Virus record (IMG/VR): IMGVR_UViG_3300028025_000648
Span: 1-57,549 of that record
Length of the DNA: 57,549 nucleotides
Reading direction: 5' to 3' (one strand)
DNA from: a virus
This document shows positions 1-57,549 of this stretch, in pieces. The translations under genes were made by a program, and so were the position numbers. The notes below the pieces were generated by a model. That model was not told the origin of the DNA. It made no database searches and was given only the letters and a program-made list of their open reading frames with translations. Each line of letters opens with the position of its first letter. Position 1 is the stretch's first letter.

Positions 1-1116
1 TGCCTGGGTTGTATTAGATGGTAGTGGAGTATAAGGAGTATATCCAGTAATATTAATATGAGCAGAAAGATTTGTTGGAGTACTTCCTTGATTTTGTTGA
101 ATATTCATTCCAGTTAATTGATTGTTAATTATTTGATTAACTTGAACATTTCCATTTCCTGACTCACCTACTGATGAAACATCTGCTTTCCAAGTTCCAT
201 CTAGTGGGTTCACATCAGCATCAAAAATAATATTAGTTAGTTGACCAGAACGAGTTCCATATCCTCTAACCATCCACTCAATTAAAAGACTATTGATTGT
301 TGTTGAATATCTTAAATATGTATCTGAGTCAACATTCCACCAGTCACGGAAGTTAATATAAACTGCTGGAGCATTTCCACCCCAACCCTGTAATTGTCCA
401 AATGATATCAAACCATTTGTAGCAACATAAACATCTGTATATTCTTGATCACCAAGTCTAAGAGCATAAGGAAGTGTCATTTTAAATGCGTAGTCATCAT
501 CTTTAGGTAGATCAGTAGTCTGTGGATTTCCAGCATTAGCAAGGGCTATCTGGTCTTGAACCAAAGTCAAAGCATTTTGCTCTGAGGTTACTGTAGCGCT
601 ATCAGATAAAACTACGGCTGTCTGGCTATCAATTTGTCCAGAAAGGACTGTCATGCTATCTGTTAAGGATAATACTGTTGCTGATTCTGTTGCCACTACT
701 TGAGCCATGGCAGTCTGAGTTTCTACTGCTTGGGCAAGGGAAGCCTCAACCGAAGCAACATTATTGACAGCCACAGTAGCACTATCTACTACTGTCTGAG
801 CCTGGGTAATAGAGGTCTGAGCCTGTGTGATAGTGGCTGTAATGCTCTCTGTAGGGCTTGTAATGGCTTCTGCTTGTGTCTGTATGACTGCCGTGGCAGT
901 TTCAGCCTGAGTTATTGCAGCCTGGGCTACCTCTATTGTGGCTGTTGCGCTTTCAATTGTTATTGTTGATCCAGCAGATATAGTGACTGTTGCCGTGTCT
1001 GATGGGGTTACTTGGACTACTTCTCCCTCAGCGTGAGCCTTTGGCTGAGGTGCAAGAACTAAAAGGAATAGAACAAATAAAACCCCTAAGCCAATTTTGA
1101 CTAATAGTTTTTTAAT
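1..1116 (-). CDS. Secreted coiled-coil protein with nidogen-like domain, cut by window edge, probable ATT start
   Basis: The open frame runs off the left edge; 372 codons are visible. The N-terminus is a clear signal peptide: a lysine-rich start, a long hydrophobic stretch (LGVLFVLFLLVLA) and a cleavage site after KAHA, followed by EGEVV. Next comes about 150 residues rich in Ala, Thr, Gln and Ser, spaced like a coiled coil. Then a beta-rich segment contains VYVATNGLISFG, which resembles nidogen-type or adhesion beta-sandwich domains. No ATG, GTG or TTG lies between the upstream in-frame stop and the signal peptide. An ATT at 1116-1114 sits 7 bases after GGAG (1127-1124), so I chose it. A strong -10 lies at 1160-1168. 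The product is predicted to be exported and to act at the cell surface; its exact function is unknown. Confidence 0.75.
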   Translation of the reverse strand, partial: MKKLLVKIGLGVLFVLFLLVLAPQPKAHAEGEVVQVTPSDTATVTISAGSTITIESATATIEVAQAAITQAETATAVIQTQAEAITSPTESITATITQAQTSITQAQTVVDSATVAVNNVASVEASLAQAVETQTAMAQVVATESATVLSLTDSMTVLSGQIDSQTAVVLSDSATVTSEQNALTLVQDQIALANAGNPQTTDLPKDDDYAFKMTLPYALRLGDQEYTDVYVATNGLISFGQLQGWGGNAPAVYINFRDWWNVDSDTYLRYSTTINSLLIEWMVRGYGTRSGQLTNIIFDADVNPLDGTWKADVSSVGESGNGNVQVNQIINNQLTGMNIQQNQGSTPTNLSAHINITGYTPYTPLPSNTTQA

Positions 1117-1159
1117 TCCTACTCTCCATCTTTAGTCTGTGGTGGTGACTAATAAGACT

Positions 1160-1168
1160 ATTATACCA
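1160..1168 (-). promoter_or_regulatory. Extended -10 promoter (TGGTATAAT) for the 1116 gene
   Basis: The minus strand reads TGGTATAAT, a perfect extended -10. It lies between the terminator at 1180-1207 and the start at 1116, giving a leader of about 36 bases. The element is visible directly; promoter activity is inferred. Confidence 0.65.
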
Positions 1169-1179
1169 GTTTAGGCAAC

Positions 1180-1207
1180 AAAAAAGGGAGCCAAGTTAAT
1201 GACTCCC
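1180..1207 (-). terminator. Intrinsic terminator after the 2313 gene
   Basis: On the minus strand GGGAGTC and GGCTCCC form a 7-bp stem with one G-U pair around an 8-base loop, followed by six T residues. It lies just downstream of the stop codon at 1225. Confidence 0.85.
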
Positions 1208-1224
1208 CTAATTGTTGGACTAGT

Positions 1225-2313
1225 TTACTTCTTTAAAGCAACCTTGGCCTTTGGATTCTTCTTATTCCACTTTGTAGCAAGAGCGTTATACTCTGCCTTA
1301 TAAGTTGCTGCTGCCTTAGCAAGTGCTAGGTCAGATGCAACCTTTGCGGTTACTGTTGCTGAATCAGATGCGATCTTTGCGTCTGCAAGTGCCTTATCTG
1401 CTGCAACCTTATCTGCTGCACGTCCTGCACGCTCTGCAACTAGAGCAGCATTTGCTACTGTAATTTCTGCAGTAAGTGCTGCGACTCTTGCATTAAGAGC
1501 AGCAATTGTTCCGTTAAGATCAGTTACTGTGAATGAACCAACTACAGCCTTAACTGGTGCTGGAAGTCCTGTAACTGCTGTCGCTGCTGTTGCTCCTGTT
1601 GCTGCAACTGTTACTGTGCCAGCAACTGCTGTTGCCAACTTCTCAGCACGTGAGCCAAGAGTAAGTGTTGAGTCTGCAGAAACATTTGCTGCTGTTGCTG
1701 TAACGATTGACTTTGAGATTGAAGCATCTGCCCATTGAGCACCAATGAGTGTTGCTGTTACTGTCTCTCCGCCTACTGCGTTACCAAATACGTCTGTTAC
1801 ATTTACTGCAACTGATGGGATTGTTCCTACTGCTACTGCAGATGGAACTGTGAGGCCAACATTGTATGCTGATCCTGCGATACCCTTAACATAAACGATA
1901 GTTGAATATGAACCATTTACAATGGTTACTGATCCAGTTGCTGTTGATGTTGTAAATGCATACACAGTAAGTGCTGCACCCTGTGATGTTACTGAATGTG
2001 TTGTTGTTCCTGCTGATGCAAGAACTGGTGCTACTGGAGCATTGTCCAAAGCGAGAACAAGTCTTACTCCACCAGTTGATGTGAATGAGACTACTGTTCC
2101 AGTGTCAGCAGTTGCGACAAGTGCTACAGCATCTGCTGAGTCAACCTTGTTATCTGCTGGTACGTTTGCAGTTGCTGGTGCAAGTGCAGTTGTTGTGTTT
2201 GCTGCTCCTGCTACTGTTACTGCTAGAGGTGCTGCACTCGAAGGTGCGACTACCAATGCTGTGCTAGTCAGGGCTGCAGCGATGATTAGCGAGACTTTCT
2301 TAAATGAATTCAT
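1225..2313 (-). CDS. Secreted Ala/Val/Thr-rich surface-type protein with C-terminal coiled coil
   Basis: The product is 362 aa. It opens with a signal peptide (MNSFKKVSLIIAAALTS, then hydrophobic residues and a cleavage site near APSSAA, residues 24-28). The middle is beta-rich and repetitive in Ala, Val and Thr, with an Ig-like or invasin-like look (VNVTDVFGNAVGGETVTATL). A helical heptad region spans about residues 268-340 and the tail is very basic (KWNKKNPKAKVALKK). An AAGGAG at 2318-2323 supports the start. It follows the terminase directly, so it may be transcribed late. The style resembles secreted surface proteins of freshwater actinobacteria, from memory only. It may decorate virions or the infected cell surface, or be of host origin; function unknown. 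Confidence 0.8.
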   Translation of the reverse strand: MNSFKKVSLIIAAALTSTALVVAPSSAAPLAVTVAGAANTTTALAPATANVPADNKVDSADAVALVATADTGTVVSFTSTGGVRLVLALDNAPVAPVLASAGTTTHSVTSQGAALTVYAFTTSTATGSVTIVNGSYSTIVYVKGIAGSAYNVGLTVPSAVAVGTIPSVAVNVTDVFGNAVGGETVTATLIGAQWADASISKSIVTATAANVSADSTLTLGSRAEKLATAVAGTVTVAATGATAATAVTGLPAPVKAVVGSFTVTDLNGTIAALNARVAALTAEITVANAALVAERAGRAADKVAADKALADAKIASDSATVTAKVASDLALAKAAATYKAEYNALATKWNKKNPKAKVALKK

Positions 2314-2330
2314 CTTTCTCCTTGTTAGTT

Positions 2331-2336
2331 TTTATA
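2331..2336 (-). promoter_or_regulatory. TATAAA motif before the secreted-protein gene
   Basis: TATAAA on the minus strand lies 17 bases before the start at 2313, upstream of the AAGGAG. The same hexamer occurs at comparable spacing before three other genes (12909, 38701, 6840). It may be a second class of phage promoter; unproven. Confidence 0.35.
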
Positions 2337-4110
2337 TTAGGTTTAATCCGCCAAGGAAATCCTTGACATCTTCGGGCATTTTTTCCCTTGTATCCAATTC
2401 TACCATACTCTTCTTTTGCTCCGCAAGTCGGGTAGCCGAACTCCAGGTATGAACATCAACAATAAGATTAGTGTTCTTTGGAGTGTGAGATATAGCACCA
2501 AAAACAGCACCACACATGGCATCTGCTAGGTCCTTAGATTTTTTACGGGGGTGATCAACACGATTACCCTTCATAATTTTCAACTCAGACATTTCGTCTA
2601 GTAGAAGTGGAATTCTTGGTATGGCAACACGCTCTTCATAGATCATCATTGCCAAATCTTCATAGTGTTTCTTTGCAACAGAAATAGTTTCAGTTCTGAT
2701 TCCTACTGCCTGTAATTCATTTTGGATATCAAATGATTGCCAGCGGTCAAAAGAAACCATTCCTAGGTTAAACCCTTGTCTTCTAAGATTCATAATCCAC
2801 TGCTTTACATCAGATAGATTTACTGGACCTTCCGCTCTTGGCTCCCACCAGACTACTGCATCTACTACTACAATTGGTACGATTTGTTCATAGTCTTTGA
2901 TTACCTGGACATTTACCCAGCGATCTACGTGAGCAATTGCTACCGCACACTTATCGTGCTTCTGTGCAAGGTCAGCGTGAACAAAATAAACCTTGTCTGG
3001 GTCTGGCTTAAATGTTTCTTCAAACCTCTTAAAATTGTCAATTGGATTTCTAAGGTTCATAACCTTCTCCAACTTAGTCTTATCTTTAAAGAATGCGTCA
3101 GATGAATAGGTTGGCATACAAGCAAAACGCATCATTGCATCTGCAAGGTCTGTATAGAATGCAACCTTAAAGTCTTCAATACTACGGGTAGGGTTTACTT
3201 GCCAAGTAGGTCTTTTGAATGCTAGTACCTTTGGAATTTTGTAAGACAAGATTGTATCTTCTTCCCAAGAAATCTCAAATTGGTTTCCAGGATCATCGTG
3301 TGGTAAATCTGGATTCATAATAAATGTATGCTTGGCCTCAATAGTTTCTTTCTCAGCAATGACAGATTCATACTTCTGAGAGATAAAGTCTCCAGGGTAG
3401 CGGGGGAATGAAAGCAAAACAACTTTACCAAGGTCAGGGAAACGAGAGTCTACAGTACCACGGAATGCTTTATAGATGTTTTCTGCAGTCTTTCCTTGCT
3501 CATTACCTGTTCCAACCTCAGATGCAAAACCAGAAATTTCATCAAGTACTGCAAGGAACAAGTTCAAACCTTCATGCGATTCACGCTCTGAGTGACCAGA
3601 ATAAACAGTAACAGACTTATCGAAGTCTATAGAGTCTGCCTTAGCATTGTACTTGCCAGCAAACCAAGGAGATCTTTCGATCTTTGATTTGAAACCTTTA
3701 AAGAAAACATTCTTGGCCTGCTGAGCGTTAATAGCCACGTTAATAATATCAATAGCATCTCCTGCAGGCTTGCCAAAGTATACTGCTGGGTCCTTTAAAC
3801 ATAGTAGTTTATATACTACATAGGCACATGCTACTGTTGACATAAAGTCTTTACCGCTACCCTTGCCAAGTTGCAGGATAATTTCATTCTTTGTAAACTT
3901 GTTAAAATATGCTTCTCCTGCAACAGAACCCATGACTTCTACAAGATCTTCTTTCCTGTAGATTTGGCTCATTGCCTCAACAATTTGATACTGAATGTCA
4001 GAAAGTGGTGGCTGCCCAAGGTAGTCTGGAGATTCAACAAATGTCTTTGCATCTACAGGTGTTTCTACAAAATGATTTTCCTTAAGTACTTCAAGAAACT
4101 CATTGAACAT
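2332..4110 (-). CDS. terL: Terminase large subunit (DNA packaging ATPase and nuclease)
   Basis: The 592-aa product packages DNA into the prohead through the portal. An ATPase domain carries a Walker A (GKGSGKD, about residue 82-88 from this start) and a hydrophobic Walker B ending in LAVLDE (about 185-191). The C-terminal half has an RNase H-type nuclease layout: VHADLAQKHDKCAVA, then FDRWQS, then DLADAMCGAV. Length is usual for the family. An upstream TTG at 4119 is also possible; ATG 4110 gives an 11-base overlap with the preceding gene. The adjacent upstream gene is a plausible small subunit. In many siphophages terminase precedes the portal gene, but here the two lie about 36 kb apart and the terminase follows the replication block. 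Confidence 0.95.
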   Translation of the reverse strand: MFNEFLEVLKENHFVETPVDAKTFVESPDYLGQPPLSDIQYQIVEAMSQIYRKEDLVEVMGSVAGEAYFNKFTKNEIILQLGKGSGKDFMSTVACAYVVYKLLCLKDPAVYFGKPAGDAIDIINVAINAQQAKNVFFKGFKSKIERSPWFAGKYNAKADSIDFDKSVTVYSGHSERESHEGLNLFLAVLDEISGFASEVGTGNEQGKTAENIYKAFRGTVDSRFPDLGKVVLLSFPRYPGDFISQKYESVIAEKETIEAKHTFIMNPDLPHDDPGNQFEISWEEDTILSYKIPKVLAFKRPTWQVNPTRSIEDFKVAFYTDLADAMMRFACMPTYSSDAFFKDKTKLEKVMNLRNPIDNFKRFEETFKPDPDKVYFVHADLAQKHDKCAVAIAHVDRWVNVQVIKDYEQIVPIVVVDAVVWWEPRAEGPVNLSDVKQWIMNLRRQGFNLGMVSFDRWQSFDIQNELQAVGIRTETISVAKKHYEDLAMMIYEERVAIPRIPLLLDEMSELKIMKGNRVDHPRKKSKDLADAMCGAVFGAISHTPKNTNLIVDVHTWSSATRLAEQKKSMVELDTREKMPEDVKDFLGGLNLI

Positions 4111-4636
4111 CGTGGACAACTGTAATCACTTCTCCTTCTTTAGCAATTGCAGATAAGCGTTGCATAATAATGTCACGAACTTCTGGGTGAGAAGATGCAA
4201 CATCTCTAAGAATTCCTACAAGGACTTCTTGTCTGCGCTCAATCTCTACCATCTCTTCGGCTAGTTCTTTGTTCTCAAGAAGTCCAGCCTTTTGTAGCAT
4301 ATCAATACGCTTAGACTCAATATCCATAACTAGTTTAATGGCAGCAGTCTTTGCACCAAGATTATTAGTCATAGATGCTTCATCAATAACTTCATATGAT
4401 TTTGAGATTAGTTTGCTATAGTGTGCATCAGCACCAGCAAGTGCATCTTTTGCACGAGCACGGATTGCTGAGTTGTTTGAAGCAGATGCCTTCCACTCAT
4501 CAAGATGTGCTACTACTCTTACTCTTGGAATAGATAGTTCTTTAGAAATTCTTGTTGGATCGCTACCCTTTAGATACTCAGTAACGACAAGGTTCATCTC
4601 ATCAAGATGATTGATTAACTCTATCTCACTTGACAT
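4100..4636 (-). CDS. Probable terminase small subunit, helix-turn-helix protein
   Basis: The product is 178 aa and mostly helical. The N-terminal third contains a helix-turn-helix-like stretch (DPTRISKELSIPRVRVVAHL, about residues 26-45). The middle and C-terminus form long charged helices (ELAEEMVEIERRQEVL). This layout of an N-terminal DNA-binding domain and a C-terminal oligomerisation helix is typical of small terminases. The gene directly precedes and overlaps the large terminase gene. I did not recognise the sequence itself, so the role rests on fold-like features and position. A different DNA-binding role is possible. Confidence 0.6.
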   Translation of the reverse strand: MSSEIELINHLDEMNLVVTEYLKGSDPTRISKELSIPRVRVVAHLDEWKASASNNSAIRARAKDALAGADAHYSKLISKSYEVIDEASMTNNLGAKTAAIKLVMDIESKRIDMLQKAGLLENKELAEEMVEIERRQEVLVGILRDVASSHPEVRDIIMQRLSAIAKEGEVITVVHDVQ

Positions 4637-4868
4637 ATTTGCCTTCTAGTCTATTGATTTCATCTTTGATATAAAAGATTGCTTTTTCTAGATCTTGAAT
4701 AGTCTTTGACTCATCTTTTAGTCCTGCTCTCCACAAGTACTTAAAAGCATTTCCAATATTAAAGTTACGATGACGAGTAATCTCAATACATTCTACGCCT
4801 GAGGGATCTGTTGTGTAATGCTGTGGGTGATTAACCTGATCAACAGTTATGTTTAGGTTTTCACTCAT
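4626..4868 (-). CDS. DUF3310 family protein
   Basis: The 80-aa protein has the hallmarks of DUF3310: NHPQHY near residues 13-18, GVECIEI and a central NAFKYLWRAG, followed by a helix (DLEKAIFYIKDEI). The family is common in phages next to nucleotide-metabolism and replication genes and is sometimes described as a nucleotide kinase-like protein; its activity is not settled. The start at 4868 is favoured over the upstream 4898 because a GAGGAAGAG lies just before it and ATGAGTGA overlaps the stop of the preceding small gene. It overlaps the next gene by 11 bases. Confidence 0.85.
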   Translation of the reverse strand: MSENLNITVDQVNHPQHYTTDPSGVECIEITRHRNFNIGNAFKYLWRAGLKDESKTIQDLEKAIFYIKDEINRLEGKYVK

Positions 4869-4995
4869 ACGACTCTTCCTCATCGTCTTCCCAGTCAAAT
4901 GCTTCTGGCATACCCTTAAGCGCTGTTAGCACGAAGGTAATTCCTACTGCCCCAGCAACACCCAAACCAATAATAATCTTCTGTGCTTTATTCAT
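4861..4995 (-). CDS. Small single-pass membrane protein (44 aa)
   Basis: The frame encodes 44 residues: a short basic start (MNKAQK), one hydrophobic segment (IIIGLGVAGAVGITFVLTAL, residues 7-26) and a very acidic tail (FDWEDDEESYE). The start ATG overlaps the stop of the upstream small helix-turn-helix gene as ATGA, and its own stop overlaps the DUF3310 start. Such coupling at both ends supports a real gene. It probably sits in the inner membrane with one helix. Function is unknown; a small holin-like or membrane-modifying role cannot be excluded. Confidence 0.65.
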   Translation of the reverse strand: MNKAQKIIIGLGVAGAVGITFVLTALKGMPEAFDWEDDEEESYE

Positions 4996-5147
4996 CGCCT
5001 TGACTTCCTTAGTCCGAATTTAGCAAGGTAAACATAGATTGTCTCCACGCTTGCCCCACTCTCTTTTGCAATTTCTTCTGGAGTCTTTTTATCCATAAGG
5101 TATCTCTTACGAAGCCAGACTTCATTTGTATATAGTTTACCAGCCAT
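4992..5147 (-). CDS. Small helix-turn-helix protein (51 aa)
   Basis: The 51 residues include a recognisable homeodomain-like helix-turn-helix: WLRKRYLMDKKTPEEIAKES, then GASVETIYVYLAKFGLR, with a basic end (KSRR). It is a free-standing DNA-binding domain as often seen in phage genomes. It sits between the RuvC-like gene and the 44-aa membrane gene, overlapping the latter by four bases. It may regulate the local operon or assist a nuclease; the target is unknown. Confidence 0.7.
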   Translation of the reverse strand: MAGKLYTNEVWLRKRYLMDKKTPEEIAKESGASVETIYVYLAKFGLRKSRR

Positions 5148-5151
5148 AATG

Positions 5152-5748
5152 TTATTTGTCAACTCCAATCGCCTTTATCCAGTTGTTCATAGCCCAATGC
5201 CCAATACCACAAGCATCTGCCACATCATTATCCTCAATCGTTCTATCATAGATAGTGTTAATAAACTTAATAGTTCGTTCTTTACGAAGCATTCTTTCGT
5301 ATGCCTTGTACCAAGATACAGACTTTCCAGGATGCTGTGCACGGATAAAGAGTTGTTCATCCTTGGATATCTTCTTGTTACCTATGTAGTTTTGCCAGGT
5401 TATAGGTGATACTTTGCCAATTACCTTTGTTCCTGACTGCCCTGCTGCACCTAGAATTGCTCCTTGAACTAATGCAAGATCTGCAGCAGTCTTAGGACTA
5501 TTCATAAATACTGTATGCTCAATAACTATTGACTCAAAGCCACCATAGTAATCAATAAAGGCTTTGACCTTTTTACCAGCATCCATAACCTTTTCGTATA
5601 TATTGTTGCCTTCAAAATAAATCTTTCCAACAACACCCAATTCTTTTTGTTGGGTATCGAATAAGGCAAAGGCAAGGCTAGTGGTACTGGCATCGATAGC
5701 ACAAATAGTCTGTGGCATTGTTTCTACGCCCCATTTATTCTTGCTCAT
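5152..5748 (-). CDS. RuvC-like Holliday junction resolvase
   Basis: The product (198 aa from ATG 5748) has an RNase H-like fold with the four acidic residues expected of RuvC: D19 in AIDAST, E78 in IVIEH, and D175 and D178 in DNDVADA. RuvC-type enzymes cut four-way junctions, which fits resolving branched replication or recombination intermediates before packaging. It lies among other nuclease genes and near RecA. An in-frame TTG at 5754 or the later ATG at 5718 are alternative starts; AAAGGGG upstream favours one of the first two. It overlaps the zinc-finger gene upstream by 14 bases. Confidence 0.85.
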   Translation of the reverse strand: MSKNKWGVETMPQTICAIDASTTSLAFALFDTQQKELGVVGKIYFEGNNIYEKVMDAGKKVKAFIDYYGGFESIVIEHTVFMNSPKTAADLALVQGAILGAAGQSGTKVIGKVSPITWQNYIGNKKISKDEQLFIRAQHPGKSVSWYKAYERMLRKERTIKFINTIYDRTIEDNDVADACGIGHWAMNNWIKAIGVDK

Positions 5749-6025
5749 AGTCAAAGAACCCCTTTATTTCTTTTAACATTTTATCAACTGCTTTTTTGCT
5801 TACGTTACAAGATGAACAGAAACCAGAGTCATTGTAGATTGATAAAGATACATCGCATCCTCCAAGACATTTTCTAACTTTGCCAAGTCTTTTTTGTCTG
5901 CGTGTAATCAGATACCTTTCGGCAATCTTTTCTTTTGTAGCGTCATCTCTACATTCAGTACTACAATAAATCTGATAACTTACTTTAGGATTAAAGTTGT
6001 TATCACATCTTTCACAAAGCCTCAC
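5735..6025 (-). CDS. Small double zinc-finger protein
   Basis: The 96-aa protein has two cysteine clusters suited to zinc binding: C4, C7, C21, C25 and then C53, C57, C70, C73. Between them is a basic helix (TRRQKRLGKVRK) that could contact nucleic acid. The gene overlaps the Cas4-like nuclease gene upstream and the RuvC-like gene downstream, so it is probably made together with them. I did not recognise a family; a nucleic-acid-binding accessory role is inferred from the composition and context. Confidence 0.75.
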   Translation of the reverse strand: MRLCERCDNNFNPKVSYQIYCSTECRDDATKEKIAERYLITRRQKRLGKVRKCLGGCDVSLSIYNDSGFCSSCNVSKKAVDKMLKEIKGFFDYEQE

Positions 6026-6827
6026 TAAGCCCCTCCAGGGATTTGATTTTTATAACCCCTGCTCCTGCATCGTCACATGCTTGTTTAATAGGACAGGTCT
6101 TGCAGATCTTTGAGTTTGCACGATAGTTCTTAGTTGGTAGAGTTCTATCTACCCAAGCCTTGCGTACATCACGCATCCACTGAAATGCTGCATCAATCCA
6201 GTCACGATAATGATCTCCTACTTCAATTGGAAGAACTAGCAACTCATGATTATTTTTATTCTCATAAATCAAAACGCCCTTCTTCTTGCCAAGAATCTTC
6301 ATATAGATTAGTAACTGAATCAAGTGACCAGTCTTTGGCTTCATAGAGTTCTTGCGATACTCAAAGCCTTCATTAAGCATTGTCTTAATTTCTCCGACAA
6401 TCTCTTCACCCTCCCACTCAATCATGGCATCGCCATAACCAAAGATCGGTGGATCATCATATCTAATCTTAAATTCTGTTGTCGGCTGGTTATCATCATC
6501 ACGATAAATCTTTGCAATGCCTGAGTTCATCATAGCATCTTGGATTCTTGCGTGTGATAATGTTCCTGCAGTCATATTTGCTGCACCGTAAGCATCTGCA
6601 TTATCTTCAAATGTAGCACCATCAAATGCTAAATACCAATACCTAGGACATTCTCCATGGCTATAGGCAATAGTAGATGGAGCAAATGTCTTCTTGGTCT
6701 GAAACTTTGGACCACGATTGACCACATACCCAGACTTAATCTTTTCAATCATTGCATCAGCATCTAGGATCGTGCTCTTCTTAGATATACTTTTAATCAT
6801 AACTTCGTGTAGTAAATTCTTCGTCAT
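6012..6827 (-). CDS. Cas4/RecB-like PD-(D/E)XK exonuclease with probable iron-sulfur cluster
   Basis: The product is 271 aa. The nuclease core is visible: H92 in LSHARIQ, D133 in GYGDAMIEW, E146 and K148 in VGEIKTM, and Q171 in HLIQLLIY. Four cysteines are placed as in Cas4 and AddB: C60 (SHGECPRYW) and C242, C245, C251 (CKTCPIKQAC), which would bind a 4Fe-4S cluster. Such enzymes resect DNA ends. No CRISPR array or cas1 gene is near, so recombination or end processing with the phage RecA is the likely role. AAGGGG lies 5 bases before the start, with a -10 at 6848-6856. Confidence 0.9.
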   Translation of the reverse strand: MTKNLLHEVMIKSISKKSTILDADAMIEKIKSGYVVNRGPKFQTKKTFAPSTIAYSHGECPRYWYLAFDGATFEDNADAYGAANMTAGTLSHARIQDAMMNSGIAKIYRDDDNQPTTEFKIRYDDPPIFGYGDAMIEWEGEEIVGEIKTMLNEGFEYRKNSMKPKTGHLIQLLIYMKILGKKKGVLIYENKNNHELLVLPIEVGDHYRDWIDAAFQWMRDVRKAWVDRTLPTKNYRANSKICKTCPIKQACDDAGAGVIKIKSLEGLSEAL

Positions 6828-6839
6828 TTTATCCCCTTG

Positions 6840-6845
6840 TTTATA
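6840..6845 (-). promoter_or_regulatory. TATAAA motif before the Cas4-like gene
   Basis: TATAAA on the minus strand lies 12 bases before the start at 6827 and immediately downstream of an extended -10. It matches motifs before the capsid, ssDNA-binding and secreted-protein genes. Confidence 0.25.
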
Positions 6846-6847
6846 TA

Positions 6848-6856
6848 AGTATACCA
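6848..6856 (-). promoter_or_regulatory. Extended -10 promoter (TGGTATACT)
   Basis: TGGTATACT on the minus strand lies 20 bases before the Cas4-like start at 6827, with AAGGGG between them. It would start a unit covering the nuclease, zinc-finger and RuvC-like genes. Confidence 0.5.
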
Positions 6857-6858
6857 GG

Positions 6859-7164
6859 TTAGCGCATTATGTATTTGAGTGCTGAGACTAAATCGTTTAT
6901 TGCTTCCGCTGCAGTATAGTAAATGTTTTTCTTTGCTCTGTTATTTTTATCCACATTAGCCATCCAGGTAGCCTTAAAGGACATCTTGGCTGCAATTGCT
7001 TGTAGCCGTACAATCTCCAAACTTGCTACTGGGGCAGGAATGTCTGGTTTAATAATTAACTTAGCAATCATTCCAAGTGCAGTTGTAAGATCTTCATCTT
7101 CCATAAACTCTGCAATCTCTGCTAAACCATTTACCATCTCTAATGTTGTTTTCTGCTGTTCCAT
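6859..7164 (-). CDS. Hypothetical helical protein (101 aa)
   Basis: The protein is 101 aa, mostly helical, without cysteines or membrane segments. The first half is acidic (LAEIAEFMEDEDLTTALGMI), the second half basic (FKATWMANVDKNNRAKKNIYY). I do not recognise the family. It sits directly after a small nuclease gene, with a gap of one base, and ends next to the promoter of the Cas4-like gene, so it belongs to the replication and repair unit. Confidence 0.7.
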   Translation of the reverse strand: MEQQKTTLEMVNGLAEIAEFMEDEDLTTALGMIAKLIIKPDIPAPVASLEIVRLQAIAAKMSFKATWMANVDKNNRAKKNIYYTAAEAINDLVSALKYIMR

Positions 7165-7165
7165 T

Positions 7166-7456
7166 TTATTCCTCTTCTGTCAACTGTTCTAATAGATCCA
7201 TCTCAATTATAGCAAGTCTTACCTTCTTTGCGCCTTCTCCAAGAACAACTATGATGGCTGGAGATTTATCTCTGCCTGCCGTAACTGAATCAGTCACAGC
7301 CTTAGCCCACACATCTTGGTTTAAGGTAAATGATTTGGAGCATTCTTTGAAATCAACAACAAACTGACGCCAAGTGGCATCCCCCTTTTGTGTATTTCTA
7401 CCAGAGTTCTTGTGCTGCTTGGCACCGATCCTCTTTGACTCTCCACGCTCACTCAC
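7166..7456 (-). CDS. Small PD-(D/E)XK nuclease, resolvase-like
   Basis: The 96-aa product starts at GTG 7456, whose GTGAGTGA overlaps the stop of the upstream zinc-ribbon gene. The pattern NSGRNTQKGDATWRQF followed by VVDFKE fits a compact PD-(D/E)XK core, with D26, then D35-x-K37. The rest (WAKAVTDSVTAGR, then PAIIVVLGE) resembles small phage Holliday junction resolvase-like proteins. A longer frame to 7543 overlaps the upstream gene and is less likely. Function as a structure-specific nuclease is inferred from the motif and the neighbouring recombination genes. Confidence 0.7.
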   Translation of the reverse strand: MSERGESKRIGAKQHKNSGRNTQKGDATWRQFVVDFKECSKSFTLNQDVWAKAVTDSVTAGRDKSPAIIVVLGEGAKKVRLAIIEMDLLEQLTEEE

Positions 7457-7637
7457 CTTCGTAGTCGCTTTTCTTTTTCTTTTGTGGAATAAGTGAAACT
7501 TTTGACATATGCTTTTGCTCACACATCCAAGTTGCATCACCACTAGCAGTCCATAACCTTAAAGATGTAACTTCTACTCCACATTTCTTACAAGGAAATT
7601 TCCCTGGGTAAACTGTAAAATCTTTGTTAGACACCAA
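7449..7637 (-). CDS. Small zinc-ribbon protein
   Basis: The 62-aa protein has C16, C19, C39 and H43 arranged as a zinc ribbon (FPCKKCG, then ATWMCEQKH), followed by a lysine-rich tail (PQKKKK). I recall similar small proteins from aquatic phages, without a known function. It overlaps the end of the RecA gene by 11 bases and the start of the small nuclease gene by 8, indicating translational coupling. Confidence 0.75.
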   Translation of the reverse strand: MVSNKDFTVYPGKFPCKKCGVEVTSLRLWTASGDATWMCEQKHMSKVSLIPQKKKKSDYEGE

Positions 7638-8643
7638 GAACCTTCTTCTTTAGCATCTCCTGTAATTCTAAGTCTTCCTTAACACGAGCAACTAAACCAT
7701 CTCTGCCCTGAACCTTTGTGCCATCTTCTAGTTGGTACCAAGCACCTGTACGATTAATAAAACCTGCTAGTTCAGCAGTGTCAACCAAATCACCAATGCT
7801 ATCGATGCCGACATCATCGCCACGAAAATAAAAGTCATACTCTCCAGATTGGAAACCAGGAGATGTCTTAGAGAACTGAAGTTCCCAACGTACTTTGCGA
7901 CCAATCTTTTCTTCAATAAGTTTATCTCCAACATGAATTTTTCCTTTAATTGCTTGATTGTCTGACTCTGATGAAAAGAGTTTAATAACAGTAGAAGAAT
8001 AGAACTTAGTAGCCTGACCACCAGTAGGCTGCTGGCTAGTATACATAGCACTAATATTATTACGGCTTTGACTAATAAGGACAAACAGAGTTGGCTTAAC
8101 TTTATTATTCGCATAATTAATCATCTTCCAAGCATTGGAAAAGTCACGAGACTCTGCACCAATCTGCTTTGTATTCTCAAGTTGTTTAAGTTCATCTGAA
8201 TCCTTTTCAAAATAAATAGCAGGTAGCAAAGATGTGATTGAGTCAACAACGACAATATCTACTCCAGCATTAATAAGGTTAGTTCCAACATCAACCATCT
8301 CGTTAATTGTACGAGCCTGAGAGTAGATAAGTTTAGATGAGTCAACCCCTAGGCGCTCTGCCCAAACCTTATCGTATGACATTTCTGCATCAATCCAAGC
8401 ACAGATCTTTCCTTCCTTCTGTGCTAGACCTATCATCTGAAGGCATAGAGAGGACTTAGCAGAGGACTTTGAACCCCAAACCAGTACTTGTCTACCATAA
8501 GGTAAGCCACCTGCTAAGGCACGGTTTAGTGCAAAACTAGGTGTTGCTGCATACTCTGTAGGAGGAACTGAGTCTCCTATCATAATAGTCTTTCTCAACT
8601 TAGGGTTGAGTTGTGCAAGGACTTCTTCCATTGTTACTGACAT
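7627..8643 (-). CDS. recA: RecA-like recombinase
   Basis: The 338-aa protein is a RecA/UvsX-type strand-exchange ATPase. The Walker A is GSKSSAKSS at residues 57-65, where the usual glycine before the lysine is alanine. Walker B is DIVVVDSITS (129-138). A loop-2-like PTGGQATKFYSSTVIKL follows. Length is close to bacterial RecA (about 350) without the usual acidic tail. It would drive homologous recombination and break repair during phage replication and works naturally with the ssDNA-binding protein, the Cas4-like nuclease and the resolvases encoded nearby. It overlaps the MazG gene by one base. Confidence 0.92.
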   Translation of the reverse strand: MSVTMEEVLAQLNPKLRKTIMIGDSVPPTEYAATPSFALNRALAGGLPYGRQVLVWGSKSSAKSSLCLQMIGLAQKEGKICAWIDAEMSYDKVWAERLGVDSSKLIYSQARTINEMVDVGTNLINAGVDIVVVDSITSLLPAIYFEKDSDELKQLENTKQIGAESRDFSNAWKMINYANNKVKPTLFVLISQSRNNISAMYTSQQPTGGQATKFYSSTVIKLFSSESDNQAIKGKIHVGDKLIEEKIGRKVRWELQFSKTSPGFQSGEYDFYFRGDDVGIDSIGDLVDTAELAGFINRTGAWYQLEDGTKVQGRDGLVARVKEDLELQEMLKKKVLGV

Positions 8644-8966
8644 TAGAAGCGAACCCCATGCTTTTCTGGACGAGTCTTATTAAACTCTACCTTCTCTGCT
8701 AATGCATGATCTAGTGATAGTCTTGTGTACCCTGCTTCTACCACGCCTGCATATAGGTCTAGTGTGCGAATAATGATATCGGCAAACTCTTTTGTAATCT
8801 CTTCTTCACCCTTGTCTTTGCGAATTGCTTCCATTACCTCAGTAACTTCCGAGACAATCATCATTAATTGCTTTGCAATAAAGATGTCATCTACAGCATC
8901 TGGCTCTGGCCAAAAGCCTTTCTCAATTGCATTCTTGTGTAGTTCTGTTGCCATATTATCCAGCAT
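8643..8966 (-). CDS. MazG-like nucleotide pyrophosphohydrolase
   Basis: The 107-aa all-alpha protein shows the MazG family metal-binding pattern: EVTEVMEAIRKD near the middle and EFADIIIRTLDLYAG further on. Family members hydrolyse nucleoside triphosphates to monophosphates and pyrophosphate; in phages they may clean dNTP pools or lower ppGpp. GGAGG lies just before the ATG at 8966, which overlaps the stop of the polymerase gene. It is encoded between polymerase and RecA, consistent with a role in DNA synthesis. Confidence 0.88.
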   Translation of the reverse strand: MLDNMATELHKNAIEKGFWPEPDAVDDIFIAKQLMMIVSEVTEVMEAIRKDKGEEEITKEFADIIIRTLDLYAGVVEAGYTRLSLDHALAEKVEFNKTRPEKHGVRF

Positions 8967-11900
8967 TTATATCCTCCAGTGTTATTGTTCCATCTTTTGT
9001 TTTACCAAACTTAAACTTGTATGCCTTACCTTCTTCAAGGTGCATATAGGCCTTTGAGAAAGCAGTAGGGAATACTGTAATAGCGTGCAAGTCTCGACTT
9101 GTGTCTGCTAATGTTAGTGTTGCCATTTTCTTTCCTGCTTTAGTTACTCTTGGTTTAAAGGATACCACAAACATATCATCCTCTGTATAAGGTAACTGCT
9201 TATAACTTAAAAACTTTACGAGAGCATTATCTGAACCCTTGATATCTTCTACTGGGATGGCAGAAACAATCCTGTTGTCTGTAGCAAGTAGCAAATAGGT
9301 TTTACCTGTTTCGATAGTGCTTTGCTCATCGTCAAAGATTCCAACACTACCAGTCTTATCAAGCACTTCCACTCTTGACCAACCAGATCCTCTCTTAATT
9401 GCTTTGACCATACCCATAAGAATGTATGAACCTTTTTCTTCAAAGTCTTCAATATCATTTATAAATGCATAGTAATGAGAAGGAATTGTAATGTTAAACT
9501 CTGGAAGGTTTAGGTATTCATACAAGTTCTCTTTAATCTCAGCATCATTGCGTGGGTTATCTGGGAATGTTGCAGCACCGATAAGTCTTAAAGCACTAAG
9601 CGCTCTGCTATTTACACCATTTCCTTTTGTAAAAGTAAACTCTTCTAATTCTTTATATGATTTAAAAGGACGAGCAGCAATATACTTTTCAGCAATGTTG
9701 TCTGAGATAAACTTAATGGCTGTTAGTCCAAAGCGAATACCCTTGCCTTCAATCTTAAAGTCAGCATCTGAGTCATTGATATGTGGCAACTTGACAGGAA
9801 TACCCATACGCTTTGCCTCAATTAGATACTCAGTACGACCATCTTTGTCCTTCTCATTCTTAAGAAGGGCAAACATAAACTCTAGTGGGTAGTAGTATTT
9901 GAGCCACGCTGTCCAATACGAGAGAGTACTGTAAGCAACGGCATGCGACTTGTTGAACGAATACCCAGCATGCGCTTCAAAGTCGTGCCAAAGATCCAGA
10001 GCATCATTAGGGGCGATAAACTTACTAGCACCACTAATGAACCTATCCTTGAATACATCAAACTCTTTAGCATCCTTTTTCTTTCCAATGATTTTTCTAA
10101 CTTTATCTGCTTCCGACATGGACATACCGCCAAGGTGTACGCATGCTTGCATAACTTGTTCCTGGTATAAAACGCAACCATAAGTGTCTCCTGTAAACTC
10201 TTTCATAATTTGGTGAATGTAAGATACATTCTGCTTTCCGTGCTTACGTGCAATATAGTCTTTACCGATTGTGTTCATAGCACCAGGACGAACTAGAGCA
10301 TTTGATGCAGCAAGTTCAGCAAGATTCTTAACACCCATCTTGACTAGCAAGTTTGTATAGGGAGTTGCTTCACACTGGAAGACACCCTTTGTATATCCAT
10401 CAGATAGCATCTGGTACACATTGCTATCATCCATATTTAGAGATAGCAAATCAATATCTACAAAGTGATTTTCTTTAATCATATCAACTGTATCTTTGAG
10501 CACTGATAATGTCTTGAGTCCAAGTGCATCAATCTTGATCAGACCAATACGCTCTGCCTCTTCCATATCAACTCCTACAACTGGAATGCGCTCATCAGAG
10601 CCAGGAGCAGATCTTGTTTCCATAGGAGCAAATCTAAAGATAGGTTCCTTCGCTGTAACAACGCCTGCTGCGTGAATTCCTGTACCACGAATACGACCAC
10701 GAAGTTGTTCTCCGTAAATCTCTACTTCTGGATACTTCTCACGAAACTCTCTTGTTGATTTAGATGAACAGAAGTCATCCCAAGTATCTACAAGTTTAAG
10801 AACTTTGTTTACATCGGATAGAGGAATATTAAGAACTCGTGAAATATCTCTCACAATACCCTTACCTCTAAACTGTAAGAATGTAGCGATAGATGCTACG
10901 TGTCTATATTGTCTAACAAGATAATCTTTAACTTCATCACGACGAGAGTCTTGAATATCTGTATCAATATCAGGGAAGTCATTACGATCTGGGTTAATAA
11001 ATCGGAAGAACAGTAGTCCGTGTTCGATTGGATCAACATCTGTGATTCCAAGAGCATAACAAACCAAAGAGCCAGCAGCAGAACCACGACCAGGACCAAC
11101 CATAATATCTTCTTTCTTGGCCCAAGCAATCATGCTCTGTACTACAAGGAAGTATGGTCCAAACTTCTTACCATTAATAATCTCAAGTTCTTCATCTAGT
11201 CTGTCAAGATACTCTTGCTTATCTGCCAAACCTCTAGCCTTTAAACCTTCAAGAGATAGGGACCTTAGTTCCTTATCTGGGTTCTTATACTGTACTGGTA
11301 GTAGGTTTAATCCATCCTTAATGTCATAGTCTTCTACCTTATCAGTGATGACAAGTGTATTGGTATACATATCTTCTCTGACTATACCCTGCGATTCCAT
11401 CGCAAACTTCATCTCATCATAAGATAAAAGGTGAATATCAAACTTATTAAATGACATCTGTCGGTCTTCACCATACAGGTAGTCAAGTCGCTTCATCATT
11501 CCGTCTTGCTTCTTAGACTTGTCATAGGTAGTATCTTTTTGTACCTTTGCGTGAGAGTTCATAAGTAACTTAAACTCTTGGATTTCTTTTTGTGACTCGT
11601 CAACGTGGTGACAGTCTGGTGTTACTACAACTTCAACCTTAAACTCATCTGCAAGGTCTGCTAACTGCTTATTGACCTCTGCTCCATTGTGTGGCATTAA
11701 CTCCATATAGAAGTCATCTTTAAAGACTCTCTTAAACCATTCAATGTGCTTCTTTGCTTGAGCGTACTCTCCGTGCTCAATTGCCTTTGCAATGATACCG
11801 CTTAGACATCCAGATAAAACAATAATACCTTCGCTATACTTTTCGAGAATCTCAAAGTCAAAGCGTGGCTTACTGAAATATCCTTCAGTCCAAGCGATTT

Positions 11901-12231
11901 CATTAATCTTGTTTAGATTTTCTAAACCAAGTTGATCCTTAGCGAGAAGGATAATGTGATTATAGACCATATCAGTTGGTTCAGTCCTTTCAGACTTTGC
12001 CCTCTTATCAAATCTATCAGCACAAAAATATCCTTCTACGCCAAGAATAGGCTTTACACCTTTTGCTTTTGCAATTCGGTACAGTTCCCGATGCCCAGAT
12101 AAGGTTCCGTGATCCGTGATAGCCAATGCTGGCATACCAAGTTCAACTGCTCGGTCTACATATTCTTCTGGAGTAGCAACACCATCAAATAATGAATAGT
12201 GTGTGTGTACGTGTAAGCCTGTATAGTTCAT
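8956..12231 (-). CDS. dnaE: DNA polymerase III alpha subunit (DnaE type) with intact PHP domain
   Basis: The product is 1091 aa, near the usual 1100-1200. The N-terminal PHP domain keeps a full set of likely metal ligands: H7 and H9 (LHVHTHYS), D40 and H41 (ITDHG), E66, H92, C142, D206 and H208. The polymerase core has PGRGSAAGS (380-388) and the catalytic PDIDTDI (420-426). A C-terminal OB fold follows. It copies phage DNA. No separate proofreading exonuclease or clamp gene was recognised here, so the PHP domain could supply proofreading and the host clamp would be used. The start is ATG 12231, two bases after the upstream stop; an in-frame TTG lies at 12240. Confidence 0.96.
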   Translation of the reverse strand: MNYTGLHVHTHYSLFDGVATPEEYVDRAVELGMPALAITDHGTLSGHRELYRIAKAKGVKPILGVEGYFCADRFDKRAKSERTEPTDMVYNHIILLAKDQLGLENLNKINEIAWTEGYFSKPRFDFEILEKYSEGIIVLSGCLSGIIAKAIEHGEYAQAKKHIEWFKRVFKDDFYMELMPHNGAEVNKQLADLADEFKVEVVVTPDCHHVDESQKEIQEFKLLMNSHAKVQKDTTYDKSKKQDGMMKRLDYLYGEDRQMSFNKFDIHLLSYDEMKFAMESQGIVREDMYTNTLVITDKVEDYDIKDGLNLLPVQYKNPDKELRSLSLEGLKARGLADKQEYLDRLDEELEIINGKKFGPYFLVVQSMIAWAKKEDIMVGPGRGSAAGSLVCYALGITDVDPIEHGLLFFRFINPDRNDFPDIDTDIQDSRRDEVKDYLVRQYRHVASIATFLQFRGKGIVRDISRVLNIPLSDVNKVLKLVDTWDDFCSSKSTREFREKYPEVEIYGEQLRGRIRGTGIHAAGVVTAKEPIFRFAPMETRSAPGSDERIPVVGVDMEEAERIGLIKIDALGLKTLSVLKDTVDMIKENHFVDIDLLSLNMDDSNVYQMLSDGYTKGVFQCEATPYTNLLVKMGVKNLAELAASNALVRPGAMNTIGKDYIARKHGKQNVSYIHQIMKEFTGDTYGCVLYQEQVMQACVHLGGMSMSEADKVRKIIGKKKDAKEFDVFKDRFISGASKFIAPNDALDLWHDFEAHAGYSFNKSHAVAYSTLSYWTAWLKYYYPLEFMFALLKNEKDKDGRTEYLIEAKRMGIPVKLPHINDSDADFKIEGKGIRFGLTAIKFISDNIAEKYIAARPFKSYKELEEFTFTKGNGVNSRALSALRLIGAATFPDNPRNDAEIKENLYEYLNLPEFNITIPSHYYAFINDIEDFEEKGSYILMGMVKAIKRGSGWSRVEVLDKTGSVGIFDDEQSTIETGKTYLLLATDNRIVSAIPVEDIKGSDNALVKFLSYKQLPYTEDDMFVVSFKPRVTKAGKKMATLTLADTSRDLHAITVFPTAFSKAYMHLEEGKAYKFKFGKTKDGTITLEDINAG

Positions 12232-12233
12232 TG

Positions 12234-12890
12234 TTACCAATCAGTGTTGGTAGCAGATGTCGCACTTGGACCATCGAAGCCCAAGTAGAACGCTTCTTGT
12301 TCAGCATATGGAATCTTCTTCAATGCTGACTCAAGTGGATAAGGCTTTACTTCTGACCAATCGAATGGCTCCTTATCTGGTGCTGATGGAATAAGTGTGT
12401 AATTAGTTTCAGTTCCCTGACCATTACGCTTTAACTTCCACTGCACATTTGAGATACTACCTGTTTCCATGGCGTACTCTTTAATTGTGTTGAATGATGA
12501 TTGCTTGCTGATACCCATTGACCAGATTGCAACATATGGTGCTTCGATACCGTCGTCAACAAGTACGTTGCAGTAGAAACGAAGACGTGCTCTCCAGCCA
12601 GCCTTTGGATCCTTACGGTGCATCTCTTCAGCCCAGTCACGGCCCTCTGAATCCATTGTGTCTACAGCCTTACGCTTGTAGTCCTTTGGATTTGTATGTT
12701 CCTTAACGACTAATGAAAGACCACGCTCTGGATTGTAGTTTGCTGAGTCTTCATCTAGTTCTTCAATAAAGCGAATCTTTACTGATTGACCATCGGCAAG
12801 TTTGAGCCACTTTACCTTTGGTGAGTTTTCGTCGTACTTTGGCTTGTCGAGCAGGGCATTAATGTTTTTGAGTCCCTTGATTACGCTCAT
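12234..12890 (-). CDS. Single-stranded DNA-binding protein
   Basis: The 218-aa product resembles phage ssDNA-binding proteins of the gp32-like group: an N-terminal VKWLKLADGQSVKIRF strand pair, a central aromatic-rich segment (WRARLRFYCNVLV, then APYVAIWSMG) and a Ser/Thr tail ending in DW. The acidic tail of classical proteins is weak here. It would coat unwound DNA and coordinate polymerase, helicase and RecA. It has its own GGAG site and possible promoters directly upstream (12909-12925), consistent with high expression, and lies between primase and polymerase. Confidence 0.75.
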   Translation of the reverse strand: MSVIKGLKNINALLDKPKYDENSPKVKWLKLADGQSVKIRFIEELDEDSANYNPERGLSLVVKEHTNPKDYKRKAVDTMDSEGRDWAEEMHRKDPKAGWRARLRFYCNVLVDDGIEAPYVAIWSMGISKQSSFNTIKEYAMETGSISNVQWKLKRNGQGTETNYTLIPSAPDKEPFDWSEVKPYPLESALKKIPYAEQEAFYLGFDGPSATSATNTDW

Positions 12891-12908
12891 ATTATTTCTC
12901 CTTTGTTG

Positions 12909-12914
12909 TTTATA
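12909..12914 (-). promoter_or_regulatory. TATAAA motif before the ssDNA-binding gene
   Basis: TATAAA on the minus strand, 18 bases before ATG 12890 and upstream of GGAG. It is preceded by TGCTAAACT (12917-12925), a weak extended -10 that also contains the primase stop codon. Either could start transcription. Confidence 0.35.
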
Positions 12915-13838
12915 TTAGTTTAGCATTGCTGATATAGATTTGTCAAACTGAAACTCTAATCCTTTAATAGCCTCATCATCCATATCCCCAATGTCTTTGT
13001 ATTTTTTATCTATTGTGATAACGCTGACTAATGAACCAAGTTTTTCAATTAACTTATCTTTCATTATTGCACCAGCCTCATCGTTGTCAGCAACAAGTAC
13101 AACATTGTTGAAGTACTTTTCTAATAGTTTCATTTGCGAAGCAGAAACATTAGCGCCCAGTGTTGCTACTGCTGGGAAACCTACTTGGTCTAATCGAATT
13201 GCATCAAAAGATGATTCGACTACATATATTGTACTAGAAGTCTTAACTCTGTGCAAGTTAAAAAGTATCTTTGACTTTGGAAGTCCTGGAGTATTTTTAA
13301 ACTCTTTGCCTTCTACTGATCGTCCAACAAACCCAATAGTTAAACCATCAGGAGAATGGACAGGTATAGTAACCATATCTTGCTTTTCTGAAAACCCTAA
13401 CGAGAATTTCTTCACTGAGTCTTCTGTAATGGATCGTCCAGTATAATAACGCATTGCCCTGGGCGATTCAAGTGCTTGATTATTCAAACGCTTGATGAGC
13501 AGTTCATCATACTGGACAAAATCAGGTGGTGCATACATTGCCTTTGCGACAATGCTTTCTATATTTGTTTCTGTTTCTTTACTCTTGATATAACGAACAG
13601 TCTCAAAGTATGTTCTGTTAGTCATATGCATAACAAACTCTTCCAAACCTTTTGTAGTTTGGCATCCAAAGCAAAAGAACAATCCACTATCTTTTGCTAC
13701 TTCTCCTGCAGGAGTTCTACTGTTGTTGTGATAAGGACAGAAGACAATAAAGTCATTACCAAACTCTGCCTCAATCTCAATACCTGCACCATTAAGAACT
13801 CTGCGAATCTGTTCTTCGCTATAGATGTTACTTGCCAT
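12915..13838 (-). CDS. DnaG-type DNA primase
   Basis: The product is 307 aa from ATG 13838, shorter than bacterial DnaG (about 600) because the C-terminal helicase-binding domain is missing. A CHC2 zinc finger is seen at C34, H37, C56 and C59 (FCPYHN, FFCFGCQ). The TOPRIM domain has E208 (VVESSFDAIR) and D251, D253 (VADNDEAG). It makes RNA primers for the phage polymerase. It overlaps the helicase gene by 11 bases, so the two are probably translated together. A frame start at 13874 is possible but would overlap the helicase by 47 bases. Confidence 0.93.
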   Translation of the reverse strand: MASNIYSEEQIRRVLNGAGIEIEAEFGNDFIVFCPYHNNSRTPAGEVAKDSGLFFCFGCQTTKGLEEFVMHMTNRTYFETVRYIKSKETETNIESIVAKAMYAPPDFVQYDELLIKRLNNQALESPRAMRYYTGRSITEDSVKKFSLGFSEKQDMVTIPVHSPDGLTIGFVGRSVEGKEFKNTPGLPKSKILFNLHRVKTSSTIYVVESSFDAIRLDQVGFPAVATLGANVSASQMKLLEKYFNNVVLVADNDEAGAIMKDKLIEKLGSLVSVITIDKKYKDIGDMDDEAIKGLEFQFDKSISAMLN

Positions 13839-15051
13839 CTTCGTAATCCTTATATCGATAGTAGCCCTTATCAAAGTCTACCTGAACCAAGAAGTCACCC
13901 ATAAAACCATTACGATTCTTACGGAAGACACACTCAATAATATCACTATTAGTAGCACGACCTAGAGCAAGCAACCAGTCAGCATCATATGAAATCTGTC
14001 TAGACCATGCTGTCTGACCTAGTGTAGGTGCTGAAGCCAAGTCTTTCACATCATCAGGTGTAGCAGATGAGATAGCGATAATAGGTACTTCTTCGCTAAT
14101 AGACATCAGTTTAAGTTCACGAGAAAGGTTTTTCATCTTTACCGTTTCATTATCAGCACGCTGATTAGGACTCATCAACTGAAGGTAATCAACTACCACA
14201 AAGTCAGGCTTATACTGATCAATCTTTCCACGAATAACGGAAGGAGTTACCTCTCCCCCTGAGTCATTAGAAATAATATGGAACTCTGGTCGACCCTCTA
14301 CTTTGTTTGCATGCCACTTACGAAGCATATCAATTTCTACTTCACCATTTGAAAGTTTGCGGTGTGACCAAAGACCTTCACCCATAATTGCATAAACACG
14401 ATTACGAACTTCTGTCTCAGACATTTCAAGTGAGATAATCATTGGAGACTTACCTTGCTTCCAAGCCTGCACTGCAAAGTATAAAGCCATCCAAGATTTA
14501 CCAATACCAGGATACGCAAGGAATACGCCAAGTTGTCCAGGCATAATTCCTGCAGGCAAATAGTTGTCAAATCCTGGAAGACCAGTCTTAATTCCTACAG
14601 CGCCTAACTCATTTTGCTTAGCAACTCTTTCATAATAGGCAACAGCATCTTCAAGATCTGTGGCATCAATATCACGTATAGCAGCAGTATTCTTTTTTAG
14701 TTCTGATGTTTTAGTAATTAGATGTTCAAGTGCTTCTGTTCCATTGCCAGTCTGAACCTCACCTGCAGCATTACGAAGAAGATCTTTTAGGCTATCGTTT
14801 AGATATTCTGTTTGAAGTTCTGCAAGATGGTGCTTTGTTGAGCCTACACCAGTAACAGGTTCAAAGTCACGGAACTTCTCTCTCACTAAATCTGCTGGAG
14901 GAAGTGCCTGATTATTTTCAGAATATAGTCTGATAAAGTTCCAGACATCATTATGGGTTCTGAGTAATGTTTCAACATTTGCTTGTAGGAGTACGTGGAT
15001 CTGCTTATCTTCTAGTACTGCAGATATTACTTTTGCTTCTGTGTTATTCAC
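13828..15051 (-). CDS. DnaB-like replicative helicase
   Basis: The 407-aa product has a helical N-terminal domain (about 1-140) and a RecA-type motor domain. Walker A is AYPGIGKSW (179-187), Walker B is VVVDYLQLM (285-293), and the H-loop and R-finger region follows (QTAWSRQISYDADWLLALGR). It unwinds DNA ahead of the phage polymerase and works with the adjacent primase. The GTG start at 15051 overlaps the upstream stop by 8 bases, and GGAG lies 7 bases before it. Confidence 0.93.
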   Translation of the reverse strand: MNNTEAKVISAVLEDKQIHVLLQANVETLLRTHNDVWNFIRLYSENNQALPPADLVREKFRDFEPVTGVGSTKHHLAELQTEYLNDSLKDLLRNAAGEVQTGNGTEALEHLITKTSELKKNTAAIRDIDATDLEDAVAYYERVAKQNELGAVGIKTGLPGFDNYLPAGIMPGQLGVFLAYPGIGKSWMALYFAVQAWKQGKSPMIISLEMSETEVRNRVYAIMGEGLWSHRKLSNGEVEIDMLRKWHANKVEGRPEFHIISNDSGGEVTPSVIRGKIDQYKPDFVVVDYLQLMSPNQRADNETVKMKNLSRELKLMSISEEVPIIAISSATPDDVKDLASAPTLGQTAWSRQISYDADWLLALGRATNSDIIECVFRKNRNGFMGDFLVQVDFDKGYYRYKDYEDGK

Positions 15052-15352
15052 TGAGCCACTCCTTTGCTAATCGTCTACGCTCTTGTCGGTCTTTGTTGTC
15101 TTGCTCTACTTCTGCCTTGCCGTTAATTATTTTTTCTGCGTTGTAAGCAAAGTAATTCCAACTTGGCTCTTGTGCAATACCGAAATAGTATTCCAGAATA
15201 TCATAGCACTGTCCTATGCCGTATGATTCAATTAAACCATCTGCAGCCCACTGTTCTACATTTAGGTTCATGTTAGACTTTTGCTCGTATCTTTGCAAAT
15301 ACAATTTGTTGTATCGACTGAGCAAAGCCATTCGGTCTTTGCGTTCAGCCAC
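15044..15352 (-). CDS. Hypothetical helicase-neighbour protein (102 aa)
   Basis: The 102-aa helical protein starts at GTG 15352 with GAAGG six bases upstream. Basic N- and C-termini flank an aromatic-rich middle (QCYDILEYYFGIAQEPSWNYFAYN). I do not recognise the family. Translation is coupled to the DnaB-like helicase (8-base overlap), so a role in helicase loading or replication is possible but only by position. Confidence 0.7.
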   Translation of the reverse strand: MAERKDRMALLSRYNKLYLQRYEQKSNMNLNVEQWAADGLIESYGIGQCYDILEYYFGIAQEPSWNYFAYNAEKIINGKAEVEQDNKDRQERRRLAKEWLSE

Positions 15353-15354
15353 GA

Positions 15355-15564
15355 TTAGCCTTCTGAGGCTTCTTCTTGTGCTTCTTTAATCTTAAGTGTA
15401 AGTTTGTCTTCTACAAACTTGTAGACACGCTCAAAAGCCTGATCTACTGTCTCGCCATTACGTGTACTATCTACAACGCCTAGGTCAAGTCTTAGTGACT
15501 GGAAGTTACCCAGATTAAGAGTATAGCCAAGTGTTACATTTACCTTTGTTGATTCGTTTTCCAT
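15355..15564 (-). CDS. Small conserved phage protein (69 aa)
   Basis: The 69-aa protein has a beta-strand start (NVTLGYTLNLGNFQSLRLDLGV), a Gly-Glu-Thr turn (NGETVDQAF) and a C-terminal helix. Similar short proteins occur near replication genes in other phages, from memory, with no assigned function. It ends two bases before the next gene, within the replication unit. No cysteines or membrane segments are seen. Confidence 0.7.
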   Translation of the reverse strand: MENESTKVNVTLGYTLNLGNFQSLRLDLGVVDSTRNGETVDQAFERVYKFVEDKLTLKIKEAQEEASEG

Positions 15565-15584
15565 TATCCACCCATTTCATAGTT

Positions 15585-16127
15585 TTAAATATTTTCTGCC
15601 CATACAGGAATGAACCTGCCATCTTCTGTCTTCGTATATGTAAGTATACCGTCTCCCATTCGTCGTGTCAACTCTTGGCTTGTAGGCGTACTATTATTTG
15701 TTATTAATTTGTCTTTTCTTGGTTGCCCAATATGTATACTTGCAAGTATAGCACGTATCTCTTTTACTTGCGATTCTGAGTAATAAGATCTAATTTGAAA
15801 ACCAGTTTTACCATCAATTGAAGAACCTACAGGTGGAGGAATGACTCCTCGTTTAATTAAACTAGGCATATACTTGCGGTGTCTATTGACAAGTTTAGAA
15901 GTTTCTGCTACAGTGTATGCTCTTTCTCTATTTTTTCTAAAATCAGAACGCAGACACGTTTCCATTCTATCTTTATTAATGTTGTATACAGTCACCATTC
16001 CTGTTGACCTTGATGAGTGATGCAATCTAACTAAGTCCCCGTTTAAAAACCAAACCTTTTGGTTTCCTTTTATTACAGGCTCGTTATTGTATTGTTGGCT
16101 CTGGATCTTTCCTTTTGCAGTATCCAT
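15585..16127 (-). CDS. MerR-like DNA-binding protein
   Basis: The 180-aa product has an N-terminal beta-rich part (KVWFLNGDLVRLHH) and a central helix-turn-helix of the MerR or excisionase type at about residues 71-125 (YTVAETSKLVNRHRKYMPSL, then RSYYSESQVKEIRAI). The C-terminus is extended. It is encoded at the head of the replication block, as expected for a transcriptional regulator or an origin-binding protein. The frame overlaps the upstream zinc-ribbon gene by 55 bases, so the true start may be slightly downstream; AAGGTAG precedes the chosen ATG. Confidence 0.75.
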   Translation of the reverse strand: MDTAKGKIQSQQYNNEPVIKGNQKVWFLNGDLVRLHHSSRSTGMVTVYNINKDRMETCLRSDFRKNRERAYTVAETSKLVNRHRKYMPSLIKRGVIPPPVGSSIDGKTGFQIRSYYSESQVKEIRAILASIHIGQPRKDKLITNNSTPTSQELTRRMGDGILTYTKTEDGRFIPVWAENI

Positions 16128-16264
16128 CTACCTTGCTCACTTTCTGAAGGAGGGTGAAAAAATTCTCTTGAACCACAGTATAAGCAGAAAATCTCTAAAT
16201 GATCTACGCTTGTATACTGTCTGTCTACAAACATTCTCCCCCTGCATTTCTTGCATTTCACCAT
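16073..16264 (-). CDS. Small zinc-ribbon protein
   Basis: The 63-aa protein carries C4, C7, C27 and C30 as a four-cysteine zinc ribbon (VKCKKCRGRMF, then IFCLYCGSREFFHPP). I recall similar phage proteins with the RMF and FxHPPSE signatures without a known role. It follows the last structural gene with only a four-base gap and overlaps the MerR-like gene, so it marks the junction from tail to replication genes. Confidence 0.75.
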   Translation of the reverse strand: MVKCKKCRGRMFVDRQYTSVDHLEIFCLYCGSREFFHPPSESEQGRWILQKERSRANNTITSL

Positions 16265-16268
16265 GCTC

Positions 16269-16712
16269 TTAGTTTGGAATTCCGATAATAATTAAATTAA
16301 CGATAACAGATACATCTCCAGAAGCATTGAAACGAACAAGACCATTTACGCTTGATCTTGTGATGTCCGTAAGAACAACAGATACGTTTTCACCTGCAGA
16401 AGTCTTACCAGTATTAATTGGTGAGGCAGTTACAATAGGTGTGTACTTATAATCGCTTGGGAATGTATAACTAAATGTTTTAGTTGTAGATGCTGTTACG
16501 GTTGAGTTACTTGCAACAGTAATAGATCCACCAATCATTCTTGCTTCTGATGTTTTAATATTTTGTTTACCTGCAGAAACTGTATCAATAGTAGTATAGT
16601 TATATGTAGCAGTAGAAACCTGATCAGATAACTGGTTCAGGGCATTCGTAAGTTGATACAGATAACTAACATCTAGAGGTTGTCCTCTTTCTGGTAGTGG
16701 TACTTTAGCCAT
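16269..16712 (-). CDS. Putative virion protein, receptor-side beta-rich
   Basis: The 147-aa product begins with a helical stretch (QPLDVSYLYQLTNALNQLSDQVS) and continues as beta-rich Ser/Thr sequence ending in a compact domain (YKYTPIVTASPINTG, then VSVIVNLIIIGIPN). This layout of a short trimerisation-like helix plus a beta domain is usual for small fibre or tip proteins, and the gene closes the tail block. It has its own extended -10 (16730) and AGGAGG. The precise role is unknown. Confidence 0.65.
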   Translation of the reverse strand: MAKVPLPERGQPLDVSYLYQLTNALNQLSDQVSTATYNYTTIDTVSAGKQNIKTSEARMIGGSITVASNSTVTASTTKTFSYTFPSDYKYTPIVTASPINTGKTSAGENVSVVLTDITRSSVNGLVRFNASGDVSVIVNLIIIGIPN

Positions 16713-16729
16713 TTATTTCCTCCTAATTA

Positions 16730-16738
16730 ATTATACCA
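16730..16738 (-). promoter_or_regulatory. Extended -10 promoter (TGGTATAAT)
   Basis: A perfect TGGTATAAT on the minus strand, 17 bases before the start at 16712, with AGGAGG in between. It would drive the last tail gene and possibly the replication block downstream. Confidence 0.65.
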
Positions 16739-16750
16739 AAGATAGGCTGC

Positions 16751-17179
16751 TTATGAGCCAATACTGATTGTTCCAGAGTCATAAATTACTAAAGACTCCT
16801 TGTACTCTTTTCTGGATGATTCTACTTGAACCACAACTCTTACAGATACAGTTCCTAAGTTTAAAAAGTTATAACTGTGAACTGTTGGGGTACCGTGATA
16901 AGTTAACGGATTTCCATCAAACGAAACCAAGACATCGTACTTTGGTCTATTATATTCATCTCCCCAGACGGCACTAACAGTCTTAACACCCAAAGTCACG
17001 TCACCATCTACTTCTTCAAATGGCAATGTATCAATAACATAAATTTGTGACCAGTGGGACGTTCTGTTTTTATCGTCTGATACAATTCTATATCTAATAT
17101 TGTAAGAACTAGTATCTGAAGACAGTGGTGGCAAGTCTGAACTTGGAATCACAATCTTTTTAATATTGGCATCGGCCAT
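16751..17179 (-). CDS. Tail protein with fibronectin-like beta sandwich
   Basis: The 142-aa product has features of a fibronectin type III or Ig-like beta sandwich: SYNIRYRIVSDDKNRTSHWS near the start, then YVIDTLPF and a run of strands (TVSVRVVVQVESSRKEY). It is encoded in a chain of overlapping tail-tip genes, with its start sharing a base with the stop of the upstream gene. It is probably a small baseplate or tip component. No catalytic motif is visible. Confidence 0.65.
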   Translation of the reverse strand: MADANIKKIVIPSSDLPPLSSDTSSYNIRYRIVSDDKNRTSHWSQIYVIDTLPFEEVDGDVTLGVKTVSAVWGDEYNRPKYDVLVSFDGNPLTYHGTPTVHSYNFLNLGTVSVRVVVQVESSRKEYKESLVIYDSGTISIGS

Positions 17180-18699
17180 TATGTAACATCCAAGATAAAT
17201 CTAAACTCAATATAATTATTTGTGTTAGGATTTTTAATGATTGTTTCTGCTCCTGAGTTTTGAATAATTGAATATCCAGTCAGCCCGTATAGAGGATTTA
17301 CCGTTCCAACATTGTCAATTCTCATTGCATCAAGTGCTACAAAGTATCCAGATCTAGAAACTTCTGCTCCACCTACTGGAGAAACTGCAGCCGAAGATAC
17401 ATTTGTTGCGGTCTTGGCATAACTAAATGTATCTGTAGTGACACCTGTAATTGTGTATGTTCCATTGAATGTTGAATCTACACCTGTAACTGTAACTCTA
17501 TCCCCAGTTGTCATTCCATGGGCCGTGCTTGTTGTTAAAGTAGCAACATCTGAAGTAAGCGCTTTATTATTAATCTCAAACTCATTTAATGTGCTTGTGT
17601 ATATCTTAATAACACTAACAGTGTTCCAAGAAAATGTTGGGGTGTATACAAGTTCATCAAGTCTTTTTTCTACTACAACATATCTGTTTGAGGATAGTTG
17701 ATAATCTTCATTTCTTGCTTCTGCTTCCATTTTGGCAGATTGAGTTCCATCACTATTTACAAACTCAACTAGCACACGCACTACATCTGGAATAGTTGCA
17801 GCGTTGCCATCTACAGCAACAAGAGAAAATGCTATCTTAAGTAAGTCTGATGTGGAGTTTCTTGTAAGGTCAACTGTCTGTCCAGATAACTGAAGGATCT
17901 TTGGGTTTGAGCCAACTACAAAGTTTGTTCCGTTAGATGTGATATGTGATGTATTTCCACGTAGCATAAGTACGTTATTTAAATATCGACAACGCTCATA
18001 TCTGGCTGCTCTGGTTGTATTTAAAAATGCAGCATTGTTTGAGTTTGTCTGAATAGCATTAACTGTTGATGTAATAATATTAGATGCATCGATCAATGAG
18101 GTTGTAATCGTGGTTGGAGAAGATAGGGAAGACCCATCATTATACTTCCAGTTTTCTGTATCCGCAAAGGCTGAGATTGTTTTGCTATCGTAGGCTCCTG
18201 CATTAGAGTTTGATCCAGCAGAAAATACTCCTACTTCAGAAATCTCATATCGCTCTTCTGTGGGAAGTTCGCCTGTTAAAATAATCTTATTTAAACCATC
18301 TTCTTTAATATATCCTCTTGAAGAGATTGGGACTCTAAACATTTCAAAGTCTAAAACATTTGTTGCTGGGTCTGTCTGAATACCTATGGTTGCCCCTGAG
18401 AAAGCCACAGAAGGGGCATAGTTGACTGTAAAGGTAGAACTTGTAAGGATTGCTGTTACTATGGTGTCTCCTGATGCTGACAGGGTTCCTGTTCCAGATA
18501 CCTTCGTAATTTTGGCACCGACCCAGATTCCATTTGTGCTAGACACGGTGAAAGTTGTTCCAGAAGATGATGCTGTTCCAACGCTTGTAATATTTGGTCT
18601 TGGCTTAGCCCCACAACCTAAAGCAATGTATGACGCATAGGCTGGAGATGTCCCCATTAAATATTTTGCAATAATCTCTTTACCAGTATTAGTTATCAT
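17179..18699 (-). CDS. Tail-tip or baseplate protein (506 aa)
   Basis: The 506-aa protein opens with a stretch typical of phage tail-fibre base proteins (NTGKEIIAKYLMGTSPAYASYIALGCG) and is otherwise beta-rich. Two similar segments of the kind TFTVSSTNGIWVGAKITKVSG and TSTAHGMTTGDRVTVTGVDS look like small repeated beta domains. It overlaps both neighbours by single bases. It probably links the tail tip to adhesins; the assignment is by position and composition. Confidence 0.7.
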   Translation of the reverse strand: MITNTGKEIIAKYLMGTSPAYASYIALGCGAKPRPNITSVGTASSSGTTFTVSSTNGIWVGAKITKVSGTGTLSASGDTIVTAILTSSTFTVNYAPSVAFSGATIGIQTDPATNVLDFEMFRVPISSRGYIKEDGLNKIILTGELPTEERYEISEVGVFSAGSNSNAGAYDSKTISAFADTENWKYNDGSSLSSPTTITTSLIDASNIITSTVNAIQTNSNNAAFLNTTRAARYERCRYLNNVLMLRGNTSHITSNGTNFVVGSNPKILQLSGQTVDLTRNSTSDLLKIAFSLVAVDGNAATIPDVVRVLVEFVNSDGTQSAKMEAEARNEDYQLSSNRYVVVEKRLDELVYTPTFSWNTVSVIKIYTSTLNEFEINNKALTSDVATLTTSTAHGMTTGDRVTVTGVDSTFNGTYTITGVTTDTFSYAKTATNVSSAAVSPVGGAEVSRSGYFVALDAMRIDNVGTVNPLYGLTGYSIIQNSGAETIIKNPNTNNYIEFRFILDVT

Positions 18700-19181
18700 T
18701 ATTTACCTACCTCATATATTGTACCATTAATCGTGATCTGAATGTCAACCTGCTCATCAGCCTCAAGATTAACAAACTCAAGAACTAAAGCGTTTGAATC
18801 ATCTAGATATACGTTTGAGCCTGCAGGACCATTTCCAATGGTAGGAACCTTATCATCTAACTTAATTGGAAAGTTAGCAAAATATTTATCGGATGTATCT
18901 TGAATTCTAACAAGATTATTTGGGTTATATTCTTCCTGAATAATCTTAAGGTTTTTGATTGGCTGATACTTTACATCCTGACCATTTACAGTATCATATC
19001 TAGCAATTGTAAGAAGTTCTTGTCCACCAATATTTTCAAAAAGTAAATCAACAATGACTTCTGCATTGTCGACAATTGATGCATCGTCAAATTGAATGAT
19101 GTCAGGTGTTGCTGATTTGACACTATTGTTTCTTGCAGTGGCTGTAGTAATGAATGATGTTGGAGGTGTTGCTTCTACCAT
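18699..19181 (-). CDS. Minor tail protein (160 aa)
   Basis: The 160-aa product is acidic and beta-rich, with DDASIVDNAEVIVDLLFENI and VDIQITINGTIYEV near the two ends. There is no signal peptide or membrane segment. It lies between the large 1448-aa tail protein and the 506-aa protein in the same overlapping gene chain, which argues for a tail-tip component. I do not recognise the family. Confidence 0.65.
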   Translation of the reverse strand: MVEATPPTSFITTATARNNSVKSATPDIIQFDDASIVDNAEVIVDLLFENIGGQELLTIARYDTVNGQDVKYQPIKNLKIIQEEYNPNNLVRIQDTSDKYFANFPIKLDDKVPTIGNGPAGSNVYLDDSNALVLEFVNLEADEQVDIQITINGTIYEVGK

Positions 19182-19184
19182 CTT

Positions 19185-22100
19185 TTATACCTCACTCAAA
19201 TAGACTGTCATGTTTGGGCCTTCCACAGCCTTTGAATAATCTATATTATATACTACAAACCTTGTATCAGGTGAAGCAATTACATCGATGCCATCGTTAT
19301 CCTTATAATTAATGTTCACCATATCTCCAACTTGTAGTGTAGGCATTGGGAATATTTGCAAACCAATAGCCTTTCTTGGTCTAAGATTTTTCTGAATTAC
19401 CCATCCAAGAATATCTTCTGCTGTATCCTGATCCTGAATATATTCACTATCTAGAGTAAACTCATTCTTTCCATAGAGTAGTCTACTTGTCTTAATGCTG
19501 TCATATTCATCTGTAAACTTGTATGGTGATGAGATTACTACATCCCCCTTCAATTCTGGGTCGGATAGGCTTCCACGCTTCTTGTAAAAATCATCTACAG
19601 TAATCTTATTTGTAGTATCTTGTGTAAATGTAATACCAAAGATTCTTAGATAGTTGCCTGTAGTTTCATCAAGGTTTAGCAGAGTATCTGTATTATTAAA
19701 GATTAAAAATTCTGCTCCATAGGAACTTGCTGAGAATCCAGAAACAGTATAACCACGAAGCCTGTTGAATGTAGGAGCAATTTGTGCATAAAGGGCTGGG
19801 TAGGCACGGTCATACTTAACATTAAAGTATGCACACTCACGCATAATAGTTCCAAACTCTTCAAAGTACATATTGTATGCTTTTGTAGATGTTGGGCTGA
19901 TTCCAGTAAGGTAGGTCTTTTGAATGACCCCACTCATTGCATATTTATTTAATGCCTCGCTTGCATTAATTTGCATATTATCATCACCAAATACTGAAGC
20001 AATCGGCGTGTTTAGATCAAAGACTGCATTGTCTGCGTAGTTCTTTCCTAAAGCATACACGTTTTCAAACATAACCTTTGATGTTCCTCTTGCAAAAAGA
20101 CCGATTGAACTATCTACAAGTGGAATAGGATCTTCATCGGTTATTACCTTAATTAGTTTTTGATTTAAGTATAGGTAAAATACTCTAGTTGTAGAGTTAA
20201 CATCTACGTACTCCATAGATAGATCATAGACTGTTGGGTTTTCCTCTCCAACAAATCTATACTGACCTGTAAAGTTTCCATCATCTACAAGAATATTTCC
20301 ACTACCACCCCAAAGTTTTGTTGGGATTGCTGCACTTGAACCAACTGCTTTTTGAACTTTATAAAAAAGAATATTGTCAACAGAAATCTCTGATGATCCA
20401 GTGTCTGGATTGATAGTCAAGAATCTTTCTACAGAACTTGATGTCAGAGCACTCAACTCAAAATAGTATCCATTATTTGTAGTTGGATTAACTAAAGCAA
20501 TACCACCAGAGCCACCTCCGATAGAAACTGTCTGAGTAGGATCAAGTCCAGGGATATTGTAGTATGTCATTCCGCCTACAGGACTTTGTGATCTATCCCC
20601 TGCTGATTCAATCTTACCAATAATTCTTAGTCTAGTTCCAAAATGCTTATATGCTCCATCTAATTTTTTCCATACATAAGAAACAAAGTTTCTTGGGTTT
20701 TCTTGAATAGCAAACTCTGGACCATTAATAACAAGTGCAGATGACTGGATTGTTCCAGCCTGAGATGTTTGAATTGCAGATATTCCAGTTTCGGTAGCAA
20801 AAGATGTAGACAAGAAGTTTCTAATAATACTGTTTCTTTGAGACTTATCAGCACGCTGCTTGTTAAGTCCTGCAGCACCAGACTCTACTTCCAACTCTGC
20901 TTCATTTGTTGTTGTATAGAGATATTGTGACTGCATATCGCATCCCTGAACATAGTTGTTATTAGTCCAGTATGAATCAATGCCAGCAGAATGTGCAACG
21001 ATTGGGGTGTTAAATTGTCCACGACCATGAGAGACAACTGCACCATTCTTGATTTTTGTTATTCCATCAATTGTTTCATAGTATGGCTCAGAATAGATTC
21101 TAACCAAACCTGTTGGATAAATCTTTCCATTAAATGGTAGTTGTGAAAAGTACTTCTGATACTCAAGATTTGTAGTAATCCAAACATTTCCAGTTCCAGT
21201 TACGTTATATTCAACAGCATCATATTTGATGATTTCTCCATTAGCATAAAAATATCCTTGGAATCTAGTTATGTAAAAAATGTTTTCGCCAAAGTCAAGC
21301 ACGTTGTTAATTATCTGTCTGCTAACAACTGTTGGAATTGATGCAGATAGATTTGAGTTAAGTGGCATTGCTCCAAGAGTATACTTTTGCTGCTTCTCAT
21401 TATTAAGAGTTTTAGTTGCTTCAGTTCCCGCTACTTCCCAAAGAAGAACAGGCTTATAGATCCAAGTCTTTTCTTGGTCAGTCATCTGAGATTGCTTTAG
21501 GCTTCCGTATGATCTTTGAATATATCTAGATGTATAGTTAATTGTTCCAGCGTTATAAACCTTTTGGTCTTCTGAAGAAATATCAATAATATTAGATAAC
21601 TGGGTTGGATAAGTGTTTTCGTTAATACCATCAACAATTTCATTTTGTGAACCATACAATGTCATATCTAAAGTTCTAGTATTAGTATCATCAAGTAGAT
21701 AGTTTTTACTCATGACTACAAAGTTATTATATTCATCAAAGAACATTGCTGTTTGAGTAGCCACGGCCAACTTATTTAAAACTTCGGCAACATTCTGCTC
21801 TGGAGAAATAAAGAAGAATGGAATCACTGGATCTGATTCGTCTGGCAATCTTTTAAATATGTAGTTTGAGAATCCAATTGAGTCAAGAAGAATGCTAACT
21901 GCCTGACCTAAAGATACCTCCGTAAGTAAAATCTCTGGAGCCTTTATGGATTCAAAGTAAAAATAAAAATCTCTTAAGTTAATTGATATCGTTCCTGAAC
22001 CTTGATCTGTTTGTGGAATACCTTCTGAATAAAGATTTTTGATTGGAACATAATAGTTAATTCCATTAACATTTCTAATAACCTCATAAAAAGAAAACTT

Positions 22101-23531
22101 AGTATTTTTTTGAACATACTTTGCAAGAATACTTCCAGAGTCCCCATCCCAAGAGTTATTAACATTAAAAGATGAATCGTCATCAAAGAGTGTCAATGAG
22201 CCAGTGGAGGAAACTAGTTCGCCAACAGGTAGTGGAGTAGATGTCATATTTGATAAAACCTTTGTAACCTTGAAGTTAATTAACTTTCCTGTTAGATCCA
22301 CTACAAGTCTAGGAGAAAACTCAATAAGTTCAAATGGTACATTTGGGATACTCATTGACTCAACAATAATTCTCATTCCCTTTATCCAGACAAATTCTCT
22401 GTACGTCCTAGTGGATGTATTCTGAGTTGTAAAGTAGTCTGGGTTTGTAATGTCAGTAACAAACTGTGTATTTTCGTATACCCCGTCTGTTCCAATCTTC
22501 CACTTATACTCAGCAGGATAAGAAACAAAGGTAGAGCCATTATAAACATAAAGATTTCCTGGCCCACCTGTTTCAGATGGAACTAGGTATGCGTTTCCAA
22601 GTTCTGCAGGTGTAACTTCTAGGTTTGCATAATCTATAGTACCGATAAGAATAAAATTATCTTTATATTGTGCTGGCACTTGAAGTCCATACTCTAGACT
22701 AAGATATCCGTCGCTTCCAAATATAGGAGTGTTATCATCTCTTAAGTCTCCATCAGCAAAGGTATAAGCAGTTATCCATTGGTCTGTTGCATTTAGATAC
22801 TCAACCTTAAATCTTTTTGGGACAACCTTATTTTCTTCCCCAAAAAGAGGATCTGGAGTAGAGCCTGAAGCACCCTTAAATGGGCCAAGATTAATATCTC
22901 CAACATGGGTTTGAACCTTCATAACTAATCTATTAGCAGGAACCTCTTCCTTATACACAACAAAAGGAACTGCATCATCAATAAAGTGAACAGCGTTTGT
23001 ACTGTTTTTAGATATTCCATACTCAATGTTGCTAGTTGCAGTAGTTGTTCCAGAACTTTCAGTCCTGTATGATCTCCAATATTTAAACTCATCATCTCTA
23101 TGTGACATATAATATCTTGGTCTTAAGTACATATCCTTATTAACATTTGACAAATACTTGTTAGAGAAAAAAGACGCTTTATTAATTCCAGATCTAGGTC
23201 TAAAAGGTTTTAGGCAATCTTCTAAGGAATAGTATAAAGTTTCTTTATCTTTTGTATATTGAAATAGTAATGGTGTAGAAGTATTATCCTTAAACCCTGC
23301 CTCAACAACAATGTCAGAATTTAGGGCGTTAGTGTAGTATCCTCCTGAATCAGTTCTATCAAATGAATTTGGGATAGCATTATACTTAGTACTTGACTTA
23401 CGATATCTATAGTTGCCAAGTTTAAACACATTTCCTGGAATATTCATATTCCATTCTGCAATAAGAGCAGAACCAGAATTGACTGTGAAAGAGGACTGTA
23501 AGTGACTCTTTAGATCTTCATTTTCAAACAC
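19185..23531 (-). CDS. Large minor tail protein, tail-tip or hub candidate (1448 aa)
   Basis: The second-largest product in the tail block, 1448 aa. Ordinary siphophage order after the tape measure gene is distal tail protein and then the tail-associated hub or lysin-like protein, which this position matches. Beta-rich throughout, with a LamG-like segment in the middle (FTGQYRFVGEENPTVYDLS, then FYLYLNQKLIKV) and a C-terminal end (TLQVGDMVNINYKDNDGID, then TRFVVYNIDYSK) resembling hub-type domains. No peptidase motif was recognised. It probably forms the tail tip and initial receptor contact. Confidence 0.75.
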   Translation of the reverse strand: MFENEDLKSHLQSSFTVNSGSALIAEWNMNIPGNVFKLGNYRYRKSSTKYNAIPNSFDRTDSGGYYTNALNSDIVVEAGFKDNTSTPLLFQYTKDKETLYYSLEDCLKPFRPRSGINKASFFSNKYLSNVNKDMYLRPRYYMSHRDDEFKYWRSYRTESSGTTTATSNIEYGISKNSTNAVHFIDDAVPFVVYKEEVPANRLVMKVQTHVGDINLGPFKGASGSTPDPLFGEENKVVPKRFKVEYLNATDQWITAYTFADGDLRDDNTPIFGSDGYLSLEYGLQVPAQYKDNFILIGTIDYANLEVTPAELGNAYLVPSETGGPGNLYVYNGSTFVSYPAEYKWKIGTDGVYENTQFVTDITNPDYFTTQNTSTRTYREFVWIKGMRIIVESMSIPNVPFELIEFSPRLVVDLTGKLINFKVTKVLSNMTSTPLPVGELVSSTGSLTLFDDDSSFNVNNSWDGDSGSILAKYVQKNTKFSFYEVIRNVNGINYYVPIKNLYSEGIPQTDQGSGTISINLRDFYFYFESIKAPEILLTEVSLGQAVSILLDSIGFSNYIFKRLPDESDPVIPFFFISPEQNVAEVLNKLAVATQTAMFFDEYNNFVVMSKNYLLDDTNTRTLDMTLYGSQNEIVDGINENTYPTQLSNIIDISSEDQKVYNAGTINYTSRYIQRSYGSLKQSQMTDQEKTWIYKPVLLWEVAGTEATKTLNNEKQQKYTLGAMPLNSNLSASIPTVVSRQIINNVLDFGENIFYITRFQGYFYANGEIIKYDAVEYNVTGTGNVWITTNLEYQKYFSQLPFNGKIYPTGLVRIYSEPYYETIDGITKIKNGAVVSHGRGQFNTPIVAHSAGIDSYWTNNNYVQGCDMQSQYLYTTTNEAELEVESGAAGLNKQRADKSQRNSIIRNFLSTSFATETGISAIQTSQAGTIQSSALVINGPEFAIQENPRNFVSYVWKKLDGAYKHFGTRLRIIGKIESAGDRSQSPVGGMTYYNIPGLDPTQTVSIGGGSGGIALVNPTTNNGYYFELSALTSSSVERFLTINPDTGSSEISVDNILFYKVQKAVGSSAAIPTKLWGGSGNILVDDGNFTGQYRFVGEENPTVYDLSMEYVDVNSTTRVFYLYLNQKLIKVITDEDPIPLVDSSIGLFARGTSKVMFENVYALGKNYADNAVFDLNTPIASVFGDDNMQINASEALNKYAMSGVIQKTYLTGISPTSTKAYNMYFEEFGTIMRECAYFNVKYDRAYPALYAQIAPTFNRLRGYTVSGFSASSYGAEFLIFNNTDTLLNLDETTGNYLRIFGITFTQDTTNKITVDDFYKKRGSLSDPELKGDVVISSPYKFTDEYDSIKTSRLLYGKNEFTLDSEYIQDQDTAEDILGWVIQKNLRPRKAIGLQIFPMPTLQVGDMVNINYKDNDGIDVIASPDTRFVVYNIDYSKAVEGPNMTVYLSEV

Positions 23532-23532
23532 A

Positions 23533-24216
23533 TTAAGCCTCTTCCAAGCCTACAGTAATATTCCATAGGTCATGGTTGCCTGCCCCACGCTTAACAACTG
23601 TATAATCAAAACTAGAAATATACATTTGAACAATCTGATTATATTGGTTTAACTTTGTGTGTGCGTTTTTATCAACTCCAAAGTTAATGTACTTATCGTA
23701 TGCTAAGAAAACCCAAAACGGACCCTTATGATCTTGATACCACTTAAGCATTTCTGCACCGCCTGCACCACCATCTGCAGTGTACTCTGTGTTTGGTAAA
23801 TAGTTTAAACCTTCGCCTGTTCGTTGTGAATATTTTTGAGCAAAGTCAGGATCTGCCAAACCAGTTGTCTGGTCAAAATCTGGATAACTCTGATGACCTC
23901 TAGATGGAACCATCTGCCAAGATGTACTAATATTAAGTTTGTCTGCTATGTGGTATGACCTCATAGTTCCATTAATCATTCTTTGTCTTTTTTCAATTCT
24001 TTGTGGGGTAACAGAAATATCAGACCTATTATGATCTGTAAGGATAATAAAAGAATTTGCAATCTGGTCTGGGGTTAAACCAGTTTTATCTGAATACTCC
24101 TCATAGCCAGAAGGGATATAACGGCCATTAGAGAGGACTCCAGGAGTATCTGACCAAAGCATACCTTGAGGTCTTCCAAACCTCTGTCTGCCCTGCATAT
24201 AGCCTAATGATGCCAT
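23533..24216 (-). CDS. Distal tail-type minor tail protein (227 aa)
   Basis: The 227-aa product directly follows the tape measure gene (one-base overlap), the usual place of the distal tail protein. It has a Gly/Arg-rich start (MQGRQRFGRPQGMLWSD) and a C-terminal domain (FWVFLAYDKYINFGVD, then QIVQMYISSFDYTVVKR) with the strand pattern of tail-tube-like folds. The assignment is by synteny; the sequence was not recognised from a named family. Confidence 0.65.
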   Translation of the reverse strand: MASLGYMQGRQRFGRPQGMLWSDTPGVLSNGRYIPSGYEEYSDKTGLTPDQIANSFIILTDHNRSDISVTPQRIEKRQRMINGTMRSYHIADKLNISTSWQMVPSRGHQSYPDFDQTTGLADPDFAQKYSQRTGEGLNYLPNTEYTADGGAGGAEMLKWYQDHKGPFWVFLAYDKYINFGVDKNAHTKLNQYNQIVQMYISSFDYTVVKRGAGNHDLWNITVGLEEA

Positions 24217-27200
24217 TATACGTTGGTTCTCCTAACTCTTTGTCCTTCAAGTTGCTTAATCTTCTTTATGACCGTATTGGCTACATCGTCTGCATCCATA
24301 TCGCTTCCATTGACACTAAGGCTTAGATTATAATTATACACGTCATTGCCCATTGGCGCACCCTTATTTATATTATTAAGGTTCTGTACCCCGAAGTTTT
24401 GAACAGCAGGTTTACTAATAATAAATTCTCCTGGTGTTAACATTGCTGGGATCTTGTCTGCCCCACGAGCAAATCCACCAACTTTAAAATATTGAGGAAC
24501 CATACCACCTGAATTTAGATATCCATATAGCGCTTTTCGTGCTGCAATAATGTCTGAAGAAGATGTGGTAGGGGCTTTTGTTGTTGTAGGTGCAGGAAGG
24601 GCAATCTTTGTTCCTGAGAAAATTGTATTTCCATCATTATATTTTGGATCAGTTGTAAGTTTAGGGTTTGCAGCAAGTAGGGCACTTACAGTTGTATCAT
24701 TTTTCTTAGCAATGCTAGAAAGTGTATCTCCAGACTTAACAACTACTGGAGCCTTTGTTGGTGCTGCAGTTGCCTTAGTAGCAGTTGCTCCAGGAGCAGA
24801 TGTAGGTGCATCAGTAGGGGCAGATGTAGGCTTTGCAGTTGATCCTGTTGGAGCATCTGTAGGTGCTTGTGTTGGATTAATGTCATTTTGAATTGCTGTA
24901 ACTGATCCTGGAACAGCCTTAGCATATGCATTAATCTTTCCAATGATCGTGTTCCACTCAGCAGTAATTGCTTGTGATGATGCAAGCAATCCACCAAGGG
25001 CTGTATCAAATGACTTAGAGGCCAAATCGCTTGCTGCAATCTTGGCTCTTACGCCTTCCCATGCTGCAGCGTTCTGTCCAAGTACTGTAATTTCTCCAAC
25101 AAGTTTATCAATTCGTGATTGGGCAAGAGTATTCTCATCGCCAAGTTTTGCAAGTCTATCTTGAATTGGCTTGATGGTAGTTGTGTTTAGTTTATAAAGT
25201 TCATCTTCTTTGACACGAATCTTTTCAAGTTCTGCAGTTCTTTCTTGTTCTAGTTTATAAATAGCATCTTGTGTAGCAAGAATATTCTTTTGGAACTGTA
25301 GACGAGCAGGATCATTTTCAAGTTTGTAAATCTTTTGTGAAATTTGATACTGCTCTTCTTCGATCTGAGTTCTGCTTAGACCAGTAACGCCACCACGCTG
25401 TCTTCCTAGTTCTGACTCTCTTGCTGCTGTAAGCATTTCTTGAGTTGAACGTGCTGCACTTTCTGCCTTGGCTGCTCTCATCTCTTGAATCATTGATGCT
25501 GCTTGAGAAATATCTCCTTGGCTTAATGCGTCTGCAAGCCCAATCTGTTGTTTTTGCTGGGCGAGAATATCATCATTAATCTGTGCAACCTTCTCTAAGG
25601 CTGCTGCCTGCTCATCATAACGCTTATTGATTGCTTCTGCAGCCTTGTCCATTACGACTAGATCTTGAGAAAGAATTCCTGATCTATCTTGAAGGTCTTG
25701 AATAGGGCGATTAAATTGTAGTTCAATCTTACGTTGAGTATCATCAATAGTCTTTTGATATGCTTCAATTTTTCTAGTAATATTAATTTCAACATTTCTT
25801 TGCATTACCTCAATAGCATCAGATATTCCTCTTGCCTGAGCCTCATATGGGACTAGTTGATCTTGCAACTGCTTCATTGTTGCTTCGTTGCTTCTTACAA
25901 GGTTAACATCTGCTGTACTTCTTGTATCAATGCCAGTTCTAATTAATTGCTCCTGTACCGCAAACATTTCATCAACAATCTCAAGGCCTGGGGCTGCTGC
26001 TGCAGCAAAGTCTCCTCTGTTGAAGTTAGTTTTAATTTCAATAAGTTTTTGCTTTTCAATTGAGTTAAGGTAATCAGCAATATCTTTTGCATCAAGTTTT
26101 CCATCTTCGAGATCTTTAACCATTGCCTTCATTAAAGCGGGATTGTCAAGTACTGCAGTCATTTGCTCTGCAGTAAACTTAAGATCCTTCATCTTCTTTA
26201 CAAGATCAGGCATTTGCTGAACTAATTTAAAGTCTTCTGCTTTATTAATTAAATCATTAGCAAGTGCTTGTTGTTCTAGTGCATCTGTTGCTGCTTTAAT
26301 ATCAGTAACAAATTGGGTCATCTCCTTTGAACCCTTTTGGCCAACAGCACCAGAAGCAATTGCAGCAGCGACTGCTTGATCTTCTACAACCTTAAGAGCA
26401 TCTGTTGCTGATAGACCAGAAGAAAGAAGCATGTTGAATGCTTTACTTTGTTCCTCAACTGTCTTAACCATTTCAACTTGAACTATCTGGAACTCTCCAA
26501 GTTGAGCCTCACGGAAGGTTTGCATAACAGCCTCACCCTCTTTAGTAAGACCAGTTATGTTTGCTTTGGTTCTTGGAAGTTTCTTACCCTTTGAATCTTT
26601 TTGTTTGTAGGTAAACATGTTCTTACCCTTTGGAAGACTAGCAAAAGCGGTAAAGTCTTCTGCAGACATGCTTGCAATTGCATCTCTAAATTCTTTTGGA
26701 ACATTGAACTTCAACATTCTTTGTTGTAGTCCGTCAAAAATACTAAACATTCTGGATGCATCTTTTTGTGCACCCTTACTATTAAATGCAGCCATCATAG
26801 ACTTTAGTGGTTGAGTTGCATCAAATGCTCCATCACGAACATTTTTAATTCTCATCGCTAGTGAGTCAAGGAAGTCTAGAGGGTTTGCACTAGCCCCACC
26901 ATCTTTGCCTCCACCGCCACCCTTTGGTTTTGCAGGTCCTGGAGGAGTTGCAGAATACTGTGGCTTTGTTGCTTCCATTGCAAGTTCATCAATGACTTGC
27001 TGTCTTCCTCCTGCAGTTGAGTAATAATCTGCAACTGTTCCCGCACCACCTGCTGCTGCAACTTTCTTTGCAATTCTTGCGTTAACTGCATCATCACTAA
27101 CGGTTGTATATGCTGAAACATAGGTTTGGATAGCAGTCTTTCTTACTGTCTCTGGAAGAGACATAAAATATTCCCAGTTTGCAGTAATGCCTGCCATAGC

Positions 27201-30200
27201 CTCTGCACTAAGACCTTTATTTTCTAACTGGATAGCCTTGGTTAATGGGTCTGGAACATTTTCAATTGCGTCTAACTGCTTTTGTAGCGCTCTTAACTTC
27301 TTCAAAGCAACTTCAGGATCGTTAGTTAAAAATACATTTATATCAAAGTCTTTTTGATCCATAGTTTGAAGTTGTGTCAAGGTTGCATTGATCTTGTCCA
27401 TATCCTTCGTTGTGCCTTTGGCTATTGCTATGGCTAACTTTTTCTTAAGTTCTGGTTTCTTTACTCCTCCAAGATTGTTAATAAGCATAGCAATCTTGTC
27501 TGCTCCGTGTGTTTTTACACCAATATCAAGAATCTTCGATAAACCTTTTTCATCACCTGTAAATGCTTCTAACATATCTGTCATAATCATTGGGTTGACT
27601 TGTCCAGAAGCCACAATTGTATTTATTGTTACCTCTAACTCTTTGCTCTTTAGGTCTGCAGTCTTTTCTAGCATAGTGCCAGTAAAGGCTTCCATTGCAG
27701 TGCCCTTATATTTTAATCTAACGGATTCCTTTAGCGAATCAAAGAATGCATCCTCTACAGCACTTCTTTGCTTAGCAACATTAAAAAGGTCAATCTGGTC
27801 TTGCAAAGTTTCTGCAATTTTGTCTCTAATCTTTTGAGCGCCTTCTTCTTGCTCACCTTGTGCAGTTTTAATCTGCTCATCTATTTGAGCCTGCTTGGAT
27901 TTTTCTGTAGTAATTAATCTTTGCGCTTGAAGTTCTTGTATTTTCTTTTCTGCCTGCAAATTGTATGCATCGAGTTGTGCTTGTGCAGATGCAACATTGT
28001 TAACTCCACTTGCAGCACCAAAAGATGCCATCTTTTCATTTTCTGTTTGACCAAAAAGTTCTCCAAAACTAAAGTCTGCACCTTCTGCAGTTCCAGCAAA
28101 ACCTCCACCTCCAGTGTCTCCAAAGAATGTATTTCCGTAAGCGGTTTGCATCTGGGCTAATTGATCTGTTGTTGCTGCAGCAATGTTTGCTTGTTCATCA
28201 ATAAGATTAATTCTTACGTTTAGAGGATCTTTAAGCAGATCTTCTCCATACGGACCGATAAGTCTATTTAACTGACCTTCAACCTTTGGTTGTAATGTTG
28301 TATCTCCAAACTTAATTGCCATCTGTCTTGCAACATCAGATGCCTGTACTGCAGTCATTACTCCATCAGATACTGCTAAGGCTAGGTTGCTGGCAAATTG
28401 TTTTGCTGCTTGATCTTTTCCAACTAACTTTATGTTTTCTGAGAAACCTTCAGCCATAGCCTTTCCAGGCTCACCCTCTAAGAAGGTTGTTCCGAACTGT
28501 TGTCCCTTACGATCATAGTTAGTTGTATATAGATCAGATACACCCTCTGACCTTCTACGGTCCATAATCTCACTGGCACCGACTTGTCCAGTCATCTCTC
28601 CAATAGACTTAAGAGTTGCTCCAGTCATCTGTGTCTTATTTGCTAATTCTGTTTGTGCCTTTGCTGCTTTTTCTGCAGATTTATTTAGCATATACAATCC
28701 ACCAGCAGTAGCAGCAATTGCTCCAGCGATCAAACCACCAGGCCCAAGACCTGCAATCATTGGTGCTAGTCCTGCAAGCATTGATGCTGCTCCTAGGGCT
28801 GCTGTTACTTGTGGAGGTGCTCCAGCCATTCCTGCAACCATTGTTGCTGTTCCTAGTGCACCTGACATCTTTCCAGAAACTTTGCCAACTTTTTCTTTTC
28901 TCATTCCACGCTTATATTTAGTATGAATTTTCTTAGTCATTGGTGCACCAGTTGCAGGGTCCATAATGATTTGACCATTCTCATCTACCGCAAATGTTGA
29001 TGCTTCTCTTAGTGCTGCGTTTTTATCAATAAGTGTATCTACCTGAGATTTTTCTATTGGTGGAACATTCTTTGCTATAGTGTCTACAACAACTCCACCT
29101 TCAGTTTTTTCAACATCATATTGAGATCCTGGAGTAATTGGTCCAGTAGATCTTGCACCACGAGAAGCCTTCTTTGCAGCGTGTTGAGCACTCTGTGTAG
29201 CAGTAGTCCCAAGTTTTGAACCTGCTGCTGCAACATCATCTTCTTTTGACTTCATTCCAACAACAAGGCCATCGCCAACTTCTTCACCAGTTTTGATTGT
29301 CTTCTTTGATGGTGATGCTGTACCAGCACCCTTATTTGCACCATCAACTGCTGCAACGCCTTCTCTGTATCCTGCTTCACGAGCATTTGTTTCAGACATT
29401 CCAACACCAGTAGATCTATTGATTGGACCTACTTGACCACTTGCACCACTTCCCTTTTTACGACCAGAGAACACTGTTTGATCAAGTGATGGATCTGCAG
29501 CGGTAAGAGCAGCACGAGTTTGCTTATTAACATTAACTCTTACCTCTGTTATTGCTGCTGCTGCTGTATCTAGAACTTCTTTAAGTCCTCCAGAAATTTT
29601 AGCCAATCCAGCACGTACGCTAGACTCAATTACTTCAAAGTCAGAATCTTTAATTTTCTTTCCTGGATTATTTTCTGCCCACAATCTTACCTGTTCTTGA
29701 ATTGCCAAGTCATATTGTGTAATCTCTGCTTCTAGCGCTTCAAAGTTTCCTCCACCAATCTTGATAGACTTTCTCCATTTTTCAGCACCCCGTTGAGCAA
29801 ACTCATTTAAAAACTCTGTAGGGTCTGCACCTTTTTGGTCTGGCTTCATTGACGTATTTATTCTTTGTGATAAATCATATCCAAGACCACTCTTTGGTCC
29901 AACCATAGGCATTGCAATTCCAGCCTTTTCTGCTGCTGCAACTAGTTGTGTTAATTCGGCAATGGTTTGTTCATTTTTAATTTGACCTGACTTAAGCAGT
30001 TCAAGTGCATTTACATTTTCTGATTCTGTTGCGTGTGCAAAAGTTGTTGCATAATTTTGATCTTTTTGAGGTGCATATGAACCAACAAAACTTCTTCCTG
30101 CTTCTGGATCGTATTCTCCAATTGTGCTAGTTAACTTTTCTTTTGTTAACTTAACTCCTGCTTGTCTAGCCTCTTCTGCCAAACCATCTACGAGTTCTCT

Positions 30201-32591
30201 AAATTCTCTTGTTAAATCTTCTCTTACCTTTTCAAGCCCTTGTGAAGTATCTGCTCCAACACGCTCTGCGTATCTAGTTAATTCTGCTGCAGTTAAGTTT
30301 GCAATTCTATCAAGTTCTTTTTGAAGTTGTGCATCAAAACTTGCTGTTGTAGAAACTCTTCCAGCAACCTGGCTTACATATCCACCCTCTTCAAAACCTT
30401 GTACCGTGCCAGACATTAATGCCTTGACTAGTTCTGGGTTGGACTTTACCGTTTCCTTTGTTAATACTACTTCTCCAGGGGTAAGCATTGCGGGTACTGT
30501 ATCTCCGCTACCGCTTCCTGGAACCAGTCCCCCTTGTGCAAACTTCTTTGGAGGAAGACCGCTTACTGCACCCTTTGCTCCTGGAATTGCATTAAATAAT
30601 CCTGGAGAAGATGCTGCCAATGCCTGTGCTTGAGTTGCTGCTCCTCTATAGGCATTACCAAGTGCTGTGGCTGCAGTTGCTTCAACAGCAAAGGTTTCAA
30701 TTAAGGCTTTATGCGATGTATGAAGTGCATTAGAAATTGCAAGGTTTTCTGTTTCAGCGTTTGTAAGATAATCAAATCCGCCACCAAGAACTTGGTTCTG
30801 TCCATTAAGTTTGGCAATTCCACCACGAAGAAGTGCAAAGAACTTAATTAAGTTAGCAACTCCGTTAGCAACAAGACCAACAGTCATTAAAAGGATTGGG
30901 CCAAGGCCTGCAACCACGCCAACAATTGTTGTAATAATCTTCTTTGTTCCATCACTTAGATTATTAAATCTTTCAAGAATTCCTCCAGCAAACTTAACAA
31001 TTGGTGTTAGGGCTTCAAGGAATGCTTTGCCTATTGGTACAAGTTGCAGTTTAAGATCTTCTATGGTTTTTTGGAACTTGATTCCAACTGCATCTTCTAC
31101 CTTGCCAAGTTCTCGTTCAGATAAGATTGCAAGTTCTTCTACTGATGCCCCTGCTAGACCAAGTGCTCTGGCTGCCTGAGAACTATCTTTTGTTACGTTT
31201 GAGAACAAAGTAGATAGACGAGCAAACTGGAACTTACCAAACAACTGTTCAATAGCACGAGCACGGTTAAGCGGATCAAGTGTATCAAGTGCATTTGCAA
31301 ACCCAATAACAGTACCCTTTAGGTTTCCTGCATTTGCTTCTACAATACCCTTGATATTAATACCAAACTCTGCAAGCATTTCGCTTGTCTTCTTTGTTGG
31401 GTTAATTAATGATGCAAGACCAGACTTAAGTGCGTTAGCACCTTCTGATGCATTGATTCCGCCTTCTTTCATTGCAGTCATAAAGAATGCAAGATCTTCT
31501 ACAGATCCACCTAGTTGCTGTACAACTGGTCCAGCCTTTGGAATAGCAATAGTTAAATCTTCAATAGAAAGGACTGTTTGGTTTTCTACTGCGTTGAGGA
31601 AGTTAATTTTTTGTGCTAATTGTTCTGCTGAAATGCCAAAAGCATTTTGCAAGGAGATTGTTGTCTCAAGAGCCTGTTGCTGTTCTACTTGTCCAAGCAC
31701 TGCAAGTTTTGTTGCAGAAGTTATTTGTGCTGTAAGATTGCTTCCTGTAAGACCCATTGCTGCAGCAGTTGCTGCCATCTCTACAGTTTCTGTAGCAGAA
31801 ACTCCATACTTAGTAAACTCTTTAGCCAGTCTTTGAATATCAGCAACAGCCTTATTTGTGGCATCACCACTTGTTGTCATATTTCCATATACTCTAGTAA
31901 ACTTAAGGACTGCTTCTTCCATCTCTCGGAATACCTTAGATGCAGCAGCGCCAAGAGTAACCAGAGGAATGGTCAAACCAACCATAAGTTGGCGACCAGC
32001 CCACTGTGTATTCTTACCAAAGTTAAGTAGGTTTGTAGATCCTTGTTTTAGTAATTGATTTAAGAACTGCTGTCTTTGTGCAGCCATCTGCATTCGTGTT
32101 GCATAACTACTAAATTGATTGCCAGCCATATCCAATGACTTTGGCATTACCTTCAAAGTTTTTACAAAACCATCTTGTGCTTGTGTGAGTTGGATGTATT
32201 GCGACTGCACCATCTTAACTCTGTCTTTCATAGCCCTTCCGAGAATTTGCTTCTCTTGGGCAAACATATTCTTAAAGACACCTGAATTTTGGGTAGCAGC
32301 AGCAGCAGTAAATCTAGCATACTGCCTCATACTTAGTTTATTTTTTTCAAGCGCTGTAGTAAATGCTGAGGTGCTAGATGCTACAGTTTCCTGACTTGCT
32401 ACAAACTTACCAGTCGCATTGATCGACTGCATAAGGTTTGCAGTAAGAGATTTTTGAGCATCAGCAGCCGTAGCATTTCCAACAGTTAAGGCTTGATTAA
32501 ACTTACTTAAGCCTGCTTGTAGTCGACGTAAACTTGCCAGCGCATCTGTTGTATCCAGATTTACGTGAATATTGGCATTTACGTCTTCCAA
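24216..32591 (-). CDS. Tape measure protein with C-terminal LysM domain (2791 aa)
   Basis: At 2791 aa this is the longest gene. It sets tail length and is ejected into the cell. It has a helical N-terminus, the conserved phage tail core (ASKVFREMEEAVLKFTRVYG), hydrophobic segments (IITTIVGVVAGLGPILLM), a Gly/Ala-rich membrane-like stretch (MLAGLAPMIAGLGPGGLIAG) and long coiled coils near the end. The motif PAMLTPGE occurs twice, near residues 700 and 2716. A Pro/Thr/Ala linker leads to a LysM domain at about 2617-2666. At roughly 0.15 nm per residue the tail could approach 400 nm if little is removed. It follows the two chaperone genes as expected. Confidence 0.95.
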   Translation of the reverse strand: MEDVNANIHVNLDTTDALASLRRLQAGLSKFNQALTVGNATAADAQKSLTANLMQSINATGKFVASQETVASSTSAFTTALEKNKLSMRQYARFTAAAATQNSGVFKNMFAQEKQILGRAMKDRVKMVQSQYIQLTQAQDGFVKTLKVMPKSLDMAGNQFSSYATRMQMAAQRQQFLNQLLKQGSTNLLNFGKNTQWAGRQLMVGLTIPLVTLGAAASKVFREMEEAVLKFTRVYGNMTTSGDATNKAVADIQRLAKEFTKYGVSATETVEMAATAAAMGLTGSNLTAQITSATKLAVLGQVEQQQALETTISLQNAFGISAEQLAQKINFLNAVENQTVLSIEDLTIAIPKAGPVVQQLGGSVEDLAFFMTAMKEGGINASEGANALKSGLASLINPTKKTSEMLAEFGINIKGIVEANAGNLKGTVIGFANALDTLDPLNRARAIEQLFGKFQFARLSTLFSNVTKDSSQAARALGLAGASVEELAILSERELGKVEDAVGIKFQKTIEDLKLQLVPIGKAFLEALTPIVKFAGGILERFNNLSDGTKKIITTIVGVVAGLGPILLMTVGLVANGVANLIKFFALLRGGIAKLNGQNQVLGGGFDYLTNAETENLAISNALHTSHKALIETFAVEATAATALGNAYRGAATQAQALAASSPGLFNAIPGAKGAVSGLPPKKFAQGGLVPGSGSGDTVPAMLTPGEVVLTKETVKSNPELVKALMSGTVQGFEEGGYVSQVAGRVSTTASFDAQLQKELDRIANLTAAELTRYAERVGADTSQGLEKVREDLTREFRELVDGLAEEARQAGVKLTKEKLTSTIGEYDPEAGRSFVGSYAPQKDQNYATTFAHATESENVNALELLKSGQIKNEQTIAELTQLVAAAEKAGIAMPMVGPKSGLGYDLSQRINTSMKPDQKGADPTEFLNEFAQRGAEKWRKSIKIGGGNFEALEAEITQYDLAIQEQVRLWAENNPGKKIKDSDFEVIESSVRAGLAKISGGLKEVLDTAAAAITEVRVNVNKQTRAALTAADPSLDQTVFSGRKKGSGASGQVGPINRSTGVGMSETNAREAGYREGVAAVDGANKGAGTASPSKKTIKTGEEVGDGLVVGMKSKEDDVAAAGSKLGTTATQSAQHAAKKASRGARSTGPITPGSQYDVEKTEGGVVVDTIAKNVPPIEKSQVDTLIDKNAALREASTFAVDENGQIIMDPATGAPMTKKIHTKYKRGMRKEKVGKVSGKMSGALGTATMVAGMAGAPPQVTAALGAASMLAGLAPMIAGLGPGGLIAGAIAATAGGLYMLNKSAEKAAKAQTELANKTQMTGATLKSIGEMTGQVGASEIMDRRRSEGVSDLYTTNYDRKGQQFGTTFLEGEPGKAMAEGFSENIKLVGKDQAAKQFASNLALAVSDGVMTAVQASDVARQMAIKFGDTTLQPKVEGQLNRLIGPYGEDLLKDPLNVRINLIDEQANIAAATTDQLAQMQTAYGNTFFGDTGGGGFAGTAEGADFSFGELFGQTENEKMASFGAASGVNNVASAQAQLDAYNLQAEKKIQELQAQRLITTEKSKQAQIDEQIKTAQGEQEEGAQKIRDKIAETLQDQIDLFNVAKQRSAVEDAFFDSLKESVRLKYKGTAMEAFTGTMLEKTADLKSKELEVTINTIVASGQVNPMIMTDMLEAFTGDEKGLSKILDIGVKTHGADKIAMLINNLGGVKKPELKKKLAIAIAKGTTKDMDKINATLTQLQTMDQKDFDINVFLTNDPEVALKKLRALQKQLDAIENVPDPLTKAIQLENKGLSAEAMAGITANWEYFMSLPETVRKTAIQTYVSAYTTVSDDAVNARIAKKVAAAGGAGTVADYYSTAGGRQQVIDELAMEATKPQYSATPPGPAKPKGGGGGKDGGASANPLDFLDSLAMRIKNVRDGAFDATQPLKSMMAAFNSKGAQKDASRMFSIFDGLQQRMLKFNVPKEFRDAIASMSAEDFTAFASLPKGKNMFTYKQKDSKGKKLPRTKANITGLTKEGEAVMQTFREAQLGEFQIVQVEMVKTVEEQSKAFNMLLSSGLSATDALKVVEDQAVAAAIASGAVGQKGSKEMTQFVTDIKAATDALEQQALANDLINKAEDFKLVQQMPDLVKKMKDLKFTAEQMTAVLDNPALMKAMVKDLEDGKLDAKDIADYLNSIEKQKLIEIKTNFNRGDFAAAAAPGLEIVDEMFAVQEQLIRTGIDTRSTADVNLVRSNEATMKQLQDQLVPYEAQARGISDAIEVMQRNVEINITRKIEAYQKTIDDTQRKIELQFNRPIQDLQDRSGILSQDLVVMDKAAEAINKRYDEQAAALEKVAQINDDILAQQKQQIGLADALSQGDISQAASMIQEMRAAKAESAARSTQEMLTAARESELGRQRGGVTGLSRTQIEEEQYQISQKIYKLENDPARLQFQKNILATQDAIYKLEQERTAELEKIRVKEDELYKLNTTTIKPIQDRLAKLGDENTLAQSRIDKLVGEITVLGQNAAAWEGVRAKIAASDLASKSFDTALGGLLASSQAITAEWNTIIGKINAYAKAVPGSVTAIQNDINPTQAPTDAPTGSTAKPTSAPTDAPTSAPGATATKATAAPTKAPVVVKSGDTLSSIAKKNDTTVSALLAANPKLTTDPKYNDGNTIFSGTKIALPAPTTTKAPTTSSSDIIAARKALYGYLNSGGMVPQYFKVGGFARGADKIPAMLTPGEFIISKPAVQNFGVQNLNNINKGAPMGNDVYNYNLSLSVNGSDMDADDVANTVIKKIKQLEGQRVRRTNV
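24594..24743 (-). other. LysM peptidoglycan-binding domain within tape measure
   Basis: Residues about 2617-2666 read VVKSGDTLSSIAKKNDTTVS and continue with LLAANPKL and an IFSGTKIALP end, a canonical LysM. It is flanked by TAAPTKAP and TTTKAPTT linkers. LysM binds N-acetylglucosamine-containing glycans such as peptidoglycan. Confidence 0.85.
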
Positions 32592-32601
32592 CTTTTATCC
32601 T

Positions 32602-32925
32602 CTACTTCATGCTAGGTAGTAAATCTGTTGCTGCGCTTAATGAAATTCCAGAGGCTGCGTCAACAATTGCATAAACTGTTGGCAGATCTAGGTTCTCTTC
32701 AATTGCTGGACGATTATCTGCAAGAAGTGGCAAGAATTGCTTAAATGCAATCTGAACACAGTCTAGCAAAATATCCATAGATTTTTCATTATCATCTGCT
32801 ACTGCAGACAGTTCCTGAAACTTACTCATAAATGGCTTTAGCAAAGAAATCTTAAGTGGCTTCACTTCAAACTTTGTGCCATCCATTAGTGCGAGTTCTC
32901 TTTTTTCGTGTACGGTTGTAGACAT
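32602..32925 (-). CDS. Tail assembly chaperone, short paralogue
   Basis: The 107-aa product shares its layout with the upstream 238-aa protein: LMDGTKFEVKPLKISLLKPFMSKF here against LIDGTEIELSPLKIKYLREFMVKF there, and LPTVYAIVDA against MPTVYKILEL. Both lie just before the tape measure, the position of tail assembly chaperones, which normally come as one frameshifted pair. Here they are separate paralogous genes. It has AGGAGG and an extended -10 (32959) that overlaps the stop codon of the upstream gene. Confidence 0.8.
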   Translation of the reverse strand: MSTTVHEKRELALMDGTKFEVKPLKISLLKPFMSKFQELSAVADDNEKSMDILLDCVQIAFKQFLPLLADNRPAIEENLDLPTVYAIVDAASGISLSAATDLLPSMK

Positions 32926-32958
32926 TATTATATTTCCTCCTATTAGGTTACATTGTCA

Positions 32959-32967
32959 ATTATAGCA
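32959..32967 (-). promoter_or_regulatory. Extended -10 promoter (TGCTATAAT)
   Basis: TGCTATAAT on the minus strand, 33 bases before the start at 32925. The TAA inside the hexamer is also the stop codon of the 238-aa chaperone gene. Confidence 0.6.
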
Positions 32968-33676
32968 TAACGCTTGGATCTCTAGCATCTTCATAATCCA
33001 GCCCCATACCAATTCCAAACCCTGCTTTCTGAGCAGTTGCGCCCTGTAAAGCAAGTACATCTTTACTGTCAGTTGCCTGACCTCTACTGAAGACTCTAGC
33101 CTTCATGTCTTCCCATTCTTGCTGACCTTTCTTTTCTCCAGAGTTTTTGTCTAAGTCAATACCCTGGATGGCTGCAAGAAACTTTTTGTCTTCATACTCT
33201 GAGTCACGCTTAGCACCTAAAATGCTAATCAGTTCTGACATACATAGAGATCTTTCTAGTTCGTCATAGTCTTTCCATATGCCCAGCAAAAATACCTCAG
33301 ACTCTAACTTTGCCAAGTCTAGTTCATCCCAGGACATACCCTCATTTTTAGATGATTCTGCTTGCTCTTTGACTGGCTCTTCAGAGTCTTTGTTAATTTT
33401 GATGTTTGCTGTTAGTTCTAAGATTTTGTAAACTGTTGGCATATCCATACTATCCTGTAGTTCTTCAACAGTTTTTATTGATGGATAGAACTGCTTCATA
33501 CATACTGCAGCACAGGCTGATAATACATTCATGGCTTCTTCGTTTGTAACGACATCTTTCATATCTTCAAACTTGACCATAAACTCACGCAGGTATTTAA
33601 TCTTAAGAGGTGACAGTTCGATCTCTGTCCCATCAATAAGATAAATTACACCCGTCTTATATATTTCTGTAGCCAT
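32960..33676 (-). CDS. Tail assembly chaperone, long paralogue
   Basis: The 238-aa product has an N-terminal domain (about 1-100) paralogous to the 107-aa neighbour and a C-terminal extension (WDELDLAKLESEVFLLGIWK, then ISILGAKRDSEYEDKKFLAA) like the extended form of siphophage chaperones. Chaperones of this type hold the tape measure protein during tail assembly. No slippery sequence joining the two genes was needed or seen. GGGGAT precedes the start; a weak -10 lies at 33692. Confidence 0.8.
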   Translation of the reverse strand: MATEIYKTGVIYLIDGTEIELSPLKIKYLREFMVKFEDMKDVVTNEEAMNVLSACAAVCMKQFYPSIKTVEELQDSMDMPTVYKILELTANIKINKDSEEPVKEQAESSKNEGMSWDELDLAKLESEVFLLGIWKDYDELERSLCMSELISILGAKRDSEYEDKKFLAAIQGIDLDKNSGEKKGQQEWEDMKARVFSRGQATDSKDVLALQGATAQKAGFGIGMGLDYEDARDPSVML

Positions 33677-33691
33677 ATATCCCCGAATACA

Positions 33692-33700
33692 AGTCTACCA
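33692..33700 (-). promoter_or_regulatory. Weak extended -10 (TGGTAGACT)
   Basis: TGGTAGACT on the minus strand lies 15 bases before the start at 33676 and right after the terminator at 33702-33734. The hexamer matches TATAAT at four of six positions. Confidence 0.4.
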
Positions 33701-33701
33701 T

Positions 33702-33734
33702 AAAACAACAAAGCCCACCTCCGAAGAGATGGGC
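33702..33734 (-). terminator. Intrinsic terminator with UUCG tetraloop after the major tail protein
   Basis: On the minus strand GCCCATCTC and GAGGTGGGC form a 9-bp stem (one T-G pair) closed by a C-TTCG-G tetraloop, an unusually stable loop, followed by TTTGTTGTTTT. Confidence 0.9.
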
Positions 33735-33754
33735 CTGTCGTATAATTTATTAAA

Positions 33755-34390
33755 TTATGATGCTGGTGCGAAGGTACGATCTACGATCTTACCGTATGAA
33801 CCAGATACGTCCTCTGGAAGGAGACGGAATGATACTTCAAACATTGAAGCCTCATCACGCTTTGCAGATACAGTAACATTTTCGATTGAAAGTGCACGGT
33901 ATGCTGTGTATACACGCTCTACTGTTGCAGAGTTAGCGCAATCACCTGTTCCTGGACCTACTGCAACGATACCACGCTCAACTGGGCACTCACCAAGTTC
34001 TCCAGCAGATAGGTTCATAACCTGTCCGTTTGAAGTTCCCTTTGTACCTGTAAGTTGGTCATCGCTGAATGCTAAAGCAAGTAGAAGATTTTCTAGTGTT
34101 GCTTCAGCGAAAGCAGTTGCAAGATTAACCTGCATACCCTGCTTGTATAGTTTTGCAACGTCAAGAATCTGGTCAACCTGAACTTCACCGAAGTCTGGTT
34201 GGAACTGCAGTTCAAGACCGTTCATGGTGTAACCTACGTTTGTGTAAGTTGCATCGTCAGAGAGTGTGTCTCTGAAAGATTCTGTTCCTACGAATGTCTC
34301 CAGTGTGCCTGGAGTCAAAGTAGTGTCTGCAACGAACATTGCTGCAGCACCAACGATAATGTTGGATGACGAACCACGACTATATGCCAT
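33755..34390 (-). CDS. Major tail (tube) protein
   Basis: The 211-aa product is beta-rich with features of siphophage tube proteins: NVGYTMNGLELQFQPDFGEV, then VDQILDVAKLYKQGMQVNLA and SVSAKRDEASMFEVSFRLLP-like ending. The gene stands alone between a promoter (34450) and a strong terminator (33702), as befits the most abundant tail protein. It precedes the chaperone and tape measure genes, the standard order. GAGGTGAAA lies just before the start. Confidence 0.88.
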   Translation of the reverse strand: MAYSRGSSSNIIVGAAAMFVADTTLTPGTLETFVGTESFRDTLSDDATYTNVGYTMNGLELQFQPDFGEVQVDQILDVAKLYKQGMQVNLATAFAEATLENLLLALAFSDDQLTGTKGTSNGQVMNLSAGELGECPVERGIVAVGPGTGDCANSATVERVYTAYRALSIENVTVSAKRDEASMFEVSFRLLPEDVSGSYGKIVDRTFAPAS

Positions 34391-34449
34391 ATTTTCACCT
34401 CTTTCTCAAGATAGATATTAAGTTGTTTGGCGTTTGTTTCCTCTGTATT

Positions 34450-34458
34450 ATTATAACA
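34450..34458 (-). promoter_or_regulatory. Extended -10 promoter (TGTTATAAT)
   Basis: TGTTATAAT on the minus strand, 59 bases before the major tail protein start at 34390. It gives a leader of about 50 bases. Confidence 0.65.
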
Positions 34459-34464
34459 GTGTTT

Positions 34465-35016
34465 TTAATTATATAGGGAGTCTAGGGGATCTTTGGCATG
34501 GTAGCAATATTGAATAATAATCTTATTCTTAAATACCGTTCTGGCAGACCCCAGTTCTAGAAGGTCCCTACTCTCGTCTATGTGGAAAACCCGTGTGTAG
34601 TGGAATGATGCTGTAATCGTGTTTGGATATGAATTTTGTGCCCACTTGTTTACATCTTGTGCTGAAGCGTCTTCACGATCTAAGGCTGCCTTTATTACTC
34701 TCATAGCATCCATTAGTTTAGACTGATTGGTTGTGTAAACATAGTAAACCAACTGCTCAGTCTTTTTTGGGTAAAAGGGTGATGTTCTTAATCTTGCTAG
34801 GGTTTCGTATTGTATAAATAGTGGATCTTGGATATTAGGAGCATCAATGTAATTCTTGAATACCTCATCTATGTTCCCTGGGGTTGTAGGGAATATAGGA
34901 TTCATTTGACTAACTGTACTGTTAGTAATCCCAAACCGATCTAGTTGAGCCAAGATATACCCATTCAAAATTGCAGGTGGGAAAGATGTTTCTTCGGAGA
35001 TATTTAACTCAGGCAT
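34465..35016 (-). CDS. Tail terminator or neck protein (183 aa)
   Basis: The 183-aa product has the mixed alpha-beta layout of tail terminator proteins, with TEQLVYYVYTTNQSKLMDAM in the middle and SFHYTRVFHIDESRDLLELG near the end. Position between the gp10-like neck gene and the major tail protein fits a tail terminator. The sequence itself was not recognised, so the call rests on synteny. Confidence 0.6.
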   Translation of the reverse strand: MPELNISEETSFPPAILNGYILAQLDRFGITNSTVSQMNPIFPTTPGNIDEVFKNYIDAPNIQDPLFIQYETLARLRTSPFYPKKTEQLVYYVYTTNQSKLMDAMRVIKAALDREDASAQDVNKWAQNSYPNTITASFHYTRVFHIDESRDLLELGSARTVFKNKIIIQYCYHAKDPLDSLYN

Positions 35017-35020
35017 GTCT

Positions 35021-35698
35021 CTATTCTACACCAATCTTTGCATTGGCAATCCACTTAAATCCAGTGTCCAAACCTTTACTTCTTCCAGCCCTAGAGCCAG
35101 CAGCAAGGTTATTCTTATAGGCTGTGGGGTTACTTAGGTATTTCATTATCCCGCTTGATCTTAGAAAAGCCTGTGTAAAGTAAACCTTAAAGAATTCGTC
35201 AAATACTCTTTCATAAGCACCCTCTACTTCATCTCCTCCAGGATTAAGAACAATAACATTCTTTTTTGTGTAGACCATTTCTCCATCACTTTCAAATGCC
35301 AGCACCTGTCCATTACGTGGTTTGATTATGACAGTTCTTCCATCTTCCATTACTTTGGCCTTTGATGCAAACGGAGTTAAAGCACCATCTGCTAAAGATT
35401 GAGATTGTCTAAAGTTAGAATTAAATGTTAATCCTAAATTGCTGATTGTGTAAGTTATATTAAATAATCTTGCATTCGGAGATCCAGTCTGATACCACTC
35501 GTAAATATGATGTAACGCTTCTGGGTTTGACCTTGCCTCAATATCGATATAGTTCTCTAGGGTAGGCACAGTTCCTTTGGCAATATTGTCAAGAAGAACC
35601 TTCTTACCATTTTTTGCCCCGTCTAAAAATCCTATGGAGTATTCAACAATATTATTTAATTGTTTCTGAAAAGCCTTTGCTTCAAATACGGCTCTCAT
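35021..35698 (-). CDS. Neck protein, gp10-like candidate (225 aa)
   Basis: The 225-aa basic protein starts with a helix (FEAKAFQKQLNNIVEYSIGF) and contains NVIVLNPGGDEVEGAYERVF and a basic end (AAGSRAGRSKGLDTGF). Head-tail joining proteins of the HK97 gp10 type look alike in size, charge and position. It overlaps the upstream 150-aa gene by one base. The role in the neck is inferred from order. Confidence 0.6.
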   Translation of the reverse strand: MRAVFEAKAFQKQLNNIVEYSIGFLDGAKNGKKVLLDNIAKGTVPTLENYIDIEARSNPEALHHIYEWYQTGSPNARLFNITYTISNLGLTFNSNFRQSQSLADGALTPFASKAKVMEDGRTVIIKPRNGQVLAFESDGEMVYTKKNVIVLNPGGDEVEGAYERVFDEFFKVYFTQAFLRSSGIMKYLSNPTAYKNNLAAGSRAGRSKGLDTGFKWIANAKIGVE

Positions 35699-36150
35699 TA
35701 GTCTCCTACTGATTGATTTTCAGTCCTACGCAGAAGCATTTTAAAGTACTCTACGGTTCCAAAAGGTCCTGTCATTGGTTCTACTGTACCTAATTCATAG
35801 ATGGTGCCTCTACCGCTTCGTGGGCCAGCAGTCTCTTTATAGATTAATTCGTCATAGCCGTTTCGTATATTTGCAATAAGAATGTTTGTAATTGCATTAT
35901 TTACCTCATTGGAAGATACTCTAGGATCTTTTTTTACTCGACCAATTAATTTATTCTCATACTGAAGAAAAGCGGCTGGAGATATTTCTTCTTTGCTTAG
36001 TCCACCAACGGGCGTAGCGTTTAAAACAATAACTCTATCAAATACCCACTCCTTGCTTGCTTGACCGTATTCAGTCTGGGTAAGGATAGGGTAGTATAAG
36101 TCTGCCCTCATTGGATAAATGAAATCGGTGCAGTCATCGCACTCTTGCAT
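35698..36150 (-). CDS. Head-tail stopper candidate (150 aa)
   Basis: The 150-aa product has a beta-rich barrel-like pattern (MRADLYYPILTQTEYGQASK, then TPVGGLSKEEISPAAFLQYE) and a C-terminal segment (TVEPMTGPFGTVEYFKMLLR). Size and position between the connector and gp10-like genes match head-tail stopper or closure proteins. A cysteine pair near the start (QECDDCTD) is of unknown meaning. It overlaps both neighbours by one base. Confidence 0.6.
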   Translation of the reverse strand: MQECDDCTDFIYPMRADLYYPILTQTEYGQASKEWVFDRVIVLNATPVGGLSKEEISPAAFLQYENKLIGRVKKDPRVSSNEVNNAITNILIANIRNGYDELIYKETAGPRSGRGTIYELGTVEPMTGPFGTVEYFKMLLRRTENQSVGD

Positions 36151-37118
36151 TATAAAATCCTAAGTCTTGGAGTTGAGTTTGTATATCTGCTCAAAATCTT
36201 ATCTACAAGGATGTTGCCTGTTCCATCAAATTGCTTTGTATCAAAGTCAATCTTAAACTGATCTGTTTCATAGATCTTGACATATCTCTTGTAATAATCT
36301 AATTTGCCACATCGGATATCTTCAATAAGAATTTCTGTTGCATCTTTAATGTCATAAGGAACTACTCTGTATCCAGTCTCTAACTGGAAGATGTAATCTG
36401 CTCCTTCAGGAAATCCTACACCAGGAACGATGGTTGCTGTGTTTCCACTGTCTTCTGTATCAAACATGCTGATAGAGTCTGATGGAGCAACTGGAATTCG
36501 TGAGTACCTTCTCTCAGCACGATTCAAAGAATCTGTAGGCTGAACTGGATCTTTGGTTATCGCTGTCTTATCTTTTGTTATAAGGTAGTTATAGTTACCA
36601 ATTGCTGGAACCTGTAATGATGAGTCATAGACTAGTTCAGCATTCTCGTATACCTTCAAAATTTTATGTGTTCTATCCCAAAGCGGAACATAATCTGTTC
36701 CTTGTCCAACAACTTCCATATATGTCTTATTTAAATAGAAGCCACCAGTAAATGAGTCAATGATTGCTCTAGCAAGAGACTCATACTGTGTGTAGGCAGC
36801 AATATCTGTTGCTCCTGTAGCAAGAGTCTTTGGATCAATATATGGTCTGGCTATATCTAGGTTATCTTCTACAACTGGCTCATCTGCAAGAACACCTTCA
36901 TCAATGACTTCAAAGATGGCGAGAGAATAAGACTTGTCATACTTAGAAAATTCTGGTGAAAGTTCTAGTGTAACCTTTGAAGCCATATTTGATGTTACAC
37001 CATTTTCAAAAATTATCTGGTTTTCTGTATCTTCAATAACAAACATATATGGCGTATTTGTATCTGGCACTGTATATGTGATTGAGATTGGGTATGGGGG
37101 AAGTCTAAGTACTAACAT
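36150..37118 (-). CDS. Head-tail connector protein (322 aa)
   Basis: The 322-aa product has an N-terminal beta domain (ISITYTVPDTNTPYMFVIED) and a helical middle (YTQYESLARAIIDSFTGGFY) like the adaptor proteins that bind below the portal. The C-terminus again carries helices (DATEILIEDIRCGKLDYYKR). At more than 300 aa it is longer than a minimal adaptor, possibly through the extra N-terminal domain. The call rests on the adaptor-like helices and the gene order. Confidence 0.65.
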   Translation of the reverse strand: MLVLRLPPYPISITYTVPDTNTPYMFVIEDTENQIIFENGVTSNMASKVTLELSPEFSKYDKSYSLAIFEVIDEGVLADEPVVEDNLDIARPYIDPKTLATGATDIAAYTQYESLARAIIDSFTGGFYLNKTYMEVVGQGTDYVPLWDRTHKILKVYENAELVYDSSLQVPAIGNYNYLITKDKTAITKDPVQPTDSLNRAERRYSRIPVAPSDSISMFDTEDSGNTATIVPGVGFPEGADYIFQLETGYRVVPYDIKDATEILIEDIRCGKLDYYKRYVKIYETDQFKIDFDTKQFDGTGNILVDKILSRYTNSTPRLRIL

Positions 37119-37456
37119 TATTTACCATAGTAACTGGCTACTTCTTCAGGAGTCGCAATGCGAACTGCCTTGTGAGTTGCCCATTTGTCTGCATCTTTTG
37201 CAGGAATTATGTTATAGCCTATCTTGAGTGCGCCTACTCCACTCCAGTGAAGATTACGTGTTGAGTATACGGCTACCTTCTCAACAACTGGTTTTGTTGA
37301 TACTACTGGCTCTAGTTCATCTTTTGGAATCCAACTAGCAATAACCTCTAAGATCTCTAGTTTAGTCTTAGATCCATAAATGTCAATGTTCTTTGCCTTG
37401 GCATAAGACTTTAACTCAAAGACTGTTTTGTTTGATAATTCTTCAATGATAGACAT
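37118..37456 (-). CDS. HeH/SAP-like domain protein (112 aa)
   Basis: The 112-aa protein begins with a helix-extension-helix like segment (LKSYAKAKNIDIYGSKTKLE), typical of small nucleic-acid-binding SAP or HeH domains, and ends with a separate compact domain (GYNIIPAKDADKWATHKAVR). Phages often carry such proteins between the capsid and connector genes, from memory. It has its own extended -10 (37472), AGGAGG, and follows the capsid terminator. A role in head completion or DNA binding is inferred. Confidence 0.7.
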   Translation of the reverse strand: MSIIEELSNKTVFELKSYAKAKNIDIYGSKTKLEILEVIASWIPKDELEPVVSTKPVVEKVAVYSTRNLHWSGVGALKIGYNIIPAKDADKWATHKAVRIATPEEVASYYGK

Positions 37457-37471
37457 TTATCCTCCTAAGTT

Positions 37472-37480
37472 ATTATACCA
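37472..37480 (-). promoter_or_regulatory. Extended -10 promoter (TGGTATAAT)
   Basis: A perfect TGGTATAAT on the minus strand, 15 bases before the start at 37456, with AGGAGG between. It lies just after the capsid terminator and opens the neck gene unit. Confidence 0.65.
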
Positions 37481-37486
37481 GAATGT

Positions 37487-37519
37487 GAAGAAGGGGAGCA
37501 GATGTTTAGTCTACTCCCC
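37487..37519 (-). terminator. Intrinsic terminator after the major capsid gene
   Basis: On the minus strand GGGGAGTAGA and TCTGCTCCCC form a 10-bp stem with one T-G pair around CTAAACA. The following TTCTTC tract is weak for a terminator, so termination may be partial. Confidence 0.75.
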
Positions 37520-37537
37520 CTCTAAGTTGGTTACAGA

Positions 37538-38680
37538 TTAGGAATCTGATGCTGCATCCGCATAAGCGACTGCATCGAGTTCTTCCCACTGTACGCCAAA
37601 ACGAACGAATACTGTGTATTCGATTGTGTCCTTCTTAGCAACGTATTCACGATTTACTGTGATATCTCTCTGGAATCCCCATACACGGTTCTGTGGGAAT
37701 GTCAAGTCGACATATCCTGCAGGGTAGTAAGGAACTTCCATTACATCAATTCCGAGAACACGAGTTGTACGTGCTCCACCGAATGTCTGTGCGTTACCAT
37801 CAAGGTATGACTGACGGTTTGCTTCTGTGCCTGGACCCTTGTTAACAAAGGCTTCTGCGATTGCATCTGCAAGTGTACCGTTATTCTTAACGATTCCCTG
37901 GAATGCATCTGTACCAGCATAGAATTTTAGACCAGCCTTGAGTGCACGATACTTACGTGGCAAAGCCAAGATGATATCCTGCATCGCTGCTGTTGTCCAG
38001 TTGTCATCAGATACGGTTACAACTGCTTCGTGAGCATCTGAACCATCTGTGACCTTGTTGACAAATCCATCCATGATTGAAAGGAAGTTGCCTGTTGCAC
38101 CATCGCCATTAATAGCAAGGTCTTCGATATCGTTAGCGAAAGCGTTGGTCATCAAGCGAACTAGATGATCCTCAAGTGCTCCACCTTCAATATTATCTTC
38201 AAGTGCTTCTGATGAAACTTCCCAGTCAAGACGAATCTTCTTTGTAGTCAATTCAACCTTGCTGAATGTTGCACCAGCGTTTGTGAAATCTGGCTGTGCC
38301 TGAGCAGCAGCACGGATTACACGCTCTCCTACGTTAACTTTCTCAAGTTCCATAGTGTTAGCACGCATTGTTACTTTACGACCATCCTTGGCGAGAACTG
38401 TTGCATCCCACACGTAGTCGATGAAGCGACGAGCCTGCTCTGGTGCAAGAATACCACCTGGTGTTCCAGTTGGATTTACAGCGTTTGCTCCAGAAGTTGT
38501 TCCGAAGTTCGCTGTAGCGATGTTGCCAAGCGAAGCAGCGGGTGTAAGATTACCGTTAGCATCTGTGGTTGTTGCACCACCGATTGCTCCAGACGCAAAA
38601 GAACCATCGCCGTTGTGGGCGTGTGATTCAGTTGGGGATCCAGGATAATTCTTTACGATCTCTGTATTTTGTTCCGACAT
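37538..38680 (-). CDS. Major capsid protein (HK97 fold)
   Basis: The 380-aa product shows the HK97-fold pattern: an extended N-terminal arm (about 1-80, Gly/Ala/Thr-rich), a spine-helix region (VSSEALEDNIEGGALEDHLV, then NAFANDIEDLAINGDG) and a C-terminal beta-rich P-domain end (RDITVNREYVAKKDTIEYTV). It builds the icosahedral head. I chose ATG 38680, 8 bases after AGGAGG; a GTG at 38689 is in frame. Strong translation signals and a dedicated terminator fit high expression. The protease and scaffold are encoded just upstream. Confidence 0.94.
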   Translation of the reverse strand: MSEQNTEIVKNYPGSPTESHAHNGDGSFASGAIGGATTTDANGNLTPAASLGNIATANFGTTSGANAVNPTGTPGGILAPEQARRFIDYVWDATVLAKDGRKVTMRANTMELEKVNVGERVIRAAAQAQPDFTNAGATFSKVELTTKKIRLDWEVSSEALEDNIEGGALEDHLVRLMTNAFANDIEDLAINGDGATGNFLSIMDGFVNKVTDGSDAHEAVVTVSDDNWTTAAMQDIILALPRKYRALKAGLKFYAGTDAFQGIVKNNGTLADAIAEAFVNKGPGTEANRQSYLDGNAQTFGGARTTRVLGIDVMEVPYYPAGYVDLTFPQNRVWGFQRDITVNREYVAKKDTIEYTVFVRFGVQWEELDAVAYADAASDS

Positions 38681-38700
38681 ATTGTTCACCTCCTAGTGAT

Positions 38701-38706
38701 TTTATA
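38701..38706 (-). promoter_or_regulatory. TATAAA motif before the major capsid gene
   Basis: TATAAA on the minus strand, 20 bases before ATG 38680, upstream of AGGAGG. The same hexamer precedes the ssDNA-binding and secreted-protein genes. Confidence 0.35.
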
Positions 38707-38708
38707 TC

Positions 38709-39281
38709 TTAGTTTAATAGGTCGGTAGATGTGAGGAAACGACCGCCCCATAGGGATTTCTGAACCTTTACAGGCTCAAACTGCACGATCTCGCCTAGAT
38801 CGCCAGACTTGCGGAAAGCGGTGTCTGCAACTACGGCATCTACTCGCTTGCCAAACTCATTAAAGTTACCCTTGATGTTGTTAACCTCACCTGTTACATT
38901 ATCAAGAGACTTCGTTACTGCTGATACCTGCTCATGAAGAGACTTAACGGTTGCAGCAAGATCGCCAAAGGCATTATTAAGAGAATCCTTAATGTCTGCA
39001 ATTGCCTTAGCAACTTCATCATTAATTGTTTCAACAACATCTGCTGCTGCAGGTGCTGCTTCTTCTGGCTTCTCTTCTTCTACTGCTGCTTCTGCAACAG
39101 GAGAATCTGCACCACCATCGACTGTATCTGCTACAGGTGCCTCTTCAGCAACTGGGGCTTCTTCAGCGACTGCAGGTGCATCTGTTGCTACTGCAACTTC
39201 TTCAACTGCTGGCTGTGCCTCTGGAGTGACCTCTACATTTTCAACTACTGCATCTACTGATGCCTCTGTTGCTTCTGTCAT
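38709..39281 (-). CDS. Nested scaffold protein from internal in-frame start
   Basis: Inside the protease gene, ATG 39281 is in frame and has GGAGG (39290-39294) 8 bases upstream. It would give a separate 190-aa protein that begins MTEATEASVDAVVENVEV: an acidic Ala/Glu/Pro-rich part, then a coiled coil (LNNAFGDLAATVKSLHEQ) and a basic end, which is the usual build of a scaffold. The arrangement copies lambda C/Nu3, where the scaffold is made from an internal start of the protease gene. The start is read from sequence; use in vivo is inferred. Confidence 0.65.
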   Translation of the reverse strand: MTEATEASVDAVVENVEVTPEAQPAVEEVAVATDAPAVAEEAPVAEEAPVADTVDGGADSPVAEAAVEEEKPEEAAPAAADVVETINDEVAKAIADIKDSLNNAFGDLAATVKSLHEQVSAVTKSLDNVTGEVNNIKGNFNEFGKRVDAVVADTAFRKSGDLGEIVQFEPVKVQKSLWGGRFLTSTDLLN

Positions 39282-40040
39282 TGGTATTACCTCCTTGTTA
39301 ATCTTAGAAGTGTTAATGCCTTTAGCACTATCGACTAAGAATTTTATCATTTCTGCTTTTTCACTATCGTTTTTTTCAACGAAACCGATGTTTTGCATTT
39401 GCTTTTGTGTTGATGGGCTAACCTGTGATTCTGAATCTGAAACCATTACAAGGCCAGTATCTGCATCCCAAAAAATATTTTCTGTCTCAACCTTTGAGAG
39501 CATTCCATCAATAACATTATGTCCGTCTTGCTTCTCAATAGAAACAATATTTGCAAATTGATTTGCTGGACTATCAACAAGTGACAACTCAAAAAGTTCA
39601 TACTCTTTGATAACACGAATGCTCTTGTCCATCTCTTCATTAAATGCATCATCCCAAGACTTAATGTTTCCACCAATTGAGAAACCTGTGTATGTTCCGT
39701 CTAGAACTTTTTCCCAAGCATTCTGTGCACCCTTAGAAACGTATGCTGATACATAAACTCCAGAGTAAAACTTCTTTGTGTTTGGATCAAAGTAACGATC
39801 TTCTTTAAATGAAACAATCTTGCCAACTGCTGAAGGCTGATGCATCTCACGAAGGTTACCACGGAAATTCTTAAAAGCCTCAAGGCTTGCTTTAGTATCA
39901 ACAATGTCATCTTGCTTGTCAATATTATCTAAAGTTGCAAAACCAGAAACCATTCTGCGCTCTACATCTACTTTGCCAATAGGCATTGATAGACGTACGT
40001 TGTCGCCTGAAGTCGTCCAGTGTGCTTTGTTTATTAACAT
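38709..40040 (-). CDS. Prohead protease fused to scaffold domain
   Basis: The 443-aa product has an N-terminal prohead protease domain (about 1-175) with the likely catalytic H67 (REMHQPS) and S121 (YTGFSIGGN), of the HK97 prohead or XkdF-like type. A linker leads to an acidic, Ala/Glu-rich region and a coiled coil, which is the scaffold. The protease removes scaffold and capsid arms during maturation. The start ATG 40040 has no Shine-Dalgarno sequence and sits 9 bases after a TATAAT, so its mRNA is probably near-leaderless. It lies between portal and capsid genes, as usual. Confidence 0.9.
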   Translation of the reverse strand: MLINKAHWTTSGDNVRLSMPIGKVDVERRMVSGFATLDNIDKQDDIVDTKASLEAFKNFRGNLREMHQPSAVGKIVSFKEDRYFDPNTKKFYSGVYVSAYVSKGAQNAWEKVLDGTYTGFSIGGNIKSWDDAFNEEMDKSIRVIKEYELFELSLVDSPANQFANIVSIEKQDGHNVIDGMLSKVETENIFWDADTGLVMVSDSESQVSPSTQKQMQNIGFVEKNDSEKAEMIKFLVDSAKGINTSKINKEVIPMTEATEASVDAVVENVEVTPEAQPAVEEVAVATDAPAVAEEAPVAEEAPVADTVDGGADSPVAEAAVEEEKPEEAAPAAADVVETINDEVAKAIADIKDSLNNAFGDLAATVKSLHEQVSAVTKSLDNVTGEVNNIKGNFNEFGKRVDAVVADTAFRKSGDLGEIVQFEPVKVQKSLWGGRFLTSTDLLN

Positions 40041-40049
40041 ATCGTATCT

Positions 40050-40058
40050 ATTATACCA
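40050..40058 (-). promoter_or_regulatory. Extended -10 promoter for a near-leaderless start
   Basis: TGGTATAAT on the minus strand ends 9 bases before ATG 40040. No Shine-Dalgarno lies between. A perfect inverted repeat (AAACAT, 6 bases, ATGTTT) at 40058-40075 adjoins it. Confidence 0.65.
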
Positions 40059-40075
40059 AACATTTATGTATGTTT
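40058..40075. repeat. Perfect inverted repeat at the protease promoter
   Basis: AAACAT and ATGTTT are separated by 6 bases and overlap the TG of the extended -10. It could be an operator; it is AT-rich and short, so chance is possible. Confidence 0.4.
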
Positions 40076-40080
40076 CTCAA

Positions 40081-41673
40081 CTATTGAGATGCTCTTCCTT
40101 CTCCTTGTGCATTTCTTCCAGATATGGTTGTTGGGCTATCAGATTGGTTGTTCTGTCTTTCTGTATCCCGTGCTCTATTTCCAGAAGCATTTGCATTAGC
40201 GTCTGCTGCTGCTCTTGCCGTCATCTCTAGAGGAGCGTCTCCACCATCTCTTTGAGGAAGATCAAGAATCTCACGAGCCTCGTTAGGAAGCATGATCTGA
40301 GACTTGACATATTTTTCAAGAATCTGGGCTTGTGCAATCTCGTCTGTGAGGGTAAGTTCATTAAACTTAAGTTCAAGGATATCTGTCTTCTCACGAATAA
40401 TCTTGCTGATTACCTTTTCAAGGTGATGCTGTGCTGGACGAGCAACCTGCTCTTTAAAGGTGCGGTCCTGAGATAGTGCAGCAGCCAAACCAGAATCTGC
40501 TCCACCAAGTTTAGAGATAGGGACCTGATGAGCAATAAGAATATCATCACGGTTCTGCTTACGATACTCTTTAAATGAGCCATCTTGGATACCGTTTTCA
40601 ATTGGCTCCATCTTAAACTCGACCTTGTTCTGGTCGGTGTCTCCAGGAAGCGGGATGTATAGAGTTCTGTGTGACTGAGACTTAAGCCCAGTCTGAAGGA
40701 ATCTGAACATCTTGTCTTCTGAATCACCAGAAAGTTGTGCACCCTTTAGGGTAATGATGTATCTTGGAACTGCTTTGTTTTCAAAGTAGTCAATATTATA
40801 TTGTGAAGCAAGTTGATCTCCGATAAGAGATGGCATAGCAGCCACGATATCTGGAACTCCATAGAATGTATTTAAGGGTGAGTATTCCTTAATATGAATA
40901 ATCTCGTTAGGTCTTGGATCGTTGGTTACTGGATTTTGGTTGTTTGCCCCAAAGTTTCTAAAGTAAACAACATACTGACCAATGATTTGCAAGAAACCAT
41001 CGTGAAGTCTACGAACACGAACAGTGGTTGCTGGGATATGTCCGATATATCCGATTTGTCCATCTGTTGTTCTTCCGACTTCTAGGAAACCGTTGCCTGT
41101 AGCCTCAAGGTCTGTATAAACCTTTTCCATTGTCTTAGTAAAACTATCATCATCGTTAAGACTTTCAAGCCAGTCACGAAGTTCGATTTTCATTCTTTCA
41201 ATGCGCTTACGGGCACGCATAACCTTTTCTGGATCTTCTGAAGTTTCAAATCTTAAAGATGTACTATCTGTAATATCAAATCTATATCCAAGTCCTACAA
41301 TATTTTCTACCTTTGCATCAATTGCTGCGTGGTTAGCAAAAGATGTGTCATAGAAGTTAGCCAACTCGTACATATTGTATGGAGGTGTAATTACATCAAA
41401 TAAACCATAACCATTACGATATACAGTTCCAGGATTGATCTGCTTAGATGATGAATCTGCTCCAGATGGCATTGCATTTGCTGCATCAAGATATGCTGGA
41501 TCTCCTACTGCTTTGTTTGCTAGTCTTCCAGTTCTTCTTTTGAAGTTTGTATTGATACCGCTTAAATCTTTTAACTCTTCCCAGGACTTGTTGAATGGAT
41601 CTTGACTCTTGAAGATGCTATCTTCTTTTTCCTGTGTATTTAACTTTGCCTGAATTGGATACTCGTTAGTCAT
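40081..41673 (-). CDS. Portal protein
   Basis: The 530-aa product has typical portal features: a wing/stem core with YNMYELANFYDTSFANHAAI near residue 100, EIIHIKEYSPLNTFYGVPDI in the middle (the phage portal signature region), and a long C-terminal helical part (DEIAQAQILEKYVKSQIMLP) ending in a Gln/Asn/Arg-rich tail. It forms the dodecameric ring for DNA entry and exit. I chose ATG 41673, which overlaps the upstream stop as ATGACTAA; in-frame starts also exist at 41682 and 41727. It precedes protease and capsid as normal. Confidence 0.92.
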   Translation of the reverse strand: MTNEYPIQAKLNTQEKEDSIFKSQDPFNKSWEELKDLSGINTNFKRRTGRLANKAVGDPAYLDAANAMPSGADSSSKQINPGTVYRNGYGLFDVITPPYNMYELANFYDTSFANHAAIDAKVENIVGLGYRFDITDSTSLRFETSEDPEKVMRARKRIERMKIELRDWLESLNDDDSFTKTMEKVYTDLEATGNGFLEVGRTTDGQIGYIGHIPATTVRVRRLHDGFLQIIGQYVVYFRNFGANNQNPVTNDPRPNEIIHIKEYSPLNTFYGVPDIVAAMPSLIGDQLASQYNIDYFENKAVPRYIITLKGAQLSGDSEDKMFRFLQTGLKSQSHRTLYIPLPGDTDQNKVEFKMEPIENGIQDGSFKEYRKQNRDDILIAHQVPISKLGGADSGLAAALSQDRTFKEQVARPAQHHLEKVISKIIREKTDILELKFNELTLTDEIAQAQILEKYVKSQIMLPNEAREILDLPQRDGGDAPLEMTARAAADANANASGNRARDTERQNNQSDSPTTISGRNAQGEGRASQ

Positions 41674-42052
41674 CGCTTCCATACCTATCATAAGTTTGTT
41701 GTGCTGCATGCCATGCGCCCAAGTCATTCATTGACGGGATAAGACCTTGCTGCATTCTATCTTTTTGCTCAGAATATTCTTCTTCTGAAATTCTAGTTAA
41801 TCCAGGAACAAACACAACCGATCCATCCCCTGGATCTCCGTAGTGTCTTGCTGCTGTTTTTAGTTCTGCAATCTTAGAAATATCTCCACGCATTGACTCA
41901 ATGTTTAGAACAGAACCTGTTCCATCTGTGAAGTACTTTCCGTCTGCTTTCTTATATACGTATAGACCCCAGTCATAATGCTTCTCGATGACTTTACGTC
42001 TAACATTGCTTACAATTGGTTTACCAGTTTTGGGGTTAATTAAAGAATCCAT
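41666..42052 (-). CDS. Hypothetical protein upstream of the portal (128 aa)
   Basis: The 128-aa product (from ATG 42052) has a basic N-terminus (KPIVSNVRRKVIEKHYDWGL) followed by a compact domain (GTGSVLNIESMRGD) and a polar helix (SEEEYSEQKDRMQQGL). I do not recognise it. ATG 42052 is 7 bases after TATACT and has no Shine-Dalgarno, like three other starts here; ATG 42058 is one base after the hexamer and therefore less likely. Translationally coupled to the portal, so a portal- or packaging-related role is possible. Confidence 0.7.
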   Translation of the reverse strand: MDSLINPKTGKPIVSNVRRKVIEKHYDWGLYVYKKADGKYFTDGTGSVLNIESMRGDISKIAELKTAARHYGDPGDGSVVFVPGLTRISEEEYSEQKDRMQQGLIPSMNDLGAWHAAQQTYDRYGSDD

Positions 42053-42059
42053 AACCATT

Positions 42060-42068
42060 AGTATACCA
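42060..42068 (-). promoter_or_regulatory. Extended -10 promoter (TGGTATACT), leaderless start
   Basis: TGGTATACT on the minus strand ends 7 bases before ATG 42052. It would start the head gene unit from the first or second base of that codon. Confidence 0.6.
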
Positions 42069-42070
42069 TG

Positions 42071-45000
42071 TTATACCGCTATCTTGGTTGTAGTTGACCA
42101 CGTTACATCGTTATAAACACGAACATCCTCTGGCGCAACCGAAATTCCATCTACTTCATCGTCTACAATAATTCTATTTGTGCCCATATACTTGTCATAA
42201 ATAATAGTTGGATCAATAGAATAAAGATTAATTGTATTAACAATCTTAACTTCGTTCCAGGTGTAAGCGTTCTCCCAGTAATCCCAGAGCCTTGGGGTGC
42301 CATCGTCTTTAATATCTCCCCAAGTTCTAACCTGAACACGCTGGTTCTGCTCAAGGTTAGTAGCAAGGTAGTAAGAGACATTATTATAGGTTAATGGTCC
42401 ATTTAGATTAATTCGACCTGTGTACTGGTCAAAACTAAGCAAATCTGTAAAGGCTATGGACAAAACAGTCCACTCTTCATTTGTTAGGTAAGGTGTTTGA
42501 ACAGACTGACCATTTACATAATACTGAACCGTGTCAATTATTGCATTTGTAAGTCTATTGACTGCGTATACGTAGCCACGCTGACCACTAGCATCACCCT
42601 GTAAATAGAAGTCATAAATTCCGTTCTTATGATCAACAGATAAGATTAGCATTGCTCCTGTAGGAAATACTCTATTGGCAAACTTTGCCCACATCTGAAT
42701 CGTACTAACTTCTGTACCAAGTCCCTTTTGTACGTTTACTGGAATAGAGATACCTCTTTCAGTTACTTCTGAGAAATCCCCTTGAATTCTCCAACCAGAG
42801 TGCTTGTTTAAGTAAAGATAAGGGGTGCTACCCTTATATGTTGAAATAGGGTTCTTGCCTTTAAAGTCATAGTAAATACCAGTCTTCTTATACGGATAAA
42901 CTGGAACACCAAACTTTGTTCCAATCTCTGTGAACTGCTTTCTTTCAAGAACCTGAGAAGCAAGTTGTAGTTTTCTAAACTTGACTGGGTGATGAAGAAT
43001 TCCTTCCGAATTAAAGTCTAAGTGATAAACCAAAGCAATGTCATTAAAGTCTACAGAGTTATTTTGTCTATCCTTCGTTGGTGGATAAATAATAGTTCCA
43101 TCTATAACCTCGTAAGCAGTATCTTCCCAGTTACCAGAAATGAGGGCTGGATCTGCTGTTCCCTTAACTCTAGCAGTAGCAAAATTTGGGAAGTCGACTA
43201 GATTAGTATTTGCTCCATCATTTGTATACTGGAATGAAATGTAAGATCTAACAGCGCTTCTTTCGGTGTCATAATAATAGTACTTGTCTGAGTCTTGAGA
43301 CATATCTTCATAGTTATCCCAACCGCTATAAAAGTTATTATCTAGGGATGCATATGTCTGTTGGATTGGTGAAGAGTATCGAATTGCTAAATCTGAATAT
43401 GTCCAGGATGAAGTGGACTCTAAAGATTTTGTTTCAAGTGGCTCAGGAAAGTCTAGGTTAAACTGAATAGAGTCTACATCATAGAATCGATTTCCATCAT
43501 AATCTTCTGTATACTTTGCAAAATAAGACAAAGGCATATAGTCTTCCCAGTATCCAGATACAGCAATGTCTGCAAACATCAAGCCATATTTTTCAATAAC
43601 CTTAAGTGTATAGTTGGCAGTATGTGCAAGCATTTGTGTTGCTACGGTTGATGAATGTAGGAAAAGGCCTTCTTGGTCATACTTAGAAGAGATCTTTCGG
43701 TTGTTATATGATGCGTCAAATCCAAATCTATAAACCTTACCTGTAAAGGTTGTTACTTTATCTCCTGCTACAAGAACTGTAAGGTTGGATTGATTAGTAA
43801 AGAATCTGTTGATACCTATAATAGGTTGGCTGGATAGATTTTTGATATTAATTCCTGCTGTAAATTTTGTATTTGATGAGACTGTGTGCTCCTGTATTAA
43901 CGTATTTACCCCTGAAGACAAGAACCTATATGATAGGGTATTTCCATTAATCTGTGCAGTTAAAGAATCTTTTGTGATCTTATTATCTATTTTAAATAGC
44001 ACCTGATTTACTGCTGTTCCGTCAGTTTCAAAAACACCATACAGGCTTTCTACAGTCTCACTAAGAACACCAAGACTTTCAAAGAACATAAAGCCAAGTG
44101 TAGTACTCCATCCAGAGTTAGGTCTAAATGTAAAGTACTTATCTGTTGCAGAAGACTCTGCAGACTGCATTTGGTCAAACCACTCTTGGCTAGTTTTTGA
44201 GCCAAGAGAAAACTCAGGCAGTTTATAATCTGGAAGAGTTAAGAACTTTGAAGAGGCTTCTAGGTTGCTAAAGAATGCTTGTCTCCAAGTTGCAAAATCT
44301 GGATAGTTATAGTTAACAGCGTAATCAGCAAAAGAGTAATCATTAAACACTGTAGTTCCATTAAGAGATGCATTAGTTGTTTCTGGTGCTACAACTGCCT
44401 GGCCCCATACCCATCTTCTTTTTGCTACCGTGGTAGGAACAGCATATGAGTAAATAGAAAAAGAATCAATATCAATTGGATATACATCTGCGTATGCGTA
44501 GAATCCTAACCAGTCTTGGCTTTTACCAGTGCCATCAAATTCAGATGGTAGACCGATGTTTGTTTGATCAAATGGGATTTCTGCAACTTCTTCGCCATTT
44601 AAGACTAGCGTTACAGTATCTTTAATGATTCTAATATGAATAAGCATAGGTCTATGCCATTCACCAACATAGTGAGATTTATAGTTATCCCCAACTACAA
44701 TAGTAAGGAATCCACCTTCAACATATAAACCATCATTTGAAGATATTGGGCCAAATATCTTTTTAGGCTCCAAGGTATCTGAACTTACTCTTATCCACAT
44801 TTCTGCTGTATAGTCATTATATCTACCACGATCATTTAAGAATCCGTACCCTGGCAAAATAATGGATGGATAGTTGACTCCAGAGATAACATTATCAAAA
44901 ATCTTAGTTACATTTGATGAGCCATATACAAGTGGAATACCAAAATACTTTGCAAACAGGTTTGAGTTATTTGCTAAGTAGTATCCATTTAGTGTAGACG

Positions 45001-45700
45001 CTCCGTAAGGAACGGCATCAATAACTTTTAGAGATGAAGGCAATGCAATATCAGATGGCATGGCTGATGCTCTTACACCAACAGAATTTTTATTAAAATC
45101 TTCTGACCACTGACCAACACTTAACCCATTGATAAGAAAGTCATAGTCATTAATACCTCCGCCAGACACAACGCTAATTCTAATCACTAACTTGATTGCT
45201 GTTGCCCCAACTGGCGGAAGTTCAAATGTGTTTGAATAAAACTGCCAAGTATTTGCATCCAAAGAAGATAGTACAACACTCTGTAAAACATCTATGGTAG
45301 TTGAAGTTACGGAATCATAATATTGATATCCATACTGAATTGTTTCAGCATATGGGTTATCAAAATAAATGTTAAAACCAATAGCCCAACTAGCCAACGA
45401 TCTATCTAAATTGCTAAGGTTAATATTATAAGCACTTACAGCCTCAATCTCCATAGGAGAAGATGTTGGAACAGACCCCGAAAGCCTACTAACAAGACTG
45501 CTCTTGATAGGAGTTGTTTCTGGAATTGGATCTTCCTGAGTTGCGGTAGCATTAGTCAAAGTCCATTGACCAGAGGAATCTAGCCTTCTTTGAACTTCGC
45601 TAATTGTAGATAGATAGTCTACCCTCTCGTTGAGCATCCAAACAGCCAAGGGATGCTCTGAGTTAATTTTTTCTACGTATAGGTTAGATTGGGTAGTCAT
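42071..45700 (-). CDS. Large LamG-like virion protein (1209 aa)
   Basis: The 1209-aa beta-rich product has several concanavalin A/LamG-like segments: DFLINGLSVGQWSEDFNKNS, then YVEGGFLTIVVGDNYKSHYV with LNGEEVAEIPFDQT, and VSTIQMWAKFANRVFPTGAM with IYDFYLQGDAS further on. It opens with EKINSEHPLAVWMLNERVDY, seen in minor tail proteins. It is probably a virion surface or tail protein that binds glycans. Its place between the reductase and head genes, away from the other tail genes, is unusual. It has AGGAG and an extended -10 (TGGTAAAAT). Confidence 0.75.
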   Translation of the reverse strand: MTTQSNLYVEKINSEHPLAVWMLNERVDYLSTISEVQRRLDSSGQWTLTNATATQEDPIPETTPIKSSLVSRLSGSVPTSSPMEIEAVSAYNINLSNLDRSLASWAIGFNIYFDNPYAETIQYGYQYYDSVTSTTIDVLQSVVLSSLDANTWQFYSNTFELPPVGATAIKLVIRISVVSGGGINDYDFLINGLSVGQWSEDFNKNSVGVRASAMPSDIALPSSLKVIDAVPYGASTLNGYYLANNSNLFAKYFGIPLVYGSSNVTKIFDNVISGVNYPSIILPGYGFLNDRGRYNDYTAEMWIRVSSDTLEPKKIFGPISSNDGLYVEGGFLTIVVGDNYKSHYVGEWHRPMLIHIRIIKDTVTLVLNGEEVAEIPFDQTNIGLPSEFDGTGKSQDWLGFYAYADVYPIDIDSFSIYSYAVPTTVAKRRWVWGQAVVAPETTNASLNGTTVFNDYSFADYAVNYNYPDFATWRQAFFSNLEASSKFLTLPDYKLPEFSLGSKTSQEWFDQMQSAESSATDKYFTFRPNSGWSTTLGFMFFESLGVLSETVESLYGVFETDGTAVNQVLFKIDNKITKDSLTAQINGNTLSYRFLSSGVNTLIQEHTVSSNTKFTAGINIKNLSSQPIIGINRFFTNQSNLTVLVAGDKVTTFTGKVYRFGFDASYNNRKISSKYDQEGLFLHSSTVATQMLAHTANYTLKVIEKYGLMFADIAVSGYWEDYMPLSYFAKYTEDYDGNRFYDVDSIQFNLDFPEPLETKSLESTSSWTYSDLAIRYSSPIQQTYASLDNNFYSGWDNYEDMSQDSDKYYYYDTERSAVRSYISFQYTNDGANTNLVDFPNFATARVKGTADPALISGNWEDTAYEVIDGTIIYPPTKDRQNNSVDFNDIALVYHLDFNSEGILHHPVKFRKLQLASQVLERKQFTEIGTKFGVPVYPYKKTGIYYDFKGKNPISTYKGSTPYLYLNKHSGWRIQGDFSEVTERGISIPVNVQKGLGTEVSTIQMWAKFANRVFPTGAMLILSVDHKNGIYDFYLQGDASGQRGYVYAVNRLTNAIIDTVQYYVNGQSVQTPYLTNEEWTVLSIAFTDLLSFDQYTGRINLNGPLTYNNVSYYLATNLEQNQRVQVRTWGDIKDDGTPRLWDYWENAYTWNEVKIVNTINLYSIDPTIIYDKYMGTNRIIVDDEVDGISVAPEDVRVYNDVTWSTTTKIAV

Positions 45701-45714
45701 ATGTCTCCTACCTT

Positions 45715-45723
45715 ATTTTACCA
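45715..45723 (-). promoter_or_regulatory. Extended -10 promoter (TGGTAAAAT)
   Basis: TGGTAAAAT on the minus strand, 14 bases before the start at 45700, upstream of AGGAG. Confidence 0.5.
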
Positions 45724-45733
45724 TAGTAGAGGC

Positions 45734-47764
45734 TTATAAAACTTTTAACTCACAAGCATCTGTTGTGCAGTAGGCTTCGCCCTGAGCATCAAGATTTTCG
45801 ACTCCATCGTAGATAGCATTCCAATTAATCTTAGCAATCTTTCCAATATAGTCGTTGTATTCATCCTTGGTAATCTGAGTATAAGGCTGCTGAGGATATG
45901 TCTTATTGCCCATTGGAAGGAATGAGACTGCCTTTAACTGTCCCTCGTACATATGAAGAGCAGGAGCAATAAACTTAGACTCTGTTTCCTTGTCAAATGA
46001 TAGCGTTACAGAAACACCATTATCTGACCAGTACTTCTGAGCAGTTGCTGCCAAACCAATCTTCTCAAACATACTTACATCCTTCTCAGAACGTGGGTGT
46101 CCTGAGTGTACTGGGAAGTAGACTACTGATGTATTTGCTGATACAAGGTCTGGCTCAATCTTATACCCCGCTGCTTTAAACAAATGAAGCATTGGGTCTG
46201 TCTCACCAAAACGAATAGCACGAAGGAAGAACTCTCCTCCAGGACCCCAGTGAACTCCAGGGGTAGCACCAGAAAGAAGTGATACAGATCCTGATGGCTT
46301 AACTGTTGTTACACGAATTGATTCACGAACGCATAACCATTCTGAGTACTGCTTGTCATAGTGACGAATCTTGTTGTACCCTTCGTCCATCCACTCACGA
46401 GTAGTTGGCAAACCATTGGTATCTGCAAATGATGCAATGCCTGTAAGAGATGTACCAATACGGCGGTTGCGCTGCATAATACCGTTTGTAACTTGCCAGT
46501 GTGTTGGCATAAGAGTTACAGTCTTTCCATAAAGATAAGCAAACTTCAGTGTCTTGAGAAAGTCCTCCTTGGATTCGTGTCGATTAAGATGTACCTCAAC
46601 GAGAGTACAAAGTTCGTACGACTCCAATGGCTGCTCTGCACACGGATTAAAGCCCATCACACGATAGTCCTTACCATCTGCTGGATCTGCAAGACGACCA
46701 AAGTTTCTAGCAACATCAAGCCAGATAAAGCCTGGCTCTCCGTTATCAGAAATCACATCAACATAGTCTTCATATTTTGTTCCGACTGTTGCTGAAATTG
46801 AATTGTTTGACATCCACGCCCATCCTGGGTTCTCTGGATCAAACGAGTTGCGCTCTGGAAATGCTTCTGCATTTTTAAGATTCATAAAGTCAACATCGTC
46901 TGCTGCTCCAAGTGCAAGGGTAGCAGAACGACGAACATTTCCTGATACTACGCAAGTACCAATAAGATTAACAATGTCTACAATAGCACGAGCATCAAGT
47001 AGTTCTCCTGCTCTAGAACCGATAACTTTGCGAATGCGTGTATGTAGATCAATAAGTGGTGCTGGACCGCTGGCGACCCCACCAAAGCCCTTAATAGGTG
47101 CTCCTAGAGGACGTATGAGATCATAGTTGAACTCCTGAACTGGCTGGTTCTGACGAAGGAATGAATTAATAAGTAATCTAACAGACTCTACCCAGCCCTC
47201 ACGAGTATCTGGGATTTCATAGATAGAGGCTGGTTCTGTTGGAGCATAGATAGGCATAGCCTTTTCAGCACCAACTGTATCAAACCCTACTCCGATACCA
47301 AGCATCAAGGCATCCATTGTCCAGGCAAATAGAGCACCTGGGTCATTACGATCAAGGTCACGAGTAGAAACCATTGCACAGTTTTGAAGGGAAGCAGAGT
47401 TACGTTTCTCCATAGTCATAGGAGTTCCAAATGCCCAGAGTCCACGACCTGGAGGTGTCCACTTCAATTCAAACATTCTCTGGAATGCTTCCTGAGCAGA
47501 CTTCTGAGCCTTATTATCATTCCATGGTAGACGATTCTCTTTAGCGTGGTTCTTCTGAACTGAGTACATACCCTCGATTACACGACGACAAACCTCATAC
47601 CACTTTTCCTTTGTACCGTCTTCCTTTACACGAGAATAAGTTCTAATAAATGTGATTTCTCCAAGAGAGTTGCCTCCTGCATCTGTGAATCCAAATGGTG
47701 CTGGGACTTCTGAATATTTTGTAATGAAGTCATCAACTAGACGAAACGAGAAAAAATCTGACAT
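45734..47764 (-). CDS. nrdJ: Adenosylcobalamin-dependent ribonucleoside-triphosphate reductase (class II, monomeric)
   Basis: The 676-aa product matches the monomeric B12-dependent reductase. The key residues align with the Lactobacillus enzyme: redox C129 (LQNCAMVS) and C386 (YELCTLVE), N373, C375 and E377 in FNPCAEQPL (C375 the radical cysteine), and the C-terminal shuttle pair C666 and C671 (YCTTDACEL). It reduces ribonucleoside triphosphates to dNTPs with coenzyme B12, without oxygen and without a second subunit, supplying DNA precursors. Single-gene coding is compact for a phage. It is expressed from its own promoter (47828), after a terminator, with a 63-base leader containing a hairpin. 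Confidence 0.96.
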   Translation of the reverse strand: MSDFFSFRLVDDFITKYSEVPAPFGFTDAGGNSLGEITFIRTYSRVKEDGTKEKWYEVCRRVIEGMYSVQKNHAKENRLPWNDNKAQKSAQEAFQRMFELKWTPPGRGLWAFGTPMTMEKRNSASLQNCAMVSTRDLDRNDPGALFAWTMDALMLGIGVGFDTVGAEKAMPIYAPTEPASIYEIPDTREGWVESVRLLINSFLRQNQPVQEFNYDLIRPLGAPIKGFGGVASGPAPLIDLHTRIRKVIGSRAGELLDARAIVDIVNLIGTCVVSGNVRRSATLALGAADDVDFMNLKNAEAFPERNSFDPENPGWAWMSNNSISATVGTKYEDYVDVISDNGEPGFIWLDVARNFGRLADPADGKDYRVMGFNPCAEQPLESYELCTLVEVHLNRHESKEDFLKTLKFAYLYGKTVTLMPTHWQVTNGIMQRNRRIGTSLTGIASFADTNGLPTTREWMDEGYNKIRHYDKQYSEWLCVRESIRVTTVKPSGSVSLLSGATPGVHWGPGGEFFLRAIRFGETDPMLHLFKAAGYKIEPDLVSANTSVVYFPVHSGHPRSEKDVSMFEKIGLAATAQKYWSDNGVSVTLSFDKETESKFIAPALHMYEGQLKAVSFLPMGNKTYPQQPYTQITKDEYNDYIGKIAKINWNAIYDGVENLDAQGEAYCTTDACELKVL

Positions 47765-47798
47765 AATATATATTACCTTTCAAGTAAATTTAGAGTGG

Positions 47799-47821
47799 GT
47801 ACTTTAACTTTTTCAAAGTAC
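47799..47821 (-). promoter_or_regulatory. Hairpin at the 5' end of the reductase leader
   Basis: GTACTTT and AAAGTAC form a perfect 7-bp inverted repeat around a 9-base loop. It begins 6 bases after the -10, so it would be the first structure in the mRNA or an operator at the start point. Confidence 0.55.
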
Positions 47822-47827
47822 TTCCCA

Positions 47828-47836
47828 ATTATAGCA
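47828..47836 (-). promoter_or_regulatory. Extended -10 promoter (TGCTATAAT) for the reductase
   Basis: TGCTATAAT on the minus strand, 63 bases before the start at 47764, following the terminator at 47861-47895. Confidence 0.65.
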
Positions 47837-47860
47837 CTATTATTTTTGTAAAACAAACGT

Positions 47861-47895
47861 AAAACAAAAAGCCTACACTGTTACTTTAGTGTAGG
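47861..47895 (-). terminator. Intrinsic terminator after the 48166 gene
   Basis: On the minus strand CCTACACT and AGTGTAGG form a perfect 8-bp stem around AAAGTAAC, followed by CTTTTTGTTTT. It lies downstream of the stop at 47933. Confidence 0.92.
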
Positions 47896-47932
47896 ACTTT
47901 AAGTTTATTAAAGTAGTCTCAATATTTGAGAA

Positions 47933-48166
47933 TTAAACAGTAGCAGGTGGAAGATTACCAAGTTCTTCTTGATGAACTTTCATTGCTGCTTCAAGAATTG
48001 CTAGTGCCTTTTGTGCTGCTTCGATTTGTACTTCAGACTCAATACCTTCTGCAGTCTTAAGATTAAGACTATACTGGTATGCTTCTGCTGCAAACTGCTG
48101 AATACGGTTCTCTAGCAGTTGACGCTTTTGATCATTTGTTAGCATTGCTGCAAAGTCAATTGACAT
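47933..48166 (-). CDS. Small conserved helical phage protein (77 aa)
   Basis: The 77-aa helical protein contains LTNDQKRQLLENRIQQFAAE followed by AYQYSLNLKTA. I recall similar short proteins (with QKxQIL...RxxQFxAEGYQ) near tail genes of aquatic phages, function unknown. It is expressed alone from an extended -10 (48196) with AAGGGG upstream and is closed by a strong terminator, which suggests it is needed in quantity. It may be a virion or assembly component. Confidence 0.75.
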   Translation of the reverse strand: MSIDFAAMLTNDQKRQLLENRIQQFAAEAYQYSLNLKTAEGIESEVQIEAAQKALAILEAAMKVHQEELGNLPPATV

Positions 48167-48195
48167 TTTTACCCCTTTGGTTTGACTGTTTTATA

Positions 48196-48204
48196 ATTAT
48201 AGCA
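48196..48204 (-). promoter_or_regulatory. Extended -10 promoter (TGCTATAAT)
   Basis: TGCTATAAT on the minus strand, 29 bases before the start at 48166. Confidence 0.65.
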
Positions 48205-48210
48205 GATAGG

Positions 48211-48648
48211 TTAAATATCTGCAAGTTGCCAAGATAAGGAATCTTCATTCCAAATATAAACATTTCCATCTTCTGGCATAGGTGTTGGGGCTTCCCATAA
48301 ATATGTATCTGAATCCTTTGTCCAAGATGGATATGGTTGAGGTGCTGCAAATCCAGTACCGTCCCATGTAAAACCAATTCCTGCATAGTTTTTATGTAGT
48401 GGTCTTTTAGGTATTGTTTTTACAATGTATCTGTCTGGACCAGAAGTATTGAAATATCCTAGGTCAACCCAGTCTGGATTTTCTTCTTGTATCTCTTCTG
48501 TTTCCCCATCAATCATATACTTATTGCCATACGTATTATATGAAGTTTGTATCCAAGTGCCACCGTATGTTGCCTCACACGACTCTGATGATTGAGCAAC
48601 AATTACTTCAGTAACTAATCCATCATTAATTCTTGCAAAGTGACCCAT
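48211..48648 (-). CDS. NYAGIG-type tail-associated protein, copy 1
   Basis: The 145-aa product starts MGHFARINDGLVTEVIV and contains HKNYAGIGFTWDGTGFAAPQ, then EAPTPMPEDGNVYIWNE. Two paralogues with the same order of motifs lie at 50832 and 52729. Similar proteins are frequent beside tail-fibre genes of cyanophages, from memory, with no proven role. The ATG shares one base with the stop of the upstream glycine-rich gene (TAATGG), as in the other two copies. It may be a fibre chaperone or a small fibre subunit. It carries an insert of about 30 residues not found in the other copies. Confidence 0.75.
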   Translation of the reverse strand: MGHFARINDGLVTEVIVAQSSESCEATYGGTWIQTSYNTYGNKYMIDGETEEIQEENPDWVDLGYFNTSGPDRYIVKTIPKRPLHKNYAGIGFTWDGTGFAAPQPYPSWTKDSDTYLWEAPTPMPEDGNVYIWNEDSLSWQLADI

Positions 48649-50261
48649 TATGGAGTTCCCCATTTCGCTTTTAGGTATCCTTCAACCTTGTTTCTATCTG
48701 TATCAGATAATGCAGAAGGATAAAGAATAATCTCACAAAGATATGCCAGAGGAGCCATTGAGTCTCCAGCGCCATCAACACTTGCTCCTATTGAGTTTTT
48801 ATCTCCAGCAGAGGCTATAGTTCCTTGTGTTATAGTGCTAGTTGCAGCAACACCATTTTTATATGTTTGAACTGTTACACTTGTTGATGAAGCAGCAGTT
48901 GCTTTATATACAGCAACATCAGCAGTAGTTCCAGTATATGAAAGTGAAGAGTTTTGTGTTGCATTTCCAATTTTAGAAATTGATAACGCAGAAGGACCAG
49001 CATTATTTCCACCCATCTGAAAAGCAGTAAGGCTATTTCTTCCAAGAAGTGCAGGATAGTTACCAGCACTTGATGTAGAATTAAAAACAAAAAATGCTGT
49101 AAAGGTGTTTTCTGACCAGTTGCTTAGAGATGTGTTTGTTAAATATTTGATAGCACTAGAAGGAAAAAATCTTATTCCTGGCAATCCATTTTGAAGATTT
49201 GTTACATACAAAGGTTCTTTACCAGAAGGAGCAGTAAAGTTATGACCGTTACCGCTTTTGTCTAACCAATTAGTTACATTAGAACCAGAAAAACTAATCC
49301 TTGTATCGTCAGATGCATCAAGCCAAAGGCTTGCACCGCTAACGGGCAATGCCAACCCAGTATAAAAAACGCTTGATGATAAAAACTTATGGTAAGTATA
49401 TCCACCAGTTGTATTTACTGTTCCACCATAAGCAACTTGCGAACCTGGATAACGGATAAGAACAATTCCTGATCCACCTGTTGATCCGTTAGAAACATAA
49501 GCACCACCTGCTCCACCACCAGTATTAGTTGATCCGTTAGTTTGACCTGTTCCAGTAGAAGAGCCAGTTCCTCCACCGCCAAGACCACCAGTTCCACCTG
49601 TACCACCACCACCGCCACCGCCACCTGCATAATAACCACTATTGGCACCAGTGCTTGTGGGTGTTGCAAAATCAGTTATCTGTACACCTATACCACCATT
49701 AGCATTAACAGAACTACCGTTAGCACCAGCACCTCCACCGCCGCCAGATCGGTATGCGGGTGAGCCACCACCTTGACTACCGTCATATCCTTGGCCAGTT
49801 GTGCCTGCTCCACCTACACCATAAATTCCTAATTGTTCACCACCACCGCCACCTGAGCCACCAGATAATCCACTTTGAACTGGATTTGGTCCTCCAGATC
49901 CTCCACCACCAAGTGATGTTATAGAAACAGTATCACCAATCATTGAGGAGTTGTTTCCATTTGTTCCTCTTGAATCCGTGCTACCAGCACCACCGCCACC
50001 TACAGTTATTGTAAAAGGAATATTTCTTGCAAGACTTGCAGCAGTTTCTAATGCTCCACCACGGCCAGTTGCCGTTACAGTTGAGCGTAATCCTCCTGCA
50101 CCACCGCCACCCGATGTTCCATTACCTCTTCCAGTTCCTCCACCGCCTGCTACTATAAGATAGTCAACTGTAATATTAGATGGTGTTACTTGATCCCAAA
50201 CCCTAGATCCTTTTGCAAGACCTTGGCTAACTCTTGATTGGCTAAATCTTGTTACTGCCAT
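48648..50261 (-). CDS. Glycine-rich fibre with C-terminal LamG lectin-like domain
   Basis: The 537-aa product has a short head (about 1-30), a glycine-rich domain (YLIVAGGGGTGRGNGTSGGG to SGIVLIRYPG, about 31-275) and a concanavalin A/LamG-like C-terminus (LWLDASDDTRISFSGSNVTN with DKSGNGHNFT, ending in SALSDTDRNKVEGYLKAKWG). Glycine-rich domains form polyglycine helix bundles in phage adhesins, and LamG domains often bind sugars. Probably a receptor-binding tail fibre. The domain order is the reverse of the two largest paralogues, which have the glycine-rich part at the end. Confidence 0.8.
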   Translation of the reverse strand: MAVTRFSQSRVSQGLAKGSRVWDQVTPSNITVDYLIVAGGGGTGRGNGTSGGGGAGGLRSTVTATGRGGALETAASLARNIPFTITVGGGGAGSTDSRGTNGNNSSMIGDTVSITSLGGGGSGGPNPVQSGLSGGSGGGGGEQLGIYGVGGAGTTGQGYDGSQGGGSPAYRSGGGGGAGANGSSVNANGGIGVQITDFATPTSTGANSGYYAGGGGGGGGTGGTGGLGGGGTGSSTGTGQTNGSTNTGGGAGGAYVSNGSTGGSGIVLIRYPGSQVAYGGTVNTTGGYTYHKFLSSSVFYTGLALPVSGASLWLDASDDTRISFSGSNVTNWLDKSGNGHNFTAPSGKEPLYVTNLQNGLPGIRFFPSSAIKYLTNTSLSNWSENTFTAFFVFNSTSSAGNYPALLGRNSLTAFQMGGNNAGPSALSISKIGNATQNSSLSYTGTTADVAVYKATAASSTSVTVQTYKNGVAATSTITQGTIASAGDKNSIGASVDGAGDSMAPLAYLCEIILYPSALSDTDRNKVEGYLKAKWGTP

Positions 50262-50263
50262 AA

Positions 50264-50593
50264 CTAAGCCGTAATTTCTGAACCAAATGCTGCAAATGTA
50301 AGATTTGTATCTGAAGAATAAATATCAAGTTTATCTGCAGCGTTCATTGTAATTCCAAGAGTGAGTGCTGTTGTATCATTAGCAGCAATGGCAATATCAT
50401 ATGCAATATAATGTTTTGTTGCAAGAGTTTCATTATCTGGTCTAACCATAATTCTAAATGTTTTTATTGCAGCAGCACGATTACAAATAATAATTGTTGA
50501 AATCACTGCTTCTGTTGATGAAGGAACTGTGTATAGATTAGTGTTTAATGCTACACCTTCTACCTGTCCTAATACTTTATATACGTTTGGCAT
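50264..50593 (-). CDS. Small beta-rich virion protein, copy 1
   Basis: The 109-aa product (YKVLGQVEGVALNTNLYTVP, then EAVISTIIICNRAAAIKTFR) has the same strand pattern as the proteins at 52057 and 56676: an N-terminal T-T-Y-T lead, a hydrophobic strand with Asn, and a late NLTFAAFGSE-type end. It is probably a small tail or fibre decoration protein. AGGAGG precedes the start, and it ends two bases from the glycine-rich gene. Confidence 0.65.
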   Translation of the reverse strand: MPNVYKVLGQVEGVALNTNLYTVPSSTEAVISTIIICNRAAAIKTFRIMVRPDNETLATKHYIAYDIAIAANDTTALTLGITMNAADKLDIYSSDTNLTFAAFGSEITA

Positions 50594-50594
50594 G

Positions 50595-50822
50595 TTACAT
50601 TCCTCCTAGTAAAAATGTTGTTGGAAGTGGATCTGTAACTACCGTCGCCCATTCCACGCCTGCTGTTTGTGACGAGTTGGCCTTAAGAAAAGTTCCGTTA
50701 GCACCAACAGTTACTTTTGCTGCTGTATCTGCAGCGGTACCTGCAATTAAATCACCCTTGGCATCTATAACCTTTGGCTTAGTACCCTGGGAGTTATCGG
50801 CTAGTTCTCTGGCTCTTGTCAT
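50595..50822 (-). CDS. KGD-type tail segment protein, copy 1
   Basis: The 75-aa product carries KVIDAKGDLIAGTAADTAAK, then VGANGTFLKANSSQTAGVEW, a motif found in many phage tail fibres. It is encoded as a free-standing segment rather than as part of a long fibre. Paralogues lie at 52425 and 57013. ATG 50822 is 8 bases after TATAAT with no Shine-Dalgarno, predicting a leaderless mRNA. The unit may attach to or extend a fibre. Confidence 0.7.
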   Translation of the reverse strand: MTRARELADNSQGTKPKVIDAKGDLIAGTAADTAAKVTVGANGTFLKANSSQTAGVEWATVVTDPLPTTFLLGGM

Positions 50823-50830
50823 GATATCTT

Positions 50831-50839
50831 ATTATACCA
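50831..50839 (-). promoter_or_regulatory. Extended -10 promoter, leaderless start
   Basis: TGGTATAAT on the minus strand ends 8 bases before ATG 50822. The TAA inside the hexamer is the stop codon of the 50832 gene. Confidence 0.65.
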
Positions 50840-51188
50840 CTTCTTCCCAATTTTTATGATTTTCGTTCCAAGTATATAATCTTCCATCTATAGGATATGG
50901 TTCTGGTGCTTCCCATTGGCAGGTATCCTCATTTAAAGTCCAAGAAAGATATCCTTGTGGAGGTATAAAAGCATCTCTTAACTCATCATAAGAATATCCA
51001 ATGCCTGCATAATTTTTTCTAAATCCATTGATCTTTGCATTATAAGATGTTCTTATACATCTTTGCTTTCTAATACTTCCATAATATTCTTCCCAGTCTG
51101 AAATACCATCGATAACTTCATCTTCATCACGACCTGTAATTACTTCAACTACTATATTATTATCATCTAAAAATGCATAATGTGCCAT
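50832..51188 (-). CDS. NYAGIG-type tail-associated protein, copy 2
   Basis: The 118-aa product matches the copies at 48211 and 52729: MAHYAFLDDNNIVVEVI, RKNYAGIGYSYDELRDAF, and EAPEPYPIDGRLYTWNE. It again directly follows a glycine-rich gene with a TAATGG junction. The central part before the NYAGIG segment differs most. Its partner is likely the upstream fibre. Confidence 0.75.
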   Translation of the reverse strand: MAHYAFLDDNNIVVEVITGRDEDEVIDGISDWEEYYGSIRKQRCIRTSYNAKINGFRKNYAGIGYSYDELRDAFIPPQGYLSWTLNEDTCQWEAPEPYPIDGRLYTWNENHKNWEEVV

Positions 51189-52057
51189 TATATAACTACC
51201 GTTCCTGTTCCCTGAGTAAATCTATAAACACGATATCCTGCTCTTGCTGGTTGTGTATAAGTTAAACCAATTGGAATTGTTGTTATTGGTGGATATGTAT
51301 CTAAATATGCAATTACAACTATACCAGATCCTCCAGCACCTCCAGATTGACGGGCATAAGGACTTGGTTTTCCTGCTCCACCTTGGCCACCATTTCCAGT
51401 ATTAACCGTTCCTGCTGAACCTGCTGAACCAGTATCTGCACCACCACCTGCACCACCTAATGAATAAGTAACAGATGTTCCAGTTATTGAAGATGTTGCC
51501 CCTGGTCCTGAAACAGCCTGACCAGCATAGGTTCCATTACCGCCAACTCCTGTAGCACCTCCGCCTGCAGCACCTGTTCCTCCACCAGAAGAATAGTTAT
51601 TTGATCCAGCATAACCTTCTACAGGAGTATATCCTCCTTGGTTTCCTGCGCCACCAACACGATTAGCAGTTCCATCATATTCACCAGATCCTCCACCAGA
51701 TCCTCCAGGGCCTCCTGCTGCAACATTTGGCACATTACCTCCATAACCTCCACCAGTAGAAGATATTGGGCCAAAGGTGGATGTTACACCTTTTGTTGAC
51801 TCAGCCCCGCCTGCACCAACTGTTATAGAATATGAGCCTGCTAAAACCTGATTTTGTAAAAGTCTATATCCACCTGCACCACCGCCACCAGCACCACGAG
51901 ATCCTGACACATCGGAGTATCCTCCACCGCCACCGCCACCGACAACCAAAATATCTGCAATCGGTGCTGTAGGTACTGGAGTAGTTCCATACCAAGCGCT
52001 TATAGAATTATTTCCTGGAACTGTATTTAGCCTAGTGCGTTGTCCATAACGACTCAT
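51188..52057 (-). CDS. Glycine-rich fibre protein (289 aa)
   Basis: The shortest of the four glycine-rich proteins, 289 aa. After a short N-terminus (about 1-32) comes the glycine-rich domain from ADILVVGGGGGGGYSDVSGS to SGGAGGSGIVVIAYLD, followed by a brief end with YRVYRFTQGTG. It contains GYTPVEGYAGS, which is almost repeated in the paralogue at 54701 (SYTPVEGFAGGS). Probably a receptor-binding tip protein. The ATG overlaps the upstream stop as TAATG. Confidence 0.75.
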   Translation of the reverse strand: MSRYGQRTRLNTVPGNNSISAWYGTTPVPTAPIADILVVGGGGGGGYSDVSGSRGAGGGGAGGYRLLQNQVLAGSYSITVGAGGAESTKGVTSTFGPISSTGGGYGGNVPNVAAGGPGGSGGGSGEYDGTANRVGGAGNQGGYTPVEGYAGSNNYSSGGGTGAAGGGATGVGGNGTYAGQAVSGPGATSSITGTSVTYSLGGAGGGADTGSAGSAGTVNTGNGGQGGAGKPSPYARQSGGAGGSGIVVIAYLDTYPPITTIPIGLTYTQPARAGYRVYRFTQGTGTVVI

Positions 52058-52410
52058 TATACAATCCTATTGACATAACCAAAAATGTTAATTACGTTAC
52101 CAGTTGCTGCAAATGCCCTGACCAATAAACCATTATTAATTAAAATACCTGGGGCAACAAGAACTAAACCATTGCCTTCTGCAGGAATAGTAATCTCAAT
52201 ATGATCATTAGGTGAAGATACTCCACCCCACTCAAGAGTTAGTTTAACTGAAGCATTAGAAGTATTATGAGCATATAGCCAAACTTCATCAAATGAAGAG
52301 CCTCCTGCTACTGCTGTATGAATAGTTGTTCCTGCTGTTGCTGTTTGAGCAACTAGGATTCCTCTTCCGTTTGTGCTCCCTGAGAGCATTTGTTTTGAGA
52401 ATGTAGCCAT
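52057..52410 (-). CDS. Small beta-rich virion protein, copy 2
   Basis: The 117-aa product starts at ATG 52410 (MATFSKQMLSGSTNGRG) and contains TIHTAVAGGSSFDEVWLYAH and LLVRAFAATGNVINIFGYVN, resembling copies at 50264 and 56676. A longer frame to 52494 would overlap the upstream gene by 70 bases; ATG 52410, 6 bases after TATAAT, is preferred. No Shine-Dalgarno is seen, so a leaderless mRNA is predicted. Probably a fibre accessory or decoration protein. Confidence 0.7.
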   Translation of the reverse strand: MATFSKQMLSGSTNGRGILVAQTATAGTTIHTAVAGGSSFDEVWLYAHNTSNASVKLTLEWGGVSSPNDHIEITIPAEGNGLVLVAPGILINNGLLVRAFAATGNVINIFGYVNRIV

Positions 52411-52416
52411 TTGTCT

Positions 52417-52422
52417 ATTATA
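52417..52422 (-). promoter_or_regulatory. -10 promoter (TATAAT), leaderless start
   Basis: TATAAT on the minus strand ends 6 bases before ATG 52410. The preceding bases are GGG rather than TGn, so the extended element is imperfect. Confidence 0.6.
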
Positions 52423-52424
52423 CC

Positions 52425-52727
52425 CTATCCGAAGATCTGTCCAGCCAAGATTGCTTGGTCTGAAGTGTAGTCTGGTTCTGTTACTGTACCCCACTCTAAT
52501 CCTGTTGATGTAGCAGAATTAGCCTTTAAAAATGTTCCGTTTGTTCCTACACCTAATCTTGCGACGGTATCAGGAGCAGATCCAGCAAGCAAATCACCCT
52601 TAGCATCAATAACTGTAGACTCTACAAAGTTAGCGTGTGAGTGTGGTCCAACCCCTACTGGAATCCATGTATCAGTCTGAGCATCATAAACATATGCTGG
52701 TCTTGGAGTTGTACCTACTGTTGCCAT
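52425..52727 (-). CDS. KGD-type tail segment protein, copy 2
   Basis: The 100-aa product has an N-terminal part (PRPAYVYDAQTDTWIPVG) typical of fibre sequence, followed by STVIDAKGDLLAGSAPDTVA and NGTFLKANSATSTGLEWGTV, matching the copies at 50595 and 57013. It is encoded one base after the NYAGIG-type gene and just before the leaderless 52410 gene. Probably a fibre component. Confidence 0.7.
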   Translation of the reverse strand: MATVGTTPRPAYVYDAQTDTWIPVGVGPHSHANFVESTVIDAKGDLLAGSAPDTVARLGVGTNGTFLKANSATSTGLEWGTVTEPDYTSDQAILAGQIFG

Positions 52728-52728
52728 T

Positions 52729-53070
52729 TTATTCTGTTACCTCGTCCCAAGATAAAGTTTCTTCATTCCAAACATATACTCCTTCAGGCCTAGCAACAGG
52801 TGCTTGCCATTGAGCATTTTCATCAAGTGTCCAAGAGTCAAAAGGCTTAGGTGCAATAAATGCTCCGTCATCTCCAAATTCTGGATCCCAAAGAAAACCT
52901 TGTCCTGCATAGTTATATCTAAAGTTAGCGTTATAACTGGTTTGAATCCAAGTACCGCCAAGACCTAGGTCATCAGCCATATATTCTTGTCCACGGTATT
53001 CCATAGCATTAGGAACTACAAGGACACGAGTAACAATATTGTTTTCGTCTACTTCTGCAAAGTGTGCCAT
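52729..53070 (-). CDS. NYAGIG-type tail-associated protein, copy 3
   Basis: The 113-aa product matches the family: MAHFAEVDENNIVTRVLVVP, GGTWIQTSYNANFRYNYAGQ and APVARPEGVYVWNEETLSWD. The motif reads NYAGQG rather than NYAGIG. Its ATG overlaps the stop of the 53309 gene (TAATGG). Unlike the other two copies it follows a small coiled protein instead of a glycine-rich gene. Confidence 0.75.
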   Translation of the reverse strand: MAHFAEVDENNIVTRVLVVPNAMEYRGQEYMADDLGLGGTWIQTSYNANFRYNYAGQGFLWDPEFGDDGAFIAPKPFDSWTLDENAQWQAPVARPEGVYVWNEETLSWDEVTE

Positions 53071-53309
53071 TATGGAATCATCACTCCCGCTTCTTCTTCT
53101 GTTAAAGGTTCTCCTGCTGCAAGTTTTGCTCTTGCTGAAACTTTTAGCGCTTCAATTCTTTCTTGCTCTGCAAGTCTTGCTGCTTCCCATTCTTCATAAG
53201 CAGCAACATCTTGATCACGCTGTGCAATCTCTGCAGCGGTATAAGCAACAATAAATTGCTCTCCTGTTTGAACATCAATAATCATTTTGTTTAACACTTC
53301 TTCTGACAT
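53070..53309 (-). CDS. Small helical tail-associated protein (79 aa)
   Basis: The 79-aa protein has VQTGEQFIVAYTAAEIAQRD followed by a long charged helix (EWEAARLAEQERIEALKVSA) and a short end (LTEEEAGVMIP). The TGE...TAAEIAQR pattern is common in small proteins beside phage tail fibres, some grouped as fibre assembly or XkdW-like proteins, from memory. It has AGGAGG and a TATAAT (53327). Probably a fibre assembly helper. Confidence 0.75.
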   Translation of the reverse strand: MSEEVLNKMIIDVQTGEQFIVAYTAAEIAQRDQDVAAYEEWEAARLAEQERIEALKVSARAKLAAGEPLTEEEAGVMIP

Positions 53310-53326
53310 TATTGCCTCCTTTGTCT

Positions 53327-53332
53327 ATTATA
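53327..53332 (-). promoter_or_regulatory. -10 promoter (TATAAT)
   Basis: TATAAT on the minus strand, 17 bases before the start at 53309, upstream of AGGAGG. The TG lies directly before the hexamer, so the extended element is imperfect. Confidence 0.55.
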
Positions 53333-53337
53333 CATCA

Positions 53338-54690
53338 TTACAACACTGGATACCTAATAATAACAATTCCTGAACCACCAGCACCACCAGTTGTAGAGCC
53401 ACCTATTGCACCACCACCACCGCCGCCTGTATTTGGAGTTCCACTACCACCAACAGCACCACCACCGCCTGCTCCTGCAGAACCGTTATTTCCTGGGGTG
53501 TAAACTGGACCTGCACCACCGCCTGCATAAGTAACAGATGAACCAGTAATTGAAACGGCTACACCAGCACCACCATTACCACCATTTCCTACTGAACCGT
53601 TAGTACCAGCCGTACTTGCACCACCGCCACCGCCACCACTTTGTCCATTAACACTACTATCACCAGCACCAGTTCCACCAGCACGACCTTGATTAGTTGT
53701 ACCAGAGCCTGCTGCGCCGACAAATCCTGTCACATTTCCTCTACCGCTACCGCCTCCACCAGATCCACCTGTGCTACCAGCGTTACTAGCACGACCACCA
53801 AAACCACCACCTAAGGATGTAATAGTTGAAAAACTAGAATTACTACCTTGATTGCCAACGGCTTGAGTGCCACCAGCACCACCTGCTCCAACAGTTACTA
53901 CATAATTTTGAGCAGTGACAGAAATAGGAGATTCTAGTGAACCACCACCTCCCGTTGCGGTTACAGTAGAACGCAATCCACCTGCACCGCCACCGCCACC
54001 TACATCTCCTCCGCCACCGCCACCGCCACCGACGACGAGATAGTTACAGGTCAAATTTCTTTGTGGAATAAATAATCCAGAAGATAAAAAGGAATGATAC
54101 CAGAATGAACCATCTGTTGTAATATTATCTCCTCCGCTTGCATAAGGAGCAAGTGTTGGTGTAGTTCCTAATGTTACAACTCCATAAACAGAAACTGTTG
54201 AATACCTCATAAAAGGAATAGTTCCATTTCCTATAGTCAAAGTCATTTTTGAAATTGCAGCGCCATTATATTGACCTGCTACCAATTCAGTAAATGCTAT
54301 TGCTGAATTTTGTTCTGAATTTGATGTTATAGATATTGTTTTAAGTCCTGTTGATCTATAATTAGAAACATAAAAACTTGAATTTGAAAAAACATTTGAA
54401 GTAGCGCTATTACAATTTCCATCACCAATAAATAGTCTATTGTTATTTACTAAAACAACTCCTGATCCATTGGTACCGTTTCCATTTCCGTATAAATATA
54501 AATCTGAGTGACCTACTGAGTCATCATTAAAATTAGCAAAATAGTTTGCAGTAACTGCAGCAGTATTTCCTCTAGCAGAAATTACAACATAAAAATCTCT
54601 ATATCCTGTTGTAGGTAAGTTATCAAACACTATTGAAGTAACTTCTGAAGTTACCTCTACCCTTCTTAACAAAACATTATTTATTGTCAT
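53338..54690 (-). CDS. Glycine-rich fibre with N-terminal beta-sandwich domain (450 aa)
   Basis: The 450-aa product has an N-terminal beta-sandwich domain (about 1-175; LPTTGYRDFYVVISARGNTA, ending STVSVYGVV), a conserved hinge (FWYHSFLSSGLFIPQRNL) and a glycine-rich C-terminal domain (NYLVVGGGGGGGGDVGGGGG to SGIVIIRYPVL). The same three-part build is seen in the 453-aa neighbour, and the N-terminal domain resembles the stand-alone 203-aa protein at 56062. Probably a receptor-binding fibre; the glycine-rich part may form a polyglycine bundle at the tip. GAGGTAA precedes the start. Confidence 0.8.
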   Translation of the reverse strand: MTINNVLLRRVEVTSEVTSIVFDNLPTTGYRDFYVVISARGNTAAVTANYFANFNDDSVGHSDLYLYGNGNGTNGSGVVLVNNNRLFIGDGNCNSATSNVFSNSSFYVSNYRSTGLKTISITSNSEQNSAIAFTELVAGQYNGAAISKMTLTIGNGTIPFMRYSTVSVYGVVTLGTTPTLAPYASGGDNITTDGSFWYHSFLSSGLFIPQRNLTCNYLVVGGGGGGGGDVGGGGGAGGLRSTVTATGGGGSLESPISVTAQNYVVTVGAGGAGGTQAVGNQGSNSSFSTITSLGGGFGGRASNAGSTGGSGGGGSGRGNVTGFVGAAGSGTTNQGRAGGTGAGDSSVNGQSGGGGGGASTAGTNGSVGNGGNGGAGVAVSITGSSVTYAGGGAGPVYTPGNNGSAGAGGGGAVGGSGTPNTGGGGGGAIGGSTTGGAGGSGIVIIRYPVL

Positions 54691-54700
54691 TTAAATTACC

Positions 54701-56062
54701 TCACGCCCTCAAATATCTAATGATAACAATTCCTGAACCACCTCTTGAGCCAGAACCTGCGGAGTCACTTCCTCCTCCGCCACCACCGCCACCGCCTGTG
54801 TTTGGAGTTCCACCTACAGAACCTTGGGTTCCAAAGTCTGCACCTTTTGATCCGCCACCTAAGCCACCAGAGCCACCGCTGGCAGCGTTTGCACCACCAC
54901 CACCGCCACCACCATAATAAACAACTCCTGATACATTTTGACCCGTTCCTGTAACAAGTCCCCAAGAAGAAAATAATGCTGTGCCAATTCCTCCAGCACC
55001 ACCGCTTCCACTGCTTGGCTGAGTAGATCCAACTGCTCCTGCTCCACCACCGCCTGGTGCTCCTAATTGAAAAGAAGAACTTCCTCCTGCAAAACCTTCT
55101 ACAGGGGTATAACTACCTGAGTTTCCTGCTCCACCTGCACCGCCACCATTTGTTACTAGAAGAGTTCCAGCACCACCACCACCTGAACCACCTGAACTTC
55201 CTACGTTAGGGTTTCTTTGTAATGATGAACCACCTCCACCACCTGATGAAGAAAATGAGTTAAATGTAGATGCTTCTCCATTAGATGCAAGTGCAGTTGC
55301 TGATGCAGAACCATTTCCGCCTGCTCCTACTGTTACAGTATAGTTTGTTGCCGTTAAAGATTGAGTAGTACTTCTTACGCCACCTGCACCGCCACCACCT
55401 CCGTTATCACAGCCTCCACCGCCTCCTCCTCCAACTACTAATACATCAGCCGAAATAGACTGTGTTGGAGTAAATGTTGCCGATGAAGCAAATACATGAT
55501 AAAAATGTGTAGAATCTGCGTATACAACTCCACCTAATGCTTTTGTTCCAGAAAAACCTTCTGACTTAATTCCATATATATTGATTGTAGATCCCGAAGT
55601 AAAACCTGAACAGTCTGGTGCAATCATCCTAATTGAAGTAATGGCTTCAGTGCTATTGTTTGTAGATCCTCTCCATGTTCCAACACAAGACCCTACTCTA
55701 AAGTTTAAAAGTGTATCTCTTGATACTGCGCTTTTAAAAGTTGTCGTATTTCTAAAATCTTGAAGATGAAAAATCTGTAAAGATCTTGATGTTCCTACTG
55801 ATCCAAGAACCATAGATGTTGAATTGGATGTATTATCACTAGTAGCAGGGGATGTTCCATAACCATAAAGTCTAATAGAAGAGTTATAACCTAAAGTTAC
55901 TCCATTAAACTGAAGTCCAACAAAAGATACAGCATTTACTGGTGCAAAATCACAAACAATCTCTAGATCTGAATAATCTGTATAGGAACTCACATCAATA
56001 TCTATTGTAGAGGTTGTTGATGTTAATGTTCTTGTAAAAAGTGGTATCTTTGTATTAGCCAT
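54701..56062 (-). CDS. Glycine-rich fibre with N-terminal beta-sandwich domain (453 aa)
   Basis: The 453-aa product repeats the build of the 53338 gene: a beta domain (about 1-170, SSYTDYSDLEIVCDFAPVNA to TINIYGIKSEG), the hinge HFYHVFASSATFTPTQSISA, and a glycine-rich C-terminal domain from DVLVVGGGGGGGCDNGGGGG to SGIVIIRYLRA. The N-terminal part differs much more than the end, which suggests recent exchange or duplication. Likely a receptor-binding protein. The ATG overlaps the upstream stop. Confidence 0.8.
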   Translation of the reverse strand: MANTKIPLFTRTLTSTTSTIDIDVSSYTDYSDLEIVCDFAPVNAVSFVGLQFNGVTLGYNSSIRLYGYGTSPATSDNTSNSTSMVLGSVGTSRSLQIFHLQDFRNTTTFKSAVSRDTLLNFRVGSCVGTWRGSTNNSTEAITSIRMIAPDCSGFTSGSTINIYGIKSEGFSGTKALGGVVYADSTHFYHVFASSATFTPTQSISADVLVVGGGGGGGCDNGGGGGAGGVRSTTQSLTATNYTVTVGAGGNGSASATALASNGEASTFNSFSSSGGGGGSSLQRNPNVGSSGGSGGGGAGTLLVTNGGGAGGAGNSGSYTPVEGFAGGSSSFQLGAPGGGGAGAVGSTQPSSGSGGAGGIGTALFSSWGLVTGTGQNVSGVVYYGGGGGGGANAASGGSGGLGGGSKGADFGTQGSVGGTPNTGGGGGGGGGSDSAGSGSRGGSGIVIIRYLRA

Positions 56063-56673
56063 TATCTAGTCCCATACAAAGATATCTTAGAGTTTGCTGA
56101 AATATTGCCACCATCACCAATTGAAAATGTTAAAGATCTAATAGGATCATTACTTCTCCAAACATTGCTTTCTATAGTTACCTGACCTGATCCATTGATT
56201 GAATAGCCACCAATATGGTTTACAGTTTTATTTTTTTGTGGGTGTGAGTAGTCTAGAATATCTACAATCAAAACCCCATAGTAGTTTGCTGCTTGGTTTC
56301 CTGCTGGGATTCTCTCTAAAGCAACTCCTGTAAAAGGAACGTCATTGTCTGTTGAGACTGCTGTTCCTGATCCTCTTAGAGCATGTCTTGAATAAGTAGA
56401 ACTTGAGTCTTCATTAAATCTGCACATTAAAAATGTTTCCGATGATGCTCTGTCTGAACGAACCATAATTCGCAGTTGTAGATGTTCGTACCCTTGTGGA
56501 ATGCCAGCCATTGTAATTGTAGAAAGTCCTGATGGAATAGTTATAGATGCTAAAGAATCATATCCGCCTACTGGAGTCCAATCAACCCAAGTAGTATTTC
56601 CAGCAAGCATGCTCTTATAAGAGACTTTATCGCTTGCTAGAGAAGATGCGTCTGAAAACTTATAAACGCCCAT
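56062..56673 (-). CDS. Fibre beta-sandwich protein without glycine-rich tail (203 aa)
   Basis: The 203-aa product resembles the N-terminal domain of the two large glycine-rich fibres: IPQGYEHLQLRIMVRSDRAS, then FNEDSSSTYSRHALRGSGTA and a closing NSKISLYGTR. It has an extra N-terminal lead (KFSDASSLASDKVSYKSMLA) and lacks the glycine-rich part. Probably a fibre or fibre-attachment protein. It is encoded between a small beta-rich gene and the first long fibre gene. Confidence 0.7.
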   Translation of the reverse strand: MGVYKFSDASSLASDKVSYKSMLAGNTTWVDWTPVGGYDSLASITIPSGLSTITMAGIPQGYEHLQLRIMVRSDRASSETFLMCRFNEDSSSTYSRHALRGSGTAVSTDNDVPFTGVALERIPAGNQAANYYGVLIVDILDYSHPQKNKTVNHIGGYSINGSGQVTIESNVWRSNDPIRSLTFSIGDGGNISANSKISLYGTR

Positions 56674-56675
56674 TA

Positions 56676-56978
56676 CTAAACAATCTCCACTCCACTGATG
56701 TGGAAGTTCATTGTGGTTGCTGATGCTCCACCTGTGATTGTTTGAGTATTGGTAAGAACTTGCTTTAGGTCAATTACTGTTGAGTCATATGCACCTACGG
56801 TTACGAGTGTTGCAATGTTTACTCCACCTAGGGCTAGTGTGAATGATCCAATTGTTCCCGCAGTATTTGTAACGACAATATTTGTTACTACTGCTGTTAC
56901 ACCTGTTGCGGTGTATAGTGTAGTGCCTGTATTTGTTGTTGCAGCACCACGAAATAAAGTTTTACTAGTTGTAGCCAT
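56676..56978 (-). CDS. Small beta-rich virion protein, copy 3
   Basis: The 100-aa product (MATTSKTLFRGAATTNTGTT, then LYTATGVTAVVTNIVVTNTA and NFHISGVEIV) follows the pattern of 50264 and 52057 and is very rich in Thr, Val and Ala. It has GGAGGT and a -10 (57001). Probably a small tail or decoration component. Confidence 0.65.
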   Translation of the reverse strand: MATTSKTLFRGAATTNTGTTLYTATGVTAVVTNIVVTNTAGTIGSFTLALGGVNIATLVTVGAYDSTVIDLKQVLTNTQTITGGASATTMNFHISGVEIV

Positions 56979-57000
56979 TAGTTACTACCTCCGATACATA

Positions 57001-57009
57001 ATTGTAGCA
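57001..57009 (-). promoter_or_regulatory. Extended -10 promoter (TGCTACAAT)
   Basis: TGCTACAAT on the minus strand, 22 bases before the start at 56978, upstream of GGAGGT. Confidence 0.5.
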
Positions 57010-57012
57010 TAC

Positions 57013-57549
57013 TTAGAATACTCCCATAATTGCTTTAATCTCAATTGAGGTTAGGTCTGGATCTGGCACTGATGCCCATTGCAGCCCCGTCGCTGTTGAT
57101 GAGTTTAACTTAAGATATAGACCATCTGTGTCTGCTGACAAAATTGCTGGGGTATTATCAGCACTTGCTGTAATAATATCACCCTTAGCATTAACAAAAC
57201 TATTATTGATTACTGTGGCTACGTTAACTGGTGGAATAAGGAGAACCTGAAGGGTATCTCCAACCTGAGCAGCAGATCCAAGAACAATGCTTGTGCCAGA
57301 TGCTGCGGTATAGTCAGAACCACGAACAAGCATTACACCATTGAGGTATACTTGCTCTGTTGAAGGTGAGTATGAGAGGGTTGTTGCTTCATCTCCCTCG
57401 CCAGTAAATGTAGTTCCTGCCTCTGTTACAGTCTTTGTCCAACGAGTAAGTTCTACGGCTGTTGGATTTGTGGTTCCATTTGTATCAAGCCAAATCTGTC
57501 CTTCAATTTCTGATGTAGGCATTGAGTCTTGTGCAACACCACCAGAGAT
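57013..57549 (-). CDS. KGD-type tail fibre protein, copy 3, 5' end outside window
   Basis: The frame is open to the right edge, so the gene starts outside; 179 codons are present. The visible part reads ISGGVAQDSMPTSEIEGQIW and LDTNGTTNPTAVELTRWTKT, typical of fibre sequence, then a beta domain (QVYLNGVMLVRGSDYTAASG, VLGSAAQVGDTLQVLLIPP) and the KGD segment (NAKGDIITASADNTPAILSA, then LYLKLNSSTATGLQWASV). This end matches the free-standing KGD proteins at 50595 and 52425, so those look like separated fibre ends. ATG 57522 is only an internal methionine. Confidence 0.75.
   Translation of the reverse strand: MSGGVAQDSMPTSEIEGQIWLDTNGTTNPTAVELTRWTKTVTEAGTTFTGEGDEATTLSYSPSTEQVYLNGVMLVRGSDYTAASGTSIVLGSAAQVGDTLQVLLIPPVNVATVINNSFVNAKGDIITASADNTPAILSADTDGLYLKLNSSTATGLQWASVPDPDLTSIEIKAIMGVF

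Follow-up and report, generated by a model that had tools for sequence, protein, structure and literature searches.

A single gene of the window (the whole stretch of viral DNA analysed here, 57,549 nucleotides, IMG/VR record IMGVR_UViG_3300028025_000648) very likely gives rise to two nested, in-frame proteins: a probably leaderless long form of 443 aa and a scaffold of 190 aa that begins at an internal start codon. The gene carries an internal ribosome-binding motif that is conserved in two codon phases, an alignment column restricted to start codons in some relatives, a −10 element placed shortly before the long start, and a predicted layout of domains in which the protease precedes the scaffold part. 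The gene, its parts and its neighbours are the following:

38709..40040, minus strand: full-length head maturation protease-scaffold ORF, 443 aa (PF04586 Peptidase_S78, 25.9 bits with a cut-off of 21; phrog_9427, 388 bits over residues 2-440).
39321..40040, minus strand: protease part, residues 1-240 (AlphaFold2 model with pLDDT 71; BFVD matches).
38709..39281, minus strand: predicted separate scaffold protein, 190 aa, with an acidic disordered linker, a long helix and a conserved C-terminus (composition, alignment and a low-confidence model).
37538..38680, minus strand: likely major capsid protein gene (ATG 38680) with its own AGGAGGTG site (phrog_1623 virion structural protein, 247 bits; the homologous position is annotated as major capsid protein in named relatives).
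40081..41727, minus strand: portal protein gene, directly upstream of the protease gene (PF04860, 102 bits).

An N-terminal maturation protease domain is present, on the basis of the Pfam S78 match above its cut-off, of phrog_9427, which is annotated as "head maturation protease", and of the BFVD prohead proteases. The Pfam matches of the 443-aa protein at E<=0.01 list S78 and S78_2 and contain no S49 domain. Residues H67 and S121, which we take to be catalytic, are invariant in the 33 aligned sequences of the protease part. For the full-length protein AlphaFold2 gave a poor, low-confidence model (pLDDT 57.9), in which the last protease element of fair confidence extends to residue 239, residues 243-337 lie below pLDDT 50, and a helix at 333-411 is followed by a disordered tail. 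When residues 1-240 were modelled alone, it matched PBSX XkdF-like (E 7.8e-24) and named prohead proteases, from E 4.8e-8, in BFVD; the TM-scores with these predicted phage proteases are modest (0.32-0.54). Neither the full-length nor the 1-240 model had a fold match in the PDB at E<=0.001, and a profile search of solved structures returned no protease among the best 60 matches, which were mostly coiled-coil proteins (spike, haemagglutinin). As a side observation, cysteines resembling a small zinc ribbon (FWC...C..C) follow the protease in the Streptomyces/Rhodococcus relatives, at the position of 39375-39473, and are absent from three window-clade sequences in the same alignment.

The predicted 190-aa product is acidic (39 D+E, 13 K+R) and its C-terminus bears a conserved TAxxKSGDLG...WGGRFL motif in the alignment. 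This part of the gene adjoins the likely major capsid gene, and its acidity and disorder, then the long helix and the C-terminal motif, fit a scaffold. From position, composition and the modelled helix, rather than from homology to a tested scaffold, the C-terminal part is predicted to be a capsid scaffold. No separate scaffold gene was found in the relatives, and the scaffold part alone matched only the same gene, in two phage records; a scaffold gene may lie elsewhere in the genome. The interval between portal and capsid genes holds no further gene in the window, Weasels2 and Dorin, and one small hypothetical or membrane protein in six other named relatives. In a codon-usage test for higher scaffold expression, the CAI against the capsid gene was 0.58 for the protease, 0.66 for codons 255-400 and 0.43 for codons 401-443; the portal values (GC3 0.55) were left out, being at odds with the sequence as seen by eye.

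The predicted scaffold begins at the second of these two elements:

39289..39296, minus strand: internal Shine-Dalgarno (SD) sequence AAGGAGGT, with the GGAGG core at 39294-39290 (read directly, and conservation).
39279..39281, minus strand: internal start codon ATG, residue 254 (read directly, and conservation).

The spacer between GGAGG and the internal ATG covers 8 nt (39289-39282), and the ATG is in frame with the 443-aa ORF. Direct reading confirmed what the preliminary description had reported, namely GGAGG at 39290-39294, a gap of 8 bases and an in-frame ATG at 39281. Its placement of this start at the exact boundary between protease and scaffold is approximately right: the start comes just after the last ordered protease element, which ends at residue 239, but an acidic, disordered linker then separates it from the long helix, which does not set in before about residue 333.

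We scanned 48 selected minus-strand ORFs of at least 100 aa (14,479 internal codons) for a match to AAGGAGGTGA located 5-11 nt from ATG, GTG or TTG. The AAGGAGGT site is the only in-frame internal site with at least 6 matching bases, and 11 other in-frame internal sites match 5 bases; at the ORFs' own starts, an 8-base site occurs in the capsid gene only. An internal match of at least 7 arises in 1565 of 5000 synonymous codon shuffles of the window gene (31%), so the window alone is weak evidence and conservation decides. The same 31% is what speaks for a chance origin, that is, for a Lys-Glu-Val run before Met that merely resembles a ribosome site.

Among the IMG/VR matches listed, AGGAGGT-N7-ATG is in frame in 80/80 close relatives (68-92% identity). 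More widely, the site was searched between codons 225 and 310 of each full relative, and a ribosome site with ATG or GTG was found at the same boundary in 172/172 (131 distinct coding sequences). Hence the test by loss in close relatives, put forward in the preliminary description, turned out in favour of the site, and the proposal of an internal scaffold start like that of lambda C/Nu3 is supported by its retention in all 172 in two codon phases. The full-length named relatives are Wofford, Wakanda, Samisti12, StarPlatinum and BillNye (Stanwilliamsviridae) and the Rhodococcus phages Trina, Weasels2 and Dorin; further relatives are a second freshwater-type clade (L108-L173), Wakanda-like contigs (L094-L106) and two MAG loci (L174 and L175). 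The SD match is 8 bases long in 166 of the 172, 7 in two and 6 in four, and the start codon (97 ATG, 75 GTG) follows at a spacing of 7, 8 or 10. GGAGG lies in codon phase 2 (AAG GAG GTN) in 82 sequences and in phase 0 (GGA GGT) in 89, with one GGAGT (n = 172). The motif encodes Lys-Glu-Val in the window's clade and Gly-Gly elsewhere: the nucleotides are constant while the amino acids differ, and the use of two codon phases indicates selection on nucleotides. A chance resemblance is contradicted by the 172/172 relatives, by the two codon phases and by the fact that, in two clades, synonymous codons at the site do not vary, and we give it practically no weight.

The 8-base site is absent from seven remote S78 proteases (L088, L089, L176-L180); in four of these, 6 or 7 bases match, at codons 11, 12 and 364, 663, and 164. 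One of the full relatives with the internal site, L175, comes from a contig whose title names a cyanobacterium MAG, and a binning error is possible for this host assignment.

In the window's clade (63 distinct coding sequences), synonymous diversity averages 0.382 over codons 1-226, 0.090 over codons 227-253 and 0.214 over codons 255-400; the comparison genes of the same clade gave 0.348 (portal) and 0.295 (capsid). The conserved element, anticipated as GGAGG-N8-ATG, is indeed kept but is larger, comprising about 80 nt before the start in which synonymous change is suppressed. Codons 401-443 (38712-38840) are equally low in this clade (0.091). Given this value and that of the scaffold part (0.214), part of the suppression may have another cause, which for codons 401-443 might be an RNA element preceding the capsid gene. 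The second freshwater clade (66 loci, 47 of them distinct) has a synonymous diversity of 0.000 in the 12-codon block that closes with the start, against 0.29-0.50 in blocks of that length in codons 1-228. The internal start of this clade (GTG in 41, ATG in 6) is the sole one of 38 Val-majority columns limited to start codons. It is again the sole start-codon-only column (GTG 13, ATG 1) among the 30 with a Val majority in 14 Streptomyces-type sequences. In the window's clade the internal start is Met in 63/63, and one of 47 Val columns is all GTG (63/63), within the low-diversity 3' zone.

These columns also bear on the idea that the SD-like sequence serves as a programmed pause for ribosomes at the domain boundary, which would aid protease folding with no second protein being made. 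Ribosomes pause at SD-like sequences, and this one directly follows the final folded element of the protease. A pause, however, needs no start codon, yet 172/172 relatives retain one at a distance of 7, 8 or 10 nt, and in the second clade it alternates between GTG and ATG and is never GTA, GTC or GTT; we consider a pause very unlikely. Somewhat less remote, though still improbable, is that the scaffold is expressed from its own internal promoter and not from the long-form mRNA, a transcriptional nesting resembling that of herpesvirus UL26/UL26.5. A promoter-like TTGATA-N15-18-TACAAT does lie just upstream of the internal site in 61/64 distinct window-clade sequences, but the pattern is absent from the window, L001, L174 and 67/67 distinct sequences of other groups, and SD and start remain in all the sequences without that one pattern. 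Moreover, an internal promoter would supplement the internal start, not replace it.

Upstream of the internal SD, folding pointed to a further element:

39303..39339, minus strand: predicted RNA hairpin, with the core UAGUGCU-AAA-GGCAUUA at 39330-39314 and a lower stem CUUAG/CUAAG (folding, comparison of variants).

In 42-nt fold windows the middle of the hairpin falls about 40 nt ahead of the internal start, with a mean of −13.9 kcal/mol in the window's clade and −9.2 elsewhere; the folds at −60 and −20 gave −2.6 and −3.3, and −4.4 and −3.4 kcal/mol. The internal start is rather open (−4.0 kcal/mol in the window's clade and −2.3 elsewhere). By itself the energy of the hairpin in the second clade is not exceptional, since equally strong folds, to −10.3 and −9.4 kcal/mol, occur in windows downstream of the start. 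Hairpins are predicted in the two freshwater clades with different sequences: GCCTG...CAGGC is found in 21/21 variants of the second clade, enclosing 11 different loops, each 17 or 20 nt long, and TAGTGCTAAAGGCATTA is kept in 19/20 variants of the window's clade. The best 36-nt fold was reached by synonymous shuffles in 18% of cases for the window, 12.5% for L001, 1.5% for L175, 5% for Trina and 3-6% for L003, L174, L113, L118 and L146; the same test gave 16.5% for Wofford, 36% for Dorin, 40-53% for three Wakanda-type sequences, 60.5% for Weasels2 and 88% for Samisti12. Over a 106-nt stretch of the window the fold z was 0.03, the window hairpin being no better than shuffles. As a family-wide element the hairpin was rejected, since it is unremarkable in the window and absent from most of the Streptomyces/Rhodococcus sequences tested; in the two freshwater clades, where the predicted fold is moderate relative to synonymous shuffles, we regard it as a lead.

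At the other end of the gene, two elements precede the start of the long form:

40050..40058, minus strand: extended −10 promoter element TGGTATAAT, ending 9 nt before the full-length ATG at 40040 (read directly, and comparison of upstream regions).
40075..40089, minus strand: inverted repeat TCTCA-N5-TGAGA spanning the portal stop codon, a possible operator (about 19 nt before the −10 hexamer).

The full-length start at ATG 40040 has no ribosome site, as had already been remarked from the window's sequence. Across 72 distinct upstream regions, an SD match of at least 4 is absent from the full-length start in 70 and spans 4 bases in two, and a TAnnnT hexamer lies 6-10 nt before the ATG in 72/72, being TATAAT in 33. 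At random positions of the same loci, TAnnnT was found in 10% and a match of at least five of six in 2.5%. For M. tuberculosis, an excerpt of PMC3898074 defines leaderless as a start site within 5 bp of the codon and places TANNNT, by its centre, 7-12 bp upstream of the transcription start site; by the definition in this excerpt, the −10 placement fits a leaderless arrangement. The −10 placement and the missing SD suggest that the long form is probably leaderless. Leaderless initiation is doubtful in Samisti12, Wofford and StarPlatinum, where the −10 element matches only weakly (TAAGAT, TACCAT) and the upstream gene runs up to or into the start of the long form. For Trina, Wofford and StarPlatinum, a second, homologous ATG was taken in place of the annotated one.

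The further claim that a leaderless start lowers the protease relative to the scaffold is not safe. According to an excerpt of PMC4633059, expression from leaderless and leadered mRNAs is similar in M. smegmatis and about 10% in E. coli, and initiation may be poorer at codons set a little within the transcript. The named relatives examined infect Streptomyces and Rhodococcus.

The minus strand of the window contains ten TGNTATAAT (TGnTATAAT) extended −10 sites, with 4.15 expected. Two of them lie 8-9 nt before an ATG without SD, at the protease gene and at a 75-aa ORF (50822-50595), while the next closest, 15 and 17 nt from a start, leave room for an SD, which is present. The presence of several extended −10 sites 15-59 nt before genes with an SD suggests many short transcripts. 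The 75-aa ORF belongs to a second probable leaderless gene (50595-50831), in which TGGTATAAT ends 8 nt before ATG 50822 with no SD; the ORF begins MTRARELADNSQ. The inverted repeat before the protease gene is kept in 42/43 distinct upstream regions of the window's clade (it is missing in L174) and in 0/45 others. Two more exact copies lie at 39485-39499 and 47917-47931, and with one mismatch the repeat is no commoner in the whole window than in shuffles.

From the two starts we infer that both products are made, in the following way. A promoter in the portal-protease gap would produce an mRNA beginning at, or a few bases from, the ATG of the long form (S78-type protease, linker and scaffold). 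The short form (scaffold alone, 190 aa) would be translated from the internal AAGGAGGT and ATG on any mRNA that runs through the region. Many short scaffold chains and few long chains would co-assemble via their common C-terminal part, and this would carry into the prohead the protease, which would later remove the scaffold. We propose only tentatively that the protease:scaffold ratio is set by the two kinds of start: the long form would come solely from its own leaderless transcript and the scaffold from every transcript, including portal read-through, while in some clades the hairpin might keep the internal site open or regulate it. If this were true, conditions favouring leaderless mRNAs would directly alter head assembly.

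Nested protease and scaffold genes are of a known kind; this one stands apart by its S78 protease, by a long start that is probably leaderless and by a conservation shifted in codon phase. The lambda protease is ClpP/S49-like and the protease family of Mu I/Z likewise differs from S78; S78 is related to the herpes protease fold. The herpes UL26 and UL26.5 products are made from separate transcripts, unlike the short form here, which would use an internal ribosome site. With lambda C/Nu3 the gene would share a protease with a C-terminal scaffold part and a nested scaffold gene; the protease here, being S78 and not S49, would function like lambda C and is not filed as its homologue. To our knowledge, a leaderless long start is not described for lambda C/Nu3.

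The lambda C/Nu3 precedent is treated in an excerpt of PMC8508860, where the lambda and MD8 proteases are linked to a ClpP template, and lambda Nu3 also in one of PMC3224144. An in-frame internal scaffold start inside the protease gene, with an SD 8-9 nt before, is given for Mu I/Z and for gene 27 of the Pseudomonas Mu-like phage PaMx73 in an excerpt of PMC4378225. Our gene has such an internal start with SD as well; the excerpt does not mention a leaderless long form, which is probable here. Herpes scaffolds (UL26/UL26.5; HCMV UL80a/UL80.5) bind the capsid protein via their last 25 residues (PMC7920273, excerpt), and the conserved C-terminus of the predicted scaffold may be likened, by analogy, to this capsid-binding tail.

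The closest counterparts are the "capsid maturation protease" genes of Stanwilliamsviridae and of Rhodococcus Trina, Weasels2 and Dorin, which are homologues with the same gene order and the same internal site. Most of the Streptomyces/Rhodococcus relatives have the same kind of −10 placement as the window, whereas their SD lies in another codon phase. Protease is the sole annotation of the gene in eight named-phage records. In the titles and abstract openings searched, among the matches listed, we found no description of an internal start in this phage family, and excerpts of papers on Streptomyces satellite helpers, Rhodococcus phages, cluster O mycobacteriophages and the D3 capsid did not mention one; for cluster O mycobacteriophages, the excerpt reports leaderless mRNAs predicted at other phage promoters.

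Our analysis proposes a so far unannotated scaffold for a large phage group, comprising Stanwilliamsviridae, Rhodococcus phages (such as Trina) and many freshwater metagenomic phages, on phase-shifted nucleotide conservation that is strong enough to predict a protein. The gene is also a natural case in which leaderless and SD starts together may set a structural ratio, and culturable Streptomyces phages exist.

Two other genes of the window were recorded in passing. A very long tape measure protein of 2791 aa is encoded at 24216-32591, with an endolysin/transglycosylase-like stretch near residues 2590-2679, and a B12-dependent ribonucleotide reductase gene lies at 45734-47764 (Pfam RNR_Alpha and the RNR-II insertion domain).
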